A stretch of DNA of 64,000 nucleotides from Marinobacter sp. GTDB lineage: Bacteria; Pseudomonadota; Gammaproteobacteria; Pseudomonadales; Oleiphilaceae. Positions 1 through 64,000 of the stretch are shown piece by piece (positions within the stretch are counted from its first letter, which is position 1; each line of letters opens with the position of its first letter). The stretch covers positions 1-64,000 of the forward strand of contig JAJUKC010000005.1 in the NCBI GenBank assembly GCA_029264995.1. The letters are read 5' to 3'. A program made the translations under genes and the position numbers. The notes beneath the pieces are model-generated. The model had not been told where the DNA came from. It did not search any database and saw nothing but the letters and a program-made list of their open reading frames with translations.

Positions 1-1
1 A

Positions 2-1627
2 ATCAAAGGCCACGGCAAGATGGTGCGCAACCTGATCCCGGTCGGCACCATTGTTACCTGCATTATCGGCACCCTGGCCGCCCGCTGGATCCTGGAGGTG
101 TCCTGGGAAGTGTCCCTGTTGTTTGGTGCCATTTCCGTGGTCACCGGGCCCACGGTGATTGCGCCCCTGCTCCGGGCGGTGCGCCCCACCTCAAAGCTGG
201 CGAACATCCTCACCTGGGAAGGCATCATCATTGACCCGGTAGGCGCACTGCTAGCGGTTCTGGTGTTCGAGGGCATCGTTTCCTGGGGCCAGGGCAATGT
301 TTTCAGCCACTCCCTCTACATTTTTGGCAAAACCCTGCTGGTTGGCTTTGCCATCGGTGCCGCCGCTGGCTACCTGAACGGCCTGGCCCTCAGAAAACAC
401 TGGATCCCCCAATATCTGCATAACGCCGGCACCCTCACCTTCATGCTCGGTGTCTTTGCCATTTCCAATGAACTGGCCCACGAATCCGGCCTGCTTACCG
501 TCACCGTGATGGGCATCTGGATGGCCAACATGAAACAGGTTCCGATCGACAGCATTCTGGAATTCAAGGAATCCCTCAGCGTGCTGCTCATTTCGGCCCT
601 GTTTATCATTCTGGCCGCCCGTGTGGAGTTTGCCGCCATCGCCGAGCTGGGCTGGGGCCTGGTAGCTGTGCTGGCCATCCTCATGCTGATTGCACGCCCC
701 GCCAGCATTTTCCTCTCGGCCATTGGCACCACACTGAACTGGCGGGAAAAGCTGTACCTGAGCTGGATTGCTCCCCGCGGCATTGTCGCTGCGGCGGTCT
801 CAGCGCTGTTCGCATTCCAGCTTGAGCGAATCGGCTATGAGAGTGCCGGCGTACTGGTACCACTGGTGTTTATGCTCATCATCACCACCGTTACCCTGCA
901 AAGCCTCACTGCCCGGCCAGTGGCAAAACTGCTGGGAGTTCAGGAACCGCCTGCCCACGGCTTCCTGATTCTGGGCGCCAACCCGGTGGCCCGGCTGGTG
1001 GCCCAGGCCCTGAAAAAGCATGACATTCCCACCATGCTGACCGACACCAACTGGGAGAACGTGCGTCAGGCGCGCATGGAAAACCTGCCGGTGTATTTCG
1101 GCAACCCGGTGTCGGAACATGCCGCCACGCATATGGACCTGACCGGAATCGGCAACCTGCTGATTCTGTCTCCGTACAAGCAGATGAACAGCCTGGCCAC
1201 CTACCATTTTCTGGACTGGTTTGGAGATGATTCGGTGTTTGGCCTGGTGGAAGGCGACCAGGACCAGCGGGCACGGCTTCAGACCGCAGGCAAGGTGCAG
1301 CGTACCCGAGGTCTCTTTGATGGCGTCAGCTATGCCAAGCTGGCGAGCCTGGTCAGCCAGGGCTACACCGTGAAAACCACGCAGCTAAGCGAAGAGTTCA
1401 GCTACCAGCAGTTTCTGAACCAGTATCAGAACCAGGCCCTGGTGTTGTTCGTACGCGACAGTCGGGACCATATTCACCCGGTCAAGGACATGGAAACCCT
1501 CGAGCCCGGTGACGACTGGGTACTGATCAGCCTGGTTCCCCCACAACCCCAGAAGGAACGTCGGGACCGGGAAGAACCTGCCGGTGAGAAGGGCGACAAA
1601 ACGGCAAGCGGTGCCGCTCCAGCCTGA
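2..1627 (+). CDS. Cation:proton antiporter (CPA1/NhaP-like) with C-terminal TrkA-N-like domain; 5' end truncated by window
   Basis: Multi-TM protein with GPTVIAPLLRAVRPT and WREKLYLSWIAPRGIVAAAVSALFA motifs, then a Rossmann-like segment HGFLILGANPVARLVAQAL; frame stays open to the window start. Confidence 0.85.
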   Translation: MKGHGKMVRNLIPVGTIVTCIIGTLAARWILEVSWEVSLLFGAISVVTGPTVIAPLLRAVRPTSKLANILTWEGIIIDPVGALLAVLVFEGIVSWGQGNVFSHSLYIFGKTLLVGFAIGAAAGYLNGLALRKHWIPQYLHNAGTLTFMLGVFAISNELAHESGLLTVTVMGIWMANMKQVPIDSILEFKESLSVLLISALFIILAARVEFAAIAELGWGLVAVLAILMLIARPASIFLSAIGTTLNWREKLYLSWIAPRGIVAAAVSALFAFQLERIGYESAGVLVPLVFMLIITTVTLQSLTARPVAKLLGVQEPPAHGFLILGANPVARLVAQALKKHDIPTMLTDTNWENVRQARMENLPVYFGNPVSEHAATHMDLTGIGNLLILSPYKQMNSLATYHFLDWFGDDSVFGLVEGDQDQRARLQTAGKVQRTRGLFDGVSYAKLASLVSQGYTVKTTQLSEEFSYQQFLNQYQNQALVLFVRDSRDHIHPVKDMETLEPGDDWVLISLVPPQPQKERRDREEPAGEKGDKTASGAAPA

Positions 1628-1642
1628 CGCTATTCGCAACCG

Positions 1643-2623
1643 TCAGCGGCAGTCGAGTACCAGCTTGCCACGGACGTGGCCGCCCTCCAGCAAAGCGTGG
1701 GCGGCCTGTACCTGATTCAGCGGGAAAGCCTGGTCAATGTGGACCCGCACATCGCCGTCTTCAATGAGCTCGGCAATTTCGTCCAGGTGAAACACGTCCG
1801 GCCTTACGGTCATGCCGTGGGCCCGGAGCCCCATGGCCTCGGCGGCGCTGACAATGTCATCGGCGGTCACGGTGGGAATGGTCACCAGCACGCCGGTTTC
1901 GGACAGGGTATGCAGGGAGCGCTTGCCGGTTTCCCCTCCCGCCAGATCCAGCACCACATCCAGGCCATAGCACTCCTCAGCCACGTCGGTGGTGTGGTAA
2001 TCAATCACTTCGTGTACACCCAGCTCTGCCAGAAAATCCCGGTTGCCGGGCGATGCTGTTGCCACCACGTGGGCGCCACGCTCCAACGCAAACTGAACCG
2101 CAAAGTGGCCAACACCGCCAGCGCCGGCATGAATCAGTATCTTCTGGCCGGACTCCAGCCTGGCCACCTCAAACAGTGCCTGCCAGGCCGTTAATGCCGC
2201 CAGCGGCACGGCGCCGGCAGTCACCAGATCAAGCTCATCAGGTACGATGGCCAACTCATCGGCACGGGCCAGTGCATACTCTGCGTAGGCTCCACCGCCG
2301 GCTGGAAAGCCCACCATGCCCATTACCCGGTCGCCCGGGGCCAGGGTAGTCACGCCCTCAGCAACGGCGACAACCTCACCGGCAGCGTCGTACCCCGGCG
2401 TCCAGGGCAGCCGGTTTTCGATCTGTCGGGCGGCGAATCCAAGCCCCTTTCGGGTCTTCCAGTCAATCGGGTTCAAACCGGCGCCATGCACTCGGATGAC
2501 CACTTCACCTTCCCGCGGCTCAGGCACCGGAGCCTGCGCCACCTGAAGCACCTCCCGCTCACCAAACTCGCCGTAGATCACATGCTGCATGAGGGTTGAT
2601 TCACTAACATCGGTAGGTTCCAT
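1643..2623 (-). CDS. Zinc-type alcohol dehydrogenase / NADPH:quinone reductase family (MDR)
   Basis: GAGLNPIDWKTRKG, GYDAAGEVVAVAEGV, ILIHAGAGGVGHFAVQFA motifs; internal Met (MEPTDVSES) likely start. Confidence 0.85.
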   Translation of the reverse strand: MEPTDVSESTLMQHVIYGEFGEREVLQVAQAPVPEPREGEVVIRVHGAGLNPIDWKTRKGLGFAARQIENRLPWTPGYDAAGEVVAVAEGVTTLAPGDRVMGMVGFPAGGGAYAEYALARADELAIVPDELDLVTAGAVPLAALTAWQALFEVARLESGQKILIHAGAGGVGHFAVQFALERGAHVVATASPGNRDFLAELGVHEVIDYHTTDVAEECYGLDVVLDLAGGETGKRSLHTLSETGVLVTIPTVTADDIVSAAEAMGLRAHGMTVRPDVFHLDEIAELIEDGDVRVHIDQAFPLNQVQAAHALLEGGHVRGKLVLDCR

Positions 2624-2704
2624 GGTTGCCTCCGGAGTGCATGGGGTCAGATGTCCCTCGAAGGGCATCAAGGATGAGACTAGCAGATACTCCCGGCAAC
2701 GGCC

Positions 2705-3175
2705 TTAGCGCGGCAGGCCCCGGCCGCCGGGCACCAGGGCGCCGGACAGAATATCGACGAATGCTTTCGGGGCCCGTGCCGGGCGCTGGGATTTCATATC
2801 AACGCAGGCGTGAGTGGACAGGCCCCGCAACAGGGTTTTGCCATCGGCCCGGCGAATCAGCTGGAACTGTCGGGCCGAGCGGAAACGACCATCCCAGTCA
2901 GTCAACCAGGTGCCCAGCACCAACTGGTCGCCGGCATTGGCGGACATCAGGTAGTCCACGTCGGTGTGGGTAATGGCCATGGCTTTACCGGTTTCCTCGT
3001 GCAGGGCCCAGGTCATGCCCAGACTCTCGATGTGCGCCCAGCTCACTTCCTCCAGCCAGCGGATGTACACCACGTTATTGGCGTGGCCAAGGCGATCGGT
3101 ATCTTCGGCCTGAACCGTGATTTCCAGGGTGAACGGGCCGGGCAAATCCCAGCTCAGGGCGGGGGCATCAGTCAT
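2705..3175 (-). CDS. Acyl-CoA thioesterase, hotdog fold (4HBT/YbgC-like)
   Basis: QAEDTDRLGHANNVVYIRWLEEVSWAHIE motif. Confidence 0.8.
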   Translation of the reverse strand: MTDAPALSWDLPGPFTLEITVQAEDTDRLGHANNVVYIRWLEEVSWAHIESLGMTWALHEETGKAMAITHTDVDYLMSANAGDQLVLGTWLTDWDGRFRSARQFQLIRRADGKTLLRGLSTHACVDMKSQRPARAPKAFVDILSGALVPGGRGLPR

Positions 3176-4263
3176 GGGGTTGCTTCTCCAAGGCCAGGGA
3201 TGGCCTGCAACGGTAGCCGGCCAATACGGTCGTTGTGAAGTGAACCAAAGTATAGAACACCGTCGTGGGGATTAACTGAGGTAATCTCCTGCAGATGGGT
3301 GCCGCGGGTGTCGTGCAGGCTGGTCAGCATCTGGCCGTTGCGGTCGAAGGCGACCACCAGACCGTAGTTCTGGGGCTTGGGCTTCAGGCTGTCCGGCAAC
3401 TTGGCAACCAGATCCTTCAACCAGGGGGACTTGTGCATGGCATCAACCTGGGGATTACGCAGGGTCGGGAAGGCGACCCAATACCGGCCCTCACCATCCA
3501 CCGCCAGGTTATCCGGAAAACCCGGCAGGTTGTCGGCAAACACCTCGGCCCGGCCAGCCTTGGGACCGCTGATCCAGTACCGGAGAATGCGGTATTTCCA
3601 GGTCTCGTTCACCAGTACATAATCGCCCTGAGGGGATACTGCCACGCCATTGGCAAAATGCAGGTTACCTAGCAACACCTCGGTTTTCCGGGTTTTCGGG
3701 TTGTACCGCAACAACCGGCCGTGAGGACGCATCTCCAGCAAGTCGAGTACGTAATCAGGCTGCTGGAAGCGGGAACTGGCGTCGGTGAAATAAATTCGGC
3801 CATCGGGGGCGATCACCACATCATCCGTGAACCGGAAGGGGGTGCCCTCGGCCTCTCGGGTAAGCACCGTGATGTCACCCTGAGGGGTAATGGATAACAG
3901 GCCTTTCCAGGCGTCGGCCACAATCAGGTTGCCGTTGCGGTCAAACACCATTCCAAGGGGCCTGCCGCCGGTTTCCAGCCAGTGTTCCACCGTATCATCG
4001 GGGTGAACACGAACAATCCAGCCGTCCTGGGTGCCGGTGTAGAGCAGACCATCAGGGCCGATGGTAGTGTCTTCCGGGCCGTACACCTCGCCACGGGCAA
4101 GCAGATCCGCCAGTCGCAACCGTTCATTGGGTGCCAGTACACCGGTCATGGCCGGTGGAGAGGGCGCGTCCCAGGCTTTACTGTCAATCGGAGACGGGGT
4201 CAGCAGAAAGCTGCCAAGCAACAAAAAGACAACCAGCAAGCCAACCAGCAACCATTTCATCAT
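3172..4263 (-). CDS. SMP-30/gluconolactonase / strictosidine synthase-like beta-propeller protein
   Basis: N-terminal signal anchor; GPEDTTIGPDGLLYTGTQDG, FANGVAVSPQGDYVLVNETWKYRILRYW motifs. Confidence 0.8.
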   Translation of the reverse strand: MMKWLLVGLLVVFLLLGSFLLTPSPIDSKAWDAPSPPAMTGVLAPNERLRLADLLARGEVYGPEDTTIGPDGLLYTGTQDGWIVRVHPDDTVEHWLETGGRPLGMVFDRNGNLIVADAWKGLLSITPQGDITVLTREAEGTPFRFTDDVVIAPDGRIYFTDASSRFQQPDYVLDLLEMRPHGRLLRYNPKTRKTEVLLGNLHFANGVAVSPQGDYVLVNETWKYRILRYWISGPKAGRAEVFADNLPGFPDNLAVDGEGRYWVAFPTLRNPQVDAMHKSPWLKDLVAKLPDSLKPKPQNYGLVVAFDRNGQMLTSLHDTRGTHLQEITSVNPHDGVLYFGSLHNDRIGRLPLQAIPGLGEATP

Positions 4264-4361
4264 GCGCGCCCGTTCCCTTTTATGATTCTTTGTCCGCAGG
4301 CGACCCGGCGGAAAACTCCGTGTGGCTAACCTTAGCAGACATCACAGGGTTTCTGACAAGA

Positions 4362-5156
4362 TCAGGCCTGTTCCAGAAAACGCCGGCACAGCATGGCAAA
4401 AGCGTCCGGCTTTTCCGCGTGCAGCCAGTGCCCGGTGCCTTCAATGATTTTTAACTCGGCGCCCGGAAACAGGGTACGAATCGTGTCCCGGTGTTTCTCC
4501 TGGATGTAGGCGGAATCCGCACCCTTGATAAAAAGCACCGGTCCCTCAAACGGTCCCTGCCCTTCCGGCGCTGCCGCCAGCTTGTCATAACAGGCATCAA
4601 TGACAGACAGGTTCAGCCGCCAGCGGAAGGCCACCTCGTCGTCGGCCTGTTCCTGGGCCGGAATACGCTCCAGGTTTTTCAGCAGGAACTGGCGCACACC
4701 CGCCACTTCGACAAACCGGGCCAGGCGGGCATCTGCCTCGCTGCGGGATTTCACGCCACGAAGGTCCATCTGCTGCATGCCTTCAAGAATGGCGTCGTGG
4801 TGGGCCTTGTAGGTAACCGGCGAGATATCCGCCACAATCAATGACCGCACCCGCTCCGGATGCCTCAAAGCAACCTGCATGGCGACCTTGCCGCCCATGG
4901 AGTGGCCCAGCAGACTGGCTTTTTCAATACCCTGGGCATCCAGATAGGCAATGACATCCTCGGCCATGGCCGGATAGTCCATGTCGTCGGTATGGGGAGA
5001 GCTGCCGTGATTGCGTTCATCCAGAGCGTGAATCTGCCAGCCGTCTTCAAGCCGACGGGCAATACCGCCCAGATTTTCCAGGGAACCAAACAGTCCGTGC
5101 AGCAGGATCAACGGTTCGCCCTGGCCGGAAATTCGGTGGTTCAGTGCAACACTCAT
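4362..5156 (-). CDS. Alpha/beta hydrolase (YbfF-like esterase)
   Basis: LILLHGLFGSLENLG, LLGHSMGGKVAMQVALRHP nucleophile elbow. Confidence 0.85.
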   Translation of the reverse strand: MSVALNHRISGQGEPLILLHGLFGSLENLGGIARRLEDGWQIHALDERNHGSSPHTDDMDYPAMAEDVIAYLDAQGIEKASLLGHSMGGKVAMQVALRHPERVRSLIVADISPVTYKAHHDAILEGMQQMDLRGVKSRSEADARLARFVEVAGVRQFLLKNLERIPAQEQADDEVAFRWRLNLSVIDACYDKLAAAPEGQGPFEGPVLFIKGADSAYIQEKHRDTIRTLFPGAELKIIEGTGHWLHAEKPDAFAMLCRRFLEQA

Positions 5157-5249
5157 GGTCTGGCAGCCTCCGGTTATCGGATCAAACCGGATACACTACC
5201 ACTGCCAGTTTATGGGGCAAGGGGAAATTGGTGCCAACCCCACGGGCAG

Positions 5250-5273
5250 AAAAAAGCCGGGCAGGGCCCGGCT
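5250..5273 (-). terminator. Rho-independent terminator downstream of the 30-aa ORF
   Basis: Minus strand AGCCGGGC-CCT-GCCCGGCT followed by TTTTTT. Confidence 0.85.
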
Positions 5274-5301
5274 GGAAGGTCACAGACATACGCCTGACAG
5301 A

Positions 5302-5394
5302 TCAGCAATAGAAGATGCTGTCCAGGTATTCAGCGAGTGCCAGAACGTTTTTGCGCTCCATTTCGCTATGGGGTACAAAGATTTCCTGTTCCAT
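5302..5394 (-). CDS. Small protein, 30 aa: MEQEIFVPHSEMERKNVLALAEYLDSIFYC
   Basis: ATG preceded by AAAGTGGAGGTGTTGT (strong SD, good spacing), followed by a dedicated terminator at 5250-5273; too short for the ORF track. Confidence 0.75.
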   Translation of the reverse strand: MEQEIFVPHSEMERKNVLALAEYLDSIFYC

Positions 5395-5421
5395 ACAACA
5401 CCTCCACTTTGCAACGCATTA

Positions 5422-5455
5422 CTTCAACCTGATAGCCAACATGCTATCGTTGAAG
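5422..5455. repeat. Inverted repeat (CTTCAAC-ct-GATAGC / caacat / GCTATC-GTTGAAG) upstream of the 30-aa ORF
   Basis: 13-bp stem with a 2-nt bulge, 6-nt loop, read directly. Confidence 0.7.
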
Positions 5456-5489
5456 CAGTAGCAACCCGTTGACTCACTGTCCCAATCAT

Positions 5490-5519
5490 TTGACATTTTG
5501 TATCAGTCCATCAGATAAC
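5490..5519 (+). promoter_or_regulatory. Possible sigma70-type promoter for the AraC-family gene
   Basis: TTGACA, 18-nt spacer, GATAAC, upstream of likely start at 5541. Confidence 0.4.
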
Positions 5520-5540
5520 AACCGGGAGCAGAACCCAGGC

Positions 5541-6581
5541 ATGCAGCCCCAGACCGAACATCCGGAATTACCCCAGGTGGCGGCGTCCAGCACCCTGGCA
5601 CTGGTGCATTATCTGGAAACAAGGGGCCTTCTGGATCGTGCCCGGGTTGAACAGGCTACCGGGCTGGCACTGGAGACCTTGAAAGATCCGGATCTGCGGG
5701 TACCCGCCTCTGCCCACTACCGTTTGTGGGAACTGGCCGAGCAACTGACCGCCGATCCGGGCGTCGGCCTTCATGCCGGCCAGGTCATCGACCCCGAGCG
5801 CATGGGGCTGGTCGGCCATGTGTTCTTCAACTGCGATACTCTGGGCGAAGCCGTGGTCCAGTATGTCCGGTTGCACCGACTGATCAACGAGTCGGTCACC
5901 CTGAGTTTTGAGCAAACCCCGGATCAGGCCATCCTGACCTGGCAGCCGGATCATCCGGATCATTACTGTCGCCAGGACATGGACCGCACCCTGGCCGCTG
6001 CCCTGTGCCGGACCCGGCATTTTATCCATCGCGGTATCGAGGCTGATTGGCTGGAAATTGCCCACCCGGAGCCGGCGTACGCCGATGAATATCGCAAACT
6101 GTTCGGTGGTACCGTCCATTTTGGCTGTGGCATTACCCGCATGGCATTTGACAGCAAGCATCTGGGCCACCCCATCCCGCACCGCAATCCCTACGTTTAC
6201 TCAGCGGTGCTGAAACAGGTCAATGCGGTTATGGCCAGGCTACAGACCCGCCGCTCGTTCAGCCGCAAGGTGCGACGGCTCATTTCCCGCCAGATGGCCA
6301 CCGACCGGATTGATGCCGACACCCTGGCCCGGCAGTGCCATATGAGCCGCCAGACCCTGTACCGAAAACTCAAGAAAGAAGGCATGAGTTTCCACGACCT
6401 GGTGGAGCAGGTCCGCAAGGACAAGGCCCTACGCTATGTCGCCGACGACCAATACGCGCTTGGCGAAATCGCCTTTCTTCTGGGGTTCTCCGAGCTGAGT
6501 GCCTTCAGCCGTGCGTTCAAGCGCTGGACCGGTGTTGCCCCGGCCCAGTTCCGGGCCAGTCATCAGGGGCGCGAGTCATGA
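5541..6581 (+). CDS. AraC-family transcriptional regulator (arabinose-binding-like N-terminal domain)
   Basis: C-terminal HTH: IDADTLARQCHMSRQTLYRKLKKEGMSFHDLVEQVRKDKALRYV...FSELSAFSRAFKRWTGVAPAQFR. Confidence 0.9.
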   Translation: MQPQTEHPELPQVAASSTLALVHYLETRGLLDRARVEQATGLALETLKDPDLRVPASAHYRLWELAEQLTADPGVGLHAGQVIDPERMGLVGHVFFNCDTLGEAVVQYVRLHRLINESVTLSFEQTPDQAILTWQPDHPDHYCRQDMDRTLAAALCRTRHFIHRGIEADWLEIAHPEPAYADEYRKLFGGTVHFGCGITRMAFDSKHLGHPIPHRNPYVYSAVLKQVNAVMARLQTRRSFSRKVRRLISRQMATDRIDADTLARQCHMSRQTLYRKLKKEGMSFHDLVEQVRKDKALRYVADDQYALGEIAFLLGFSELSAFSRAFKRWTGVAPAQFRASHQGRES

Positions 6582-8014
6582 TTTCAGAAAACCTTTCGCT
6601 GCTGGCCATTCCCCTGGCGGCGCTGTACCTGGCGGCGCTGGCCTGTATTTATCGCATCCTGCTCACCTATCGTACGGCCCAGGGTGCCATTGCCTGGATT
6701 CTCGCACTGGTGGGCCTGCCCTACATTGCCGTGCCCATGTTCCTGCTGTTTGGCCGCTATCGCTTTGGTGGTTACGTCAAGGCGCGCCGCATAGGCGATG
6801 AATCCCTCACCAACCTGTTGGATCAGTTTGAAAGCCAGACCACCTCCATCACCAATCCGGGCCAGGAGCATTTCAGCGATGAGCTGCCGGTGCTGTGCAA
6901 GCTCGGCCGGCAACCGTTCACCAGCGGCAACCGGTGCACGCTTCTGAGAGACGGCGAAGCCACCTTCGAAGCCTTGTTCGATGCCATGGAAGACGCCCGC
7001 CACTACCTGCTGCTGGAGTTCTATATTGTCCGCTCAGACCGGGTCGGCCAGCGCATCAAGGCCATCCTTGAACGCAAGCTGGCCCAAGGCGTGGAGGTCT
7101 GGTTCCTGTACGACGATATTGGCAGCGCGTTTCTGTCCCGCAAATGGCTGAATGAACTCTCAGCCGCCGGCGCCCGCATCGCCTCGTTTGGTGACGGCAA
7201 TATCCGGCGCCGGCGCTTCCAGATCAACTTCCGTAATCACCGCAAGCTCCTGGTCTGCGATGGCAAGGTCGGCTTTGTCGGCGGCATCAACCTGGGCGAC
7301 GAATACCTGGGCACCGCCATGGACCAGGAGCCCTGGCGCGACACCCATTGCCGGATAGAAGGGCCGGCGGTCACCGGCCTCCAGCTGGCCTGGCTGGAAG
7401 ACTGGAACTGGGCCAGCAATACCCGGCCGGAGCTGAACTGGGCGTCCATGTCGTCGCCTCCCGGCGACCAGGAAGTGCTGGTGTTGCCCACCGGCCCGGC
7501 AGACACCTGGGAAACCTGCACGCTGTTCTTCCTGAACTGCATCAACAACGCCCGCACCCGGATCTGGATTGCCTCGCCCTATTTCGTGCCGGATTTCCAG
7601 ATTATGAATGCCCTGCAGCTGGCGGCATTGAGGGGGGTAGATGTTCGCATCCTGATCCCGGAGAAAACCGACAGTCCACTGGTTCGCCTGGCCGCCTATT
7701 CCTACCTGGTACAGGCCAGTCAGGCCGGCATCGGCATCTATCGTTACCAGCCCGGCTTCATGCACCAGAAAGTGGTTCTGGTGGACAGCCGCTACGCTGC
7801 CATTGGCACTGCCAACCTGGACAACCGTTCCATGCGTCTGAACTTCGAGATTACCGCCGTTAACACCAGCCCGGCGTTCATCCGGCAGGTGGAAACCATG
7901 CTGGAGGAAGATCTGGGGGCCAGCCGGCGCATGACCGAAAACGACTATCGCCAGCGCTCCATCCTGTTCCGGCTGGGCTGCCGGGCGGTACGACTATTGG
8001 CGCCCCTGCTTTGA
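6578..8014 (+). CDS. cls: Cardiolipin synthase (phospholipase D superfamily)
   Basis: Two HKD motifs (NHRKLLVCDGKVGFVGGINLGDEY; MHQKVVLVDSRYAAIGTANLDNRS); ATGA overlap with preceding gene. Confidence 0.9.
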   Translation: MISENLSLLAIPLAALYLAALACIYRILLTYRTAQGAIAWILALVGLPYIAVPMFLLFGRYRFGGYVKARRIGDESLTNLLDQFESQTTSITNPGQEHFSDELPVLCKLGRQPFTSGNRCTLLRDGEATFEALFDAMEDARHYLLLEFYIVRSDRVGQRIKAILERKLAQGVEVWFLYDDIGSAFLSRKWLNELSAAGARIASFGDGNIRRRRFQINFRNHRKLLVCDGKVGFVGGINLGDEYLGTAMDQEPWRDTHCRIEGPAVTGLQLAWLEDWNWASNTRPELNWASMSSPPGDQEVLVLPTGPADTWETCTLFFLNCINNARTRIWIASPYFVPDFQIMNALQLAALRGVDVRILIPEKTDSPLVRLAAYSYLVQASQAGIGIYRYQPGFMHQKVVLVDSRYAAIGTANLDNRSMRLNFEITAVNTSPAFIRQVETMLEEDLGASRRMTENDYRQRSILFRLGCRAVRLLAPLL

Positions 8015-8078
8015 TCTGGCCCCGGGCGGGCGCTTGTGCGAACATGAGCGCTCGACTGATGCTGTAAACGACCATTTC

Positions 8079-8738
8079 ATGAACGCATTCAAGCCCAGAG
8101 AAACTCTGACCGAGCAGGTCGCTCGTCACATTGAAAACCTGATTGCCTTCGAGCAACTCCGTTCCGGCGAGCGCATCTATGAAAGTGCCATGGCCAAACA
8201 GATGGATGTCAGCCACGGCTCCATCCGGGAAGGCCTGCTGCTGCTGGAGAAGCGCCACCTGGTGCGTAACGTGCCCCGCAAGGGCGCGTTTGTCACCCCC
8301 CTGGACGAGCACTTTGTCCGCAGTCTCTACGAGACCCTGGAACTGTACCTGACCCACACCGGGCGAAAGCTGGTGCGTCAGTGGCAGCCGGCTGACATGC
8401 AGCGGCTGGAATCGCTGTACGAGCAGATGCGTGACCGCTTCCAGAAAAATGATCTGATGGCGTTTCTGGAGCTGGGGATTGAATACACCAAGGCCTCATT
8501 GGCGTACGCCGACAATTACTTTATTGTCTCTGCCATTGAGGATCTCTGGCCCTCAGCCAAGCGCTGCGCCTTTGTCGCCTTTCGCCATGGCGGCACACAG
8601 GTTCTGGAAGACAACCTGGCGCATATGGAAGAGTCCATCCAGGTGATACGGGAACGAGACGAACAGGCCCTGGCCGATATCCTGCACCGTTATGCCGTGC
8701 AGCAGTGTGAGCAGGTGCTGTCCGCTCTGAATCACTGA
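8079..8738 (+). CDS. GntR-family (FadR/VanR-type) transcriptional regulator
   Basis: ETLTEQVARHIENLIAFEQLRSGERIYESAMAKQMDVSHGSIREGLLLLEKRHLV winged HTH. Confidence 0.85.
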   Translation: MNAFKPRETLTEQVARHIENLIAFEQLRSGERIYESAMAKQMDVSHGSIREGLLLLEKRHLVRNVPRKGAFVTPLDEHFVRSLYETLELYLTHTGRKLVRQWQPADMQRLESLYEQMRDRFQKNDLMAFLELGIEYTKASLAYADNYFIVSAIEDLWPSAKRCAFVAFRHGGTQVLEDNLAHMEESIQVIRERDEQALADILHRYAVQQCEQVLSALNH

Positions 8739-8750
8739 TACCGCGAAAAC

Positions 8751-10997
8751 TCAGTAGAACAGCTGAGTGAACGAGAAGCCGATATTGAGATACGCGGTCC
8801 ATTCGTCTTCGTTGTTATAGGCGGCCGAGAGCTGTACCGGCCCCAGGAAGGTATCTACCCCGGCGAACACACTCCAGGATCGCACCAGCCCCGACCAGGT
8901 GGCGTCGTCCATCTGCTCCCAGGCATTGCCGGTCTCAAATCCTACGCCGGTGAACCAGGGCAGCACCGGCCCGCCGAATTCACGCCGGGCCCAGGCCGCC
9001 AGTAAAGCGGCATCATTTCCTGTGATCTCCCCCGGGGCGTAGGCTGACAACTGCCGAAAGCCGCCAAGGCGCGCTGCGTTCTCAACGCCCGGTTCACCGC
9101 TGATGACCTGCCGGGTATACAGCAAGCCGGTGAGATTGAAACGTTGCCAGGTGCCGGTTCCCAGCAACATGCCGGTGAGGGCATCGAACTCCCGGTCACT
9201 GCCAAACGCTTCCCGCTCTACTCTGGCCCGGATACCGGCAAAAGCACCGGATTTCGGATAGAAAGCATCACTCAGGGAATCATGCACCAGTTGCAGGCTG
9301 CCGTAGCCCTGATGCACCTTACCGGAAGGTGCAACCGGAACGCCCACTTCGTCATCCACGGTGGCATAGCCACGGACAAAACCCAATCGGATTTCGCCAT
9401 CGCCGCCCAGTTCCATGCCAAGGGCCAGATCCACTTCTCGAAAGGTCACATCAATCTCGGAAATACGATCACCGTTGTCGTAGATGCTGTAATCATCCCG
9501 GCGATATTCCACCCCAACCACCGCAAACCGGTCATAACCGTAATCGAGAGGCTGGTACCATTGGCTACGCACCCAGGGCTGAGTGCCCAATTGAAGCCCC
9601 GTCTGCCATTCCGCGCCCAGGCGATTGAGTTCGGTCATCCGCAACCCGGTGGCCAGATTGAACCGGGTATCGCCGTCGAAGTTGTCCTCATAATTCAGGC
9701 CAAACGACAGGTAGTTGGGCCCCCAGCTCTTCTCCCTGGCCTGAATAATCAGCACGGGGCCGGCCTCGGACGGCCGCATGGACCAGGACACCGTCTCGTA
9801 ATACCCCAGCCCGTAGATGCGTTTGAGATCGGCTTCCAGTTGTTCCACATCGAGCGGCTCACCCTCTTTCTGCCGGATCCGCTCGCGCAGAAAATCACTG
9901 GCCAGGCGGTCGCCCTTACGGAATTCGATCCGGACAACCGGCCCCGGTGCCAGTTCCTCGGCCCGGAGCCGGGCACGGTAATCCCGCCACTCCGAGTCAG
10001 ACACTGCCAGCCGGTTCAGGGCCACAGCATGATCCCTGGCTCCGCTGGCCCCCAGCTCAAACAGCACCGGCGCGTCGTAGAAATCGGCAGAGGTGTAGCC
10101 TTGCAGATCTGGCTGGATCAGGATGTCGCGTTCGGTTAACAGGCCCAGCTGGAATTCGGTGTTGCGCCGGGTCATCAGCGTGGTGAGCTGCCCGACCACT
10201 GAAAAGGCCTCGCGCATGTCCTCTGTGGTCATGAGCGGATCGGTGATATCCACGGCAATGACCACATCAGCGCCCATGTCCCGGGCCACGCTGACCGGCA
10301 GGTTGTTGGCTACCCCACCATCCACCAGTAATCGCCCGCCTCTTTCCACCGGGGCGTAGACGCCGGGAATGCTCATACTGGCACGAATCGCGTCGGCCAG
10401 GTTGCCGTCGCCAATCACCACTTCAACGCCGGTTTCCAGATCAGTGGCCACAGCGCGAAACGGGATGGGTAGCTGATCAAAGTCATCCACCAGCGCGGCA
10501 TTACGGGTCAGCTCGTTGAGAATAAAGCCGAGATTCTGGCCGGTAACCAGTCCGCCACCAAACCGAACGCCCTCGGAACCGACGCCAATGCCCGGCACCA
10601 GTGGCAGGCGCCAATCGTCCTGCTTTCGGCGCACCGGCTTATAGGCCCGGCCAGGGTCATCGCGAAAACTGGACAGCCAGTCCAGCCCGATAAACCGCTG
10701 TTCGATTTCTTCCACCGGCATCCCGGTGGCGTACAGGGCGGCAACGGCCGATCCGGCACTGGTACCGACCACCACATCAACCGGCACCTGCATTTCTTCC
10801 AGCACCCGCAGTACCCCGACATGAGCCATGCCTTTGGCACCACCGCCACTGAGCACCAGGCCAATGGTTGGGCGAGCGCTACTGGCGCCAGCATCGGCGA
10901 AAGCAGAAGGGAATACGGGCAGGACAAGCAGAATGCACAGTAACCAGGACGGCCAACGAGTGCTCACAATCCCGTCACGAGCTCTGTTTTTTGTCAT
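8751..10997 (-). CDS. Patatin-like phospholipase with POTRA and beta-barrel domains (PlpD-like, type Vd secretion)
   Basis: GLVLSGGGAKGMAHVGVLRVLEE, GTSAGS, DGGVANNLP, POTRA segment and C-terminal barrel ending ...GFSFTQLFY. Confidence 0.88.
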   Translation of the reverse strand: MTKNRARDGIVSTRWPSWLLCILLVLPVFPSAFADAGASSARPTIGLVLSGGGAKGMAHVGVLRVLEEMQVPVDVVVGTSAGSAVAALYATGMPVEEIEQRFIGLDWLSSFRDDPGRAYKPVRRKQDDWRLPLVPGIGVGSEGVRFGGGLVTGQNLGFILNELTRNAALVDDFDQLPIPFRAVATDLETGVEVVIGDGNLADAIRASMSIPGVYAPVERGGRLLVDGGVANNLPVSVARDMGADVVIAVDITDPLMTTEDMREAFSVVGQLTTLMTRRNTEFQLGLLTERDILIQPDLQGYTSADFYDAPVLFELGASGARDHAVALNRLAVSDSEWRDYRARLRAEELAPGPVVRIEFRKGDRLASDFLRERIRQKEGEPLDVEQLEADLKRIYGLGYYETVSWSMRPSEAGPVLIIQAREKSWGPNYLSFGLNYEDNFDGDTRFNLATGLRMTELNRLGAEWQTGLQLGTQPWVRSQWYQPLDYGYDRFAVVGVEYRRDDYSIYDNGDRISEIDVTFREVDLALGMELGGDGEIRLGFVRGYATVDDEVGVPVAPSGKVHQGYGSLQLVHDSLSDAFYPKSGAFAGIRARVEREAFGSDREFDALTGMLLGTGTWQRFNLTGLLYTRQVISGEPGVENAARLGGFRQLSAYAPGEITGNDAALLAAWARREFGGPVLPWFTGVGFETGNAWEQMDDATWSGLVRSWSVFAGVDTFLGPVQLSAAYNNEDEWTAYLNIGFSFTQLFY

Positions 10998-11583
10998 CGT
11001 CGGCCAGTGACAGATGGGAAGTATCCGGCACGACCGGTGGGGGAAGATCCCGTTTTACCCCCAGATCACTGCCGGCCGGAGCCAGTGTCCAGTCATCAAG
11101 ATGCTCAAACATCGGTGCCTCAGCCTCCTGATGCTCAACCAGAGTCACCCCGACCGGGTCCAGGCTCAGGCCGGAACCGGCCAGAATATCATCCACCTTT
11201 TCGCCGGCCACCGGTAGGCGGTCGCCCGGCTCAACCGCTGGAGTCTCACCGGATTTCGCCGCCGGTTGCTCCGGCTTCGGTGCCGGAGACTGAGGCGGGA
11301 CCGGCTGCGACGCCGGAGTCTGAGCAGAAGGCGCCGGTGCGGGCCTGGCCGGCTCGGCTCCGGGCATCGGCTGGACATACGCCACCATCCCGTGTTTTTT
11401 CAGCACCGCCAGGTACTTCTTGGCCTGAACCTGCTCAAGCTTGTTACGAATGACCACCGGTTGCCCACTGAACATGCGGTCCAGCTGCTCGACGCTGGCC
11501 TTGAACAGAGCCCGGGCATTATTGCGAGCGGTTTCCAGATCGGTGCCTGGCGTGCACTCTCCTTTAAACACGAGCTGGTACAT
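10975..11583 (-). CDS. Hypothetical protein: conserved-looking N-terminal domain, Pro-rich linker, C-terminal acidic motif
   Basis: MYQLVFKGECTPGTDLETARNNARALFKASVEQLDRMFSGQPVVIRN... then P/A-rich linker; overlaps the next gene by about 22 nt. Confidence 0.75.
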   Translation of the reverse strand: MYQLVFKGECTPGTDLETARNNARALFKASVEQLDRMFSGQPVVIRNKLEQVQAKKYLAVLKKHGMVAYVQPMPGAEPARPAPAPSAQTPASQPVPPQSPAPKPEQPAAKSGETPAVEPGDRLPVAGEKVDDILAGSGLSLDPVGVTLVEHQEAEAPMFEHLDDWTLAPAGSDLGVKRDLPPPVVPDTSHLSLADDDKKQSS

Positions 11584-11759
11584 GGCTATCCCTCTGCTTT
11601 TACAACAACTGTTGGTCAATGATAGCTGAAATCACAGGCTACAACAGGCATTAACCAACGCCGGGCCTTACCATCCGGAAATCATTTCAGCATTGCAAAC
11701 AATTGAAAAATCCAGCGCCCACAGGAGGAAAAGTACGCCACACTCTGCAACAATCAACT

Positions 11760-11784
11760 GTAACCAAACTTTACACTTGGTTAC
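11760..11784. repeat. Inverted repeat GTAACCAA-n9-TTGGTTAC upstream of small secreted protein gene
   Basis: Perfect 8-bp arms read directly. Confidence 0.6.
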
Positions 11785-11822
11785 ACTAACAAGAATCGCA
11801 GATTACCTTTCGGGAGCCTCAC

Positions 11823-12188
11823 ATGCGCACCTTTACTACCGCCCTTCTCTCTGGTCTGGTGCTCGGCTTGTCATCGGCGCAGGTAGCCGCCGAAAATCTG
11901 GATGTATTGATGAGCCAGGTTTTTCAGGCCAATGAAGCCACCTACATCGGCTACGAAAGTATCGAGCGCGAGGACATTCCCGCCCAGGCCAGCGTAGACC
12001 GGAAATACCTGATTGTGGATTTCCGCTTTCCGAACCAGCAACCGGCCGCCGAACAACTTCAGGCCAGCGTACACAAAGTGTGCATGACCCTGCTGAAAGA
12101 TCGCGAACTGATCCGCTCGCTGTCGGATTCCGGCTACGACATGGTGGCCGTTGCCTTTGACCGCCAGTCCCAGTTTGACTGTCTCTAG
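11823..12188 (+). CDS. Hypothetical secreted protein (121 aa)
   Basis: Signal peptide MRTFTTALLSGLVLGLSSAQVAAEN; two Cys in mature part. Confidence 0.75.
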   Translation: MRTFTTALLSGLVLGLSSAQVAAENLDVLMSQVFQANEATYIGYESIEREDIPAQASVDRKYLIVDFRFPNQQPAAEQLQASVHKVCMTLLKDRELIRSLSDSGYDMVAVAFDRQSQFDCL

Positions 12189-12201
12189 CCTGAAGCCTGA
12201 G

Positions 12202-14970
12202 CTATTCCTGCCCCAGTAGTCGGGGGAACGCATCCAGGGCAGTATTGACCGCGTCCAGGTTGAAAGCCTCCACATCCGCCAGCAGCTTCTCCCCGTAACG
12301 CGTGACCGACGATGACCGGTGCCGCTGGCCCCATTCGATAATGCGGGCAGCAAAATCCTTCATCTGTTCCGGGTCGCCGCTCTCCCGCACTTCCTGCCAT
12401 TCGTTACCGAAGTCTTCAGCCAGCTTTTCCCGTAGCCAGCCCCGCTCATGCATACTCATGGTCTGGGCCAGCAGCCGCTCGGACTCCTCCGGCGCGCCCT
12501 CGTCATCAGCCTGCTCCACCGTGGCCTCTACCCTGGGCAGTACCACCTTGAATGTCGAGCCCACATTGGCCTCGCTTTTCACGGTCAGCCTGCCGCCCAT
12601 CATTTCCACCAGTTTACGGCTGATCGCAAGCCCCAGCCCGGTACCACCATAACGCCGGGAACTCTGGCCCTCCTGCTGCTCGAAGGCTTCAAAGATGCGC
12701 TCCTGCTGGTCTGGAGCAATGCCGACACCGGTGTCTGCCACGGTCACCACCAGCCGGTAGAAACAGACCTCGGAATCGGCATCCGCCGGCTCACCCAGCG
12801 GCTTGGCCACCGCGCGCACGGTAACCCCGCCCTCATGGGTGAATTTGATGGCATTGCCCACCAGATTAAACAGCACCTGTCGCAAGCGGGTTTCGTCCAG
12901 CATCATCGCCGAGGGCATACCCGACCCCACGCTCACTTCCAGGGTAATGCCCTGCTCCGTCGCCCGCAGGTCAAAGATATGGCGAACGTCACTCAATAAC
13001 CGGCGCACCGATACCGGACCGAAATCCAGGCGCATCTTGCCGGCCTCGATCCGCGACAGGTCCAGAATGTCATTGATCAGCATCAGGAGGCTTCGACTGC
13101 CCGCCCGGATGGCATTGAGGTAATTGCGCTGCTGAGGATCTGTGACTGAATTGTAGAGCAGATCGCTGTAGCCAATCACCGCGTTCATAGGCGTTCGGAT
13201 TTCATGGGACATGTTGGCCAGGAATTCGCTCTTGGCAAGGCTCGCAGCCTCCGCTTCCCGGGCCAGCCGCTCCGCCTCAAGCTTGGCGGCACGGAGTTCA
13301 TCCTCACTCCGGCGCAGCGCGTTCTCGGACCGGATTCGCTCATCCACTTCCAGTGAAAGTTTGCGGTTCCAGTACAGGAAGATCAGCACCACCACGATGG
13401 CTATCAGAATGATCCGCCGAACCACGGTGTAATCGGCTTCCTGTTCGATATCCAGGTGAATCCAGCGGTTATAGATGGCTTCGGTTTCAGAAGTCGGCAG
13501 ACTGCCCAGCGCCTTGTTCAGAATGCGGTGGAGCTCAGGCTGGGCCGGGCTGACCGCCAGCCTCAGATCGTACTGGTAGGGCGTAATGCTGGTAATCCGC
13601 AGATTGGACAGACCAAGCCGTGCCACCGTGTAACTTACCGCCGGGATATGCGTCACCATCACATCCAGATCGCCGTTGGAAAGCGCAAGCAGCCCGTCTT
13701 CCACGGTCTGCTGGGGATAGAGGTCGAGATTCGGATGATTGATCAGCAGATAGTCATGACTGGCCTGGCGGTTTACCACACCGACCCGCTCATCCCGAAG
13801 TTCACGCAGGTCTCCGATAAAGCGACCGGTGTCGCGAATCGCCAGCGCAATGGGGACGTTGACATAGGCCCGGGTGAACAGAAATTCCTGCTCGGTGCGG
13901 GGCGTTCGGGACATGCCGGGAAGCACGTCCAGCTCACCGGATTTCAGTTTTTCCTCGGCACCGGCGCGACTGTCTACCGTCACTCGCTGGAATCGAATCC
14001 CCAGATCCTTCTCCAGCCGGCTGAGCAAGTCGGCGACCAGCCCCGTGGGTCGGCCATCCTGTTCAAACTCGAACGGCGGCCAGTCCGGCCTTAGCCCCAC
14101 GGTAATATCCGAGTTACTGGCCAGCCATTCCATTTCACCCGCCGTCAGCGCAATATTTCGGGTCTCGACTTCGGGCAACTCCCCCGCCAACCAGGACTGG
14201 CGAATATTGCGATGTTCCTGATGGGCCAGTGACGAAACTGTACGATCAAACACCCGAAACATGCGCTCCTGCTCGATCGGAACCTGCAGCACTACATCCA
14301 CAGGGCGCCGATCCAGCAGCACCGCGAGCCCGACACCATTGATCATCGCCGATTCCAGATAGTCGGACACCACAGGAACCGGCCCGAGAAAGGCATCCGC
14401 CTCGCCAGACATGACCCGGCTGACGGCCTCACCCAGGCTGGAAACCGGCACTGGCGTGAAACTTTCCACCGGGTCCAGCAGCGGGAATTGATTGGGGTCG
14501 TCGCCGACAATGACCACCTTCGCCGCCTCCAGATCCGACAGAGTCCGGATCGCCGGGTCACCGGCATTCACAAACACGCCGTAAGTCAGTGACATCAGTG
14601 GCGCCGTATGCCGAACGCCGGGGATGACCGGAGCCCCGGGCAATCGGGTGGTCAGAATCAGATCCGGCTCTGGCCGTTCAGTACCCAGCGTCTGGTTCAT
14701 CAGAAAGGGCTCAATGGGCAACCCCAGCTTGGAAGACAGTCGATTGAGGTAGTCCACCCAGATACCCGCCATCCGCCCTTCGCCGGTATCGAACACCAGG
14801 GGCACCTGGGTGTGCCGGACCCCCACATTGAAGCCATCCTGTTCTGCCAGCCAACGCAGGTCATCAACACCCAGTAGGGGAGCCGGCGAATCCTGGGGCG
14901 GATCAGCCAATACGGCCCCTTGAAAAACCAGCAACAGGAGGCAAAACATGAACTGTGAACGAGACTTCAC
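12202..14970 (-). CDS. Hybrid-type sensor histidine kinase with two periplasmic SBP_bac_3 domains (BvgS/EvgS-like), no receiver domain seen
   Basis: Two solute-binding modules ([53 protein letters not shown]), H-box [21 protein letters not shown], ATPase [18 protein letters not shown]. Confidence 0.9.
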
Positions 14971-15066
14971 TGGATATCCTCGGCGGGTCCACTACATTTC
15001 AGGAAAACCATACCTGCAAACGGGCAGGATTGCATTTTGCCAATGAACTGATGGAGGCAAGTAACC

Positions 15067-15300
15067 ATGGACACCAGCAAACACAGCCTTAGCACCCTGT
15101 TCGAACAACTGGGGCTGCCCTCCGGACAAGCGGAAATCGAGAATTTTATCGCCCGACATTCACCATTGCCCAGTGAAGTCGCCATCCAGGATGCGCCTTT
15201 CTGGTCTGAGAGCCAGTCCCACTTTCTGGAGGAAGGGCTGGAAGAGGACAGCGACTGGGCGGAGGTGATTGATGAACTGGATGCCCTGCTAAGGCACTGA
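15067..15300 (+). CDS. DUF2789-like small protein
   Basis: MDTSKHSLSTLFEQLGLPSGQAEIENFIARHSPLP...DAPFWSESQSHFLEEGLEEDSDWAEVIDELDALLR fits recalled family pattern. Confidence 0.8.
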   Translation: MDTSKHSLSTLFEQLGLPSGQAEIENFIARHSPLPSEVAIQDAPFWSESQSHFLEEGLEEDSDWAEVIDELDALLRH

Positions 15301-15309
15301 TTGGCTGCG

Positions 15310-16695
15310 TCAGAGCACCGACACCCGATTTCGGCCCTCATCCTTGGCCTGATAGAGGGCCCGATCAGCCCGGTCAAACACCGACTCCTCGGTGTCGTCG
15401 TCCTGAAAACCGGTCAGCCCCGCGGAAAAGGTAATGCTCACCGGCTCGCCACTGAAATGGAATGGCAGGCCGGACACATGTTCGCGCAGTGAATCCAGAA
15501 CTTTGCAGGCTTCGTCTGTGGGGGTTTCTGGCAGAAGTACCACAAACTCCTCGCCACCGAACCGGGCGATAAAATCCGTCGACCGCAGGCGAGTGCTCAT
15601 CTCCCGGGCCACTAACTGCAGCACGCGATCCCCCGCCTTGTGGCCATAGGAATCGTTGATGCGCTTGAACAGATCCACGTCCAGCACGGCCACCGTGAGC
15701 GGATGCCGGTAGCGCAACCAGCGATTGTATTCAAAGGACAGCCGTTCCTGCCAGGCTTCACGGTTGGGCAGCTGGGTAAGCAGATCGGTCAGGGCCCGCT
15801 GACGCTCTTCACGCACCTGCGCCTGCATCTGTTCCGAATGGGCCTCCATGGCCGCGACTTTCTCCTGCATGGCTTCCAGTTGATTCGCCAGCAGTTTTTC
15901 ACGCTCGCTTTCCGACGTCCGGAACCGCTCCAGCGCACTGCCAATAAATTCCAGGCGTTGACTGACCGACTGCTTCAAAGCTTGAATATCCTCGCTGGCG
16001 CGGATGTCATCCCCCACCTTGTCCAGTTCGGCACGGATTTCCCGGTCCAGCGTTGCCGTGGCGTCCTGCCGGCCGGTCTGGGCGTCACTCTGCTGGGCAA
16101 AATGCTCCCGCAACGCCTGCAAGCGTTCATCCAGACGTTTCAGGAAGGCCTCGAATTCGCGCTGGCTGCGGGTAATGGCGGCAATCACCAGATCGGCGAC
16201 CCGGTTCAGCCCCTCCCGGAGCACTTCCCAGTCGTTGCTGGTCAGCAAGGTCTGCTGCAATTCCCGGGCTTCCGCTTCAGCAGCCGGTTCCAGGGAGGCC
16301 TGTTGCAACAGTTGCCCCAGTAACTGGCCTATGCGGCGGGCAATTCTCAGTCGCTGGGTGGTATCCGCCAGATCCACACCGTCTGCCGGGGCTTGCGGTT
16401 CCGGTGTGGGCGACACAGCCTGAGGCCCGGCCTGCTCGTCCAGCAGGGTAATCTGCCGGTCAATCTGGTCCTGCAGTTCCCGCCAGTGCTGCAGGTTGAT
16501 CTGCTTTTTTCGGATATCTTCCCGCAAACGTGCCAGCAATTCGTCCAGCTCCGGCCGCTGTCCTTCGGAGGCCAGACTGGTTCTTACCAGCATTCTTTCC
16601 AGCAGATTACGTTCGGATTCCCACTGTTTTTCCCGATGCTCTGCCTCTTCCAGCTCCCTGAGATATTTCTCTTTCCAGGAATCTTCAGATGCCAT
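15310..16695 (-). CDS. Diguanylate cyclase (GGDEF) with coiled-coil N-terminal region
   Basis: RFGGEEFVVLLPET active-site motif; DLLTQLPNREAWQERL. Confidence 0.9.
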   Translation of the reverse strand: MASEDSWKEKYLRELEEAEHREKQWESERNLLERMLVRTSLASEGQRPELDELLARLREDIRKKQINLQHWRELQDQIDRQITLLDEQAGPQAVSPTPEPQAPADGVDLADTTQRLRIARRIGQLLGQLLQQASLEPAAEAEARELQQTLLTSNDWEVLREGLNRVADLVIAAITRSQREFEAFLKRLDERLQALREHFAQQSDAQTGRQDATATLDREIRAELDKVGDDIRASEDIQALKQSVSQRLEFIGSALERFRTSESEREKLLANQLEAMQEKVAAMEAHSEQMQAQVREERQRALTDLLTQLPNREAWQERLSFEYNRWLRYRHPLTVAVLDVDLFKRINDSYGHKAGDRVLQLVAREMSTRLRSTDFIARFGGEEFVVLLPETPTDEACKVLDSLREHVSGLPFHFSGEPVSITFSAGLTGFQDDDTEESVFDRADRALYQAKDEGRNRVSVL

Positions 16696-16706
16696 GAACT
16701 ACTCCC

Positions 16707-17681
16707 TTACTGGCCGGCACGATGGTCTTCCTCTTCACACCCGGTGCGATCGGTCGTTCGGCGACGCGCCCGGGGATGGCTCTGATCATAAACCCGGGCA
16801 AGGTGTTGAAAGTCAAGATGAGTATAGACCTGGGTTGTGGCAATGTCCGCATGACCCAGCAATTCCTGAACCGCGCGCAGGTCGCCACTGGATTCCAGCA
16901 TGTGACTGGCAAAGGAATGCCTGAGCAGGTGGGGGTGCAAACGCTGGTCCGCGCCGTGCAGAATACCCCAGCGAGACAGGCGACTCTGGATACTGCGCCG
17001 GCTCAGGCGGGTACCCCGCTGGCTGACAAACAGTGCCTTCTCACCCTCGGTGACCAGTGCCTGCCGGCAGGACAACCACTGTTGCAGCGCCGCCACCGCC
17101 TTGCGGCCGACCGGCAGCACGCGCTCCTTGTTGCCCTTACCCAGCACGCGTATTTCCGCGCCCGTCAGATCCAGAGCCGACACATCAGCCCCGGCCAACT
17201 CCGCCAGCCGAAGGCCGGAGGAATACATCAGTTCGAACATGGCCAGATCACGGATTTCGAGGGGGTCTTCGGGGGTGGCATCCAGTAACTGGCCAATCTG
17301 GTCAACATCCGCAACGCGGGGCAAACGCCGGCCGCTTTTCGGCGCCCTGATGTCCAGAGCCGGATTGTCGCTGGCGAGCCCTTCCCGAAGCAGGTACTGG
17401 TAGAACCGCCGAATCGACGACAGGTGCCGGGCAATGCTGCGACCGCCCAGCCCGTCCCGGCTGAGCTGGGCTACGTAGCGCCGGACGTCGTGGGCAGACA
17501 GCTCTGACCAGTCGTTGAGGCCGTTATCCGCAAGCCAGGAGACCAGCCGCTGAAGGTCGCGCTGATAGTGTTCGCAGGTACGGGGTGAATGCCGTTTCTC
17601 GGATTGCAGGTGACGAATGAAGCCGGTCAGCGCCGCCAACTGGCTCGCTGATCCTTTGTGGTCACTCGCCGCCACGCTCAC
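16707..17681 (-). CDS. xerC: Site-specific tyrosine recombinase XerC
   Basis: HPHLLRHSFASHMLESSGDLRAVQELLGHADIATTQVYTHLDFQHLARVYDQSHPRA; DUF484-xerC-dapF order. Confidence 0.93.
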   Translation of the reverse strand: MSVAASDHKGSASQLAALTGFIRHLQSEKRHSPRTCEHYQRDLQRLVSWLADNGLNDWSELSAHDVRRYVAQLSRDGLGGRSIARHLSSIRRFYQYLLREGLASDNPALDIRAPKSGRRLPRVADVDQIGQLLDATPEDPLEIRDLAMFELMYSSGLRLAELAGADVSALDLTGAEIRVLGKGNKERVLPVGRKAVAALQQWLSCRQALVTEGEKALFVSQRGTRLSRRSIQSRLSRWGILHGADQRLHPHLLRHSFASHMLESSGDLRAVQELLGHADIATTQVYTHLDFQHLARVYDQSHPRARRRTTDRTGCEEEDHRAGQ

Positions 17682-18427
17682 CCCTGGCCGGTCTCCGCGG
17701 TCAGGTCCGTCACCGGAGCGCCGGTGCCATGGCGCTTGAGCATGGGCGGCAAAAGCCGGCTCAGGGTGTCACTGATGTAGCTCAGGAACAGCGAGCCCAT
17801 GCTCTGATCAAAGTAACCGGGCTCACAACTACCGACGGCAAACACACCCACCAGGCCTTCGTGGCGCAAGGGTACAAGGGCAACGGAGGCGATGGGCTCG
17901 TCACGGTCCGGGAACAGGAATTCACGCTCGTTCTCGCGGAACTGACCACAAACGGCCCGTTCGCCCTCCAGCAGGCTGCCCAGCCGCTCACGTGCTGCGG
18001 CCGCGTCCACCATATGCAAGGCACCCTGGGACTGAACCTGACCGCTCTCACTGAATAGCAGTACCGATGCGGCATCCAGACCAAAATCGCCCCGGATACT
18101 GTCATCAATGGCGGCCGCCATATCCTGCAAGCTGCGCGCCTCAATCACCTGCATCAACAGGCGTTTGCTTTTCTCGAACAACCGGTCGTTGTGGCGGGCA
18201 ATGGACACCAGTTCCACCAGTTCCCGGCGCAGCGTGTCCCGCTGTTCCCGGAACAGGTGTACCTGACGTTCCACCAGGGAAATCGCGCGGCCACTGTCGT
18301 GGGGCAGGGTCAGGCTGCGCAGCAGCTCGTCCTGACCGATAAAAAAGTCCGGATTGGCCCTCAGATACTCTGCGACCTGTTCCCTGGTGAGTTCGCCGGT
18401 CTTCTGGCGGGCCGTTTGTTCTGTCAT
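17678..18427 (-). CDS. DUF484 family protein (GAF-like)
   Basis: EYLRANPDFFIGQDELLRSLTLPHDSGRAISLVERQVHLFREQR; between dapF and xerC. Confidence 0.9.
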   Translation of the reverse strand: MTEQTARQKTGELTREQVAEYLRANPDFFIGQDELLRSLTLPHDSGRAISLVERQVHLFREQRDTLRRELVELVSIARHNDRLFEKSKRLLMQVIEARSLQDMAAAIDDSIRGDFGLDAASVLLFSESGQVQSQGALHMVDAAAARERLGSLLEGERAVCGQFRENEREFLFPDRDEPIASVALVPLRHEGLVGVFAVGSCEPGYFDQSMGSLFLSYISDTLSRLLPPMLKRHGTGAPVTDLTAETGQG

Positions 18428-18444
18428 CGTGTTCTCCTGATCGT

Positions 18445-19371
18445 TCAGGCCCCGTTTTTGTGAGGACGGGTGTTCGGGCGGGCACTCTTGCGGCGCCTGG
18501 GCTGAGGTTCGCCAGGCAATCGCAGCTGGCCTTCAAATACCGTGGTTGCAGGGCCTTCCATCATAACAGGGGTACCTTCCCCCTGCCATTCAATGACCAG
18601 CCGACCACCGCGCAACTCGACTTCGACCCGGCTATCCAGCAGGCCGCGGAGACAACCAGCCACCACCGCTGCACAGGCACCGCTGCCACAGGCGAGCGTT
18701 TCGCCGGAGCCCCGCTCAAACACGCGCAACCGGGCATGGCGGCGATCAATCACCTGCAGAAAACCAATATTGGCGCGGGCCGGAAACCGGGGGTGTTTTT
18801 CCAGTTGCGGGCCGAGGCTTTCCACCGGCGCCGTATCGACATTGTCCACCACCAGTACCCCGTGGGGATTACCCATGGAAATGGCCGACAGCTCAACCGT
18901 CTGGCCATTCACATCGACGGTGTAGACATCCTTGCGCTGATCGGCCGCGAAGGGGATCGCAGGCGGGTTGAACTCCGGTACCCCCATATTGACCGCCACC
19001 AGGCCGTCCCGACCCACCTTGAGTTCAATCACACCCTTGGCGGTCTGTACCCGGATAACACGTTTATTGGTCAGGCGCTGATCCCGCACAAAGCGTGCAA
19101 AGCAACGGGCGCCGTTGCCGCACTGCTCTACTTCCGAGCCATCGGCATTGAAAATACGGTAGCGAAAATCCACATCCGGCAGCCCCGGTGGTTCCACCAC
19201 CAGCAATTGGTCAAAACCGATGCCGAAATTACGATCCGCCAGCTCCCGGATGGTGTCCGGGCCCAGCCGGAATGGCTGGCTGATGGCGTCTACCACCATG
19301 AAGTCGTTGCCCAGCCCGTGCATCTTGGTAAACCGCAGGATAGGGCCCTGGCCGCGTCTTTGCTGAGACAT
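18445..19371 (-). CDS. dapF: Diaminopimelate epimerase
   Basis: [46 protein letters not shown]. Confidence 0.95.
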
Positions 19372-19385
19372 CTCGTTCCCCCCGC

Positions 19386-20636
19386 TCATTCCGGCAGGCA
19401 ACTTTCAGGCGCCAGCTGGTCGTCCAGAGTTTCCCGGCGCCGAACCACATGCACCTGATCCCCGTCCACCATCAACTCCGGCGGCCGGTTGCGGGTATTG
19501 TAGTTGGAGGCCATGACAAAGCCGTAGGCCCCGGCCGAACGCACCGCCAGCAAATCGCCGGCTCTCAGGCGCAGGGATCGATCCTTGCCGAGGAAGTCGC
19601 CGGTTTCGCACACCGGGCCCACCAGATCCCAGGGCTTTTCCTCACTGTCCTGATGGGGCCGAACCGGAATAATGGCCTGCCAGGCACTGTAGAGTGCCGG
19701 CCGGATCAGATCATTCATGGCCGCATCGATGATGGCAAAATTCCGGTGTTCGGTGCATTTCAGGAATTCTACCCGGGTCACCAGAATGCCCGCGTTCGCG
19801 GCAATGGAGCGGCCTGGCTCCAACACCAGCTCCAGCTCCCGATCACCCAGGCGTTCATTGAGCGCTTTCACATAATCTGCCGGTTGCGGCGGGGTTTCCT
19901 GGTTGTAGGTCACACCCAGACCGCCCCCCATATCCAGATGGCGAATACGGATGCCCTGCTCTGCCAGGGTGTCAATCAGAGAAAGCACCCGGTCCAGGGC
20001 ATCCAGGAACGGCGACACCGACGTGAGCTGTGAGCCGATGTGGCAGTCCACCCCGTGGATATCGAGGTTGGGCAGGCTGGCTGCTCGGGCATAGACCGCC
20101 GGCGCCTCGGCAATGTCAATGCCGAACTTGTTTTCCTTCAGGCCGGTCGAGATGTAAGGATGGGTGCCCGCATCCACATCCGGGTTCACACGCAGGGAAA
20201 TGGGCGCCTTCACCCCCAGCTCGCCAGCCACCTTATTCAGGCGATCAAGCTCGGTATCGGATTCCACATTGAAACAGCGAACGCCGGCCTCCAGGGCCCG
20301 CTTCATTTCCCACTCCTGCTTGCCAACGCCGGAGAATACGACTTTACCGGCATCCCCACCGGCGCGGAGCACACGCTCAAGCTCACCGGCAGAGACAATG
20401 TCAAAACCCGCCCCCAGGCGAGCCAGCACATTGAGAACGGCCAGATTGCTGTTGGCCTTGACCGCATAACACACCAGATGAGGGCGATTCTTCAGGGCCT
20501 CATCGTAGGCACGATAGTGACGCTCCAGCGTCGCCCGGGAATAGATGTAGGCCGGCGTACCAAAGCGCTCGGCGATTTCGGCAACGGCAACGTCTTCGGC
20601 GTAGAGTTCGCCGTTACGGTAATTGAAGTGATCCAT
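19386..20636 (-). CDS. lysA: Diaminopimelate decarboxylase
   Basis: PLP site [46 protein letters not shown]. Confidence 0.95.
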
Positions 20637-20673
20637 GCTGTTCCTGAAAGCTTAAGGTCGGGAGTGGTCTGGC

Positions 20674-20868
20674 TCAGGGCTGTTCATCGTCCTCATCGGC
20701 ATTCTCGCCCGCCTCTGCGGCTGCCGCGGTGTTACCGGTCTCCGGTGGCACGGCGTCAGGCACCGGCGCGTCCCGGTACAGCGGCCCCTTCTGGCCACAG
20801 CCGGACACCATCAAAACCACAAACACCGAGAGCGCGACCGCCAGACGGCGCACAAGCCCAAGCTGCAT
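20674..20868 (-). CDS. lptM: LptM/YifL-like small lipoprotein
   Basis: Lipobox LMVSGCGQKGPLY; directly upstream of lysA. Confidence 0.8.
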   Translation of the reverse strand: MQLGLVRRLAVALSVFVVLMVSGCGQKGPLYRDAPVPDAVPPETGNTAAAAEAGENADEDDEQP

Positions 20869-20939
20869 ACCCTATCCCCTGAGTGAATAATGGCCGAAGT
20901 ATACCCGACACCCGGGCCGCACCGCGAGGATTCGCATGT

Positions 20940-23789
20940 TCAGGACAGGTGCTGGTTAAGGGCATCCTCCAGCTGTGCCCGATAGAACAGGTACTGACTG
21001 GTCTGGATATCGCGCTGATACAGCTGGGGGTCAAGATCGTGGGGCAGATGCAGGTCGGTCAGATACACCGGATAGGGGTCCGGGCTCTGCCGCAGGGAGC
21101 GAATGTAATGAGCCACCGCCGGAATCAACCGGTCGCCATACTCCTGCACGGTAAATTCCTGATCGTTGCAATACAGGTCGAAGCGCAGAGTGCTGTCGCC
21201 CTGCTGCACGCCCACCGCCTGCACTTCGAGGCCGGACAACGGCATGCCGGCAGCCAGCTCGGGCCTCGGTTCGGCCAGCCAGCGGCCATCCCGGCGCACC
21301 AGTTCGTAACACCGGATACCGGCGACCGGCTCCAGATTATCGGCCTGGCGTAACTGCCGACGCTCCAGAACACTGCCCAGAAATCGCAATAACGGTGCAA
21401 GTAAATGCCGGCGTTGCTGGGCCTGTACCTGGCGGTGCCACAGGCTGCCATACTCATCCACCACCCAGAGCTGTCCCTGTTCGCCCTGCAACTGCCAGAA
21501 CACCTGGATATTGCCGGCCTCGGAGGCTTCACATACCGCTTTCAATAGGGGAGCATCCTGCAAAGCATAGCGATCCGGCACCACCGGCAGAAAACTGTCC
21601 TGGGGCTGGAACAAGGCATCCATCAATGCCGCGCGGCTATCCAGGGCAACAAACCCCGGCTCCAGGCCATTGAACTGGAGCAGAAAATAACGCTGATCCA
21701 TCTCGATGATATAACGCAACGGATGAGGGCCAGTGCCGCCTGCAAAAAACTGGCGGAGAACATCGGCAAACAGCTCACTCACCCGCCGGGCAATGGCCTG
21801 TCCGTGCCCCCGGCTGGGCGCCATCACTCGGATATCCGGCAATTCCGCAGGGTTGATCGCCACCTGAGCGAGCACATTCTTCAAACACTGGATCAGGGTG
21901 TCCCCGGCCGCGTAATGCTGCAGACTGACTTCATGCCAGCTGTTCAGGGTAATCTGGTCGATGGTCACCACCAGGTTGTCCCGGGCGCCACTGAACCCGA
22001 GTGAGTCGTTGCGGGCGCTGAGTTTATGCAGCCCCCGTTCGGTCAGATGGGCCTGCGGGTCCACCGCTACATTCAGCAACAACAGATTGCGCAACGGACG
22101 AACGGCACGAGACAGGGCCTGGCGGGGCGCCGGCGGCATGGGCACCGGCAGGAAACCGGCGAGCACATCCAGTATTTCCTTCAGTTCGCTGACCGAAGCC
22201 ACACTCTGGCCTGCTCGCACATTCAGCCGGGTGCTGCGGCTAAGCAGGCCGTTGCAGTAACACCAGACCAGAAGCTCGGCCAGGTTGCCCGCACGACGAA
22301 TCACGGGCTGCCAGAAAGCATCGGACGGATCTTCGAGATCCCGGTACAGCAGCCAGCCGTCTCCGGCTGCGCCCTGTTCACTGCGATGGTGAAACGACAG
22401 GTTTTCTTCCGCCAGGGAGGGCACCAGCCCCGGGTTGATCAGCTCGACCTTGCCGGCCTTGCGCTGGAAGGCGGCATACAGCTTACGGCCCAGCAAGTTG
22501 ATGTCATTGGCGCTGATCGACGCCTGCGCACCCTGTTCCCGGGCCAATCTGGCCAGCAGGCGGTAACTGTGGGTAAGCTCGGCAACCACGCTCCGTCGTA
22601 ATCCCATCACTTCCTCGGCACACCAGCGCTGACGGTCATCCAGCCGGCTCAGATCTTCCGGCGACCAGCCCCAGGTTTCAACCAGACTGCGCAACAACTC
22701 TACCCGCCAGGGATCGCCCACCATACCCGCACGGCTAAGCGGCAAACCGGACTTGAGGTACAGGCTCCGGCGCACCAACTCCAGCCGGTCGGCGCCGTCA
22801 CTGGTCAGCAACCACTGTTCCAGTCTCTGATACAGAAGCACGTACGGGTCCAGGGCATCGGCGCTGGTCACACCATTGTGAATCGCCTGCTTGAAGCTGG
22901 CCGAGAGTAGTGGTCGCTCACGGTCGGTGGCGTAACACTCGATCAACAGCAGTTTGAGGATGGCCTTCCAGGGCGCATCAATTCCCTTGTAGAGCTGCCA
23001 GATGCCAGCGCCGGGCAGTTCCTCGGGTGGAATATCCGGCACCGCGCCAAAGTCGATGTAATCGCTGGCCTTGATAAACCGGCACTCCACCAGCTGCCGC
23101 CGGCAGCGGTCGTAATCGGCCTCCCGGTCTACCGGGATCAGCCACCACAACGGGTACTGGCCCGCCAGGTGAATGCTGGTGCGGTAGAACTCATCCAGCA
23201 ACAGAAAGTGCTGGGCACTGCCGCAGTTTTCCCCGGTGACTTCCACGCGTTGGCGTCCGGCCCGCCAATCGGCAGCAGAAAACACAAACACGTGCAGTTC
23301 CACGCCCAGGCCACCGGCCCATTCCGACAGTTTTTCAGCTTTTCGCTCCAGGCACCGAATGCCCGACGACGGCAAATCCTGACGGTGGCAGAGCCAGACA
23401 TCCAGATCACTGGCCACCGAATGTCCAAGGGTGCCGGGGCTTCCCATCAGGAACAGGCTGTCCAGATCAGGCTTTCGACTGCCCTTGTCACGGTAGTGAA
23501 AACTGCGGGCGTAACGGCGGGCGGCGTCCAGCACTTCCGGGCCGGGCGTGTAACCGTTGAAGCCGTCCGGACAGTTGCCATCCAGATAGCCTGGCAGGGC
23601 CGGATGGTTGCGGTGGAAAACCAGCGGCAACAACTCCAGCACCATCTGCTGCCGGTAGGTCAGCGCCGAGCACGCCCGCTGCCAGCGCTGCTGGTTAACC
23701 AGCAGAAACCGGTCCCGCAGGCGCCTGAGCGTCTTGCGGTCGATTCCGTCCTCGAAATCGAGAACTATGGGCGCGGCGTGAACGGTCAA
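20940..23789 (-). CDS. cyaA: Class I adenylate cyclase
   Basis: LFLMGSPGTLGHSVASDLDVWLCHR; about 950 aa; next to lysA/dapF block. Confidence 0.93.
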   Translation of the reverse strand: MTVHAAPIVLDFEDGIDRKTLRRLRDRFLLVNQQRWQRACSALTYRQQMVLELLPLVFHRNHPALPGYLDGNCPDGFNGYTPGPEVLDAARRYARSFHYRDKGSRKPDLDSLFLMGSPGTLGHSVASDLDVWLCHRQDLPSSGIRCLERKAEKLSEWAGGLGVELHVFVFSAADWRAGRQRVEVTGENCGSAQHFLLLDEFYRTSIHLAGQYPLWWLIPVDREADYDRCRRQLVECRFIKASDYIDFGAVPDIPPEELPGAGIWQLYKGIDAPWKAILKLLLIECYATDRERPLLSASFKQAIHNGVTSADALDPYVLLYQRLEQWLLTSDGADRLELVRRSLYLKSGLPLSRAGMVGDPWRVELLRSLVETWGWSPEDLSRLDDRQRWCAEEVMGLRRSVVAELTHSYRLLARLAREQGAQASISANDINLLGRKLYAAFQRKAGKVELINPGLVPSLAEENLSFHHRSEQGAAGDGWLLYRDLEDPSDAFWQPVIRRAGNLAELLVWCYCNGLLSRSTRLNVRAGQSVASVSELKEILDVLAGFLPVPMPPAPRQALSRAVRPLRNLLLLNVAVDPQAHLTERGLHKLSARNDSLGFSGARDNLVVTIDQITLNSWHEVSLQHYAAGDTLIQCLKNVLAQVAINPAELPDIRVMAPSRGHGQAIARRVSELFADVLRQFFAGGTGPHPLRYIIEMDQRYFLLQFNGLEPGFVALDSRAALMDALFQPQDSFLPVVPDRYALQDAPLLKAVCEASEAGNIQVFWQLQGEQGQLWVVDEYGSLWHRQVQAQQRRHLLAPLLRFLGSVLERRQLRQADNLEPVAGIRCYELVRRDGRWLAEPRPELAAGMPLSGLEVQAVGVQQGDSTLRFDLYCNDQEFTVQEYGDRLIPAVAHYIRSLRQSPDPYPVYLTDLHLPHDLDPQLYQRDIQTSQYLFYRAQLEDALNQHLS

Positions 23790-23916
23790 GAGAGCTCCGG
23801 CAAGAGGTTATTTTCGGCAAGATAGTCAGTATGATGAATGAATCGTGGCAAAACCTGTAAAAAAATAAAAGCACAGGCAGTGAACACGCTGCCAGCCCGA
23901 GCGAGGCATCCGAGCT

Positions 23917-26358
23917 GTGAAAGAATTTCTGATCCAACGCTATCGGCCCGATCCGACCGGCCCCGTTATCCGTCCCACCCTGCTCCGGGTGGATGATGAT
24001 GGCCGGATCATCCAGGCTGACCGTCACGCGGAAACCATGTTTGGCTACGACACCAGCGATCTGACCGGACAAAAAGTCCAGCATATACTGGCTTCCCGCC
24101 AGGACGATCCCTTCGCCCCCGCCCACCGACACCGGCTGGACAATGGCCAGACAGTGCTGGTGACGTTCCGCCACAAGGACGGCTTTTTCTTTACCGCCCT
24201 GCTCGGGCTGCGAATGGAAATCCGGGATTCAGACCAGGCCGCTACCGCCTCGATTACCCTCAAGGACAGCGATGCCATGGATAGCCGGATTCAACGCCTG
24301 GCGGAACAGAATGCCGGCTTTGGTCTCTGGGAACTGGACATGCCCAGCAACGAAATCAGCTGGTCCGAGGGCATGTATCGCCTGCTGGAACTCAAAGCCG
24401 GCAGCGAGCTGACCCCGGAACAGGCGCTGTTTTATTGCCAGACAGGCCAGAACCGGGTACGAGCGATGTTCAGGCGCTGCATGCGCACCGGCCAGCCGTT
24501 CAGCATGGACCTGACCATTCTCACCAGCCGGCAACGGCCACAACGGGTTACTCTGGCCGGCCGCGCTCTGAAAAACGGCGGCCGGGTGCAGAAACTCGGC
24601 GGCGTGATGGTCAACCACAGCGAGGCTATGGTCCACGATCTGGAAAAACAACAGGCTCAGCAGATTCTTCAAGCCACGACCGCCGCATCCTCTGATCTGG
24701 TGGTAGCCATCGACACCGAGTTCAGACTGTTGCATTTCAACACCCCCTGGTGCCAGCAGTTTCAACACGCCTTTGACCTGACACCAAAGACCGGAGACAA
24801 CCTGCGCAGCCTTTTGAAGGACTTCCCCAATGAGCGGAGACTGATCGAACGGCTATGGCAACGGGCCTTCGACCGTGAGCATTTTGTGGCAGAAATGCCC
24901 CTGAACCGCCAGGGAGAGGGACTGCCGATTTACGAATTTCACTTCCAGAGCATCCGCGGAGACCGGGGCGAGGTCACCGGGGCCGTTCATGTCGCACGAG
25001 ATATCAGCAACCGGATCCAGCACACCAGCAACAGCGATTACCGCATGCGACACGATCCGGTCACCGGACTGATGAATCGCCGTTCTTTCATCGAACACCT
25101 GGAACGGGCCATGGGCCATCGCCACAAACGCCAGAGCACCGACGGCCTGCTGTTTCTGGACCTGGACAACTTCGAACAGTTCAACGAGGACGCTGGCAGC
25201 GGCACCTGCGACCGCTACCTGCGTGAACTGGCCGGCATGCTCGGGCTGCGAGTGCGCCAGCGGGACGCCCTGGCCCGGCTGTCCGGTGACACCTTTGCCC
25301 TGTTCATAGAGAACTGCCCCGAACCCAGAGCCCGCAAGATTGCCGAGGAGATCCGGGAGCAGATTGCCCAGTTCCAGTTTGAATGGCAGGGCAGACAGTT
25401 ACAGACCACCGCCAGCGGCGGCCTGCTGATTCTCGGAACCGACGCTCCGCTCCAGCCTGAACAGCTACTGACCCAGGCCGCCGACCTGTGCCATACCGCC
25501 AAGACCTCCGGCCGCAACCGTATCCACACCACCCAGGCCCTGCCCGTCGAGTTGGCCAATCGGGGCACCGACCGCCAGCTTGAACAGCTGCATCAGGCCC
25601 TGGATAACGGCCAGCTGATTCTGGAGTTTCAATCCCTCAAGCCGGTGGCCAGCGTCACCTGGGGTGACCACATTGAAATCCTGTGCCGGATTCCGGGTAC
25701 AGGCGACGACTCGCCCCTGCTGCCGGAGCAGTTCCTGCCAGTAGCAGAGCGGTTTGACCTGGCCAAGCGCCTGGACCGCCAGGTTATCCGGCAGACTCTC
25801 CAGTGGCTGAGCCAGCATCGACTGTTGGAGCCAAGGCTGAAGTACTGCGGCTTCAATCTGTCCCTGGCCACCATTCTGGATGACACCTTTGCTGATTTCA
25901 TGGAACAACAGGTGCGCCAGACCCCGTTCCAGGCCCATTGTTTCTGCCTGGAGATCCGGGAATCCCACGCCACCCAGTATCCCGATGAGGTAGCCGTATT
26001 ATGTGACGCCCTGCACCGGGCGGGGTGCCGGGTTGCCCTGGAAGGGGCGGGGGCATCCGTGGAAAGCTATAGCCTGGCCGCCAACCTGCCGGTGGATATC
26101 ATCAAACTGGACCGGCGCATCATGAACGACCTGGAACGTGATCCGGTGCAGCAGATCATGGTGGACGCCCTGCACCGTATTGCCGAAACCGCCGGCAAGG
26201 AAACCGTCGCCACCTTTATCGAGAACGATGAAACCCTCAGGAAAGTCCGAACCCTGGGCATTCACTTTGGCCAGGGTTACCGGTTGTCACGGCCGCGGCC
26301 ACTGGACGAGCTCAAGCCAGCAGAGGTAGAGCTCAGCACCGGCCGCATAGGCGGGTAA
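23917..26358 (+). CDS. PAS-GGDEF-EAL protein with degenerate GGDEF (SGDTF) and EAL motifs
   Basis: DPVTGLMNRRSFIEHLERAM...LARLSGDTFALFIENC; EILCRIPG...FNLSLATI...VALEGAGASVESYSLAANLPVDIIKLDR. Confidence 0.9.
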   Translation: MKEFLIQRYRPDPTGPVIRPTLLRVDDDGRIIQADRHAETMFGYDTSDLTGQKVQHILASRQDDPFAPAHRHRLDNGQTVLVTFRHKDGFFFTALLGLRMEIRDSDQAATASITLKDSDAMDSRIQRLAEQNAGFGLWELDMPSNEISWSEGMYRLLELKAGSELTPEQALFYCQTGQNRVRAMFRRCMRTGQPFSMDLTILTSRQRPQRVTLAGRALKNGGRVQKLGGVMVNHSEAMVHDLEKQQAQQILQATTAASSDLVVAIDTEFRLLHFNTPWCQQFQHAFDLTPKTGDNLRSLLKDFPNERRLIERLWQRAFDREHFVAEMPLNRQGEGLPIYEFHFQSIRGDRGEVTGAVHVARDISNRIQHTSNSDYRMRHDPVTGLMNRRSFIEHLERAMGHRHKRQSTDGLLFLDLDNFEQFNEDAGSGTCDRYLRELAGMLGLRVRQRDALARLSGDTFALFIENCPEPRARKIAEEIREQIAQFQFEWQGRQLQTTASGGLLILGTDAPLQPEQLLTQAADLCHTAKTSGRNRIHTTQALPVELANRGTDRQLEQLHQALDNGQLILEFQSLKPVASVTWGDHIEILCRIPGTGDDSPLLPEQFLPVAERFDLAKRLDRQVIRQTLQWLSQHRLLEPRLKYCGFNLSLATILDDTFADFMEQQVRQTPFQAHCFCLEIRESHATQYPDEVAVLCDALHRAGCRVALEGAGASVESYSLAANLPVDIIKLDRRIMNDLERDPVQQIMVDALHRIAETAGKETVATFIENDETLRKVRTLGIHFGQGYRLSRPRPLDELKPAEVELSTGRIGG

Positions 26359-26376
26359 GCAGTTGCGGGGAGCCGC

Positions 26377-26982
26377 CTACCAGCCCTCCATCGGGATGCC
26401 ATGCTCCCTGAGGTAGTCACCGTGTTTTTCGAGATAATTCCTGGTTCCTACCTCAAAGTCATCCGGATCACCCGGTACCTCCGTGGCCTGCATACGCATC
26501 ACCTCGATCTCATTGCCAATCTGGTTCGAAATCCAGACCACCACGGTACCGCCGGGCGCCAGGCCAATGGTCATAAAGTTCCGAGGGCCGGAATACACTC
26601 CCATCGGCGTCTTGTAGGTTGCCGGCTCCCGCATTCGGTCCAGCAGCTCTGGCGGCACCTTAATTATTTTGGTGTAGTACTTCTGCTCCGCAAAAGAGAA
26701 CCAATTGACGAGAATCAGTTCCGGAAAGGGGTCAACCCGGGCCCCTTTGCCTACGGGGCCGTATGGCCCCTGCCAGCAGCACGACACGATGCCGATCGGC
26801 TGGCGCCAACTCCGCTCACCCGACTTCTCCAGAAACATATCGGTCACCCACACTTCGTAGTGCTTGGGGGCGGCTATCCTGATCATCCAAAGTGTGTCGT
26901 CTGCCTTCGACCACGCCGAACACCCGCTGCCCAACAGGGCGATGGCCACGATGCCCATGGCGAGAATTTTCTTAATCATCAT
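26377..26982 (-). CDS. DUF3304-like lipoprotein, putative Tle1-type immunity protein (paralog 1)
   Basis: Lipobox LLGSGCSAW; paralog of 27109-27714 and downstream of DUF2235 gene; family call from memory. Confidence 0.75.
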   Translation of the reverse strand: MMIKKILAMGIVAIALLGSGCSAWSKADDTLWMIRIAAPKHYEVWVTDMFLEKSGERSWRQPIGIVSCCWQGPYGPVGKGARVDPFPELILVNWFSFAEQKYYTKIIKVPPELLDRMREPATYKTPMGVYSGPRNFMTIGLAPGGTVVVWISNQIGNEIEVMRMQATEVPGDPDDFEVGTRNYLEKHGDYLREHGIPMEGW

Positions 26983-27095
26983 TCGCCCTCTGTCTGTGGA
27001 TAAACCAGGCGCTCCCCGGAGAGCGCCGGTGCATGGGGATGCAACCCCTCTAACTTCGCAGGCGTTCCCGCCACCAGGGTTTCGATGCCGTTGTC
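26983..27095 (-). pseudogene. Relict 3' fragment of the DUF2235 effector gene between the two immunity genes
   Basis: Encodes IETLVAGTPAKLEGLHPHAPALSGERLVYPQTEGE*, same as the C-terminus of ORF 27711-29438. Confidence 0.9.
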
Positions 27096-27106
27096 GTGGC
27101 CCGGCG

Positions 27107-27830
27107 GCCTACCAGCCCTCCGTTGGGATACCATGCTCCTTGAGGTAGTCGCCATGGGCTTCCAGATAATCCTCCATCAAGGGTGCAAAATCCGCCGGAT
27201 CCCCGGGCAGCTCGGTGGCCTGCATGCGCATCACCTCAATCTCATTGCCAATCTGGTTCGAAATCCAGACCACCACAGTACCGCCGGGCGCCAGGCCAAT
27301 GGTCATGAAGTTCCGGGGGCCTGAGCGCACATCAACCTGCGTCACATAGGTTGCCGGCTCCCGCATTCGGTCCAGCAGGTCTGGCGGCACCTTGATTATC
27401 TTGGTGTAGTACTTCTGCTCCGCAAAGGAAAACCAGTTGACCAGAATCAGTTCCGGAAAGGGGTCAACTCTGGCTCCCTTGCCACGAGGGCCACGGGGCC
27501 CCTTCCAGCAGCACCCCACCGTGCCGATGGGCTGGCGCCAGCTCCGCTCGCCCGACTTCTCCAGAAACATATCGGTCACCCACACTTCGTAGTGCTTGGG
27601 GGCGGCTATGTCGATGTACCAGTTTATGTCGTCAGCCTTCGACCACGCCGAACACCCGCTGGCCAACAGGGCGATGGCCACGATGCCCATGGCTAGAATC
27701 TTCGGAATCATCATTCGCCCTCTGTCTGTGGATAAACCAGGCGCTCCCCGGAGAGCGCCGGTGCATGGGGATGCAACCCCTCTAACTTCGCAGGTGTTCC
27801 CGCCACCAGGGTTTCGATGCCGTTGTAGTG
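27107..27830. repeat. Tandem duplication, copy B
   Basis: See copy A. Confidence 0.9.
27109..27714 (-). CDS. DUF3304-like lipoprotein, putative Tle1-type immunity protein (paralog 2)
   Basis: Lipobox LLASGCSAW; about 86% identical to paralog 1 (28 differences in 201 aa counted by eye). Confidence 0.75.
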   Translation of the reverse strand: MMIPKILAMGIVAIALLASGCSAWSKADDINWYIDIAAPKHYEVWVTDMFLEKSGERSWRQPIGTVGCCWKGPRGPRGKGARVDPFPELILVNWFSFAEQKYYTKIIKVPPDLLDRMREPATYVTQVDVRSGPRNFMTIGLAPGGTVVVWISNQIGNEIEVMRMQATELPGDPADFAPLMEDYLEAHGDYLKEHGIPTEGW

Positions 27831-29438
27831 AGCGGAGTAATGAATATAGCGCTGGAGCAACAGGTCCAGATCATTTGCAGACAGGGATGGGGTATCCTCC
27901 CCACCGCTAACTTGTTCCTGGAGCTGCTGGTGTATGGACAACAAGTCAGTTGGCAAATTCATATCGTCCCGGTCAGGAATTTTCTTTAGAGGAACACTGT
28001 TGTCTACCGCCAATCGGTGCATCAACCGAAGAGGCACCCTTGAGTACTCCCCCCGCACCTGGCGCAGCATCCGCAACACCAGTTCCACCCGGCCATCCGG
28101 CGCCGGGTGCTCCTGGCGTCGGGTAACAATTTCCAGCCGGGCTGGCCCTTCAGGGCCCAGGTCTTTCGGCCAGGCCTGCAATTGTTCGGATTGCCGTACC
28201 GGCAGGTTGTGGGGGCCTATCCAGCCAGCGGCCTCTACCTGTTGCCGTTTGGCCTCCAGGTTGTCCCACTGCAGGGTTTTGTCCGGCCAGCGCAGCCGGT
28301 CGCGAGGTATCGGCAACCTGGGGCTTAACAGCACGTCCTCGCGCTGGCTGTCGCCGTAACCACCGCCAATATCGGAATGAACTCCAGGCAGGGAGATTTC
28401 CCGGAAGTTGGCCGGCAAGCTGCCGTCGCGGCTTCGCAGACTGTTCAGAGCAAAGTTCCTGCGGTGCTCATGGGCGGCGGTCAGGTGCACTGCATGGCGC
28501 ACCTTGTCCGAACTCAGGTAAAGCTTTACCGGGTAGTTGCGGTTGTTATGGGCCAACAAATCGCCGGCAGCCGGGTTCACAATGGCGGCCACGGAGTCGA
28601 ACAGCCCCACGAAGCGAATTTCTACGGTCTTTGGCCAGAGAATACCGTTCTCAGCCAGTATTTGGGCCAGCAGACCATTCTTCCCCTGGTTTATCTCGTG
28701 CGCAGCGTGGCGGGCCGCCGCCGCGCCCCGGCTGAAGCCGAACAGATCGAGGGTCAAACGATCGATGGGCCGGCCCTCGGTAAGTCTCTTGGTTGTCTCT
28801 GCTAGTGTCTCGAAAGCATTCTTGACCTGCTCAATAACCCCCGCTTCTCCCATGCCGGTGGCTGCGCTGTACAACACATCATCATCGCCGGTCTTGGTGC
28901 CCGCCCCAGGCGCATAGATACTGAACCGGTAGGTGCTGGTACCCTCCACCTCTTTTTCTTCTTCGATGTACAAATCCCACAACTTAGCCACATTGCTGGG
29001 GGCATTGGCATAACTGTCGCCCAACATCAGGCCCATCCGCCGCTCACACTCTTCACGGCTAATGGTGTTACCCTCATAGGGAATCAGGCATTCCTGCTCC
29101 AGCTGCTCATCGAAAGCCTGGGTATTGGCCGCATTGTTCATGGTGCCGTCGGTAAACAGGCCAACTTCCAGGTGAATCTTGGGAGAAGGTTCCCGGGAGG
29201 AGTCCTCCTTGGCGCCTTCGGCGGCGGATGCGGACATCAGAACGGGAGCCACCAACGCGGAAGCCCCTACGGGCAGGCTCAGCCGGTGGTCATCTTCGCT
29301 GCCCTGAGCCGCCTGCTCCTGACGCTGACACTGCCGGTAGTGCATCGAGAACATATTCACTTCCAGCGCCCCAACCCCCCAGGGGTCGGATTGGCGCAAC
29401 TGATCGGGGGTCACGCCGCATTCGTTCAGTTGCGCCAC
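27711..29438 (-). CDS. DUF2235 / Tle1-like phospholipase effector, main part (GTG start in this frame; likely 3' part of a frameshifted gene)
   Basis: LTLDLFGFSRGAAAARHAAHEIN (GxSxG), VGLFDSVAAI, GVHSDIGGGYGD. Confidence 0.88.
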   Translation of the reverse strand: MAQLNECGVTPDQLRQSDPWGVGALEVNMFSMHYRQCQRQEQAAQGSEDDHRLSLPVGASALVAPVLMSASAAEGAKEDSSREPSPKIHLEVGLFTDGTMNNAANTQAFDEQLEQECLIPYEGNTISREECERRMGLMLGDSYANAPSNVAKLWDLYIEEEKEVEGTSTYRFSIYAPGAGTKTGDDDVLYSAATGMGEAGVIEQVKNAFETLAETTKRLTEGRPIDRLTLDLFGFSRGAAAARHAAHEINQGKNGLLAQILAENGILWPKTVEIRFVGLFDSVAAIVNPAAGDLLAHNNRNYPVKLYLSSDKVRHAVHLTAAHEHRRNFALNSLRSRDGSLPANFREISLPGVHSDIGGGYGDSQREDVLLSPRLPIPRDRLRWPDKTLQWDNLEAKRQQVEAAGWIGPHNLPVRQSEQLQAWPKDLGPEGPARLEIVTRRQEHPAPDGRVELVLRMLRQVRGEYSRVPLRLMHRLAVDNSVPLKKIPDRDDMNLPTDLLSIHQQLQEQVSGGEDTPSLSANDLDLLLQRYIHYSAHYNGIETLVAGTPAKLEGLHPHAPALSGERLVYPQTEGE

Positions 29439-29475
29439 GGCGCTCTCAATCGCAGAAGGCGTGTATATCCAGCTA

Positions 29476-29796
29476 TCATTTACCCGCCACCGCCCCCCCG
29501 GCAGGCAAGCTGTCGTCTGGCTGCCAGGTCACCATGGGGGAGAAGGGTCCACCCCAGCCCTCGCAGACCAACATCAGCTCACCGTCTTTCACCGCCCGGT
29601 AGACCGTCTCGGCTATATTGCCTCCGTCACGGTAGTGGTGCCTGAATAACGAGTGCATGTTTGAACGAACTTGGTCGCTCTCTTCAACCAGGCGCCTGGC
29701 CTTATCGGCGGCGAAAAAGGGGGTTTCAATGAGGGGAAGATCACAGGCTCTCAACTCCGAGGGCCTGACCAGTTTCATGAAGCTCATCGTCAGCAT
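29476..29796 (-). CDS. N-terminal part of the same effector gene, in the other frame
   Basis: MKLVRPSELRACDLPLIETPFFAADKARRLVEESDQV...MVTWQPDDSLPAGG; joins ORF 27711-29438 if one G is removed from the G7 tract at 29493-29499. Confidence 0.7.
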   Translation of the reverse strand: MLTMSFMKLVRPSELRACDLPLIETPFFAADKARRLVEESDQVRSNMHSLFRHHYRDGGNIAETVYRAVKDGELMLVCEGWGGPFSPMVTWQPDDSLPAGGAVAGK

Positions 29797-29856
29797 TCCT
29801 TGTTGACGGTAGAAGACGGGTAAAAATCAATCGGCAATCCTAGCCGATATTTCGTA

Positions 29857-29893
29857 TTTATGACAAAACCGCACTTCACGGTTTTGTCATAAA
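29857..29893. repeat. Perfect inverted repeat, 15-bp arms, 7-nt loop
   Basis: TTTATGACAAAACCG-cacttca-CGGTTTTGTCATAAA. Confidence 0.9.
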
Positions 29894-29930
29894 TTTTCTA
29901 CGCTGATCAATCTATGACACACCCCATGGA

Positions 29931-31346
29931 CTACACCAGCCTTAGCCCCTTCCGGGCGCGGGCCACCGCCGCACGCACCTGGTTCGGTGCGGTGCCGCCG
30001 AGGTGATTGCGGGCCTGAACAGAGCCTTCGAGGGTCAGCACGTCGAACACGTCCTCCCCGATCACGTCCGAGAACTGCCGCAGCTCGTCCAGGGTCATCT
30101 CCGACAGGTCACGCCCCTCGGCGACGCCAAAGGCCACCGACTTGCCGACGATCTCGTGGGCATCCCGGAACGGCACGCCTTTCTTCACCAGGTAATCGGC
30201 CAGATCGGTGGCGGTAGAGAAGCCCCGCTTGGCTGCTACCCGCATGTTGTCGGCCTTGGCCCTGATGGCCGGGATCATGTCGGCGTAAGCCTTCAGGCAG
30301 CCCTTGATGGTATCGACCGTGTCGAACAGCGGCTCTTTGTCTTCCTGGTTGTCCTTATTGTAGGCCAGCGGCTGGCTCTTCATCAGGGTCAGCAGGCTGA
30401 TCAGATGGCCATTGACCCGGCCGGTCTTGCCACGCACCAGCTCCGGTACATCCGGGTTTTTCTTCTGGGGCATAATCGAGGAACCGGTGCAGAAACGGTC
30501 CGGCAGGTCGATGAAATCGAACTGGGCTGAGGTCCACAGCACCAGCTCTTCACTGAACCGGGACAGGTGGGTCATCAGCAGCGCAGCGAAACTGCAGAAT
30601 TCAATGGCGAAATCCCGGTCGGAGACGGAATCCAGGCTGTTTTCAGTGGGCCGGTCAAAACCCAGCAGCTCGGCGGTCAGGTTACGGTCGATCGGGTAGG
30701 TGGTACCGGCCAGGGCAGCGGCGCCCAGGGGCATGACGTTGACCCGCTTGCGGCAATCCTGCAGACGATCGGCATCGCGCACCAGCATTTCGTACCAGGC
30801 CAGCAAATGGTGGCCGAAGGTAACCGGCTGGGCGGTCTGCAGGTGGGTAAAGCCGGGCATAATGGTGTCCGCTTCACGCTCGGCCAGGTCCAGCAAGCCA
30901 GCCTGCAGGCGGGCCAGTTCCTCGGCAATCACGTCGATTTCGTCCCGCAGGTACAGGCGGATGTCGGTGGCTACCTGGTCGTTACGGCTGCGGCCGGTGT
31001 GCAGCTTTTTACCGGTAATGCCGATGCGGTCGGTCAGCCGGGCTTCGATGTTCATGTGCACGTCTTCAAGGCTGACAGACCATTCGAAGCGGCCGGCCTC
31101 GATGTCTTCCTTCACGCCTTTCAGACCATCAATAATCTGGTCTCGCTCAGCGTCAGTGAGCACACCCACTTGAGCCAGCATGGTGGCATGGGCGATGGAG
31201 CCGGTAATATCATGGTGATACAGGCGCTGGTCGAAGCCCACCGAGGCGGTGAAGCGTTCAACAAAGGCATCGGTAGGCTCGCTGAAGCGGCCACCCCAGG
31301 GTTTTTCGGAGGATGTGGTCTGGTCAGACTTTTTCTGATCCGTCAT
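29931..31346 (-). CDS. argH: Argininosuccinate lyase
   Basis: [45 protein letters not shown] signature. Confidence 0.96.
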
Positions 31347-31405
31347 GATCTATCTTTCCTGCTGACAGCCCGGCATCATCATGCCGGCAATGGATAAGTG
31401 AAAAG

Positions 31406-32512
31406 TTGCGGCAGTATAGCATTTCGGCCCCGGTTAAGGAGACACCCCTGGCAACCGACAAAGGCATCAAAGAAAAGGATACCGCAGACTTCTACGTGCC
31501 CGATCTTTGCCGGGTACGGGCGGTGTTCCTGCTGCTGGTCACCAGTGAGCTTTTTGTCCTGGTGTTGTCCATTGTGCAGGCCGAGCGCGGCTGGATAGAC
31601 TGGAACTACTTCGGCCTGCTGTCCCTGTTCGTACAATGGACCACCCTCACCAGCGCCGCACTGATCTGCCTGTTGCGCCCCCGCCTGGCCCGTATGAGCA
31701 ACAGCCGCGCCACGCTGACCATCGTCGCCATTGTATTACTGGATGTACTGGCGTTCAGCCTGTTTGCCGACAGCGTACTGCACCCGCAGCCGGGCGTGGC
31801 GCTCTGGCAGGGCATTGCCAAGAAGCTGTTACTGGCGTTGCTGATTGTCCTGATGGTACTGCGTTATTTTTACCTGCAGCACCAGTGGCAGCATCAGCGG
31901 GAGGCGGAAATGCAGGCCCGGCTGACCTCCTTGCAGGCCCGGATTCAGCCACACTTTCTGTTTAACAGCATGAACACCATTGCCAGCCTGATTGCCACCA
32001 ATCCCGAGCAGGCGGAAGAGGCGGTACTGGATCTGTCGGAACTGTTCCGGGCCAGCCTGCGCACCGACGACCAGCTCATCCCCCTTAACCGTGAGCTGGA
32101 ACTGTGCCAGCGCTACCTGGCCATCGAGTCCCTGAGACTGGGGGAACGCCTGCGGCTGGAATGGGATATTCAGCCCGGGCTCGAGCAACAGGTGATTCCG
32201 CCCCTGACCCTTCAGCCGCTGGTGGAAAACGCCATTTATCACGGCATTCAGCCACGGCCGGAAGGCGGTATCGTCCGGGTAGAAGTATCGGCCAAGGATC
32301 ACTTTGTCTACCTTCTGGTGCAGAATCCCGCACCGGAATCCACGGAACGCCAGCATCAGGGCAACCGGGTCGCCCTGAGTAACACTCAGGCCAGACTACA
32401 GGCACTGTTTGGCGAACCCGCCGTGCTCAAACACAGTCGCCAGGGCAATACCTACACCGTCACCCTTCGCCTGCCCCGGCGCAGCATCAATACCAGCAAC
32501 CGTCAGTCATGA
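31406..32512 (+). CDS. algZ: LytS-like sensor histidine kinase (AlgZ/FimS-like)
   Basis: ARIQPHFLFNSMNTIASLI (His_kinase motif); adjacent to argH and algR-like gene. Confidence 0.85.
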   Translation: MRQYSISAPVKETPLATDKGIKEKDTADFYVPDLCRVRAVFLLLVTSELFVLVLSIVQAERGWIDWNYFGLLSLFVQWTTLTSAALICLLRPRLARMSNSRATLTIVAIVLLDVLAFSLFADSVLHPQPGVALWQGIAKKLLLALLIVLMVLRYFYLQHQWQHQREAEMQARLTSLQARIQPHFLFNSMNTIASLIATNPEQAEEAVLDLSELFRASLRTDDQLIPLNRELELCQRYLAIESLRLGERLRLEWDIQPGLEQQVIPPLTLQPLVENAIYHGIQPRPEGGIVRVEVSAKDHFVYLLVQNPAPESTERQHQGNRVALSNTQARLQALFGEPAVLKHSRQGNTYTVTLRLPRRSINTSNRQS

Positions 32513-33279
32513 AACAGGCCATGAATACCGAAGACAGCAAACGCGTACTGATTGCCGATGACGAACCCCTCGCGCGCCAGCGCATCCAGCGCCTGCTGGA
32601 GGCTCTGCCGGATTACCGGGTTTGTGGCGAAGCGGTGGATGGCAACGACACCCTGCGCAAAGTGGCCGAACTGGAACCGGATATCCTGCTGCTGGACATC
32701 CGCATGCCCGGCATGGATGGCATGGAGGCAGCCGACCAACTCAGCAAGCTCCAGAATCCGCCCGCAGTGATTTTTTGTACCGCCTATGACCACTATGCCA
32801 TCCAGGCGTTCGAGGTTCGCGCCGTCGCCTACCTGCTCAAACCGGTGCGGCGTGAGGCCCTGGCCGATGCCCTGGCCCGGGCCGGCAAGCTTAACCGGGT
32901 ACAACGGCAAGCCCTGGCGCAAAGTACCGATGCCGGCAACGACCAACTGGCGGTGCGCACACACCGAGGTACCGAACTGATCGACCTGGCAGATCTGTAC
33001 TACTGTGAGGCCGACCAGAAGTACGTGACCCTGCACCACAGCCACGGCGAGACGGTGTGCGACTACACCCTGAAAGAACTGGAGCAGGCTTACCCGGATC
33101 ACCTTCTGCGCGTCCACCGACACACACTGGTGGGGGTGCGCTTTATCCAGGGGCTGCGACGGTCGTCCGATGGCCAGAATCAGTTGGCACTGAAAGGCAA
33201 TGCCACCCTGCTGCCGGTCAGCCGCCGCCATGCCAGTACGGTTCGCCAGTGGCTGCAGGAACACCAACCCTCCCCCTGA
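32509..33279 (+). CDS. algR: LytTR-family response regulator (AlgR-like)
   Basis: REC domain DILLLDIRMPGMDGMEAA plus LytTR domain; start overlaps algZ stop. Confidence 0.88.
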   Translation: MKQAMNTEDSKRVLIADDEPLARQRIQRLLEALPDYRVCGEAVDGNDTLRKVAELEPDILLLDIRMPGMDGMEAADQLSKLQNPPAVIFCTAYDHYAIQAFEVRAVAYLLKPVRREALADALARAGKLNRVQRQALAQSTDAGNDQLAVRTHRGTELIDLADLYYCEADQKYVTLHHSHGETVCDYTLKELEQAYPDHLLRVHRHTLVGVRFIQGLRRSSDGQNQLALKGNATLLPVSRRHASTVRQWLQEHQPSP

Positions 33280-33364
33280 CGGGGTAGGCGGGGGTTCACC
33301 GCGGGACTTTTTTTCTGCCACAAGGTAACCTTGGGGCACATTTTCCCGAACGACAGTGAGTGAC

Positions 33365-34306
33365 ATGTCCAAACGTACCCTTCGCATTGCAACCCGCAGC
33401 AGCGCACTGGCGCTGTGGCAGGCGGAATTCATCAAGGCCGAGCTCGAACGGCTGCATGACAACGTTGACGTTGAGCTGATCAAGATCAAGACCCAGGGCG
33501 ACAAGATCCTGGATGTCCCCCTGGCCAAGATCGGCGGCAAGGGCCTGTTCGTGAAGGAACTGGAAGAAGCCATGCTGGACGGCCGTGCCGATCTGGCCGT
33601 GCATTCCATGAAGGATGTACCCATGGAATTCCCCGAGGGTCTGGGGCTGGTCGCCATTTGCGAGCGCGAAGACCCCACTGATGCCTTCGTCAGCAACCAG
33701 TACGAACACATCGACCAGCTGCCTGAGGGCGCGGTGGTAGGCACCGCCAGCCTGCGTCGGGAAGCGCAACTGCGGGCCAACCGCCCGGATCTTCAGATCA
33801 AGGTACTGCGTGGCAACGTGAATACCCGGTTGGCAAAACTGGATGCCGGTGAATACGACGCCATTGTACTGGCCAGCTCCGGCCTGAAGCGTCTCGGCTT
33901 CCATGACCGTATCCGTTACTGTCTGCCAGACACGTTTTCCCTGCCCGCCGTTGGCCAGGGTGCTTTGGGCATCGAATGCCGGGTCGGCGACACGGAACTT
34001 CTGGAGCTGATTGCCCCGCTCAATCACACCGACACCTGGGACCGCGTCAGCGCAGAGCGGGCGCTGAACCGTCGCCTTGAAGGCGGTTGCCAGGTACCCA
34101 TTGCCGCCTATGCCCTGCTGGAAGACGATAACACCCTGTGGCTGCGGGGCCTGGTTGGCGCAGTCGATGGTACCCAGATTTTCCGGGTGGAAGGCCGTGC
34201 CCCGCGCGCTGAAGGTGAACGCCTGGGCCGTGAACTGGCAGAACAGCTGCTGTCCATGGGGGCCGACAAGGTGCTGGCAGAAATCTATGGCCACACCCCG
34301 CGCTGA
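33365..34306 (+). CDS. hemC: Hydroxymethylbilane synthase
   Basis: [42 protein letters not shown] cofactor-Cys motif. Confidence 0.96.
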
Positions 34307-35099
34307 GTTTCAGCAACCGCCTGAACTCCAGGGCCGGCGTGTATTGATCTGCCGGCCCGAGCCCGAAGCCAGCCGCCTCGCCGAGGCCTTTCGCAAGGCC
34401 GGTGCCGATGCCCGGGTGATGCCGATGATGGCGCGCGAGCCTTTACCGGAAACACCGGAGCAGCGCGACATCCTCCAGCAGCTGGACAACTTTTCCCACA
34501 TCATCGCGGTCAGCCCCTATGCCGCCCGCCGGCTGATGGAGGAAATCGACCACTGGTGGCCACAACTTCCCACCGGCCTGCAGTGGTACGGGGTGGGCAC
34601 CGGCACCGCAGCGGTCTTTCGCGAACATGGCCTGAAACCGAGAATGCCCTCCGAAGGCTGGACCAGCGAGGCTTTGCTGGCGCTGCCATCGTTGCAGCAC
34701 CTTGACGGAGAGAAAGTTTTGCTGGCTCGAGGTGAGCATGGCCGGGAACTGATTCGTCAGACCCTGGCGCAACGGGGCGCACGGATTACCACCCTGCCCC
34801 TGTACCGGCGCGCGCTGCCGTACTATTCTGCAGAACAGGTGAAGGCTCTGGTTGCCGATTTCCGCCCCGAGGTGGTGATTGCGCTTTCCGGCGAAACGCT
34901 GAACAATCTGGTGGAACTGGGCCACAGATACCAGCTGACCCTGACGCCCAAGATAATCGTAGTACCTGCGGAGCGTGTGGCGGAACAGGCACGCGCGCTG
35001 GGCTTCCGCAAGCCACTCGTGCCCGGTAGCCTGAACGATGACGACCTGGTCATCAGCGTTGCCTCCTGCCTGTCGCAGGAGGCCGGTGACAACGGATAA
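34287..35099 (+). CDS. hemD: Uroporphyrinogen-III synthase
   Basis: [32 protein letters not shown]; overlaps hemC end. Confidence 0.9.
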
Positions 35100-35109
35100 C
35101 CAAGTAAGG

Positions 35110-36225
35110 ATGCCCGTGACTGAATCAACAAAACAACTCCCCGCTCCCGTACAACCCGCCAGGCCGGAACACCCCCGTCTTTGGCCGGTGTGGCTTGTGG
35201 CGGTTCTGGCACTGATTCTGGCGATTGCTCTGGGGCTCTGGAACTGGCACCAGTGGCAGAACCACCAGGCCACCCTGCGCGTGGTTCAGGACCTCCGGCA
35301 GGATACCAATCAACTGGAAAACCTTTACGGCAACCGTGGCAGCGAACAGAGCGAGCGGCTTCAGGCACTGGAAACCCGGCTGGCGGAACAGCGGGAGCTG
35401 ATTGCCACCCAGCAACGCCAGATCGATCACAACGCCCGCGAATTGCTGGAAGCCGGCAACCGCACCCGCACTGACTGGCTGCTGGCAGAAGCCGAATATC
35501 TTCTGCGTATTGCCAACCAGCGCCTGCTGATCGAAAAGGATATTCGCGGCTCACTGTCCGCCCTGGAATCGGCCGACGAGGTGTTGCGGGAATCCGACGA
35601 TATCGGGGTTTATCCGGTGCGCCAGCAACTGGCCCGGGAAATCCAGTCGCTGAAGAGCATTCAGGGTGTCGACCGCACCGGGCTCTACCTGCGGCTGGAG
35701 GCCGCCATTGCCAGCGTCAACGACCTCACCGACCAGGCCCTGATCAGTGATCAGGCGCCGGGATTCGACATGATCGAAGACCAGAATGCGCCGTCTGACG
35801 GCAGCAATATGTTCACCCGGGGCTGGAACCGGTTCCTGGGCACCCTCAAGGATGTGGTCGTGATCCGTCGCATGGACGAACCAGTGAAACCCCTCTTGTC
35901 TCCGGACCAGAGTGCCTGGGCCCGACTCAACCTGCAATTAATGCTGGAAGAAGCTGAAATGGCGGTCTTGCGGGGCAACCAGCCCCTGTATGAACGGGCG
36001 CTCAACAAGGCCATCACCACCATCAACGACTGGTACGATGGCACCAACCCGGCCATTCGTGGGCTCAACGAGACCCTGACCGAGCTGGCCGAGCGTAACG
36101 TGGATCCGGAACTGCCGGATATCAGCCAGTCCCTTAACCTGCTGAAAGAGCGGCTGGCGGGTCGCCTGGCCACCGGCGACAACGACACCGACAGCAACGC
36201 GGCCAATGGGGGCAATGAGTCATGA
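35110..36225 (+). CDS. hemX: HemX-like protein
   Basis: Single TM, coiled coil, RTDWLLAEAEYLLRIANQRLLIEKD; position hemCDXY. Confidence 0.9.
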   Translation: MPVTESTKQLPAPVQPARPEHPRLWPVWLVAVLALILAIALGLWNWHQWQNHQATLRVVQDLRQDTNQLENLYGNRGSEQSERLQALETRLAEQRELIATQQRQIDHNARELLEAGNRTRTDWLLAEAEYLLRIANQRLLIEKDIRGSLSALESADEVLRESDDIGVYPVRQQLAREIQSLKSIQGVDRTGLYLRLEAAIASVNDLTDQALISDQAPGFDMIEDQNAPSDGSNMFTRGWNRFLGTLKDVVVIRRMDEPVKPLLSPDQSAWARLNLQLMLEEAEMAVLRGNQPLYERALNKAITTINDWYDGTNPAIRGLNETLTELAERNVDPELPDISQSLNLLKERLAGRLATGDNDTDSNAANGGNES

Positions 36226-37463
36226 TCCGCGTATTGCTGATCCTGCTGATTGCCCTTCTGGTGGGCACCGGGCTATCCCTGGGGCTGACCTACGACCTCG
36301 GCTATATCCGCATCAGCCTGGGCAACTACCTGATTGAAACCAATTTCTGGGTCGGGCTGGGCCTGATACTGGTCATCATTCTGTTAGCCGTCACCATCAT
36401 CAATACGGTTCGCCGATTCCGACAGGGTACCGGCGTGATGGCGGGTTGGATTGCCCGCGGTAATGAGCGCCGGGCCCGGCGCCGGACCACACGAGGCCTG
36501 CTGGCTCTGGCCGAAGGTAACTGGCCCCGCGCCCGCAAACTGCTGACCAGCTCCGCCAGCCATGCCGACACCCCCCTGATCAACTATCTCGCGGCGGCCC
36601 AGGCCGCGTTCGAGTCCGGTGACTATGAAGCGGTCGATGAACTGCTGCGCAAGGCCTTTGAAAGCACACCTGGCTCCAGCATGGCGGTCGGGTTGACCCA
36701 GGCCCAGCTGCAACTGGCCGGTAACCGGCCCGAGCAGGCTTTAGCGACCCTGTTGCGCCTGCGCAAGGAATCTCCACATCATCCGTTTGTCCTCAAGCTG
36801 CTGAAGAACGCCTATCTGCGCCTGGAAGACTGGCGCGAGTTGTCCCGGCTTATCCCGGAACTGCGCAAGCGCAGCGTGGTGCCGGAGAGCGAACTGAACG
36901 AGCTGGAACGCCAGGTCTGGCACAACCTGCTGGAGCGGGCCGCTGAGGAATGCCAGCGCAGCCGCAAAGAGAATCCCGAAGCCAGCCTGGAACCGCTGAC
37001 TCGCCTGTGGGACGAGCTGCCGGGCTTTGTGCGCCGGGATGAGTACACCATCCGCGACTACGCCCGACTGCTGGCGGGACTGGGTGATGAGGCCCAGGCA
37101 GAAACGCTGCTGAGAAAGGTACTGCGTAACCACTGGAGCGATGAGCTGATCAACCTGTATGGCCGGATTCAGGGCCAGGATCCGGAGGAACAGCTATTGA
37201 TTGCAGAGCAGTGGCTGAAACATCGCACCAACAACCCCGAGCTGTTGCTGGCATTGGGCCGGCTCAGCCTGCGTAATGAGCTGTGGGGAAAAGCACGGGA
37301 GTACTTTGAAACCAGTCTGAAACTGCGCCGTAATCGTGAAACCCTCGCGGAGCTGAGCCGGCTGAATGCCCATATGGGCGAGGAAGAAGCCAGCATCAAG
37401 TTGCTGATGCAGGGGCTGGAGACCGACCACGGCCTGCCCGACCTGCCCATGCCCCGGGCCTGA
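36222..37463 (+). CDS. hemY: HemY-like TPR membrane protein
   Basis: Two N-terminal TMs, ARGNERRARRRTTRGLLALAEGNWPRARKLL; TPR repeats. Confidence 0.92.
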   Translation: MIRVLLILLIALLVGTGLSLGLTYDLGYIRISLGNYLIETNFWVGLGLILVIILLAVTIINTVRRFRQGTGVMAGWIARGNERRARRRTTRGLLALAEGNWPRARKLLTSSASHADTPLINYLAAAQAAFESGDYEAVDELLRKAFESTPGSSMAVGLTQAQLQLAGNRPEQALATLLRLRKESPHHPFVLKLLKNAYLRLEDWRELSRLIPELRKRSVVPESELNELERQVWHNLLERAAEECQRSRKENPEASLEPLTRLWDELPGFVRRDEYTIRDYARLLAGLGDEAQAETLLRKVLRNHWSDELINLYGRIQGQDPEEQLLIAEQWLKHRTNNPELLLALGRLSLRNELWGKAREYFETSLKLRRNRETLAELSRLNAHMGEEEASIKLLMQGLETDHGLPDLPMPRA

Positions 37464-37488
37464 GACTTCCCAGACCTTTTGATTCAGT

Positions 37489-37529
37489 CAAACAACAAGG
37501 GCCGGCAATTTGCCGGCCCTTGTTGTTTG
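37489..37529. terminator. Bidirectional terminator-like hairpin between convergent hemY and reductase
   Basis: CAAACAACAAGGGCCGGCAA-t-TTGCCGGCCCTTGTTGTTTG, 20-nt perfect arms. Confidence 0.8.
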
Positions 37530-37544
37530 CGCCCACTGAAATTG

Positions 37545-38537
37545 TCAGCTGCGGGGGGCGTACTCCAGAACATCCGAGAAAAAGGCCTGCTCCGGAAGGC
37601 CAGCCTCCACCAGCGCATCCATCAGGGTATACACCATGGTGGGCGAACCGCTGGCATGAACTTCCACGTTCTGCCAGTCGAATCCTGAAGCCAGTATCGC
37701 CCTGACCAGCTGGTCGTGGTGGCCACCCCAGTCATTGTCTTCATCGTCTCCCACCACCGGCAAAAAGCTGAACGGCGCCCACTCTTCCTGCCACTGCTGC
37801 GCGAGAGAACGCAGGTACATATCCTCGTGCTTGCGCACGCCCCAGAACAATTTGACTGACTTCTGGTAACGGGTTTCCCGCAGGTAATCCACCAGGCTTT
37901 TCATCTGGGCAAAACCAGTACCCGCCGCCACCAGCAGCAGGGGTTTGTCCGGCATACTGGCCAGGCAGGCCTTGCCATGAGGCAGTTCCACCGTCACATC
38001 CTGGCCGGAAGTCAGCGCATCGATGACTTTCTGGGCCGAGATCCAGTCGGGCGACGCCTGGATATGCAGTTCGATCTGCTCTGCCGACGGGCTGCTGGCA
38101 ATCGAGAAATAGCAGGGGTCCGCACCGGGCAGAATCACCGACAGATACTGGCCGGCATGAAAAGCCACGTCCCGGCGCCGGGGAAGCTGCAAGGCCACCC
38201 GATATACATCGTGACTGATGGAACGCACGTCGATTACCTTCGCCTGATACTGGCGGGGCTGGTAATTTCCTGATGCCATAACGGCGGGTATCTCCAGTTC
38301 AAGGTTGGCGAGCGGCCGTGTCCGGCACATCATCAGTGGCTCGCCAACCGCGATAGAATGTTGGTTTCGGGTATTCAGCGCCCGACCTTTCAGCAGCCGG
38401 GCCTCACAGATTTCACACACACCATTTCGGCAGGCTGCCGGCACCCGTATTCCGGCTGCGGCCGCTGCAGACAACAGGTCTTCAGCCTGATCCGCACCAT
38501 AACCAAGCCCCGATGGCTGCAGGCGTATCCGAAACAT
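37545..38537 (-). CDS. 2Fe-2S ferredoxin-type NAD(P)H-flavin oxidoreductase (annotated elsewhere as CDP-6-deoxy-delta-3,4-glucoseen reductase-like)
   Basis: AACRNGVCEICEARLLKG 2Fe-2S motif; FAD/NAD domains FHAGQYLSVILPG, LLLVAAGTGFAQMKSLVDYL. Confidence 0.88.
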   Translation of the reverse strand: MFRIRLQPSGLGYGADQAEDLLSAAAAAGIRVPAACRNGVCEICEARLLKGRALNTRNQHSIAVGEPLMMCRTRPLANLELEIPAVMASGNYQPRQYQAKVIDVRSISHDVYRVALQLPRRRDVAFHAGQYLSVILPGADPCYFSIASSPSAEQIELHIQASPDWISAQKVIDALTSGQDVTVELPHGKACLASMPDKPLLLVAAGTGFAQMKSLVDYLRETRYQKSVKLFWGVRKHEDMYLRSLAQQWQEEWAPFSFLPVVGDDEDNDWGGHHDQLVRAILASGFDWQNVEVHASGSPTMVYTLMDALVEAGLPEQAFFSDVLEYAPRS

Positions 38538-38549
38538 TCTCTGCCCCAG

Positions 38550-40037
38550 TCAGTCGGGGCGGGCACTGGGAATTTCAATCCCCAGGCTGTCCCAGATGTC
38601 ATCCACCCGCTGTTTGACCTCGTCAGTCATGGCGATGGCGGTGCCCCACTCCCGGTCGGTCTCTCCGGGCCATTTGTTGGTGGCGTCCATCCCCATTTTC
38701 GAGCCGAGCCCAGACACCGGGGAGGCAAAGTCCAGATAGTCGATCGGGGTGTTTTCCACCAGCGTCGTGTCCCGGACCGGGTCCATTCGCGTGGTGATGG
38801 CCCAGATCACATCTTCCCAGTTACGGGCATCCACGTCGTCATCAGTAACAATAACGAACTTGGTGTACATGAATTGCCGCAGGAACGACCATACCCCCAT
38901 CATTACCCGTTTGGCATGGCCGGGATACTGTTTCTTCATGGTGACTACGGCAAGCCGGTAGGAACAGCCTTCCGGCGGCAGGTAGAAATCGACAATTTCC
39001 GGGAATTGCTTCTGCAGGATTGGAATGAACACCTCGTTCAGCGCCACCCCGAGAATGGCCGGCTCGTCCGGTGGCCGGCCAGTATAGGTGCTGTGATAGA
39101 TCGGATCCCGGCGGTGGGTAATACGCTCCACAGTAAACACCGGGAACTGATCCACTTCGTTGTAATACCCGGTGTGATCACCAAACGGCCCTTCCGGCGC
39201 CATATCGTCCGGGTAGATAAAGCCTTCCAGTACAATCTCGGCACTCGCCGGCACCTGAAGATCGCTCAGGCCAGCATTCACCAGTTCCGTTCGACTACCC
39301 CGCAGCAAACCTGCAAAAGCATATTCAGACAGCGTATCTGGCACCGGGGTAACGGCACCCAGAATGGTGGCCGGATCAGCACCCAGTGCGACCGCAACCG
39401 GATAGGGCTTGTCCGGATTGGCCTTGCGGAATTCCTGGTAATCCAGGGCGCCACCCCGGTGGCTGAGCCAGCGCATGATCAGGCGGTTACGACCAATCAC
39501 TTGCTGCCGGTAGATACCCAGATTCTGGCGCTCCTTGTTGGGGCCACGGGTAATCACCAGCGGCCAGGTCACCAGAGGGCCGGCGTCGCCCGGCCAGCAA
39601 TGCTGGACCGGTATCTGATACAGGTCCACCTTGTCTTTTTCAATCACCACATCCTGGCAGGGCGCCGAACGCAACACCTTGGGGCTCATGCGCATGACCT
39701 GCCGGAACAACGGCAGCTTTTCGATGGCATCCCTGAAGCCCTTGGGGGGATCCGGCTCTTTCAGAAACGCCAGCAGTTTGCCAATCTCCCGTAACGCAGC
39801 CACATCATCCTGGCCCATACCCAGTGCCACCCGTTTCGGTGTTCCGAACAGGTTGGCCAGAACCGGCATGTCGTAGCCTTTCGGATTCTCGAATAACAAC
39901 GCCGGGCCACCGGCACGCAGTGTGCGGTCGCAGATTTCGGTCATTTCCAGGTGAGGATCGACTTCTACGCTGATACGTTTCAGCTCACCCAGCTTTTCCA
40001 GCTGGTCAATGAAGTCTCGCAGGTCGTTGTATTTCAT
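38550..40037 (-). CDS. ubiD: UbiD family decarboxylase (4-hydroxy-3-polyprenylbenzoate decarboxylase)
   Basis: [45 protein letters not shown]. Confidence 0.95.
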
Positions 40038-40134
40038 CGGTTACTCCGTTCAGATATGCCAGTACTACGGAGATCGGTGGTCGCTGGACTGCTTTAAGGC
40101 AGTTGGAACAAGATGCGCGCACTTGGTATGAACG

Positions 40135-40241
40135 GCGGAGCCGGAGAGAACCTCCCCGGACCGTGCATTGCCAGGGATGGCAATGCCGAGCCCCCAGGGA
40201 TGGGTTCACGGCGTGTCCGGGGAGGTTCTCCCCGGCTCTGC
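40135..40241. repeat. Long inverted-repeat element 1 (27-nt arms with 2 mismatches, 53-nt centre)
   Basis: GCGGAGCCGGAGAGAACCTCCCCGGAC ... GTCCGGGGAGGTTCTCCCCGGCTCTGC; inner hairpin GCATTGCC-agggat-GGCAATGC. Confidence 0.9.
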
Positions 40242-40284
40242 CCGCCCCCAAAACCCAGAGGCGCTAGTCCTGGCCAGGAAAAGA

Positions 40285-41547
<1,263 letters not shown>

Positions 41548-41903
41548 AGTTTGTTGGATTTTCAGGAATGGAAGTAAACGACTGTTGGAATGACAGGGGC
41601 GCCCCTGAACGTGTTGATCGAATCAATATTGAAACAAAGGTGCTGGCAGATGGAGCAACCGGTGTAGATGGAAGCCGGATATTAAATGCCGAAGCCAGAG
41701 AGTGGGAACAACTGTTCGCCGGGCAACGGCATCATCGGCCACCTTTAGCGCGAATGTCAAGCCCCCGAACAAAAATAAGCCAGTTTTTGGCACAGGATTC
41801 AAAGGTTCCGGTGGCTCCCTCTGATGGGTTACTCCCTTCCCAACCACACCGCAGATCAGGATACTGAGCCTATAATTGATGACAGACTTCCGGAGCCTAC
41901 CCC

Positions 41904-42476
41904 ATGAGCAGTGATCGCACCAGCGAACTGAAGCCCCTGAACATCGCCCTTCTGACCGTCTCGGACACCCGCGGCCCAGATGAAGACACGTCTGGCCAGT
42001 TTCTCGAGGACAGCGTTGTCGAGGCCGGTCACCGTCTGGTTTCACGCCGCATTCTGCCGGACGACATCTACCTGGTTCGGGCCCTGATGTCGCAATGGAT
42101 TGCCGATCCGGAGATTCACGGCGTCATCATCACCGGCGGCACAGGCTTCCACGAACGTGACAGCACGCCAGAGGCGGTAGCGCCCCTGCTGGATAAAACC
42201 ATCGATGGTTTTGGCGAGGAATTCCGGCGCCTGTCCGCCTCTGAGATCGGTACTTCCACCATCCAGTCCCGGGCCTTTGGCGGACTGGCCAACCATACGA
42301 TTATTTTCTGCCTGCCAGGCTCAACCGGGGCTTGCCGAACCGGCTGGAACGGCATTCTGGCAACCCAGCTGGATAGCCGCCATGGCCCCTGTAACTTCTC
42401 GGCTCTGGCCCTGCGCAAGCCGGACCGCCCCTACCACCGGGTTCAGGAAGTGATTGGCCAGCGGGCCGAGCGGTAA
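41904..42476 (+). CDS. moaB: Molybdenum cofactor biosynthesis protein B
   Basis: [47 protein letters not shown]. Confidence 0.93.
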
Positions 42477-42488
42477 TCAGGAGGACAC

Positions 42489-43703
42489 ATGGCGGCTAAC
42501 GATCTGACATCGGTTGACGATGCACTCCAGCATATTCTTGACCGGGCTCCGGTCATCACCCGGACCGAAGCCGTTACTTTAACGGACAGCCTCGGCCGGG
42601 TTCTGGCGGAGAACCAGTATGTTCCCGCCGACGTGCCGCCGGCGGACAACAGCGCCGTGGACGGCTACGCGGTATGTCTGGCCGATGTCGCAGCGGGCAA
42701 GCCGATGGCGGTATCCGCCAGAATCCCGGCTGGTATTGCCCCCGGAACACTTGCACCCGGCACGGCGGCACGGATTTTTACCGGCTCCGAGATTCCTGAA
42801 GGGGCGGATGCGGTCGTGATGCAGGAACGGGTGGAACGCACCGACGACATGATTCTGATCCAGGCCGAGGTTACGGAGGGCCAGAACATTCGTCGGCAGG
42901 GCCAGGATCTTGCCCGGGGCGATCTGGCGCTGGCAAAGGGCAAGCGCATTCGCCCCCAGGAAATGGGCCTGCTGGCCTCCATGGGGATCAGCCAGGTTCC
43001 GGTCATGGGCCGGCTCAGAGTCGCGGTACTGACCACCGGTGATGAGCTGGTAGAGCCGGGGCAGCCACTGAATCCCGGCCAGATCTACAATACCAACCGG
43101 TTTACCCTCATGGGCCTGCTGGCCGAGGCCGGCTGCGAGCTGGTGTTGTGCGAAACCCTTGAAGATACACGGGAAGCCACCCGCAGCACGCTCGAGTCTG
43201 CCGCTGCCAAGGCCGACCTGATCATCACCAGCGGCGGTGTATCGGTCGGTGAGGAAGACCACGTTCGCGCGGTACTGGAGGAATCCGGCAAGCTGTCGCT
43301 GTGGCGCATGGCGATCAAACCCGGCAAACCACTGGCGTTTGGCGAGGTGGCAGGGACACCGGTACTGGGCTTGCCGGGCAATCCCGCGGCGGTCATGGTC
43401 ACTTTCCTGGTGGTGGCGATGCCTTACATTCGCAAACGCCAGGGCCGGCTGGACCTCCTTCCCGTGGGCGAATATCTGCCGGCGGGGTTTGAAGTGACCT
43501 CCACGTCTGTCCGCCGTGAGTTCGTGCGGGCCCGGAAGCAGGGTTCAGCAGAGGGCCTGGCGGTTGTCGCCTATCCCAACCAGAGCTCCGGCGTGCTGAG
43601 TTCCGCCTGCTGGGGCGACGGCCTGGCCGTGGTGCCGGAGCACACGCCCATCCACGCAGGCGATTTGATCACGTACTATCCTTTTATCGAATTACTGAGC
43701 TAG
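42489..43703 (+). CDS. moeA: Molybdopterin molybdenumtransferase MoeA
   Basis: VPPADNSAVDGYAV; ITSGGVSVGEEDHVRAVL; LPGNPAAVMVTF. Confidence 0.95.
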   Translation: MAANDLTSVDDALQHILDRAPVITRTEAVTLTDSLGRVLAENQYVPADVPPADNSAVDGYAVCLADVAAGKPMAVSARIPAGIAPGTLAPGTAARIFTGSEIPEGADAVVMQERVERTDDMILIQAEVTEGQNIRRQGQDLARGDLALAKGKRIRPQEMGLLASMGISQVPVMGRLRVAVLTTGDELVEPGQPLNPGQIYNTNRFTLMGLLAEAGCELVLCETLEDTREATRSTLESAAAKADLIITSGGVSVGEEDHVRAVLEESGKLSLWRMAIKPGKPLAFGEVAGTPVLGLPGNPAAVMVTFLVVAMPYIRKRQGRLDLLPVGEYLPAGFEVTSTSVRREFVRARKQGSAEGLAVVAYPNQSSGVLSSACWGDGLAVVPEHTPIHAGDLITYYPFIELLS

Positions 43704-43705
43704 CA

Positions 43706-43966
43706 ATGACGGAACCAACACTGACCGTGCGTTTTTTCGCCCGACTGAGAGAAGAGCTGGGTACCGAAACCCTGACCCTGCCGGCATCAGAGCACCAGAC
43801 GGTGGCGGACCTGCTTACCCACCTGGCCAGCCGGGGCGGTGCCTGGGCCCAGCTAACCGGTGGCCAGCCGGTGATGGTGGCGGTCAATCAGTCCATGGCA
43901 AAGCCGTCCAGCCGGGTACAGCCAGGGGATGAGGTAGCCTTCTTCCCACCGGTCACCGGAGGTTAA
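43706..43966 (+). CDS. moaD: Molybdopterin synthase small subunit MoaD
   Basis: Ubiquitin-like fold, C-terminal VAFFPPVTGG. Confidence 0.93.
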   Translation: MTEPTLTVRFFARLREELGTETLTLPASEHQTVADLLTHLASRGGAWAQLTGGQPVMVAVNQSMAKPSSRVQPGDEVAFFPPVTGG

Positions 43967-43967
43967 G

Positions 43968-44414
43968 ATGATTTCAATCCAGACTGATGATTTCGATGTG
44001 GGTACGGAATATGAGGCACTCCGGTCGACCGGGCCGGGCACCGGGGCCATTGTGACCTTCTCGGGTCTGGTACGGGATTCCGGGGATCTGTCGGGGGTGA
44101 CGGGGCTGTTTCTGGAGCATTATCCGGGGATGACCGAGCAGGTAATTCAGGGGCTGATTGATGAGGCGAGCCGGCGCTGGGATGTGCAACGGGCCCGGGT
44201 GATTCACCGGATCGGGCGCTTGGCGCTGGCGGACCAGATTGTGTTTGTGGGGGTGTGCAGTGCCCACCGGGGCGATGCGTTTGCGGCCTGTGAGTTCATT
44301 ATGGACGCTTTGAAGACGTCGGCGCCGTTCTGGAAGAAGGAGATTACCCGCGAAGGTGAGCATTGGGTGGAGCAGAAAGAGTCTGATGTTGCCCGGAGTC
44401 AGGGCTGGTCGTAA
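43968..44414 (+). CDS. moaE: Molybdopterin synthase catalytic subunit MoaE
   Basis: VTFSGLVRDSG...LFLEHYPGMTE...HRIGRLALADQIVFVGVCSAHRGDAF...FWKKE. Confidence 0.95.
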   Translation: MISIQTDDFDVGTEYEALRSTGPGTGAIVTFSGLVRDSGDLSGVTGLFLEHYPGMTEQVIQGLIDEASRRWDVQRARVIHRIGRLALADQIVFVGVCSAHRGDAFAACEFIMDALKTSAPFWKKEITREGEHWVEQKESDVARSQGWS

Positions 44415-44450
44415 GACTTACGTTTGAATTTGCCGCCCGGTCGCCGGGCT

Positions 44451-44618
44451 GGTGAGCCTTCCGAAAACCGCTGCAAGTACCCCTCCGGGGCCCAGCCAGC
44501 AATCACAGATTGCTGTCGTTCGGCTCTAGCATGAAGCTGCGCTTCATCAGCGCTCGGCCTCACCCCTGTACGCTTGTCTCCGCCATCCATGGCTCCGAGC
44601 ATTTTCGGAGGTCCCACC
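44451..44618. repeat. Long inverted-repeat element 2 (imperfect 17-nt arms, 134-nt centre with two internal hairpins)
   Basis: GGTGAGCCTTCCGAAAA ... TTTTCGGAGGTCCCACC; internal AGCAAT-cacag-ATTGCT and ATGAAG-ctgcg-CTTCAT. Confidence 0.75.
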
Positions 44619-44665
44619 AGACCAGCGCCCTACGTAATCAGTCAGCTGTAAGCACTACCAATCCG

Positions 44666-45256
44666 TTAACGCTCCAGATCCTTCAAACTGTTCCGGTTTT
44701 CGAATACTTCGTCGGTTTCAGGACAATCTACCGTCACCGCCCCCACCGATTCGGCAAATCCCATCACCCGGCGGTTGTCCGACGCCAGCCAGCGGTCCAG
44801 CTCCACCATTACATTTACCGGATACACACCGTGCAGCGGGTGCAGGCGGCCGTTGTGTTCGGCAATAGCCGGGCGGTCGGGCTGGGTTTGCCAGGCAGTG
44901 ACCAGGGCGCTGAGGGTTCCCGGGGTGATTCCCGGGGTATCACAGGGGCAAACCAGCACAGCTTCGGCACCCCGGGCTTCCGCGGCTTTCAGGCCCGTGA
45001 GCAGGCCCGCCAGAGGGCCCTGATCGCGTAGTTCAGGAGGATCCTGAAGGATACGGCCGGGAGCCAGGCGTTCGTAGTCCGGCAGCGAGCGGTTGGCGCT
45101 GACGAAGACGGCCGGGGTGATGGTCCTCAGGGCCTGCAGCACCCATTCAGCCATGGCTTTGCCTTGCCAGGGTACGAGGCCTTTGTCCTGGCCGCCCATG
45201 CGGGTGCCTTTACCGCCTGCCAGGAGCAGGCCGATGATTCTGTCGGGTCGGGTCAT
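44666..45256 (-). CDS. mobA: Molybdenum cofactor guanylyltransferase MobA
   Basis: IIGLLLAGGKGTRMGGQDKGLVPWQGKAMAEWVL. Confidence 0.94.
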   Translation of the reverse strand: MTRPDRIIGLLLAGGKGTRMGGQDKGLVPWQGKAMAEWVLQALRTITPAVFVSANRSLPDYERLAPGRILQDPPELRDQGPLAGLLTGLKAAEARGAEAVLVCPCDTPGITPGTLSALVTAWQTQPDRPAIAEHNGRLHPLHGVYPVNVMVELDRWLASDNRRVMGFAESVGAVTVDCPETDEVFENRNSLKDLER

Positions 45257-45261
45257 GGCAT

Positions 45262-45299
45262 AAAAAAACCGCCCGTGAAGCGGTGTTCAGGGGCGGTTT
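45262..45299 (-). terminator. Rho-independent terminator downstream of trxA
   Basis: Minus strand AAACCGCCC...GGGCGGTTTTTTT. Confidence 0.8.
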
Positions 45300-45313
45300 C
45301 CTTCAACAGCGGA

Positions 45314-45640
45314 TCAGAGGTTGCTGTCGAGGAAGGCGGCCAGCTGCGATTTGGACAGCGCGCCTACTTTGGTGGCATCCACGTTGCCGTTCTTGAACAG
45401 CATCAGGGTCGGGATACCACGGATGTTGTACTTGGGCGGGGTCTGTTCGTTTTCGTCGATGTTGAGTTTGCAGACCTTAAGCTTGCCTTCGTATTCGTCA
45501 GCGATTTCTTCCAGAACCGGAGCAATCATCTTGCACGGGCCACACCACTCGGCCCAGTAGTCTACCAGTACCGGAACGTCGGACTTCAGTACATCCTGCT
45601 CGAAGGAAGCGTCGGTGACATTAACGATATTTCCGCTCAT
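45314..45640 (-). CDS. trxA: Thioredoxin
   Basis: [30 protein letters not shown]; start at [13 protein letters not shown]. Confidence 0.97.
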
Positions 45641-45787
45641 TACCTTTTCCTGATTCAGGCGCTCCGGGGCTTGGATTCCGGCCCTGCGGGAGGCGCTGTT
45701 GACTGTAGTGGACGGCATTCTCTTTACGGACCGGCCGTCCACCCGGATTAAGACAGACCATTACTTTACGCGATTGCCGGCCCTGAT

Positions 45788-47440
45788 GTGAAGCCGGTTG
45801 TATCCACCCCCGGGTTGATCCGTGTCAGTAATGTCCGCAGCCAATTACTGACACGGCCGGGAAGTTTCACTTATAGTACGGCCAAGTTCATATCACACAG
45901 GACGCCTATCAACGTGACGGCCGCATCCACTGCCGAGAAGCCTGAAACCTCCCCGGACATGCTGGCAGCCATTGATATGGGCTCCAACAGTTTTCATATG
46001 GTCGTCGCCCGCCTGGTGCACGGCGAAATCCGCACGGTTGAGAAGATGGGCGAGAAAGTCCAGCTCGGCGCCGGGCTGGATCAGTACAACCGGCTGACCG
46101 AGGAAACCCAGCAGCGGGCCCTCGAATGTCTGAGCCGGTTTGCCCAGCGCCTTCAGGGCATGCCCCCGGAAGCGGTTCAGATCGTCGGCACCAATGCCCT
46201 CCGGGTCGCCCGCAATGCTCACGATTTCATTGCCCGTGCCGAGGAGGTGCTGGGCTATCCGGTAGAGATCATCGCCGGGCGTGAGGAAGCGCGGTTAATC
46301 TATCTCGGTGTTTCCCACACCCTGTCAGACGATTCCGGCCGGCGGCTGGTGATTGATATTGGCGGTGGCAGCACCGAGTTCATCATCGGGCAGCGTTTCG
46401 AGCCCCAGGAGCTGGAAAGCCTGCACATGGGGTGCGTGTCGTTCCGCAACCGCTACTTTCCGGATGGCAAGATTACCCGGCGCCAGATGGACAAGGCCAT
46501 TACCCACGCCGAGCAGGAACTGTTGAATATCCGGCAGCACTATCGCTCGGTGGGCTGGCAGAGCGCGGTGGGCTCTTCCGGCTCCATCAAGGCGATTGCC
46601 AACGTGCTGGCAACCCTGAAGATTACCGACGGCTCCATTAACCGCGACGGCATGGAAGAGCTGCGCAAGCGCCTGGTGAGCATGGGCAAGGTGGAGAAAC
46701 TGGCCGAACTGGGGGTAAGGGAAGATCGCCAGAGCATTTTCCCGGCCGGCTTTGCCATTCTGATGGCGGCGTTCCGTTCACTCGACATCCAGACCATGAC
46801 TTTTGCCGACGGCGCCCTGCGTGAAGGTCTGCTGTACGACATTGTCGGACGCATCCAGCACGAGGACGTTCGTGAACGTACGATTGCGGCGCTGCAGGAG
46901 CGTTACCACGTAGACCAGGCTCACGGCGCAGCGGTCGAGAAAACCGCGATTGCCGCCTGGGAACAGGTAGCAGGGCAATGGGGCCTGCGCACCGCCGCCG
47001 ATGAAGACGTGCTGCGCTGGGCCTGCCGGCTGCACGAGATCGGCCTGACTATTTCCCACAGCCAGTACCACAAGCACGGCGCCTACCTGTTGCGCTATTC
47101 CGATTTACCCGGCTTCAGTCAACCGTTCCAGAAGGATCTGGCCACTCTGGTTCGGGGCCATCGCCGGAAGTTCTCGGCGGCGGTTTTCGAGGGTATCGAG
47201 CCCGAGGACAAGCCCCGCCTGACCTACCTGTGCGTACTGGTGCGGCTGGCGGTATTGATCCAACACCCACGCAACCTGGAAGAACCCCCGGCCTTCACCC
47301 TTCACGGCCACGATAACCGCCTGGTCATCGAGTTCCCCGAGGGCTGGCTGGACAACCGCCCGCTGACCCTGGCAGACCTGGAAAACGAGCGGGATTACCT
47401 GGCCCGCCAGGACTTTACCCTGGAGATCTCGGGCCGGTAA
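45788..47440 (+). CDS. ppx: Exopolyphosphatase (Ppx/GppA); true start probably downstream of the first Met
   Basis: LAAIDMGSNSFHMVVARLVHGEIRTVEKMGEKVQLGAGLD; VIDIGGGSTEFIIGQ. Confidence 0.94.
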   Translation: MKPVVSTPGLIRVSNVRSQLLTRPGSFTYSTAKFISHRTPINVTAASTAEKPETSPDMLAAIDMGSNSFHMVVARLVHGEIRTVEKMGEKVQLGAGLDQYNRLTEETQQRALECLSRFAQRLQGMPPEAVQIVGTNALRVARNAHDFIARAEEVLGYPVEIIAGREEARLIYLGVSHTLSDDSGRRLVIDIGGGSTEFIIGQRFEPQELESLHMGCVSFRNRYFPDGKITRRQMDKAITHAEQELLNIRQHYRSVGWQSAVGSSGSIKAIANVLATLKITDGSINRDGMEELRKRLVSMGKVEKLAELGVREDRQSIFPAGFAILMAAFRSLDIQTMTFADGALREGLLYDIVGRIQHEDVRERTIAALQERYHVDQAHGAAVEKTAIAAWEQVAGQWGLRTAADEDVLRWACRLHEIGLTISHSQYHKHGAYLLRYSDLPGFSQPFQKDLATLVRGHRRKFSAAVFEGIEPEDKPRLTYLCVLVRLAVLIQHPRNLEEPPAFTLHGHDNRLVIEFPEGWLDNRPLTLADLENERDYLARQDFTLEISGR

Positions 47441-47441
47441 C

Positions 47442-47465
47442 ACTGGCTGGCCTCAGCCAGCCAGT
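47442..47465. terminator. Hairpin between convergent ppx and ABC-F genes
   Basis: ACTGGCTGG-cctcag-CCAGCCAGT; no T-tract, so weak call. Confidence 0.4.
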
Positions 47466-49399
47466 TCCGCCTCCAGATTCTCCACGGTTTCGCTGACCTC
47501 CAACCACTCGGCTTCAACGTCTTCCAGCTCTCGCTTCAGTTCGGTCTGCTCCGCCAGCAGTTCCTTGAGTCGAAGCTTTTGCTGGTCATCGTAAAGCCCT
47601 GGGTCGGCCAGGTTTTGCTCCACCGTGGCGAGCTGTTGCTGCAACTGCTCCATACGGGTTTCAAGCGTTCCCTGTTTTTTTCGCCACGGGCTGAGTTTCT
47701 GTCGTAGTTCAGCTTCCTGGCGCTTGCGGGCCTTGCGTTCATCCGCCGTCAGGGTCGCTGCTCCGGCGGTATTGACCGATTTTCCCTGACCCTCGGCCAC
47801 TTCACGCCGGGGTGGCGATTCCTCATCCTTTCGACGATCCGCCAGCCAGCGTTCGTAATCCTCCAGATCGCCCTCATACTCGCCAACAGCGCCATCGCAT
47901 ACCAACCAGAACTCGTCCACCGTATTGCGTAGCAAATGGCGGTCGTGGGAAACCACCACGATGGCGCCATCGAAGTTCTGGAGCGCCATGGTCAGGGCCT
48001 GGCGCATTTCCAGATCCAGATGGTTCGTGGGCTCATCCAGCAATAGCAGATTGGGTTTCTGCCAGGCGATAACGGCAAGCGCTACCCGAGCCTTCTCGCC
48101 ACCGGAAAACGAGCGAATGGGCGCCAGTGCTTCGTCGCCGTGAAAATCGAAACCGCCCAGGAAGTCCCTGACTTTCTGCTCCGACGCGGTTGGTGCCAGG
48201 CGCTGCAGATGCAGGAATGGACTGGCGTCCAGATCCAGTGACTCCAGCTGATGCTGGGCGAAATAGCCGATGGCCAGATGCTCGCCGCAGGTGCGCTCTC
48301 CGCTGAGCAGGGTTCCAGTGCCGCGAAGCGCATCCATAAAGGTGGACTTACCGGCCCCGTTCGGCCCCAGCAAACCGACGCGGGTGCCCGGCAACAAGGT
48401 GACATTGATGTTCTTCAGGATGGGCACATCGCCGTGGCCCGCGACCCCGTGGCGAATGGACAGCAACGGATTGGAAACCTTGCCCGCGACAGGGAACTCA
48501 AAACTGAAGGGAGAATCCACGTGCGCCGGTGCGATCTTTTCCATCCGCTCCAGTGCCTTGACCCGGCTCTGGGCCTGCCGGGCTTTGGTGGCTTTGGCCT
48601 TGAAGCGATCGATAAAGCGCTGGATCTCGGCAATTCTGGCTTGCTGGCGTTCGAAACTGGCCTGCTGCTGGGCCAGCCGCTCGGAGCGCTGACGCTCGAA
48701 GGCTGAGTAATTGCCCGTATAAAGCACCAACTGCTTCTGATCAAAATGCACCAGATGCGTAGCCACACGGTCCATGAAGTCACGGTCGTGAGAAATAAAC
48801 AGCAAGGTACCAGGATACTTTCTGAGCCAGTTCTCCAGCCACAGACAGGCATCCAGATCCAGGTGGTTGGTGGGCTCATCCAGCAACAGCAGATCGGATG
48901 GGCGCATCAGCGCCTGGGCCAGATTCAGTCGAATACGCCAGCCACCGGAAAATGCCGAAACCGGGCGCTCGGCATCGCTGTCGGCGAAGCCCAGGCCCCT
49001 GAGCAGAGTCTCGGCCCGACGCGGTGCGGACCAGGCCTCGTGAATATCCAGCTCGCCATGCAGGCGTGCAATGGCGTGATCATCGCCACGCGCTTCCGCC
49101 TCCGCCAGCGCCCGCTCCATTCGACGCAGCTCGGTGTCGCCGTCGAGCACAAAATCCCGGGCCGACCGGGACGAAGCGGCCACTTCCTGAGCCATATGGG
49201 CAATCCGGCAACCACCCGGCAACGCCACACTGCCTTGCTCGGGCGCAAGCTGCCCCAGCAAAAGCTGGAAAAGACTGGATTTTCCGGCACCATTGGCACC
49301 GACAATGGCAACACGCTGCCCCGGTTGCACGGTCAGGTTCACGTTTTCTAGCAACCAGACGCCGCCCCGTTGTAAACTGAGATCGGTTATCGTTAACAT
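47453..49399 (-). CDS. ABC-F family ATPase (YheS-like)
   Basis: Two Walker A (GANGAGKSS, GPNGAGKST) and LSGGxR-type signatures; C-terminal coiled coil. Confidence 0.92.
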   Translation of the reverse strand: MLTITDLSLQRGGVWLLENVNLTVQPGQRVAIVGANGAGKSSLFQLLLGQLAPEQGSVALPGGCRIAHMAQEVAASSRSARDFVLDGDTELRRMERALAEAEARGDDHAIARLHGELDIHEAWSAPRRAETLLRGLGFADSDAERPVSAFSGGWRIRLNLAQALMRPSDLLLLDEPTNHLDLDACLWLENWLRKYPGTLLFISHDRDFMDRVATHLVHFDQKQLVLYTGNYSAFERQRSERLAQQQASFERQQARIAEIQRFIDRFKAKATKARQAQSRVKALERMEKIAPAHVDSPFSFEFPVAGKVSNPLLSIRHGVAGHGDVPILKNINVTLLPGTRVGLLGPNGAGKSTFMDALRGTGTLLSGERTCGEHLAIGYFAQHQLESLDLDASPFLHLQRLAPTASEQKVRDFLGGFDFHGDEALAPIRSFSGGEKARVALAVIAWQKPNLLLLDEPTNHLDLEMRQALTMALQNFDGAIVVVSHDRHLLRNTVDEFWLVCDGAVGEYEGDLEDYERWLADRRKDEESPPRREVAEGQGKSVNTAGAATLTADERKARKRQEAELRQKLSPWRKKQGTLETRMEQLQQQLATVEQNLADPGLYDDQQKLRLKELLAEQTELKRELEDVEAEWLEVSETVENLEAELAG

Positions 49400-49441
49400 A
49401 GATTTAATCTATCCATGGATTACTGCCAGGGAAGCGCCATC

Positions 49442-49984
49442 ATGACCGTTCAACAAGCGGAGCCGCTGGATCTTCCAGAACACATGGAACCAGACAATCC
49501 GTTATGGCGTTATGCCCTCGCTCAATGGCAGGATCCGCAAGTGGCTGAGGCCTGTCTTGAGTTGCAGTCCGAGGGATGGAGCGTAAGCCGCATCCTCTGT
49601 GCCGGCTGGCTGGCCACGCAGGGTCAGTCGTTCTCTGGCGTTGAGGACGCTAAGGTAACAGAGTGGCGAAGCCGTGTAACCGGTTGCCTTCGCTCCGCCC
49701 GCAAGTCTGTTCCCCGGGCCAATGATCATGGCCGGGAGCTACGGGACACTCTGGCCAAGGCAGAACTGCTGGCCGAACAGCTGGAGCTGGCTCTGGCCTG
49801 GCAAACGTTGAAAGAATCCGAACCGGAGCGCGGAAACATGCAGGAATCAGGCACCATCATCGGGCAGAATCTTGTCGCTGCCGCTCCGTCCCGCGACATA
49901 CCCGTGCGGGTAAAACCTCACCTTGAACTTCTGGCCCGCCGGCTTGCTGGCCAGACCACCAGAGGCGGCCCATCATGTTCATGA
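49442..49984 (+). CDS. TIGR02444 family protein
   Basis: NPLWRYALAQWQDPQVAEACLELQSEGWSVSRILCAGWLATQG; next to YheS-like gene. Confidence 0.85.
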   Translation: MTVQQAEPLDLPEHMEPDNPLWRYALAQWQDPQVAEACLELQSEGWSVSRILCAGWLATQGQSFSGVEDAKVTEWRSRVTGCLRSARKSVPRANDHGRELRDTLAKAELLAEQLELALAWQTLKESEPERGNMQESGTIIGQNLVAAAPSRDIPVRVKPHLELLARRLAGQTTRGGPSCS

Positions 49985-50355
49985 AATGGCTGATCCGGCT
50001 TTCATTTCCGGCGCTCGGCCTTTTGCTGCTGCTGATTTTCTTCGGACTGGGCGATCCTGACCAGGTTTCCGAACCGGAGAATACCCAGCAGGCGACGACG
50101 ATTCCCTCATTCGAGGGGTTGCTGCCATCGCCAATCCCCACCGAGGGCCCGGATATCGTGTTTAAATGGCAGGACACCGATGGCAACTGGCATTATGCCG
50201 ATCAGCCACCGGCCCAGGGTCCCTGGAATGCCCTGGCCATTGAGCGCCCTGACCCCATATCCCGGAAACCACAGACCATCAACCCGGAAGATGACTGGCA
50301 GTCTCCCTACCAGGCCCCCTACTCGCTTAATGGCTCGCCCGCCAGCGGTTCCTGA
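49975..50355 (+). CDS. DUF4124-containing membrane-anchored protein
   Basis: N-terminal TM; FKWQDTDGNWHYADQPP motif. Confidence 0.8.
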   Translation: MFMKWLIRLSFPALGLLLLLIFFGLGDPDQVSEPENTQQATTIPSFEGLLPSPIPTEGPDIVFKWQDTDGNWHYADQPPAQGPWNALAIERPDPISRKPQTINPEDDWQSPYQAPYSLNGSPASGS

Positions 50356-50488
50356 TGCTGGCTGGGCATTGCCGCGAAATGAGTCTCTGATTAACACATG
50401 TTCAGTGGCATCCTGCCGATGAACCCGTTACCTTGTTGGCTTTCAGAATCCAGGGCCAGAGAGCCCAGAAACACGTGTAAAGGATGAA

Positions 50489-51223
50489 ATGATGAAGAAA
50501 ACGCTTTTGGCTATCGCCGTTACCGGCCTGATTGCCGGTTGCTCAACTGCCCAGGAACCGGCAAACGACCCGGCCCTTGAAACCACCCCCGAGAAAGTCA
50601 GCTATGGCATGGGGCTGGTACTGGGTGAGCGCATGAGCAACGATTTGCCGGATCTCCAGATGGAGCAGTTCCTTCAAGGCATCCAGCACGGCCATGCCGG
50701 TGATGAGGACAGCAAGCGCCTGACTCGCGAGCAGATCCAGGAAGCACTGATGGCCTACCAGCAGGAGCTCCAGCAACAGCAGGAGCAACAAATGGAAGAA
50801 CTGGCGCAGAAGAACAAGGACGCCGGCGAGGCTTTCCTGGCCGAAAATGCCGAGCGTGAAGGCGTTGAGACCACAGAATCCGGCCTCCAGTACGAAGTGA
50901 TCGAAGAAGGTAACGGTGAGCGCCCGACCGCCGAGGACCAGGTGGAAGTCCACTACACCGGCGAACTGATCAACGGCGAGGTATTCGACAGCTCCCGTGA
51001 GCGCGAGCAGACCGTGACCTTCGGCCTGAACCAGGTGATTCCTGGCTGGACAGAAGGCCTGCAGCTGATGAGCGAAGGCGCTCGCTACAAGCTCTACATC
51101 CCGTCAGACCTGGCCTATGGTCCGGGCGGCAACCAGGCTATTGGACCCAACGAGACCCTGGTATTCGATGTCGAGCTGATCGCTGTGAACCCGGGGCAGG
51201 ACGACGCCGGCTCAGACGAATAA
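50489..51223 (+). CDS. FKBP-type peptidyl-prolyl isomerase, lipoprotein (FkpA/Mip-like)
   Basis: Lipobox LIAGCSTA; N-terminal dimerisation region; DQVEVHYTGELINGEVFDSSRERE. Confidence 0.92.
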   Translation: MMKKTLLAIAVTGLIAGCSTAQEPANDPALETTPEKVSYGMGLVLGERMSNDLPDLQMEQFLQGIQHGHAGDEDSKRLTREQIQEALMAYQQELQQQQEQQMEELAQKNKDAGEAFLAENAEREGVETTESGLQYEVIEEGNGERPTAEDQVEVHYTGELINGEVFDSSREREQTVTFGLNQVIPGWTEGLQLMSEGARYKLYIPSDLAYGPGGNQAIGPNETLVFDVELIAVNPGQDDAGSDE

Positions 51224-51250
51224 GCTCTGGCCAGCATTTCTTCAGGTAAC

Positions 51251-51287
51251 AAAAAACCGGTGCCATTTCTGGGGCCGGTTTTTTTTA
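51251..51287. terminator. Bidirectional terminator between convergent FKBP gene and rsd-like gene
   Basis: AAAAAACCGG ... CCGGTTTTTTTT. Confidence 0.85.
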
Positions 51288-51318
51288 TTGCGGGTAATGC
51301 GGTTTCGGGTGGAGGCAC

Positions 51319-51798
51319 TCAGGCCGACGCAACCTTGCCCGCATGGGCGTTATGCAGATTCTCGATCAGGAAATCTTCCATTTCGAAGCGCGATTCCAGC
51401 ACTTCCCCGAGCCGTGACAGCTCGTTGAACAGTTCCCTGATTTCGAACTCGGACAGCTCCCGGCCATCCAGACGATCATTAAAGTTCAATGCCACTTCCG
51501 TGGTCTGCTCGATCCGGGGATAGAGCTTTGCTGCCAGTTCGAGACCGCCGTCGTTGAACTCACGGGCCTCCTGAATCAGCTGTTCGTAGACTTCAAAGTG
51601 ACCGGCAGAAACATAGTCCACCAGCACTTCGCACAGGCGGACGAATTTTTCGCGGAGGGCGTCAGTCTGGGAAAAATCACTCTCTCCGGACAACTCGCAA
51701 TACTGAACCAGAAGCTCCTGGCGCTCTTTCAGCCAACGATCAATCAGCTCGCTGACACCACCCCAACGTTCCCTGGCATTCCGGCAATTTTCCAACAT
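51319..51798 (-). CDS. Rsd/AlgQ family anti-sigma70 regulator
   Basis: ERWGGVSELIDRWLKERQELLVQYCEL; location beside dsbB. Confidence 0.88.
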   Translation of the reverse strand: MLENCRNARERWGGVSELIDRWLKERQELLVQYCELSGESDFSQTDALREKFVRLCEVLVDYVSAGHFEVYEQLIQEAREFNDGGLELAAKLYPRIEQTTEVALNFNDRLDGRELSEFEIRELFNELSRLGEVLESRFEMEDFLIENLHNAHAGKVASA

Positions 51799-51903
51799 GA
51801 CGCCTGTCTCCCCTTGGTCAATCCGCCAGTTCTTTCGATCTAGTCTTGATAATTATTATGTGGCATTCAAGTTACCCCATGGTCATGGTCAGCCGCAACT
51901 GTT

Positions 51904-52410
51904 TCAGCTCTGCAACCAGTCCCTGGGTGAATAGCGACGCAGCATCACGAACAGCCCCAGCACAATCAACAGACTGAAAAAGACTGCCGTCCATCCGGGA
52001 ATGCTCAAACCGAGAAAACGCCAGACCACTTCGGCACAATCACCGGTGCCTTTCAGCGCGGTTTGCAGCACCTCAAACCAGGGCAGCACCTCAAGCATGT
52101 AATCCACCGAAGGACCACAGGCAGGCACCTGGTCCGCCGGCAGACTCTGCAACCAGAGCTGACGCCCTGCCACCGCCAGCCCCGCGCCCGAGGCAACAAT
52201 CAGCAGCAGCCCGTAGACCCGGTTGCCGAACCCACGGGGGCCGTGCAGAAACGCTAACAGACTGACCAGCCCCGCGCCCATGAACCCGAAACGCTGCAAC
52301 CAGCACAGGGGGCAAGGCTCCAGGCCCATCACGTGCTCCATGTAAAAGGCCACCGCCAGCAACCCGGCGCACACCAGAAATACCAACCCGAATATCCATC
52401 TGCTTGTCAA
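51904..52410 (-). CDS. dsbB: Disulfide bond formation protein DsbB
   Basis: EPCPLCWLQRFGFMGAG; four TMs. Confidence 0.93.
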   Translation of the reverse strand: MTSRWIFGLVFLVCAGLLAVAFYMEHVMGLEPCPLCWLQRFGFMGAGLVSLLAFLHGPRGFGNRVYGLLLIVASGAGLAVAGRQLWLQSLPADQVPACGPSVDYMLEVLPWFEVLQTALKGTGDCAEVVWRFLGLSIPGWTAVFFSLLIVLGLFVMLRRYSPRDWLQS

Positions 52411-52514
52411 AACGCTACCCCGGAATCATGATGTGGACTGCACAAGCTTCCATGGCCTGATATTCTCAGCCTGAGAAACCAGCGTGCCATGAAACACTGA
52501 ACCAATCCTAACCC

Positions 52515-52970
52515 ATGACTAACGCCAAGCCTATGACCATTCTCAGAAAACTGACGCCGGCCCTGTTGCTGACCCTGTGTGCACTGATAGCCCCCTTGCC
52601 TGCCATGGCCGAGGACGCTGATGAGGAAACCGAAGTGAAAGGGGTTACCGACTATATCGCCATGGAACCGGCGTTCGTCACCCATGTCGGCAAACCGGAT
52701 GCGAAAGTGGCCTATCTCAAAGCCTCTGTGACCATTCGGGCCTCCAGTGACACCACCCGGCCGGCGGTAGAGGCGCACATGCCCAGGTTACGGCACGAAC
52801 TGGTGATGCTGTTTGGTGAGCAGACGGATCTGGACCAATTGTCTTCCATGGACGGCCAGCAGGCGCTGCGGGAAGAAGCAACCAAACGGATAAACGGAGT
52901 ACTGGAGGAGCAGCAAACCGGAGAAACCATTACCGGGGTGCTGTTTACCGAGTTTGTGGTTCAGCGCTAG
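52515..52970 (+). CDS. FliL-family-like secreted/membrane protein
   Basis: KVAYLKASVTIRASSDTTRPAVEAHMPRLRHELVMLFGEQTDLDQLSSMDGQQALREEATKRINGVLEE. Confidence 0.8.
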   Translation: MTNAKPMTILRKLTPALLLTLCALIAPLPAMAEDADEETEVKGVTDYIAMEPAFVTHVGKPDAKVAYLKASVTIRASSDTTRPAVEAHMPRLRHELVMLFGEQTDLDQLSSMDGQQALREEATKRINGVLEEQQTGETITGVLFTEFVVQR

Positions 52971-53000
52971 TTTAGGCGCTCACCGGGCGGTGGCGCGGGA

Positions 53001-53216
53001 TCAGGCGATGCGTGAGAACAGATCATCATCCTGTTGCGGGCGCTGTTTCCGGGCCTGACCGGCATCATCCCAACCGGCTTCCCAGGCGGCAATAATGACC
53101 TCGCCGCGGTAAGGGCAGCGGGTTTTGTCCATGCCCATCTCTCCGGCCATGTATCCCTGCCGGTAAGCCTTGTTCAATGCTTCTACATCCCAGCCGAGCT
53201 TGATATCCGTTGCCAT
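53001..53216 (-). CDS. rmf: Ribosome modulation factor family (C-terminally extended)
   Basis: NKAYRQGYMAGEMGMDKTRCPYRGEVIIAAWEAGW; strong AAGGAGGTG SD. Confidence 0.8.
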   Translation of the reverse strand: MATDIKLGWDVEALNKAYRQGYMAGEMGMDKTRCPYRGEVIIAAWEAGWDDAGQARKQRPQQDDDLFSRIA

Positions 53217-53290
53217 GGGCCACCTCCTTACCTGATGTAATAGAAAGTAACAGCTGGTAACAGATCCGGCAAACCGGACAGCTGGTTCTG

Positions 53291-53330
53291 TGCGTCACGT
53301 CCCTTTCCGGACGTGACGCAACCGGCGTCA
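53291..53330. repeat. Overlapping inverted repeats at the gshA stop codon / upstream of rmf
   Basis: TGCGTCACGTCC-ctttcc-GGACGTGACGCA and overlapping TGACGC-aaccg-GCGTCA. Confidence 0.85.
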
Positions 53331-54884
53331 GGATTTCAGGTAGGCCTCCAGAAACTCCGGAAATGGCTGGCTGTCCGCAGCTTCCTGTTCTTCCTGTTCG
53401 GCCAGCGACTGCGCACTCATGGCACGGAAATCCGCCAACACCTCCGGTGCCAATGGCTCCGACTTCAGGGTTTGCTGATGTTCACGGGATATCGCCTGCA
53501 CCCAGTCGCGGTGGCCCAGGCCTGACTGCCCCATGGCCTCAAGCACTCGAGCCGAGGGCACGGCCCAATCATTACCTTCCAGCTTCGACCGCTGAGCCGA
53601 CAGTGCCGACCGGTAGGTATCACTATGATTCCAGCCATCCAGCAGCTCCGCCAGGGGCTGCAAGCGCTCCAGCCATTCAACGGCAGCCTCACCCACAGGC
53701 ACACGCTGGCCACCCCGGCACAGACTGAGTGAATGCAGGCGACCGCTGGCGACCACATCCTTGTAATTGTCATCAAGCCGTTCGCACTCGTCGTCTTCAA
53801 TGCGGGGCGAGTCGGTGAGCAGGCAATCCAGCAGGAACAGGTCGAGGAAATCGATCTGTTCGCGATTCACGCCCACCGGCGAGAACGGATCCAGGTCCAG
53901 ACAGCGCACCTCGATGTATTCCACGCCCCGGGCATCCAGGGCCTGGATCGGTTTTTCACCCCGCTCGGTGGTGCGCTTGGGGCGCACCGCACTGTAGTAC
54001 TCGTTTTCAATCTGAAGCACATTGGTATTGATCTGGACAAACTCACCGTTGCGCCGGGTGCCGATGGCTTCATACGGTGGCCAGTTGGTATGGATGGCAC
54101 GATCCAGTGTCCGGGTATAGGTGCTCAGCTCATTGAAGCAGATGTTCAGCGAGGCCTGGGCGTTATTGTGGTAACCCAGATCCCCCATGCGCAAAGACGT
54201 GGCGTGCTGGCCATACCAGGTGCGATCATCGAACCGGGCCAGATCGTGCCGGACACCGGCCACGAAACTGGCATCCAGCGCCGGCGAGGCGCCAAACAGC
54301 AGCATCAGTAACCAGCTGCGGCGGCGGAAATTCCGGATCAGCCAGAAGTACTGGTCTGATTTGAAATCCCTGAGGCTATCCTTGTTGCCCACCAGTTCCT
54401 GCCATTTGCGCCAGAAACTGTCCGGCAGGGAAAGATTGTAATGGGCCCCGGCAATACTCTGCATGATCCGGCCATAGCGCACCGCAAGCCCCTGGCGATA
54501 CACATGCTTGAGCCGGCCAGTGTTGGAGCTGCCGTACTCAGCAATGGGAATACTGCCATCGCCATCAATCTCACAGGGCATGCTCGCGGCCCAGAACACT
54601 TCGTTATCCAGGTTCTGCTGGACGAATCGATGTATATCCCGCAACGAGGCCAGCATGGCTTCGGTATTGTCGAATACCGGCGTGATCAACTCCAACAGCG
54701 CTTCCGAGTAGTCCGTGGTGATGCGCGGGTGAGTCAGCGCGGAGCCCAGGGCTTCCGGGTGCGGCGTCTGGGCAATGAAGCCATTGGCATCGACGCGCAG
54801 GCCTTCCTTTTCGACCCCTTTGAGGAAACCGTCCCAGTCACTGGCGGCAAACTGTTGGAACAGGGAGTGGCGGGATTGTGCCAT
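53328..54884 (-). CDS. gshA: Glutamate-cysteine ligase
   Basis: GVEKEGLRVDANGFIAQTPHPEALGSALTHPRITTDYSEALLELITP. Confidence 0.95.
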   Translation of the reverse strand: MAQSRHSLFQQFAASDWDGFLKGVEKEGLRVDANGFIAQTPHPEALGSALTHPRITTDYSEALLELITPVFDNTEAMLASLRDIHRFVQQNLDNEVFWAASMPCEIDGDGSIPIAEYGSSNTGRLKHVYRQGLAVRYGRIMQSIAGAHYNLSLPDSFWRKWQELVGNKDSLRDFKSDQYFWLIRNFRRRSWLLMLLFGASPALDASFVAGVRHDLARFDDRTWYGQHATSLRMGDLGYHNNAQASLNICFNELSTYTRTLDRAIHTNWPPYEAIGTRRNGEFVQINTNVLQIENEYYSAVRPKRTTERGEKPIQALDARGVEYIEVRCLDLDPFSPVGVNREQIDFLDLFLLDCLLTDSPRIEDDECERLDDNYKDVVASGRLHSLSLCRGGQRVPVGEAAVEWLERLQPLAELLDGWNHSDTYRSALSAQRSKLEGNDWAVPSARVLEAMGQSGLGHRDWVQAISREHQQTLKSEPLAPEVLADFRAMSAQSLAEQEEQEAADSQPFPEFLEAYLKS

Positions 54885-54949
54885 GTTGAGCTCCTGTTGC
54901 AGCTGTTACGCCCTTGTGAGGCGCAACTGCTGTGAATCAGTGGAAGGGG

Positions 54950-57274
54950 TTAACGGCCGTTCTTACGGGCAGAGGCCATAGCCTGGGCCAGAGCGCCAGC
55001 CATGGCACCTTGAGGTGCACCCTGGCCGGCCTGAGGTTTGCGCCCTGCACTGCGGCCAGAGTTCCGGTCTGCGCCCCGGGCTGGCTTGTTGTCCGCCCCC
55101 GGCTGGTCATCCATACGCATGGACAGACCAATCCGTTTACGGGGAATGTCCACTTCCATCACTTTGACCTTGACGATATCACCGGCCTTGACCACTTCCC
55201 TCGGATCTTTCACGAAAGTATGGGACAGGGCCGAGATGTGCACCAGGCCATCCTGGTGAACGCCGATGTCCACAAAGGCACCGAAGTTGGTGACGTTGGT
55301 CACCGAGCCTTCCAGTACCATACCGGGCTTGAGGTCGTTGAGGGTTTCCACCCCTTCCTCGAAATGAGCAAAGCGGAATTCCGGCCGTGGGTCCCGGCCC
55401 GGTTTTTCAAGCTCGGAGATAATGTCCTTGATGGTGGGCAAACCGAACTGCTCGGTCACGTAGTCCTGTGGATTCAGACTGCGCAGGAACGCGGAATCGC
55501 CAAGGATATCCTCCACCTTCTTGCCATTGCGCTCGGCAATCGCCTCAACCACACCGTAGGCTTCCGGATGCACCGATGACCGGTCCAGAGGGTTCTCGCC
55601 CCCGGCGATACGCAGGAAACCCGCAGCCTGTTCAAAGGTGCGATCACCCAGTCGGGACACCTTCAACAGCTGTTTGCGACTGGTGAACTTGCCGTTCTGG
55701 TTCCGGAAATCCACGATGTTCTGGGCAATGCTCGGATTCAAGCCAGACACCCGGGTAAGCAGTGGCACCGAGGCGGTGTTCAGATCCACGCCCACGCCGT
55801 TTACACAGTCCTCAACCACCGCATCCAGGCTACGGGACAGCTGCACCTGGGACACATCGTGCTGGTACTGCCCCACGCCGATAGACTTGGGTTCTATTTT
55901 TACCAGTTCGGCCAGCGGATCCTGCAAACGGCGGGCAATGGACACCGCACCACGGATGGTGACATCCAGATCCGGCAGTTCCCGGGAGGCAAATTCCGAG
56001 GCGGAATAGATTGATGCCCCGGACTCATTCACCACAATGCGGGCCAGCTTCAGTTCGGGGTAACGTTTGCAGAGGTCGCCCACCAGCTTCTCGGTTTCCC
56101 GGGAGGCGGTACCGTTGCCGATGGCCACCAGTTCAATTTTGTACTTCTGACACCAGGCTGCCATCTGAGCAATGGACTGATCCCATTTGTTCTGGGGCGC
56201 ATGGGGAAAAATGGCGCCGTGATCCACCACCTGGCCGGTGCCGTCGATTACCGCCACCTTGACCCCGGTACGCAAGCCGGGATCAAGCCCCAGCGTTGGC
56301 CGCGGACCGGCCGGAGCGAGCAGGAGCAGATCTTTCAGGTTGGCAGCAAAAACGTTGATGGCTTCGGTTTCAGCCGCTTCACGCACCTGGGCCATCAGAT
56401 CGGTTTCAATCTGCGTGGACAACTTCACGCGCCAGGTCCAGCGCACCACATCCGACAGCCACTTGTCGGCGGCCCGGCCGTTATCCCGAATGCGCCAGTG
56501 GGCGGCGATTCGCTGCTCGGCGGGATGCGGCTGGCGGCGATCGTCCTCGGCATCGCCCATCACGATCGAGTAGGCAAGAATACCTTCGTTGCGCCCCCTC
56601 AGAATGGCCAGTGCCCGGTGTGAGGGCACTTTCTTAAGGGCTTCAACGTGGTCGAAATAATCCCGGAACTTGGCGCCTTCGTTTTCCTTGCCTTCCACCA
56701 CGGTGACTTTCAGCTGACCTTCCTGCCAGACGAAATCCCGCAGGGCACCAAGCAGTTCGGCATCTTCGGCAAAACGCTCCATGAGAATGTAACGGGCACC
56801 GTCCAGGGCGGCTTTGACATCCTCAACGCCGGCTTCCGGATTGAGGTAACCGGCAGCGACGGTTTCTGGATCCTGGGTGGGATCGTCGTAGAGCGTATCA
56901 GCCAGTGGCTCCAGCCCCGCTTCCCGGGCGATCTGCGCCTTGGTGCGGCGCTTGGGCTTGTAGGGCAGGTAAAGGTCTTCCAGGCGGTTCTTGGTGTCGG
57001 CAGCTTCAATGGAGGCCCGCAGCTCGTCGGTCAGCTTGCCCTGTTCCTCAATACTGTTGAGGATGGTACCCCGGCGGTCTTCCAGTTCGCGCAGGTAGCG
57101 CAACCGCTCTTCCAGGGTCCGCAGCTGGCTATCGTCCAGGGAACCCGTTACTTCTTTTCGGTAGCGAGCAATAAAGGGAACGGTAGCGCCTTCATCAAGA
57201 AGGGTAACGGTGGCATTAACCTGCTGTTCACGTACGCCGAGCTCTTCGGCAATGCGCCGGGAAATACTGTTCAT
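54950..57274 (-). CDS. tex: Tex/YhgF RNA-binding transcription accessory protein
   Basis: [38 protein letters not shown]-terminal S1 domain. Confidence 0.95.
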
Positions 57275-57326
57275 GCTGCCTCGATCTGGTATCGCATTCG
57301 GAATTAATGCGCAAAGGTACAGCGGC

Positions 57327-59060
57327 TTACTTCTGCAGGCAAGCGGACTGGTTCTGGCGGTTCATGAATTGCACCAGATCGTTCCAGGGCATAGGGCGGG
57401 CGTAATAGTAGCCCTGGATTTCGTCGCAGTGTTGCTGGCGCAGGAATTCCAGCTGGCCTTCGGTTTCCACCCCTTCAGCCACCACGCTGATCTGCAGGCT
57501 GTGGGCGAGACTGATAATGGCCCGGATAATGTGCTCGGCATCGGCAGACTGGCCCAGTTCCTGGACAAAGGACTTGTCGATCTTCACCAGCGAGATCGGC
57601 AGGTGTTGAAGATTACTCAGGGAGGAGAAACCGGTGCCAAAATCGTCCAGTGCAAAACTGATACCCAGCTGGTTGAGTTCCCGCAGGCAGCGCTGGGCGT
57701 ATTCCGGATCGTGCATCATGGCACTTTCGGTCAGCTCCAGTTCCAGCAGGCTGGTATCGACGTTGGCATTGAAGATGATACGGAAGATGGTTTCGGTCAT
57801 CTTGCGATCATGGAACTGCCGGAACGACAGGTTGACCGCAAATACCAGCCCGGGGAAACCCAGCTCAGTAGACTCCTGCAAGCGCTTGCAGGCCTGTTCG
57901 ATGACCCAGTAGCCGATGGGCACAATCAGGCCACTGCGCTCGGCCACCGGGATAAACTCGTCGGGGCCCACCAGGCCGCGCTCCGGATGATTCCAGCGTA
58001 ACAGGCACTCAACCCCGCGCACCTCCTCGGTCGCCAGGTCAATCCGCGGCTGATAATACAGCTCCAGTTCCTTGCCCCTCAGGGCATTGCGAAGGTCGGC
58101 TTCGAGCCTGAGCTGATAGCCAGCGGAAATGTGCAGCTGCCGGTCGTAAAACCGGTAACTGGTCCCCGGATCGCGTTTGGCCTCGAACATCGCCCGGTTG
58201 GCCCGGCGGAGCAGCTCTTCCGGGCTGTCACCGGCCTCCGGATAGGTGGCCACGCCCAGGCTGGCACTGACCACCACATTCTGGCCATCCACCGTCACCG
58301 GCTCATCCAGTGCCGAGACCACCTTGCGGATGATCTGGGTAATATCCAGCGAGTCTTCCACCTTCTCGACGATGATGGCCAGCTCGTCACCACCAATGCG
58401 CATCAACGAATCTACCCGTCGCAGCTTTTGTCTCAGCCGCTCGGCCAGCCGCACCATTAAGTGATCGCTTTTCTGGTAACCAAAGGATTCGTTGATGTTA
58501 CGGAAATCATCGATATTCAGGTGCAACAGGGCCAGGCGATGATTCGCCCGCTCTGCCCTCAACAAGGCCTGCTGTAACCGATCGAAGAACAGATCCCGGT
58601 TGATAAACCCGGTGGCCACTTCGCGGCCGAGCTGGCCATTTGCCGATTGCGTAAGCTGGGAGCGATACCACAGGCATTTGATAGAGCGACGGAAATTCCA
58701 CGGGTCCAGGTCGCGGCGGCTCAGATAATCCGACGCACCATTTTCAACCAGATCCCTGGCTTTTTCCCCGCAGGATTCGGCACTCATGGCGAGGATGGGC
58801 TTATCCTCACTGGATACCGACAGATATTGCAGAAATGAGGCTTCCGAACCGCCATGGAACACGCAGTCCCAGACGATCACATCAAAGCTGGCATTGGAAA
58901 TCAGATCATCACAGTCCACCAGATCCGGGCACCAGGTGGCATCGCTGCAGATTTCGGGATCATCCGCGAGCATGGCGCTGAACCAGAGATAATCGGCATA
59001 TTCCGGTGTCAGCACCAGAAGGCGCAAACAATCAGGCCTGGTGTCGATGGGCAGTGTCAT
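57327..59060 (-). CDS. REC-like/GGDEF/EAL protein
   Basis: N-terminal REC-like domain; [17 protein letters not shown] domain with [30 protein letters not shown]. Confidence 0.92.
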
Positions 59061-59206
59061 CTGGCGAGATCCATATGTCGGTACAGAACAGCGTAGTCCA
59101 TTACAGAAAGAATAGCTGATAGATCGGCAAGGTACAGCATGCCGGCCTGGTGTAGAATAGCCAGACGCTAAAAACCCATGCCCCGTTCCCCTTTGGCACC
59201 AACACT

Positions 59207-61225
59207 GTGAACAAGCTCAATCCCAGACAACATGAAGCGGTACGCTACGCCGACGGCCCCCTGCTGGTGCTGGCCGGTGCCGGCAGCGGCAAAACCAGCG
59301 TGATTACCCGCAAGATTGCCTATCTGATTGAGGAACTGGGCATCCCGGGGCGACACATTGCCGCCGTCACCTTTACCAACAAAGCCGCCCGGGAGATGAA
59401 AGAGCGCGTGGGCCGCATTGTCGACCGGGGCAAAACCCGGGGCCTGATCGTATCAACATTTCACAATCTTGGCCTGAACATGATCCGGGAGGAGCACACC
59501 CACCTGGGCTACCATCCCGGTTTCTCCATTTTCGACGCCGAAGATGCCAAGGCGCTGCTGCAGGATCTGATGATGCGCGAAGCCAGCGCCGAGGCCGGCG
59601 ACGAGCTGAACGATGTGCAGATGACCATCTCGTCCTGGAAGAATGCCATGCGCAGCCCCGCGGAGGCCTACAGCAAGGCGGCAGACGAGCGTGAGCAGCG
59701 CATTGCCATCGTCTACAAGCACTACAACGAATACCTGAAAGCCTACAACGCGGTGGATTTTGACGACCTGATCCTGCTGCCGGTGCAGCTGTTCCGGGAC
59801 AACCCGGAGGTGCTGGCCAAGTGGCGCCGGAAAATCCGCTACATGCTGGTGGATGAGTACCAGGACACCAACGTGTGCCAGTACGAGCTGGTGAAACAGC
59901 TGGTGGCCGAACGCGCAGCGTTTACCGTGGTGGGTGATGATGACCAGTCCATCTACGCCTGGCGCGGCGCCCGTCCGGAGAACCTGGCCCAGTTGAAGGA
60001 CGACTTCCCGAGCCTGAAAATCGTCAAGCTGGAGCAGAACTACCGCTCCACCAGCCGCATCCTGCGCTGCGCCAACACGGTGATTGCCAACAACCCCCAC
60101 GTGTTCGAGAAGGCCCTTTGGAGTGACCACACCATCGGCGAGGAAATCCGCATCATCCGCTGCCGCAACGAAGACGCGGAAACCGAGCGGGTGGCCACCG
60201 AAATCCTCGACCAGAAGTTGAAGAACGGCCTCGACTTCAGGGACTTCGCGGTCCTTTACCGGGGCAACCACCAGGCCCGGCTGCTGGAAATGAAGCTACA
60301 GGCCTACCAGATTCCCTACCGCATCTCCGGTGGTCAGTCGTTTTTCTCCAAGAACGAGATCAAGGATGCGATGTCGTACCTGCGGCTGATGATCAACCCG
60401 GACGACGATGCGGCCTTCCTGCGGGTGGTGAACGTGCCGCGCCGGGAGATTGGCCCGCGCACGCTGGAACAGCTCAGTCACTATGCCCGCTCGCGCAATG
60501 TCAGCCTGTTCAAGGCCCTGGGGGATATGGGGGCGGAAACCCACGTCACCGAGAAAGGTCTGGACCGACTGAGACGGTTCGCCCACTGGGTCGACAAAAC
60601 CTGCGAGCGCCTGTTCTCGGAAGACCCGATCCCGGTCATCAAACAGTTATTCACAGACATCGAGTACGAAGAGTGGCTGCACCAGCATTCCGGTAGCCCG
60701 AAACAGGCCGAACGCCGGATGGAGAACATCTGGTACCTGGTGGAGTCGATCCAGCGCATGCTGGACGACGGCAAGGGCACCGCCGACGAAATCGGCATTG
60801 AGGACGCCATCGCCAAGCTGGTACTGCGCGATATGATGGAGCAACGGGAAGAGGAAGACGACAGCGACAAGGTTCAGTTGCTGACTCTGCACGCTTCCAA
60901 GGGGCTGGAGTTTCCCCATGTGTTCATTATGGGCCTGGAGGAAGAGATTCTGCCGCACCGCAGCAGCATCGAGGAAGGCAACATTGAGGAAGAGCGCCGC
61001 CTGATGTACGTAGGCATTACCCGGGCCAGGGAAACTCTGGCGCTGACTTACGCCGCCTCCCGAAAACAGTACGGGGAAAAACTGGAGACCATTCCCAGCC
61101 GCTTTCTGGATGAGTTGCCGGAAGAGGATGTGAAATGGGAGGGACTGGGCGACCAGGACAAAGAAGCGAACCAGAAAAAGGGCAAGGCGACTCTCAGCGC
61201 CCTGATTGGCGATCTGGGCCTGTAG
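59207..61225 (+). CDS. rep: ATP-dependent DNA helicase Rep
   Basis: LNPRQHEAVRYADGPLLVLAGAGSGKTSVITRKIAYLI; VDEYQDTNVCQYELVKQL; DDDQSIYAWRGARPENL. Confidence 0.96.
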   Translation: MNKLNPRQHEAVRYADGPLLVLAGAGSGKTSVITRKIAYLIEELGIPGRHIAAVTFTNKAAREMKERVGRIVDRGKTRGLIVSTFHNLGLNMIREEHTHLGYHPGFSIFDAEDAKALLQDLMMREASAEAGDELNDVQMTISSWKNAMRSPAEAYSKAADEREQRIAIVYKHYNEYLKAYNAVDFDDLILLPVQLFRDNPEVLAKWRRKIRYMLVDEYQDTNVCQYELVKQLVAERAAFTVVGDDDQSIYAWRGARPENLAQLKDDFPSLKIVKLEQNYRSTSRILRCANTVIANNPHVFEKALWSDHTIGEEIRIIRCRNEDAETERVATEILDQKLKNGLDFRDFAVLYRGNHQARLLEMKLQAYQIPYRISGGQSFFSKNEIKDAMSYLRLMINPDDDAAFLRVVNVPRREIGPRTLEQLSHYARSRNVSLFKALGDMGAETHVTEKGLDRLRRFAHWVDKTCERLFSEDPIPVIKQLFTDIEYEEWLHQHSGSPKQAERRMENIWYLVESIQRMLDDGKGTADEIGIEDAIAKLVLRDMMEQREEEDDSDKVQLLTLHASKGLEFPHVFIMGLEEEILPHRSSIEEGNIEEERRLMYVGITRARETLALTYAASRKQYGEKLETIPSRFLDELPEEDVKWEGLGDQDKEANQKKGKATLSALIGDLGL

Positions 61226-61230
61226 AAACA

Positions 61231-61257
61231 ACAAACCCCGCTCGGGGCGGGGTTTGT
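61231..61257. terminator. Bidirectional terminator-like hairpin between rep and cytochrome c5 gene
   Basis: ACAAACCCCGC-tcggg-GCGGGGTTTGT. Confidence 0.8.
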
Positions 61258-61275
61258 CCGGTCGTTACAGATTGC

Positions 61276-61695
61276 TTACTTGCTCTGCTCAACCATATGC
61301 TCAACGGCAGCGGTGATTTCCTCATCCGGGCAGTTGGCACAGCCACCTTTGGCCGGCATGGCGTTGAAGCCATTGATAGCGTGATCAATCAGGGTATCGA
61401 TACCCTTCTCAATGCGCGGAGCCCAGGCAGCGGCATCGCCAATGACCGGAGCGCCGGCAGCACCTGTGGTATGACACGCCATACATACGGCATCGTAGAC
61501 TTCACTGCCAGAACGCGGGCCAGAGCTGGCTGTCTCAGCAGGTGCAGCAGCCTCGCCACACTCTTCACCCTGCAGACACACTTCACCCACCGGCTTGATG
61601 CGCTCGCGGATTTCGTCTTCAACACTTGCCACTGCGGCGCCGGCGGCCAGGCCAAAACCAAGCAGAACAACAGCCAGGACTCTCTTCATCTTCAC
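61276..61695 (-). CDS. Cytochrome c5-type c-type cytochrome
   Basis: Signal peptide; CMACHTTGAAGAPVIGD haem motif; C-terminal MPAKGGCANCPDEEI. Confidence 0.92.
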   Translation of the reverse strand: MKMKRVLAVVLLGFGLAAGAAVASVEDEIRERIKPVGEVCLQGEECGEAAAPAETASSGPRSGSEVYDAVCMACHTTGAAGAPVIGDAAAWAPRIEKGIDTLIDHAINGFNAMPAKGGCANCPDEEITAAVEHMVEQSK

Positions 61696-61886
61696 AATGC
61701 ACCTCGCATTTGAGCGTTATAATCTTTCGGTCGCCGCATTATAGCGATTGAGCCCCCGCAAAAAAACCAGAGAGCAAAATCAGAATTTGATTTCAACCAT
61801 TTTAATGACAGTTTCGTAGGTTGTAGCTCCTTTGCCATGGATTCCGGTTACCATAGCGTTCATTCACTCAAACCCAGAGTCGCCGT

Positions 61887-62228
61887 ATGAACCAACAGCA
61901 ACAGACGACCCCGGACAAGCGCCGAAAAACCTTACTGATCCTGGAGTTTTCCAGCCTGGCGGTACTGCTGATCTCGATGGCCTGGTTCAGCAACCAGTCA
62001 AGCGATGGCACCCCGCTTTCTGCCGGCTGGCTACTGATTCCGGCGTTTGCCAGCCTGGGCGTTTTTCTGAGTTTTATCGGATTGATGTATCTACGCTGGG
62101 TCGCCTCGGCGAACGACCAGCGCCGCACCCGCCATCGTGTGATCTTTGCCCTGCTGACCCTCACCCTGCTTGGGGTCTGGATTTACGGTATTGCCAACAC
62201 CTGGATAAGCCTGAGTACCGGCCAATAA
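61887..62228 (+). CDS. Hypothetical membrane protein (about 3 TMs)
   Basis: Hydrophobic segments; followed closely by pldA-like gene on same strand. Confidence 0.65.
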   Translation: MNQQQQTTPDKRRKTLLILEFSSLAVLLISMAWFSNQSSDGTPLSAGWLLIPAFASLGVFLSFIGLMYLRWVASANDQRRTRHRVIFALLTLTLLGVWIYGIANTWISLSTGQ

Positions 62229-62237
62229 GGAGAGCCC

Positions 62238-63335
62238 ATGCCCCCCAGCCTCAAGCTGCTACCACTGATTCTGATAAGCACAGCCAGTCTGGCTGTTGCC
62301 CAGGATCGGCCAGAGAAACCCGAGGTTAACTGCGCGCTGATCAAGGACGGCGTCCAGCGACTGGCCTGCTATGACGCCAAGTACAATCCTCAGGCCGAGC
62401 GTGAGCAAGCCAGCGAGGAACAGCTGGAACAGGCTGAGGAGGATGCCGAGGAGCTGGTTGCCGACAAGAAAACCCGGGAGAAGATCGTGGGCAATGCCCT
62501 GGAAGATGACCCGGATGATGGAGTGATGGCCGCGCTGGTGGATAACTATCTTTCTGCCGAGCGGGCAATCTTTTCGTTTACCGGCAGTTTCGTGACCCAT
62601 CGGCCCAATTACATTCTGCCGATTACCTGGGTGGACGACCCCAATGCCTTGCCCTCAAGCCCGCGACTGGGGGCTATTGATTATGACTACAACCTGGAAA
62701 ACGAGGAAGCCAAATACCAGATCAGCTTCAAGGTTCCGTTGCTGACCGGCATTTTCGACGACCGCACAACCTTCTGGTTTGGCTACACCCAGAAATCCTT
62801 CTGGCAGGTCTACAACCAGGATGAGTCAGCGCCTTTCCGGGAAACCAACTACGAGCCGGAGCTATTTTTCCGACATGCCCTGAACTGGGATCTCGGCCCC
62901 GGAACGCTGAGTGCAGTGTCGGTTGGCTTCAATCACCAGTCGAACGGGCAGTCTGACCCCCGGTCCCGGAGCTGGAACCGGATTATGGGTTCCGTTGCCT
63001 ATAGTGTGGACCGCTGGCTGTTTATGGTTCAGCCCTGGTACCGCCTGCCTGAAAACAGCAGCAGCGACGACAACGAAGACATCGAGCGCTATCTGGGCCA
63101 TGCAAGTTATCACGCCGTTTACAAGCTGACGGAAGACCGGACGTTTTCTTTGAAGCTGATGAACAATCTGCGGTCGGATAACCGGACGTCGGTGGAGTTC
63201 GGGTACAGTTTTCCGATGGGGGATACGCTGAAGGGGTTCTTCCAGTATTACAACGGGTATGGGGAGAGCCTGATTGACTATAACGAGCGAATTGAGCGGG
63301 TCGGATTTGGCATTATGCTGAATGACTGGCTTTGA
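62238..63335 (+). CDS. pldA: Outer-membrane phospholipase A (PldA-like)
   Basis: Signal peptide; FWFGYTQKSFWQVYNQDESAPFRETNYEPELF; VGFNHQSNGQSDPRSRSWNRI catalytic motif. Confidence 0.93.
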   Translation: MPPSLKLLPLILISTASLAVAQDRPEKPEVNCALIKDGVQRLACYDAKYNPQAEREQASEEQLEQAEEDAEELVADKKTREKIVGNALEDDPDDGVMAALVDNYLSAERAIFSFTGSFVTHRPNYILPITWVDDPNALPSSPRLGAIDYDYNLENEEAKYQISFKVPLLTGIFDDRTTFWFGYTQKSFWQVYNQDESAPFRETNYEPELFFRHALNWDLGPGTLSAVSVGFNHQSNGQSDPRSRSWNRIMGSVAYSVDRWLFMVQPWYRLPENSSSDDNEDIERYLGHASYHAVYKLTEDRTFSLKLMNNLRSDNRTSVEFGYSFPMGDTLKGFFQYYNGYGESLIDYNERIERVGFGIMLNDWL

Positions 63336-63377
63336 GCCGGGCGCTCAACCTCCTTTTGGCAGCGGAGCATTGCCCGT

Positions 63378-63481
63378 CTGGGGGTAAGCCCTTCTGAAAC
63401 ACGCTCCTTGCGGCACGTCCTTGTGACGCTTGGGCTCCGCCATCCATGGCTCCGCACAGTTTCAGAAGGGCTTACCCCCAG
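63378..63481. repeat. Long inverted-repeat element 3 (perfect 23-nt arms, 58-nt centre)
   Basis: CTGGGGGTAAGCCCTTCTGAAAC ... GTTTCAGAAGGGCTTACCCCCAG. Confidence 0.95.
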
Positions 63482-63510
63482 CCGGTCATTCGGCCTTGGT
63501 CGAGGATTCA

Positions 63511-64000
63511 TCACTGAGCATTCAAGCGCTCCATTTCCGCCAGCAGTTCTTCGGTTTTCTTTTCCATCAAAGCCTTGTCGCCCCGCGCTTCCACGTTCAA
63601 GCGAACCACCGGTTCAGTGTTGGACATGCGCAGGTTGAAGCGCCAGTTGTCGAATTCCACGCTGAGGCCGTCGACATGGCTGACGGATTTGGCGCCCACG
63701 CCGTACTTGGCTTCGATGGCGGCGATGACTTTTGGAGGATTGCTGATGGTGCGGTTGATTTCACCGCTGGCCGGGTAGGCTTCGATTCGGGCGTCGATCA
63801 GGGATGACAGGGTCTGGCCGCTCTGGCACAGGCGCTCGGCCACGAGCAGCCAGGGGATCATGCCGCTGTCGCAGTAGGCGAAGTCGCGGAAGTAGTGGTG
63901 GGCGCTCATTTCGCCACCATAAACGGCGTCTTCGTCGCGCATGCTCTGTTTGATGAAGGCGTGGCCAGTCTTGCTTTCGATGGCTTCGCCGCCAGCAGCT
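63511..64000 (-). CDS. Phosphomannomutase/phosphoglucomutase (ManB/CpsG-like), C-terminal part; 5' end beyond window
   Basis: [50 protein letters not shown]; frame open to window end. Confidence 0.92.

Follow-up and report, generated by a model that had tools for sequence, protein, structure and literature searches.

Organization of the microprotein locus

The window analysed here is a 64,000-nt stretch of a Marinobacter sp. genome (contig JAJUKC010000005.1), and all coordinates below refer to it unless another contig is named. It contains a 30-aa microprotein gene with a full set of expression signals, which is transcribed divergently from a gene for an AraC-family regulator. The features of the locus are as follows.

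4362..5156, minus strand: YbfF-type alpha/beta hydrolase gene, downstream of the microprotein terminator
5255..5273, minus strand: intrinsic terminator stem-loop, 29 nt past the stop codon, with a T run to about 5249
5302..5394, minus strand: 30-aa microprotein gene (ORF reading, ATG start), encoding MEQEIFVPHSEMERKNVLALAEYLDSIFYC
5401..5405, minus strand: Shine-Dalgarno sequence GGAGG, 6 nt from the ATG
5422..5433, minus strand: 5' leader ATCAGGTTGAAG, conserved within Marinobacter in an alignment of 27 upstream regions
5441..5446, minus strand: probable -10 box TAGCAT within the conserved AACGATAGCAT, with no -35 consensus
5469..5501, minus strand: putative tandem direct-repeat operator ACAAAATGTCAA-N9-ACAGTGAGTCAA, a conserved repeat with a 21-bp period
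5541..6581, plus strand: AraC-family regulator gene, with Arabinose_bd (PF12625) and HTH_18 domains by domain search
6578..8014, plus strand: cardiolipin-synthase-like gene adjoining the AraC gene, named from our reading of the sequence alone

An earlier sequence-only reading of this region had proposed the 30-aa minus-strand ORF, a strong Shine-Dalgarno sequence, a terminator about 30 nt past the stop codon and a divergent AraC-family neighbour. The ORF with its ATG start, the terminator with its strong stem and T run, and the AraC-family gene starting at 5541 were all confirmed; the GGAGG is likewise present, but it lies 6 nt from the ATG instead of the 7 nt given before. The terminator stem has 8 bp, seven of them GC pairs, with approximately 0.4 such sites expected in shuffles of the region, and its structure is retained among relatives despite sequence variation. 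The microprotein gene probably forms a separate transcript, closed by its own terminator. Its flanks are less uniform: the YbfF-type hydrolase gene is an inconstant neighbour in other genera, and the cardiolipin-synthase-like gene borders the empty site in genomes without the ORF/AraC pair.

Coding conservation and phylogenetic range

By tblastn, the microprotein was matched in 141 out of 163 genomes of the family, covering all 16 genera and showing zero internal stops, although the weakest of these matches include a contig-end fragment (G107) and a decayed copy that is not an intact gene (G125). The Marinobacter loci comprise 92 distinct DNA sequences encoding 70 distinct proteins. Among these 92 sequences, third codon positions hold 58129 of the 105124 pairwise differences, the mean pS is 0.69 versus a mean pN of 0.18, close pairs give a dN/dS of about 0.23, and an ATG with a Shine-Dalgarno-like motif is found in 91. 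At all 76 named loci retrieved via the AraC protein (75 labelled Marinobacter and one Halomonas), the ORF stands behind the operator described below. The consensus is MxxEIFVPHxExERxNxxALxEYLxxIYYC, where E13, N16, L20, Y23 and L24 are invariant across genera. The C-terminal -FYC emphasized in the sequence-only reading is a conserved feature of Marinobacter, but sequences from other genera end instead in A, G, GN, W, R or F, and hence the terminal cysteine is neither essential to the family nor its catalytic thiol.

The ORF almost certainly encodes a real protein, judging by this pattern of substitutions. Frameshifts and stops, which would have spoken against the proposed microprotein, were absent from the intact relatives. 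An open frame without a product, as suggested by the short length and the lack of an annotated family, was rejected as having a negligible probability in view of the conservation across 16 genera, the purifying selection and the start codon with its Shine-Dalgarno sequence.

Two RNA-based readings of the same transcript were considered. The first is an attenuator leader, where terminator formation ahead of the YbfF-type hydrolase gene depends on where the ribosome stands within the short ORF, and the order of short ORF, terminator and downstream gene in the window and most Marinobacter genomes agrees with it. However, the next gene is different or lies on the opposite strand in many relatives (L039-L046, L050, L058, L071, L073, L077), and where it is convergent there is nothing to attenuate; moreover, the entire peptide is conserved, a run of regulatory codons was not found, and the transcript folds no better than its shuffles (z = -1.06). 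This reading was therefore rejected as highly improbable. The second is a dual-function RNA, in which the main role falls to the short terminated transcript, working as a base-pairing sRNA, with the peptide of lesser importance. Within Marinobacter, the conserved leader ATCAGGTTGAAG and a conserved stretch ahead of the terminator would be in line with such a role, but neither can be recognised in the other genera, although these retain the protein, and the constraint sits at the codon level. The search against Rfam gave no match above threshold (SorX, 15.6 bits versus the 46.6 needed). A regulatory RNA thus seems quite unlikely, if somewhat less so than an attenuator.

The microprotein has no family match above the cut-offs in Pfam and NCBIfam and no meaningful relative in the PDB, and no plasmid-borne copies were found. 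The profile (A2) detected no relatives in 368 genomes from other orders of Gammaproteobacteria. Outside the home family, relatives are clear in the family labelled f7 and weak in f3 and f28. Two f7 genomes (G168 and G211; L118-L125) have four microprotein copies each at unlinked sites, with the operator at no fewer than two of them (L121, L123). In f28 (L127-L134), there are ORFs of 35-36 aa ending in ALxEYLxNMYFA, several of which are followed by a terminator, in conserved neighbourhoods. Their match to the microprotein is confined to the C-terminal half, with profile E-values of only 1e-3 to 1e-2, and neither an AraC ortholog nor the operator was found near them; they are possibly distant relatives of the microprotein or an independent small-protein family, and their assignment is doubtful.

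Co-inheritance with the divergent AraC-family regulator

Both domains of the divergently encoded regulator score above their gathering thresholds (142.3 bits for Arabinose_bd PF12625 and 74.3 bits for the AraC HTH), and the protein is 97% identical to its counterpart in M. nauticus DSM 50418. VirS (8rcx) is its closest solved structure. It shares the domain order and the DNA-binding domain with the Arabinose_bd-containing AraC/XylS regulators QhpR, GliR and CypR. By score, however, it does not belong to QhpR (218 bits against the NCBIfam NF049968 cut-off of 250), and it also falls below the NCBIfam cut-offs of GliR and CypR; unlike for regulators of these types, the target here appears to be a microprotein.

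At nearly all examined loci the AraC gene adjoins the ORF divergently, with identities of the regulator down to 37%, whereas other neighbours vary. Five g2 genomes have a TamB-like gene between the ORF and the AraC gene, which lies about 6 kb off. Among the 163 genomes, 137 possess both genes, 23 possess neither, and three possess the ORF alone, one of them at a contig end. None of the 163 genomes retains a microprotein-linked AraC gene in the absence of the ORF: the AraC protein of the single apparent exception, G159, belongs to the fab-cluster clade (see below). In G106 and G108, the ORF is intact although no intact AraC gene accompanies it. In G106 (L148), the place of the AraC gene beside the intact microprotein gene is taken by an ORF of ~70 aa (MFVADKSSGHLIEVLD...) and an MFS-transporter-like gene.

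Losses of the pair can be traced in several genomes. In about 17 of them the flanking genes are directly joined, forming a precise empty site, and there are remnants as well, namely a broken AraC gene with the ORF absent (L142) and a decayed ORF with the AraC gene absent (L141). Joint loss of the two genes requires at least seven independent changes on the flanking-gene tree. It should be noted that this co-loss carries less weight than the linkage seen across genera, because a single deletion can remove both adjacent genes. The occurrence of the ORF without the AraC gene, and never the reverse, fits the ORF as an output and the AraC protein as a switch.

Putative operator and its genome-wide matches

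Between the ORF and the AraC gene we identified the putative operator motif ACN5GTCAA-N9-ACN5GTCAA, which is present upstream of the ORF in 16 out of 16 genera. It was found at each of the intact loci inspected in the bacterial family, the five g2 loci included, at positions -91 to -225, in some cases with one or two changes. As for AraC, the half-sites are tandem direct repeats two helical turns apart. Conservation extends from the repeat to AACGATAGCAT. The end of the proximal half-site is separated by 22 nt from the probable TAGCAT -10 box, and this half-site occupies the position of the missing -35 element. The half-site spacing, the -10 box and the absent -35 element together have the geometry expected for an AraC-type activator.

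Whole-genome searches with the strict operator pattern matched 135 of the 163 genomes, mostly with one match each, bearing in mind that strict patterns can miss degenerate targets. The genome that contains the window has exactly one strict match, at the microprotein promoter, the assembly being only 73% complete. A reversed control pattern gave roughly 37 matches in total, as counted by eye, which places stray single operator matches close to what chance would give.

The link to the AraC gene made in the sequence-only reading is borne out by the conserved operator and the co-inheritance, and on these comparative grounds the AraC protein very probably controls the microprotein gene. There are good reasons to think that the microprotein is also its sole or main target. 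The earlier description as a "regulatory microprotein" can be kept in part: the microprotein is real, but the evidence casts the ORF as a target of the AraC protein and not as its regulator. As a gene and a regulated unit, there is a strong case for a new and so far uncharacterised family of microproteins served by a dedicated AraC-type switch.

Predicted structure of the microprotein

AlphaFold2 predicts a single helix at residues 11-27 (mean pLDDT 88.9), preceded by an extended N-terminus with a near-invariant IFVP. The acidic, amphipathic character noticed earlier holds, the net charge being -4 (family mean -4.0) and the helix being amphipathic. Its conserved face and its hydrophobic face point only 8 degrees apart, and the conservation moment has p = 0.03. 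The coincidence of the two faces, along with the near-invariant IFVP, suggests docking onto a larger protein, and docking onto such a partner is the most likely way for the microprotein to work.

The AraC protein itself was considered as this partner, the peptide binding it and adjusting its activity in a feedback loop. The divergent pairing and co-inheritance of the two genes are compatible with such an interaction, as is a loosely similar N-terminal helix of the AraC protein (ALVHYL, compared with ALAEYL in the peptide), although this similarity may be coincidental. On the other hand, the ORF has stayed intact in G106 and G108, where an intact AraC gene is lacking, and f7 has several scattered microprotein paralogs and one AraC gene located elsewhere. 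Feedback on the AraC protein is thus an unlikely function, though better placed than an RNA-level one.

Possible association with fatty acid synthesis genes

Other sites of the operator motif recur upstream of fabA-fabB (L165-L168, L177, L178, L191). Targeted inspection located the motif with zero or one mismatch upstream of fabA in G095, G144, G021, G148, G018, G154 and G001. Tandem GTCAA operators were observed about 100 bp upstream of fabA at L264:976, L265:944 (reversed), L266:1019 and L276:160 (reversed). The tandem fabA operator is perfect in some genomes, and most Marinobacter genomes, including the one that contains the window, possess the proximal half-site only.

In all Marinobacter genomes examined, the gene directly past fabB is convergent and encodes a short AraC-type protein of 118-189 aa that consists mostly of a DNA-binding domain. 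In the genome of the window, the gene lies on another contig:

G000:C14, L262:2754-3107, minus strand: short AraC-type gene after fabB (also at L264-L269 and L274-L276)

The DNA-binding domain of this protein shares about 50% identity with its equivalent in the window's AraC protein, and the same operator motif is present upstream of fabA in several genomes. It differs in having no sensor domain and in presumably regulating fabA, not the microprotein. It is likely an unrecognised regulator of unsaturated fatty acid synthesis. As fabA in most Marinobacter genomes has no more than the proximal half-site and would have its own short regulator, the AraC protein of the window is not necessarily a regulator of fabA.

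Full-length AraC genes are found in f7 and g2 at a cluster of fabA, fabB, fabV and acetyl-CoA-carboxylase-like genes, and their products form a supported clade that is sister to the microprotein-linked AraC proteins. At L270-L273, fabA-fabB-fabV are followed by an unusual protein of ~1500 aa that joins AccA-like and biotin-carboxylase domains; at L270-L272, an AraC gene comes next. In G211, a microprotein paralog with its operator lies directly upstream of fabA.

The operator and a sister AraC protein at fabA-fabB point to fatty acid synthesis or membrane-lipid homeostasis as the most likely process and source of the partner. These observations place the AraC/microprotein pair near fatty acid synthesis but fall short of proof; our confidence in a lipid role is moderate, and we regard the odds of an actual link between the pair and lipids as even. 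The strongest competing explanation is that the microprotein process is unrelated to lipids, the shared operator merely reflecting the shared ancestry of the DNA-binding domains. It draws on the distinct short AraC protein as the fabA regulator in Marinobacter; against it, the only close AraC protein of f7 is encoded at the fab cluster, and the microprotein paralogs there carry its motif, one of them beside fabA. Such an unrelated process is a real possibility, to which we nevertheless give less than an even chance.

Proposed function and significance

The favoured explanation, in which we have reasonable but far from complete confidence, is an AraC-activated, dedicated microprotein docking on a partner from a lipid process. 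According to this explanation, the divergently encoded AraC protein would bind the tandem AC-N5-GTCAA half-sites 21 bp apart and thereby turn on the microprotein gene, its dedicated and probably sole output. The microprotein would then dock via its amphipathic helix (residues 11-27) on a larger protein that probably takes part in fatty acid synthesis or membrane-lipid homeostasis. As for the signal, a fatty acid or an acyl thioester as the ligand of the Arabinose_bd domain would fit the fab context. A more specific and rather speculative version, which we consider improbable in its full form, has a lipid-sensing AraC protein with a single genomic target, where the 30-aa protein binds either an enzyme of fatty acid synthesis or the short fabA regulator and tunes it.

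Small enterobacterial proteins such as MgrB and MgtS, which are targeted by the regulator PhoP, offer a parallel. Like them, the microprotein is shorter than 50 aa, and it would have its own promoter, be controlled by a transcription factor and presumably act by binding a larger protein. In contrast to them, it has no known sequence relation and no transmembrane segment, and its regulator adjoins it divergently, seemingly with this one target.

Bacterial proteins of ~30 aa are mostly missed by annotation, and, to our knowledge, few of such size have a known regulator or process. Control of unsaturated fatty acid synthesis beyond FadR, FabR and DesT is, as far as we know, little explored in these marine oil-degraders. 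Our literature searches returned no account of a fab switch of the AraC type that includes a microprotein as a branch, and such a system would be new. Comparative genomics alone has yielded the gene, its probable regulator, an operator and a candidate process, which makes the function directly testable. If the more specific version above is true, the microprotein would be the founding example of a family of fatty-acid-synthesis microproteins that is spread across several families of Pseudomonadales and takes in the f7 paralogs, perhaps also the f28 peptides; the analysis suggests that in Marinobacter this microprotein may tune the production of membrane lipids.
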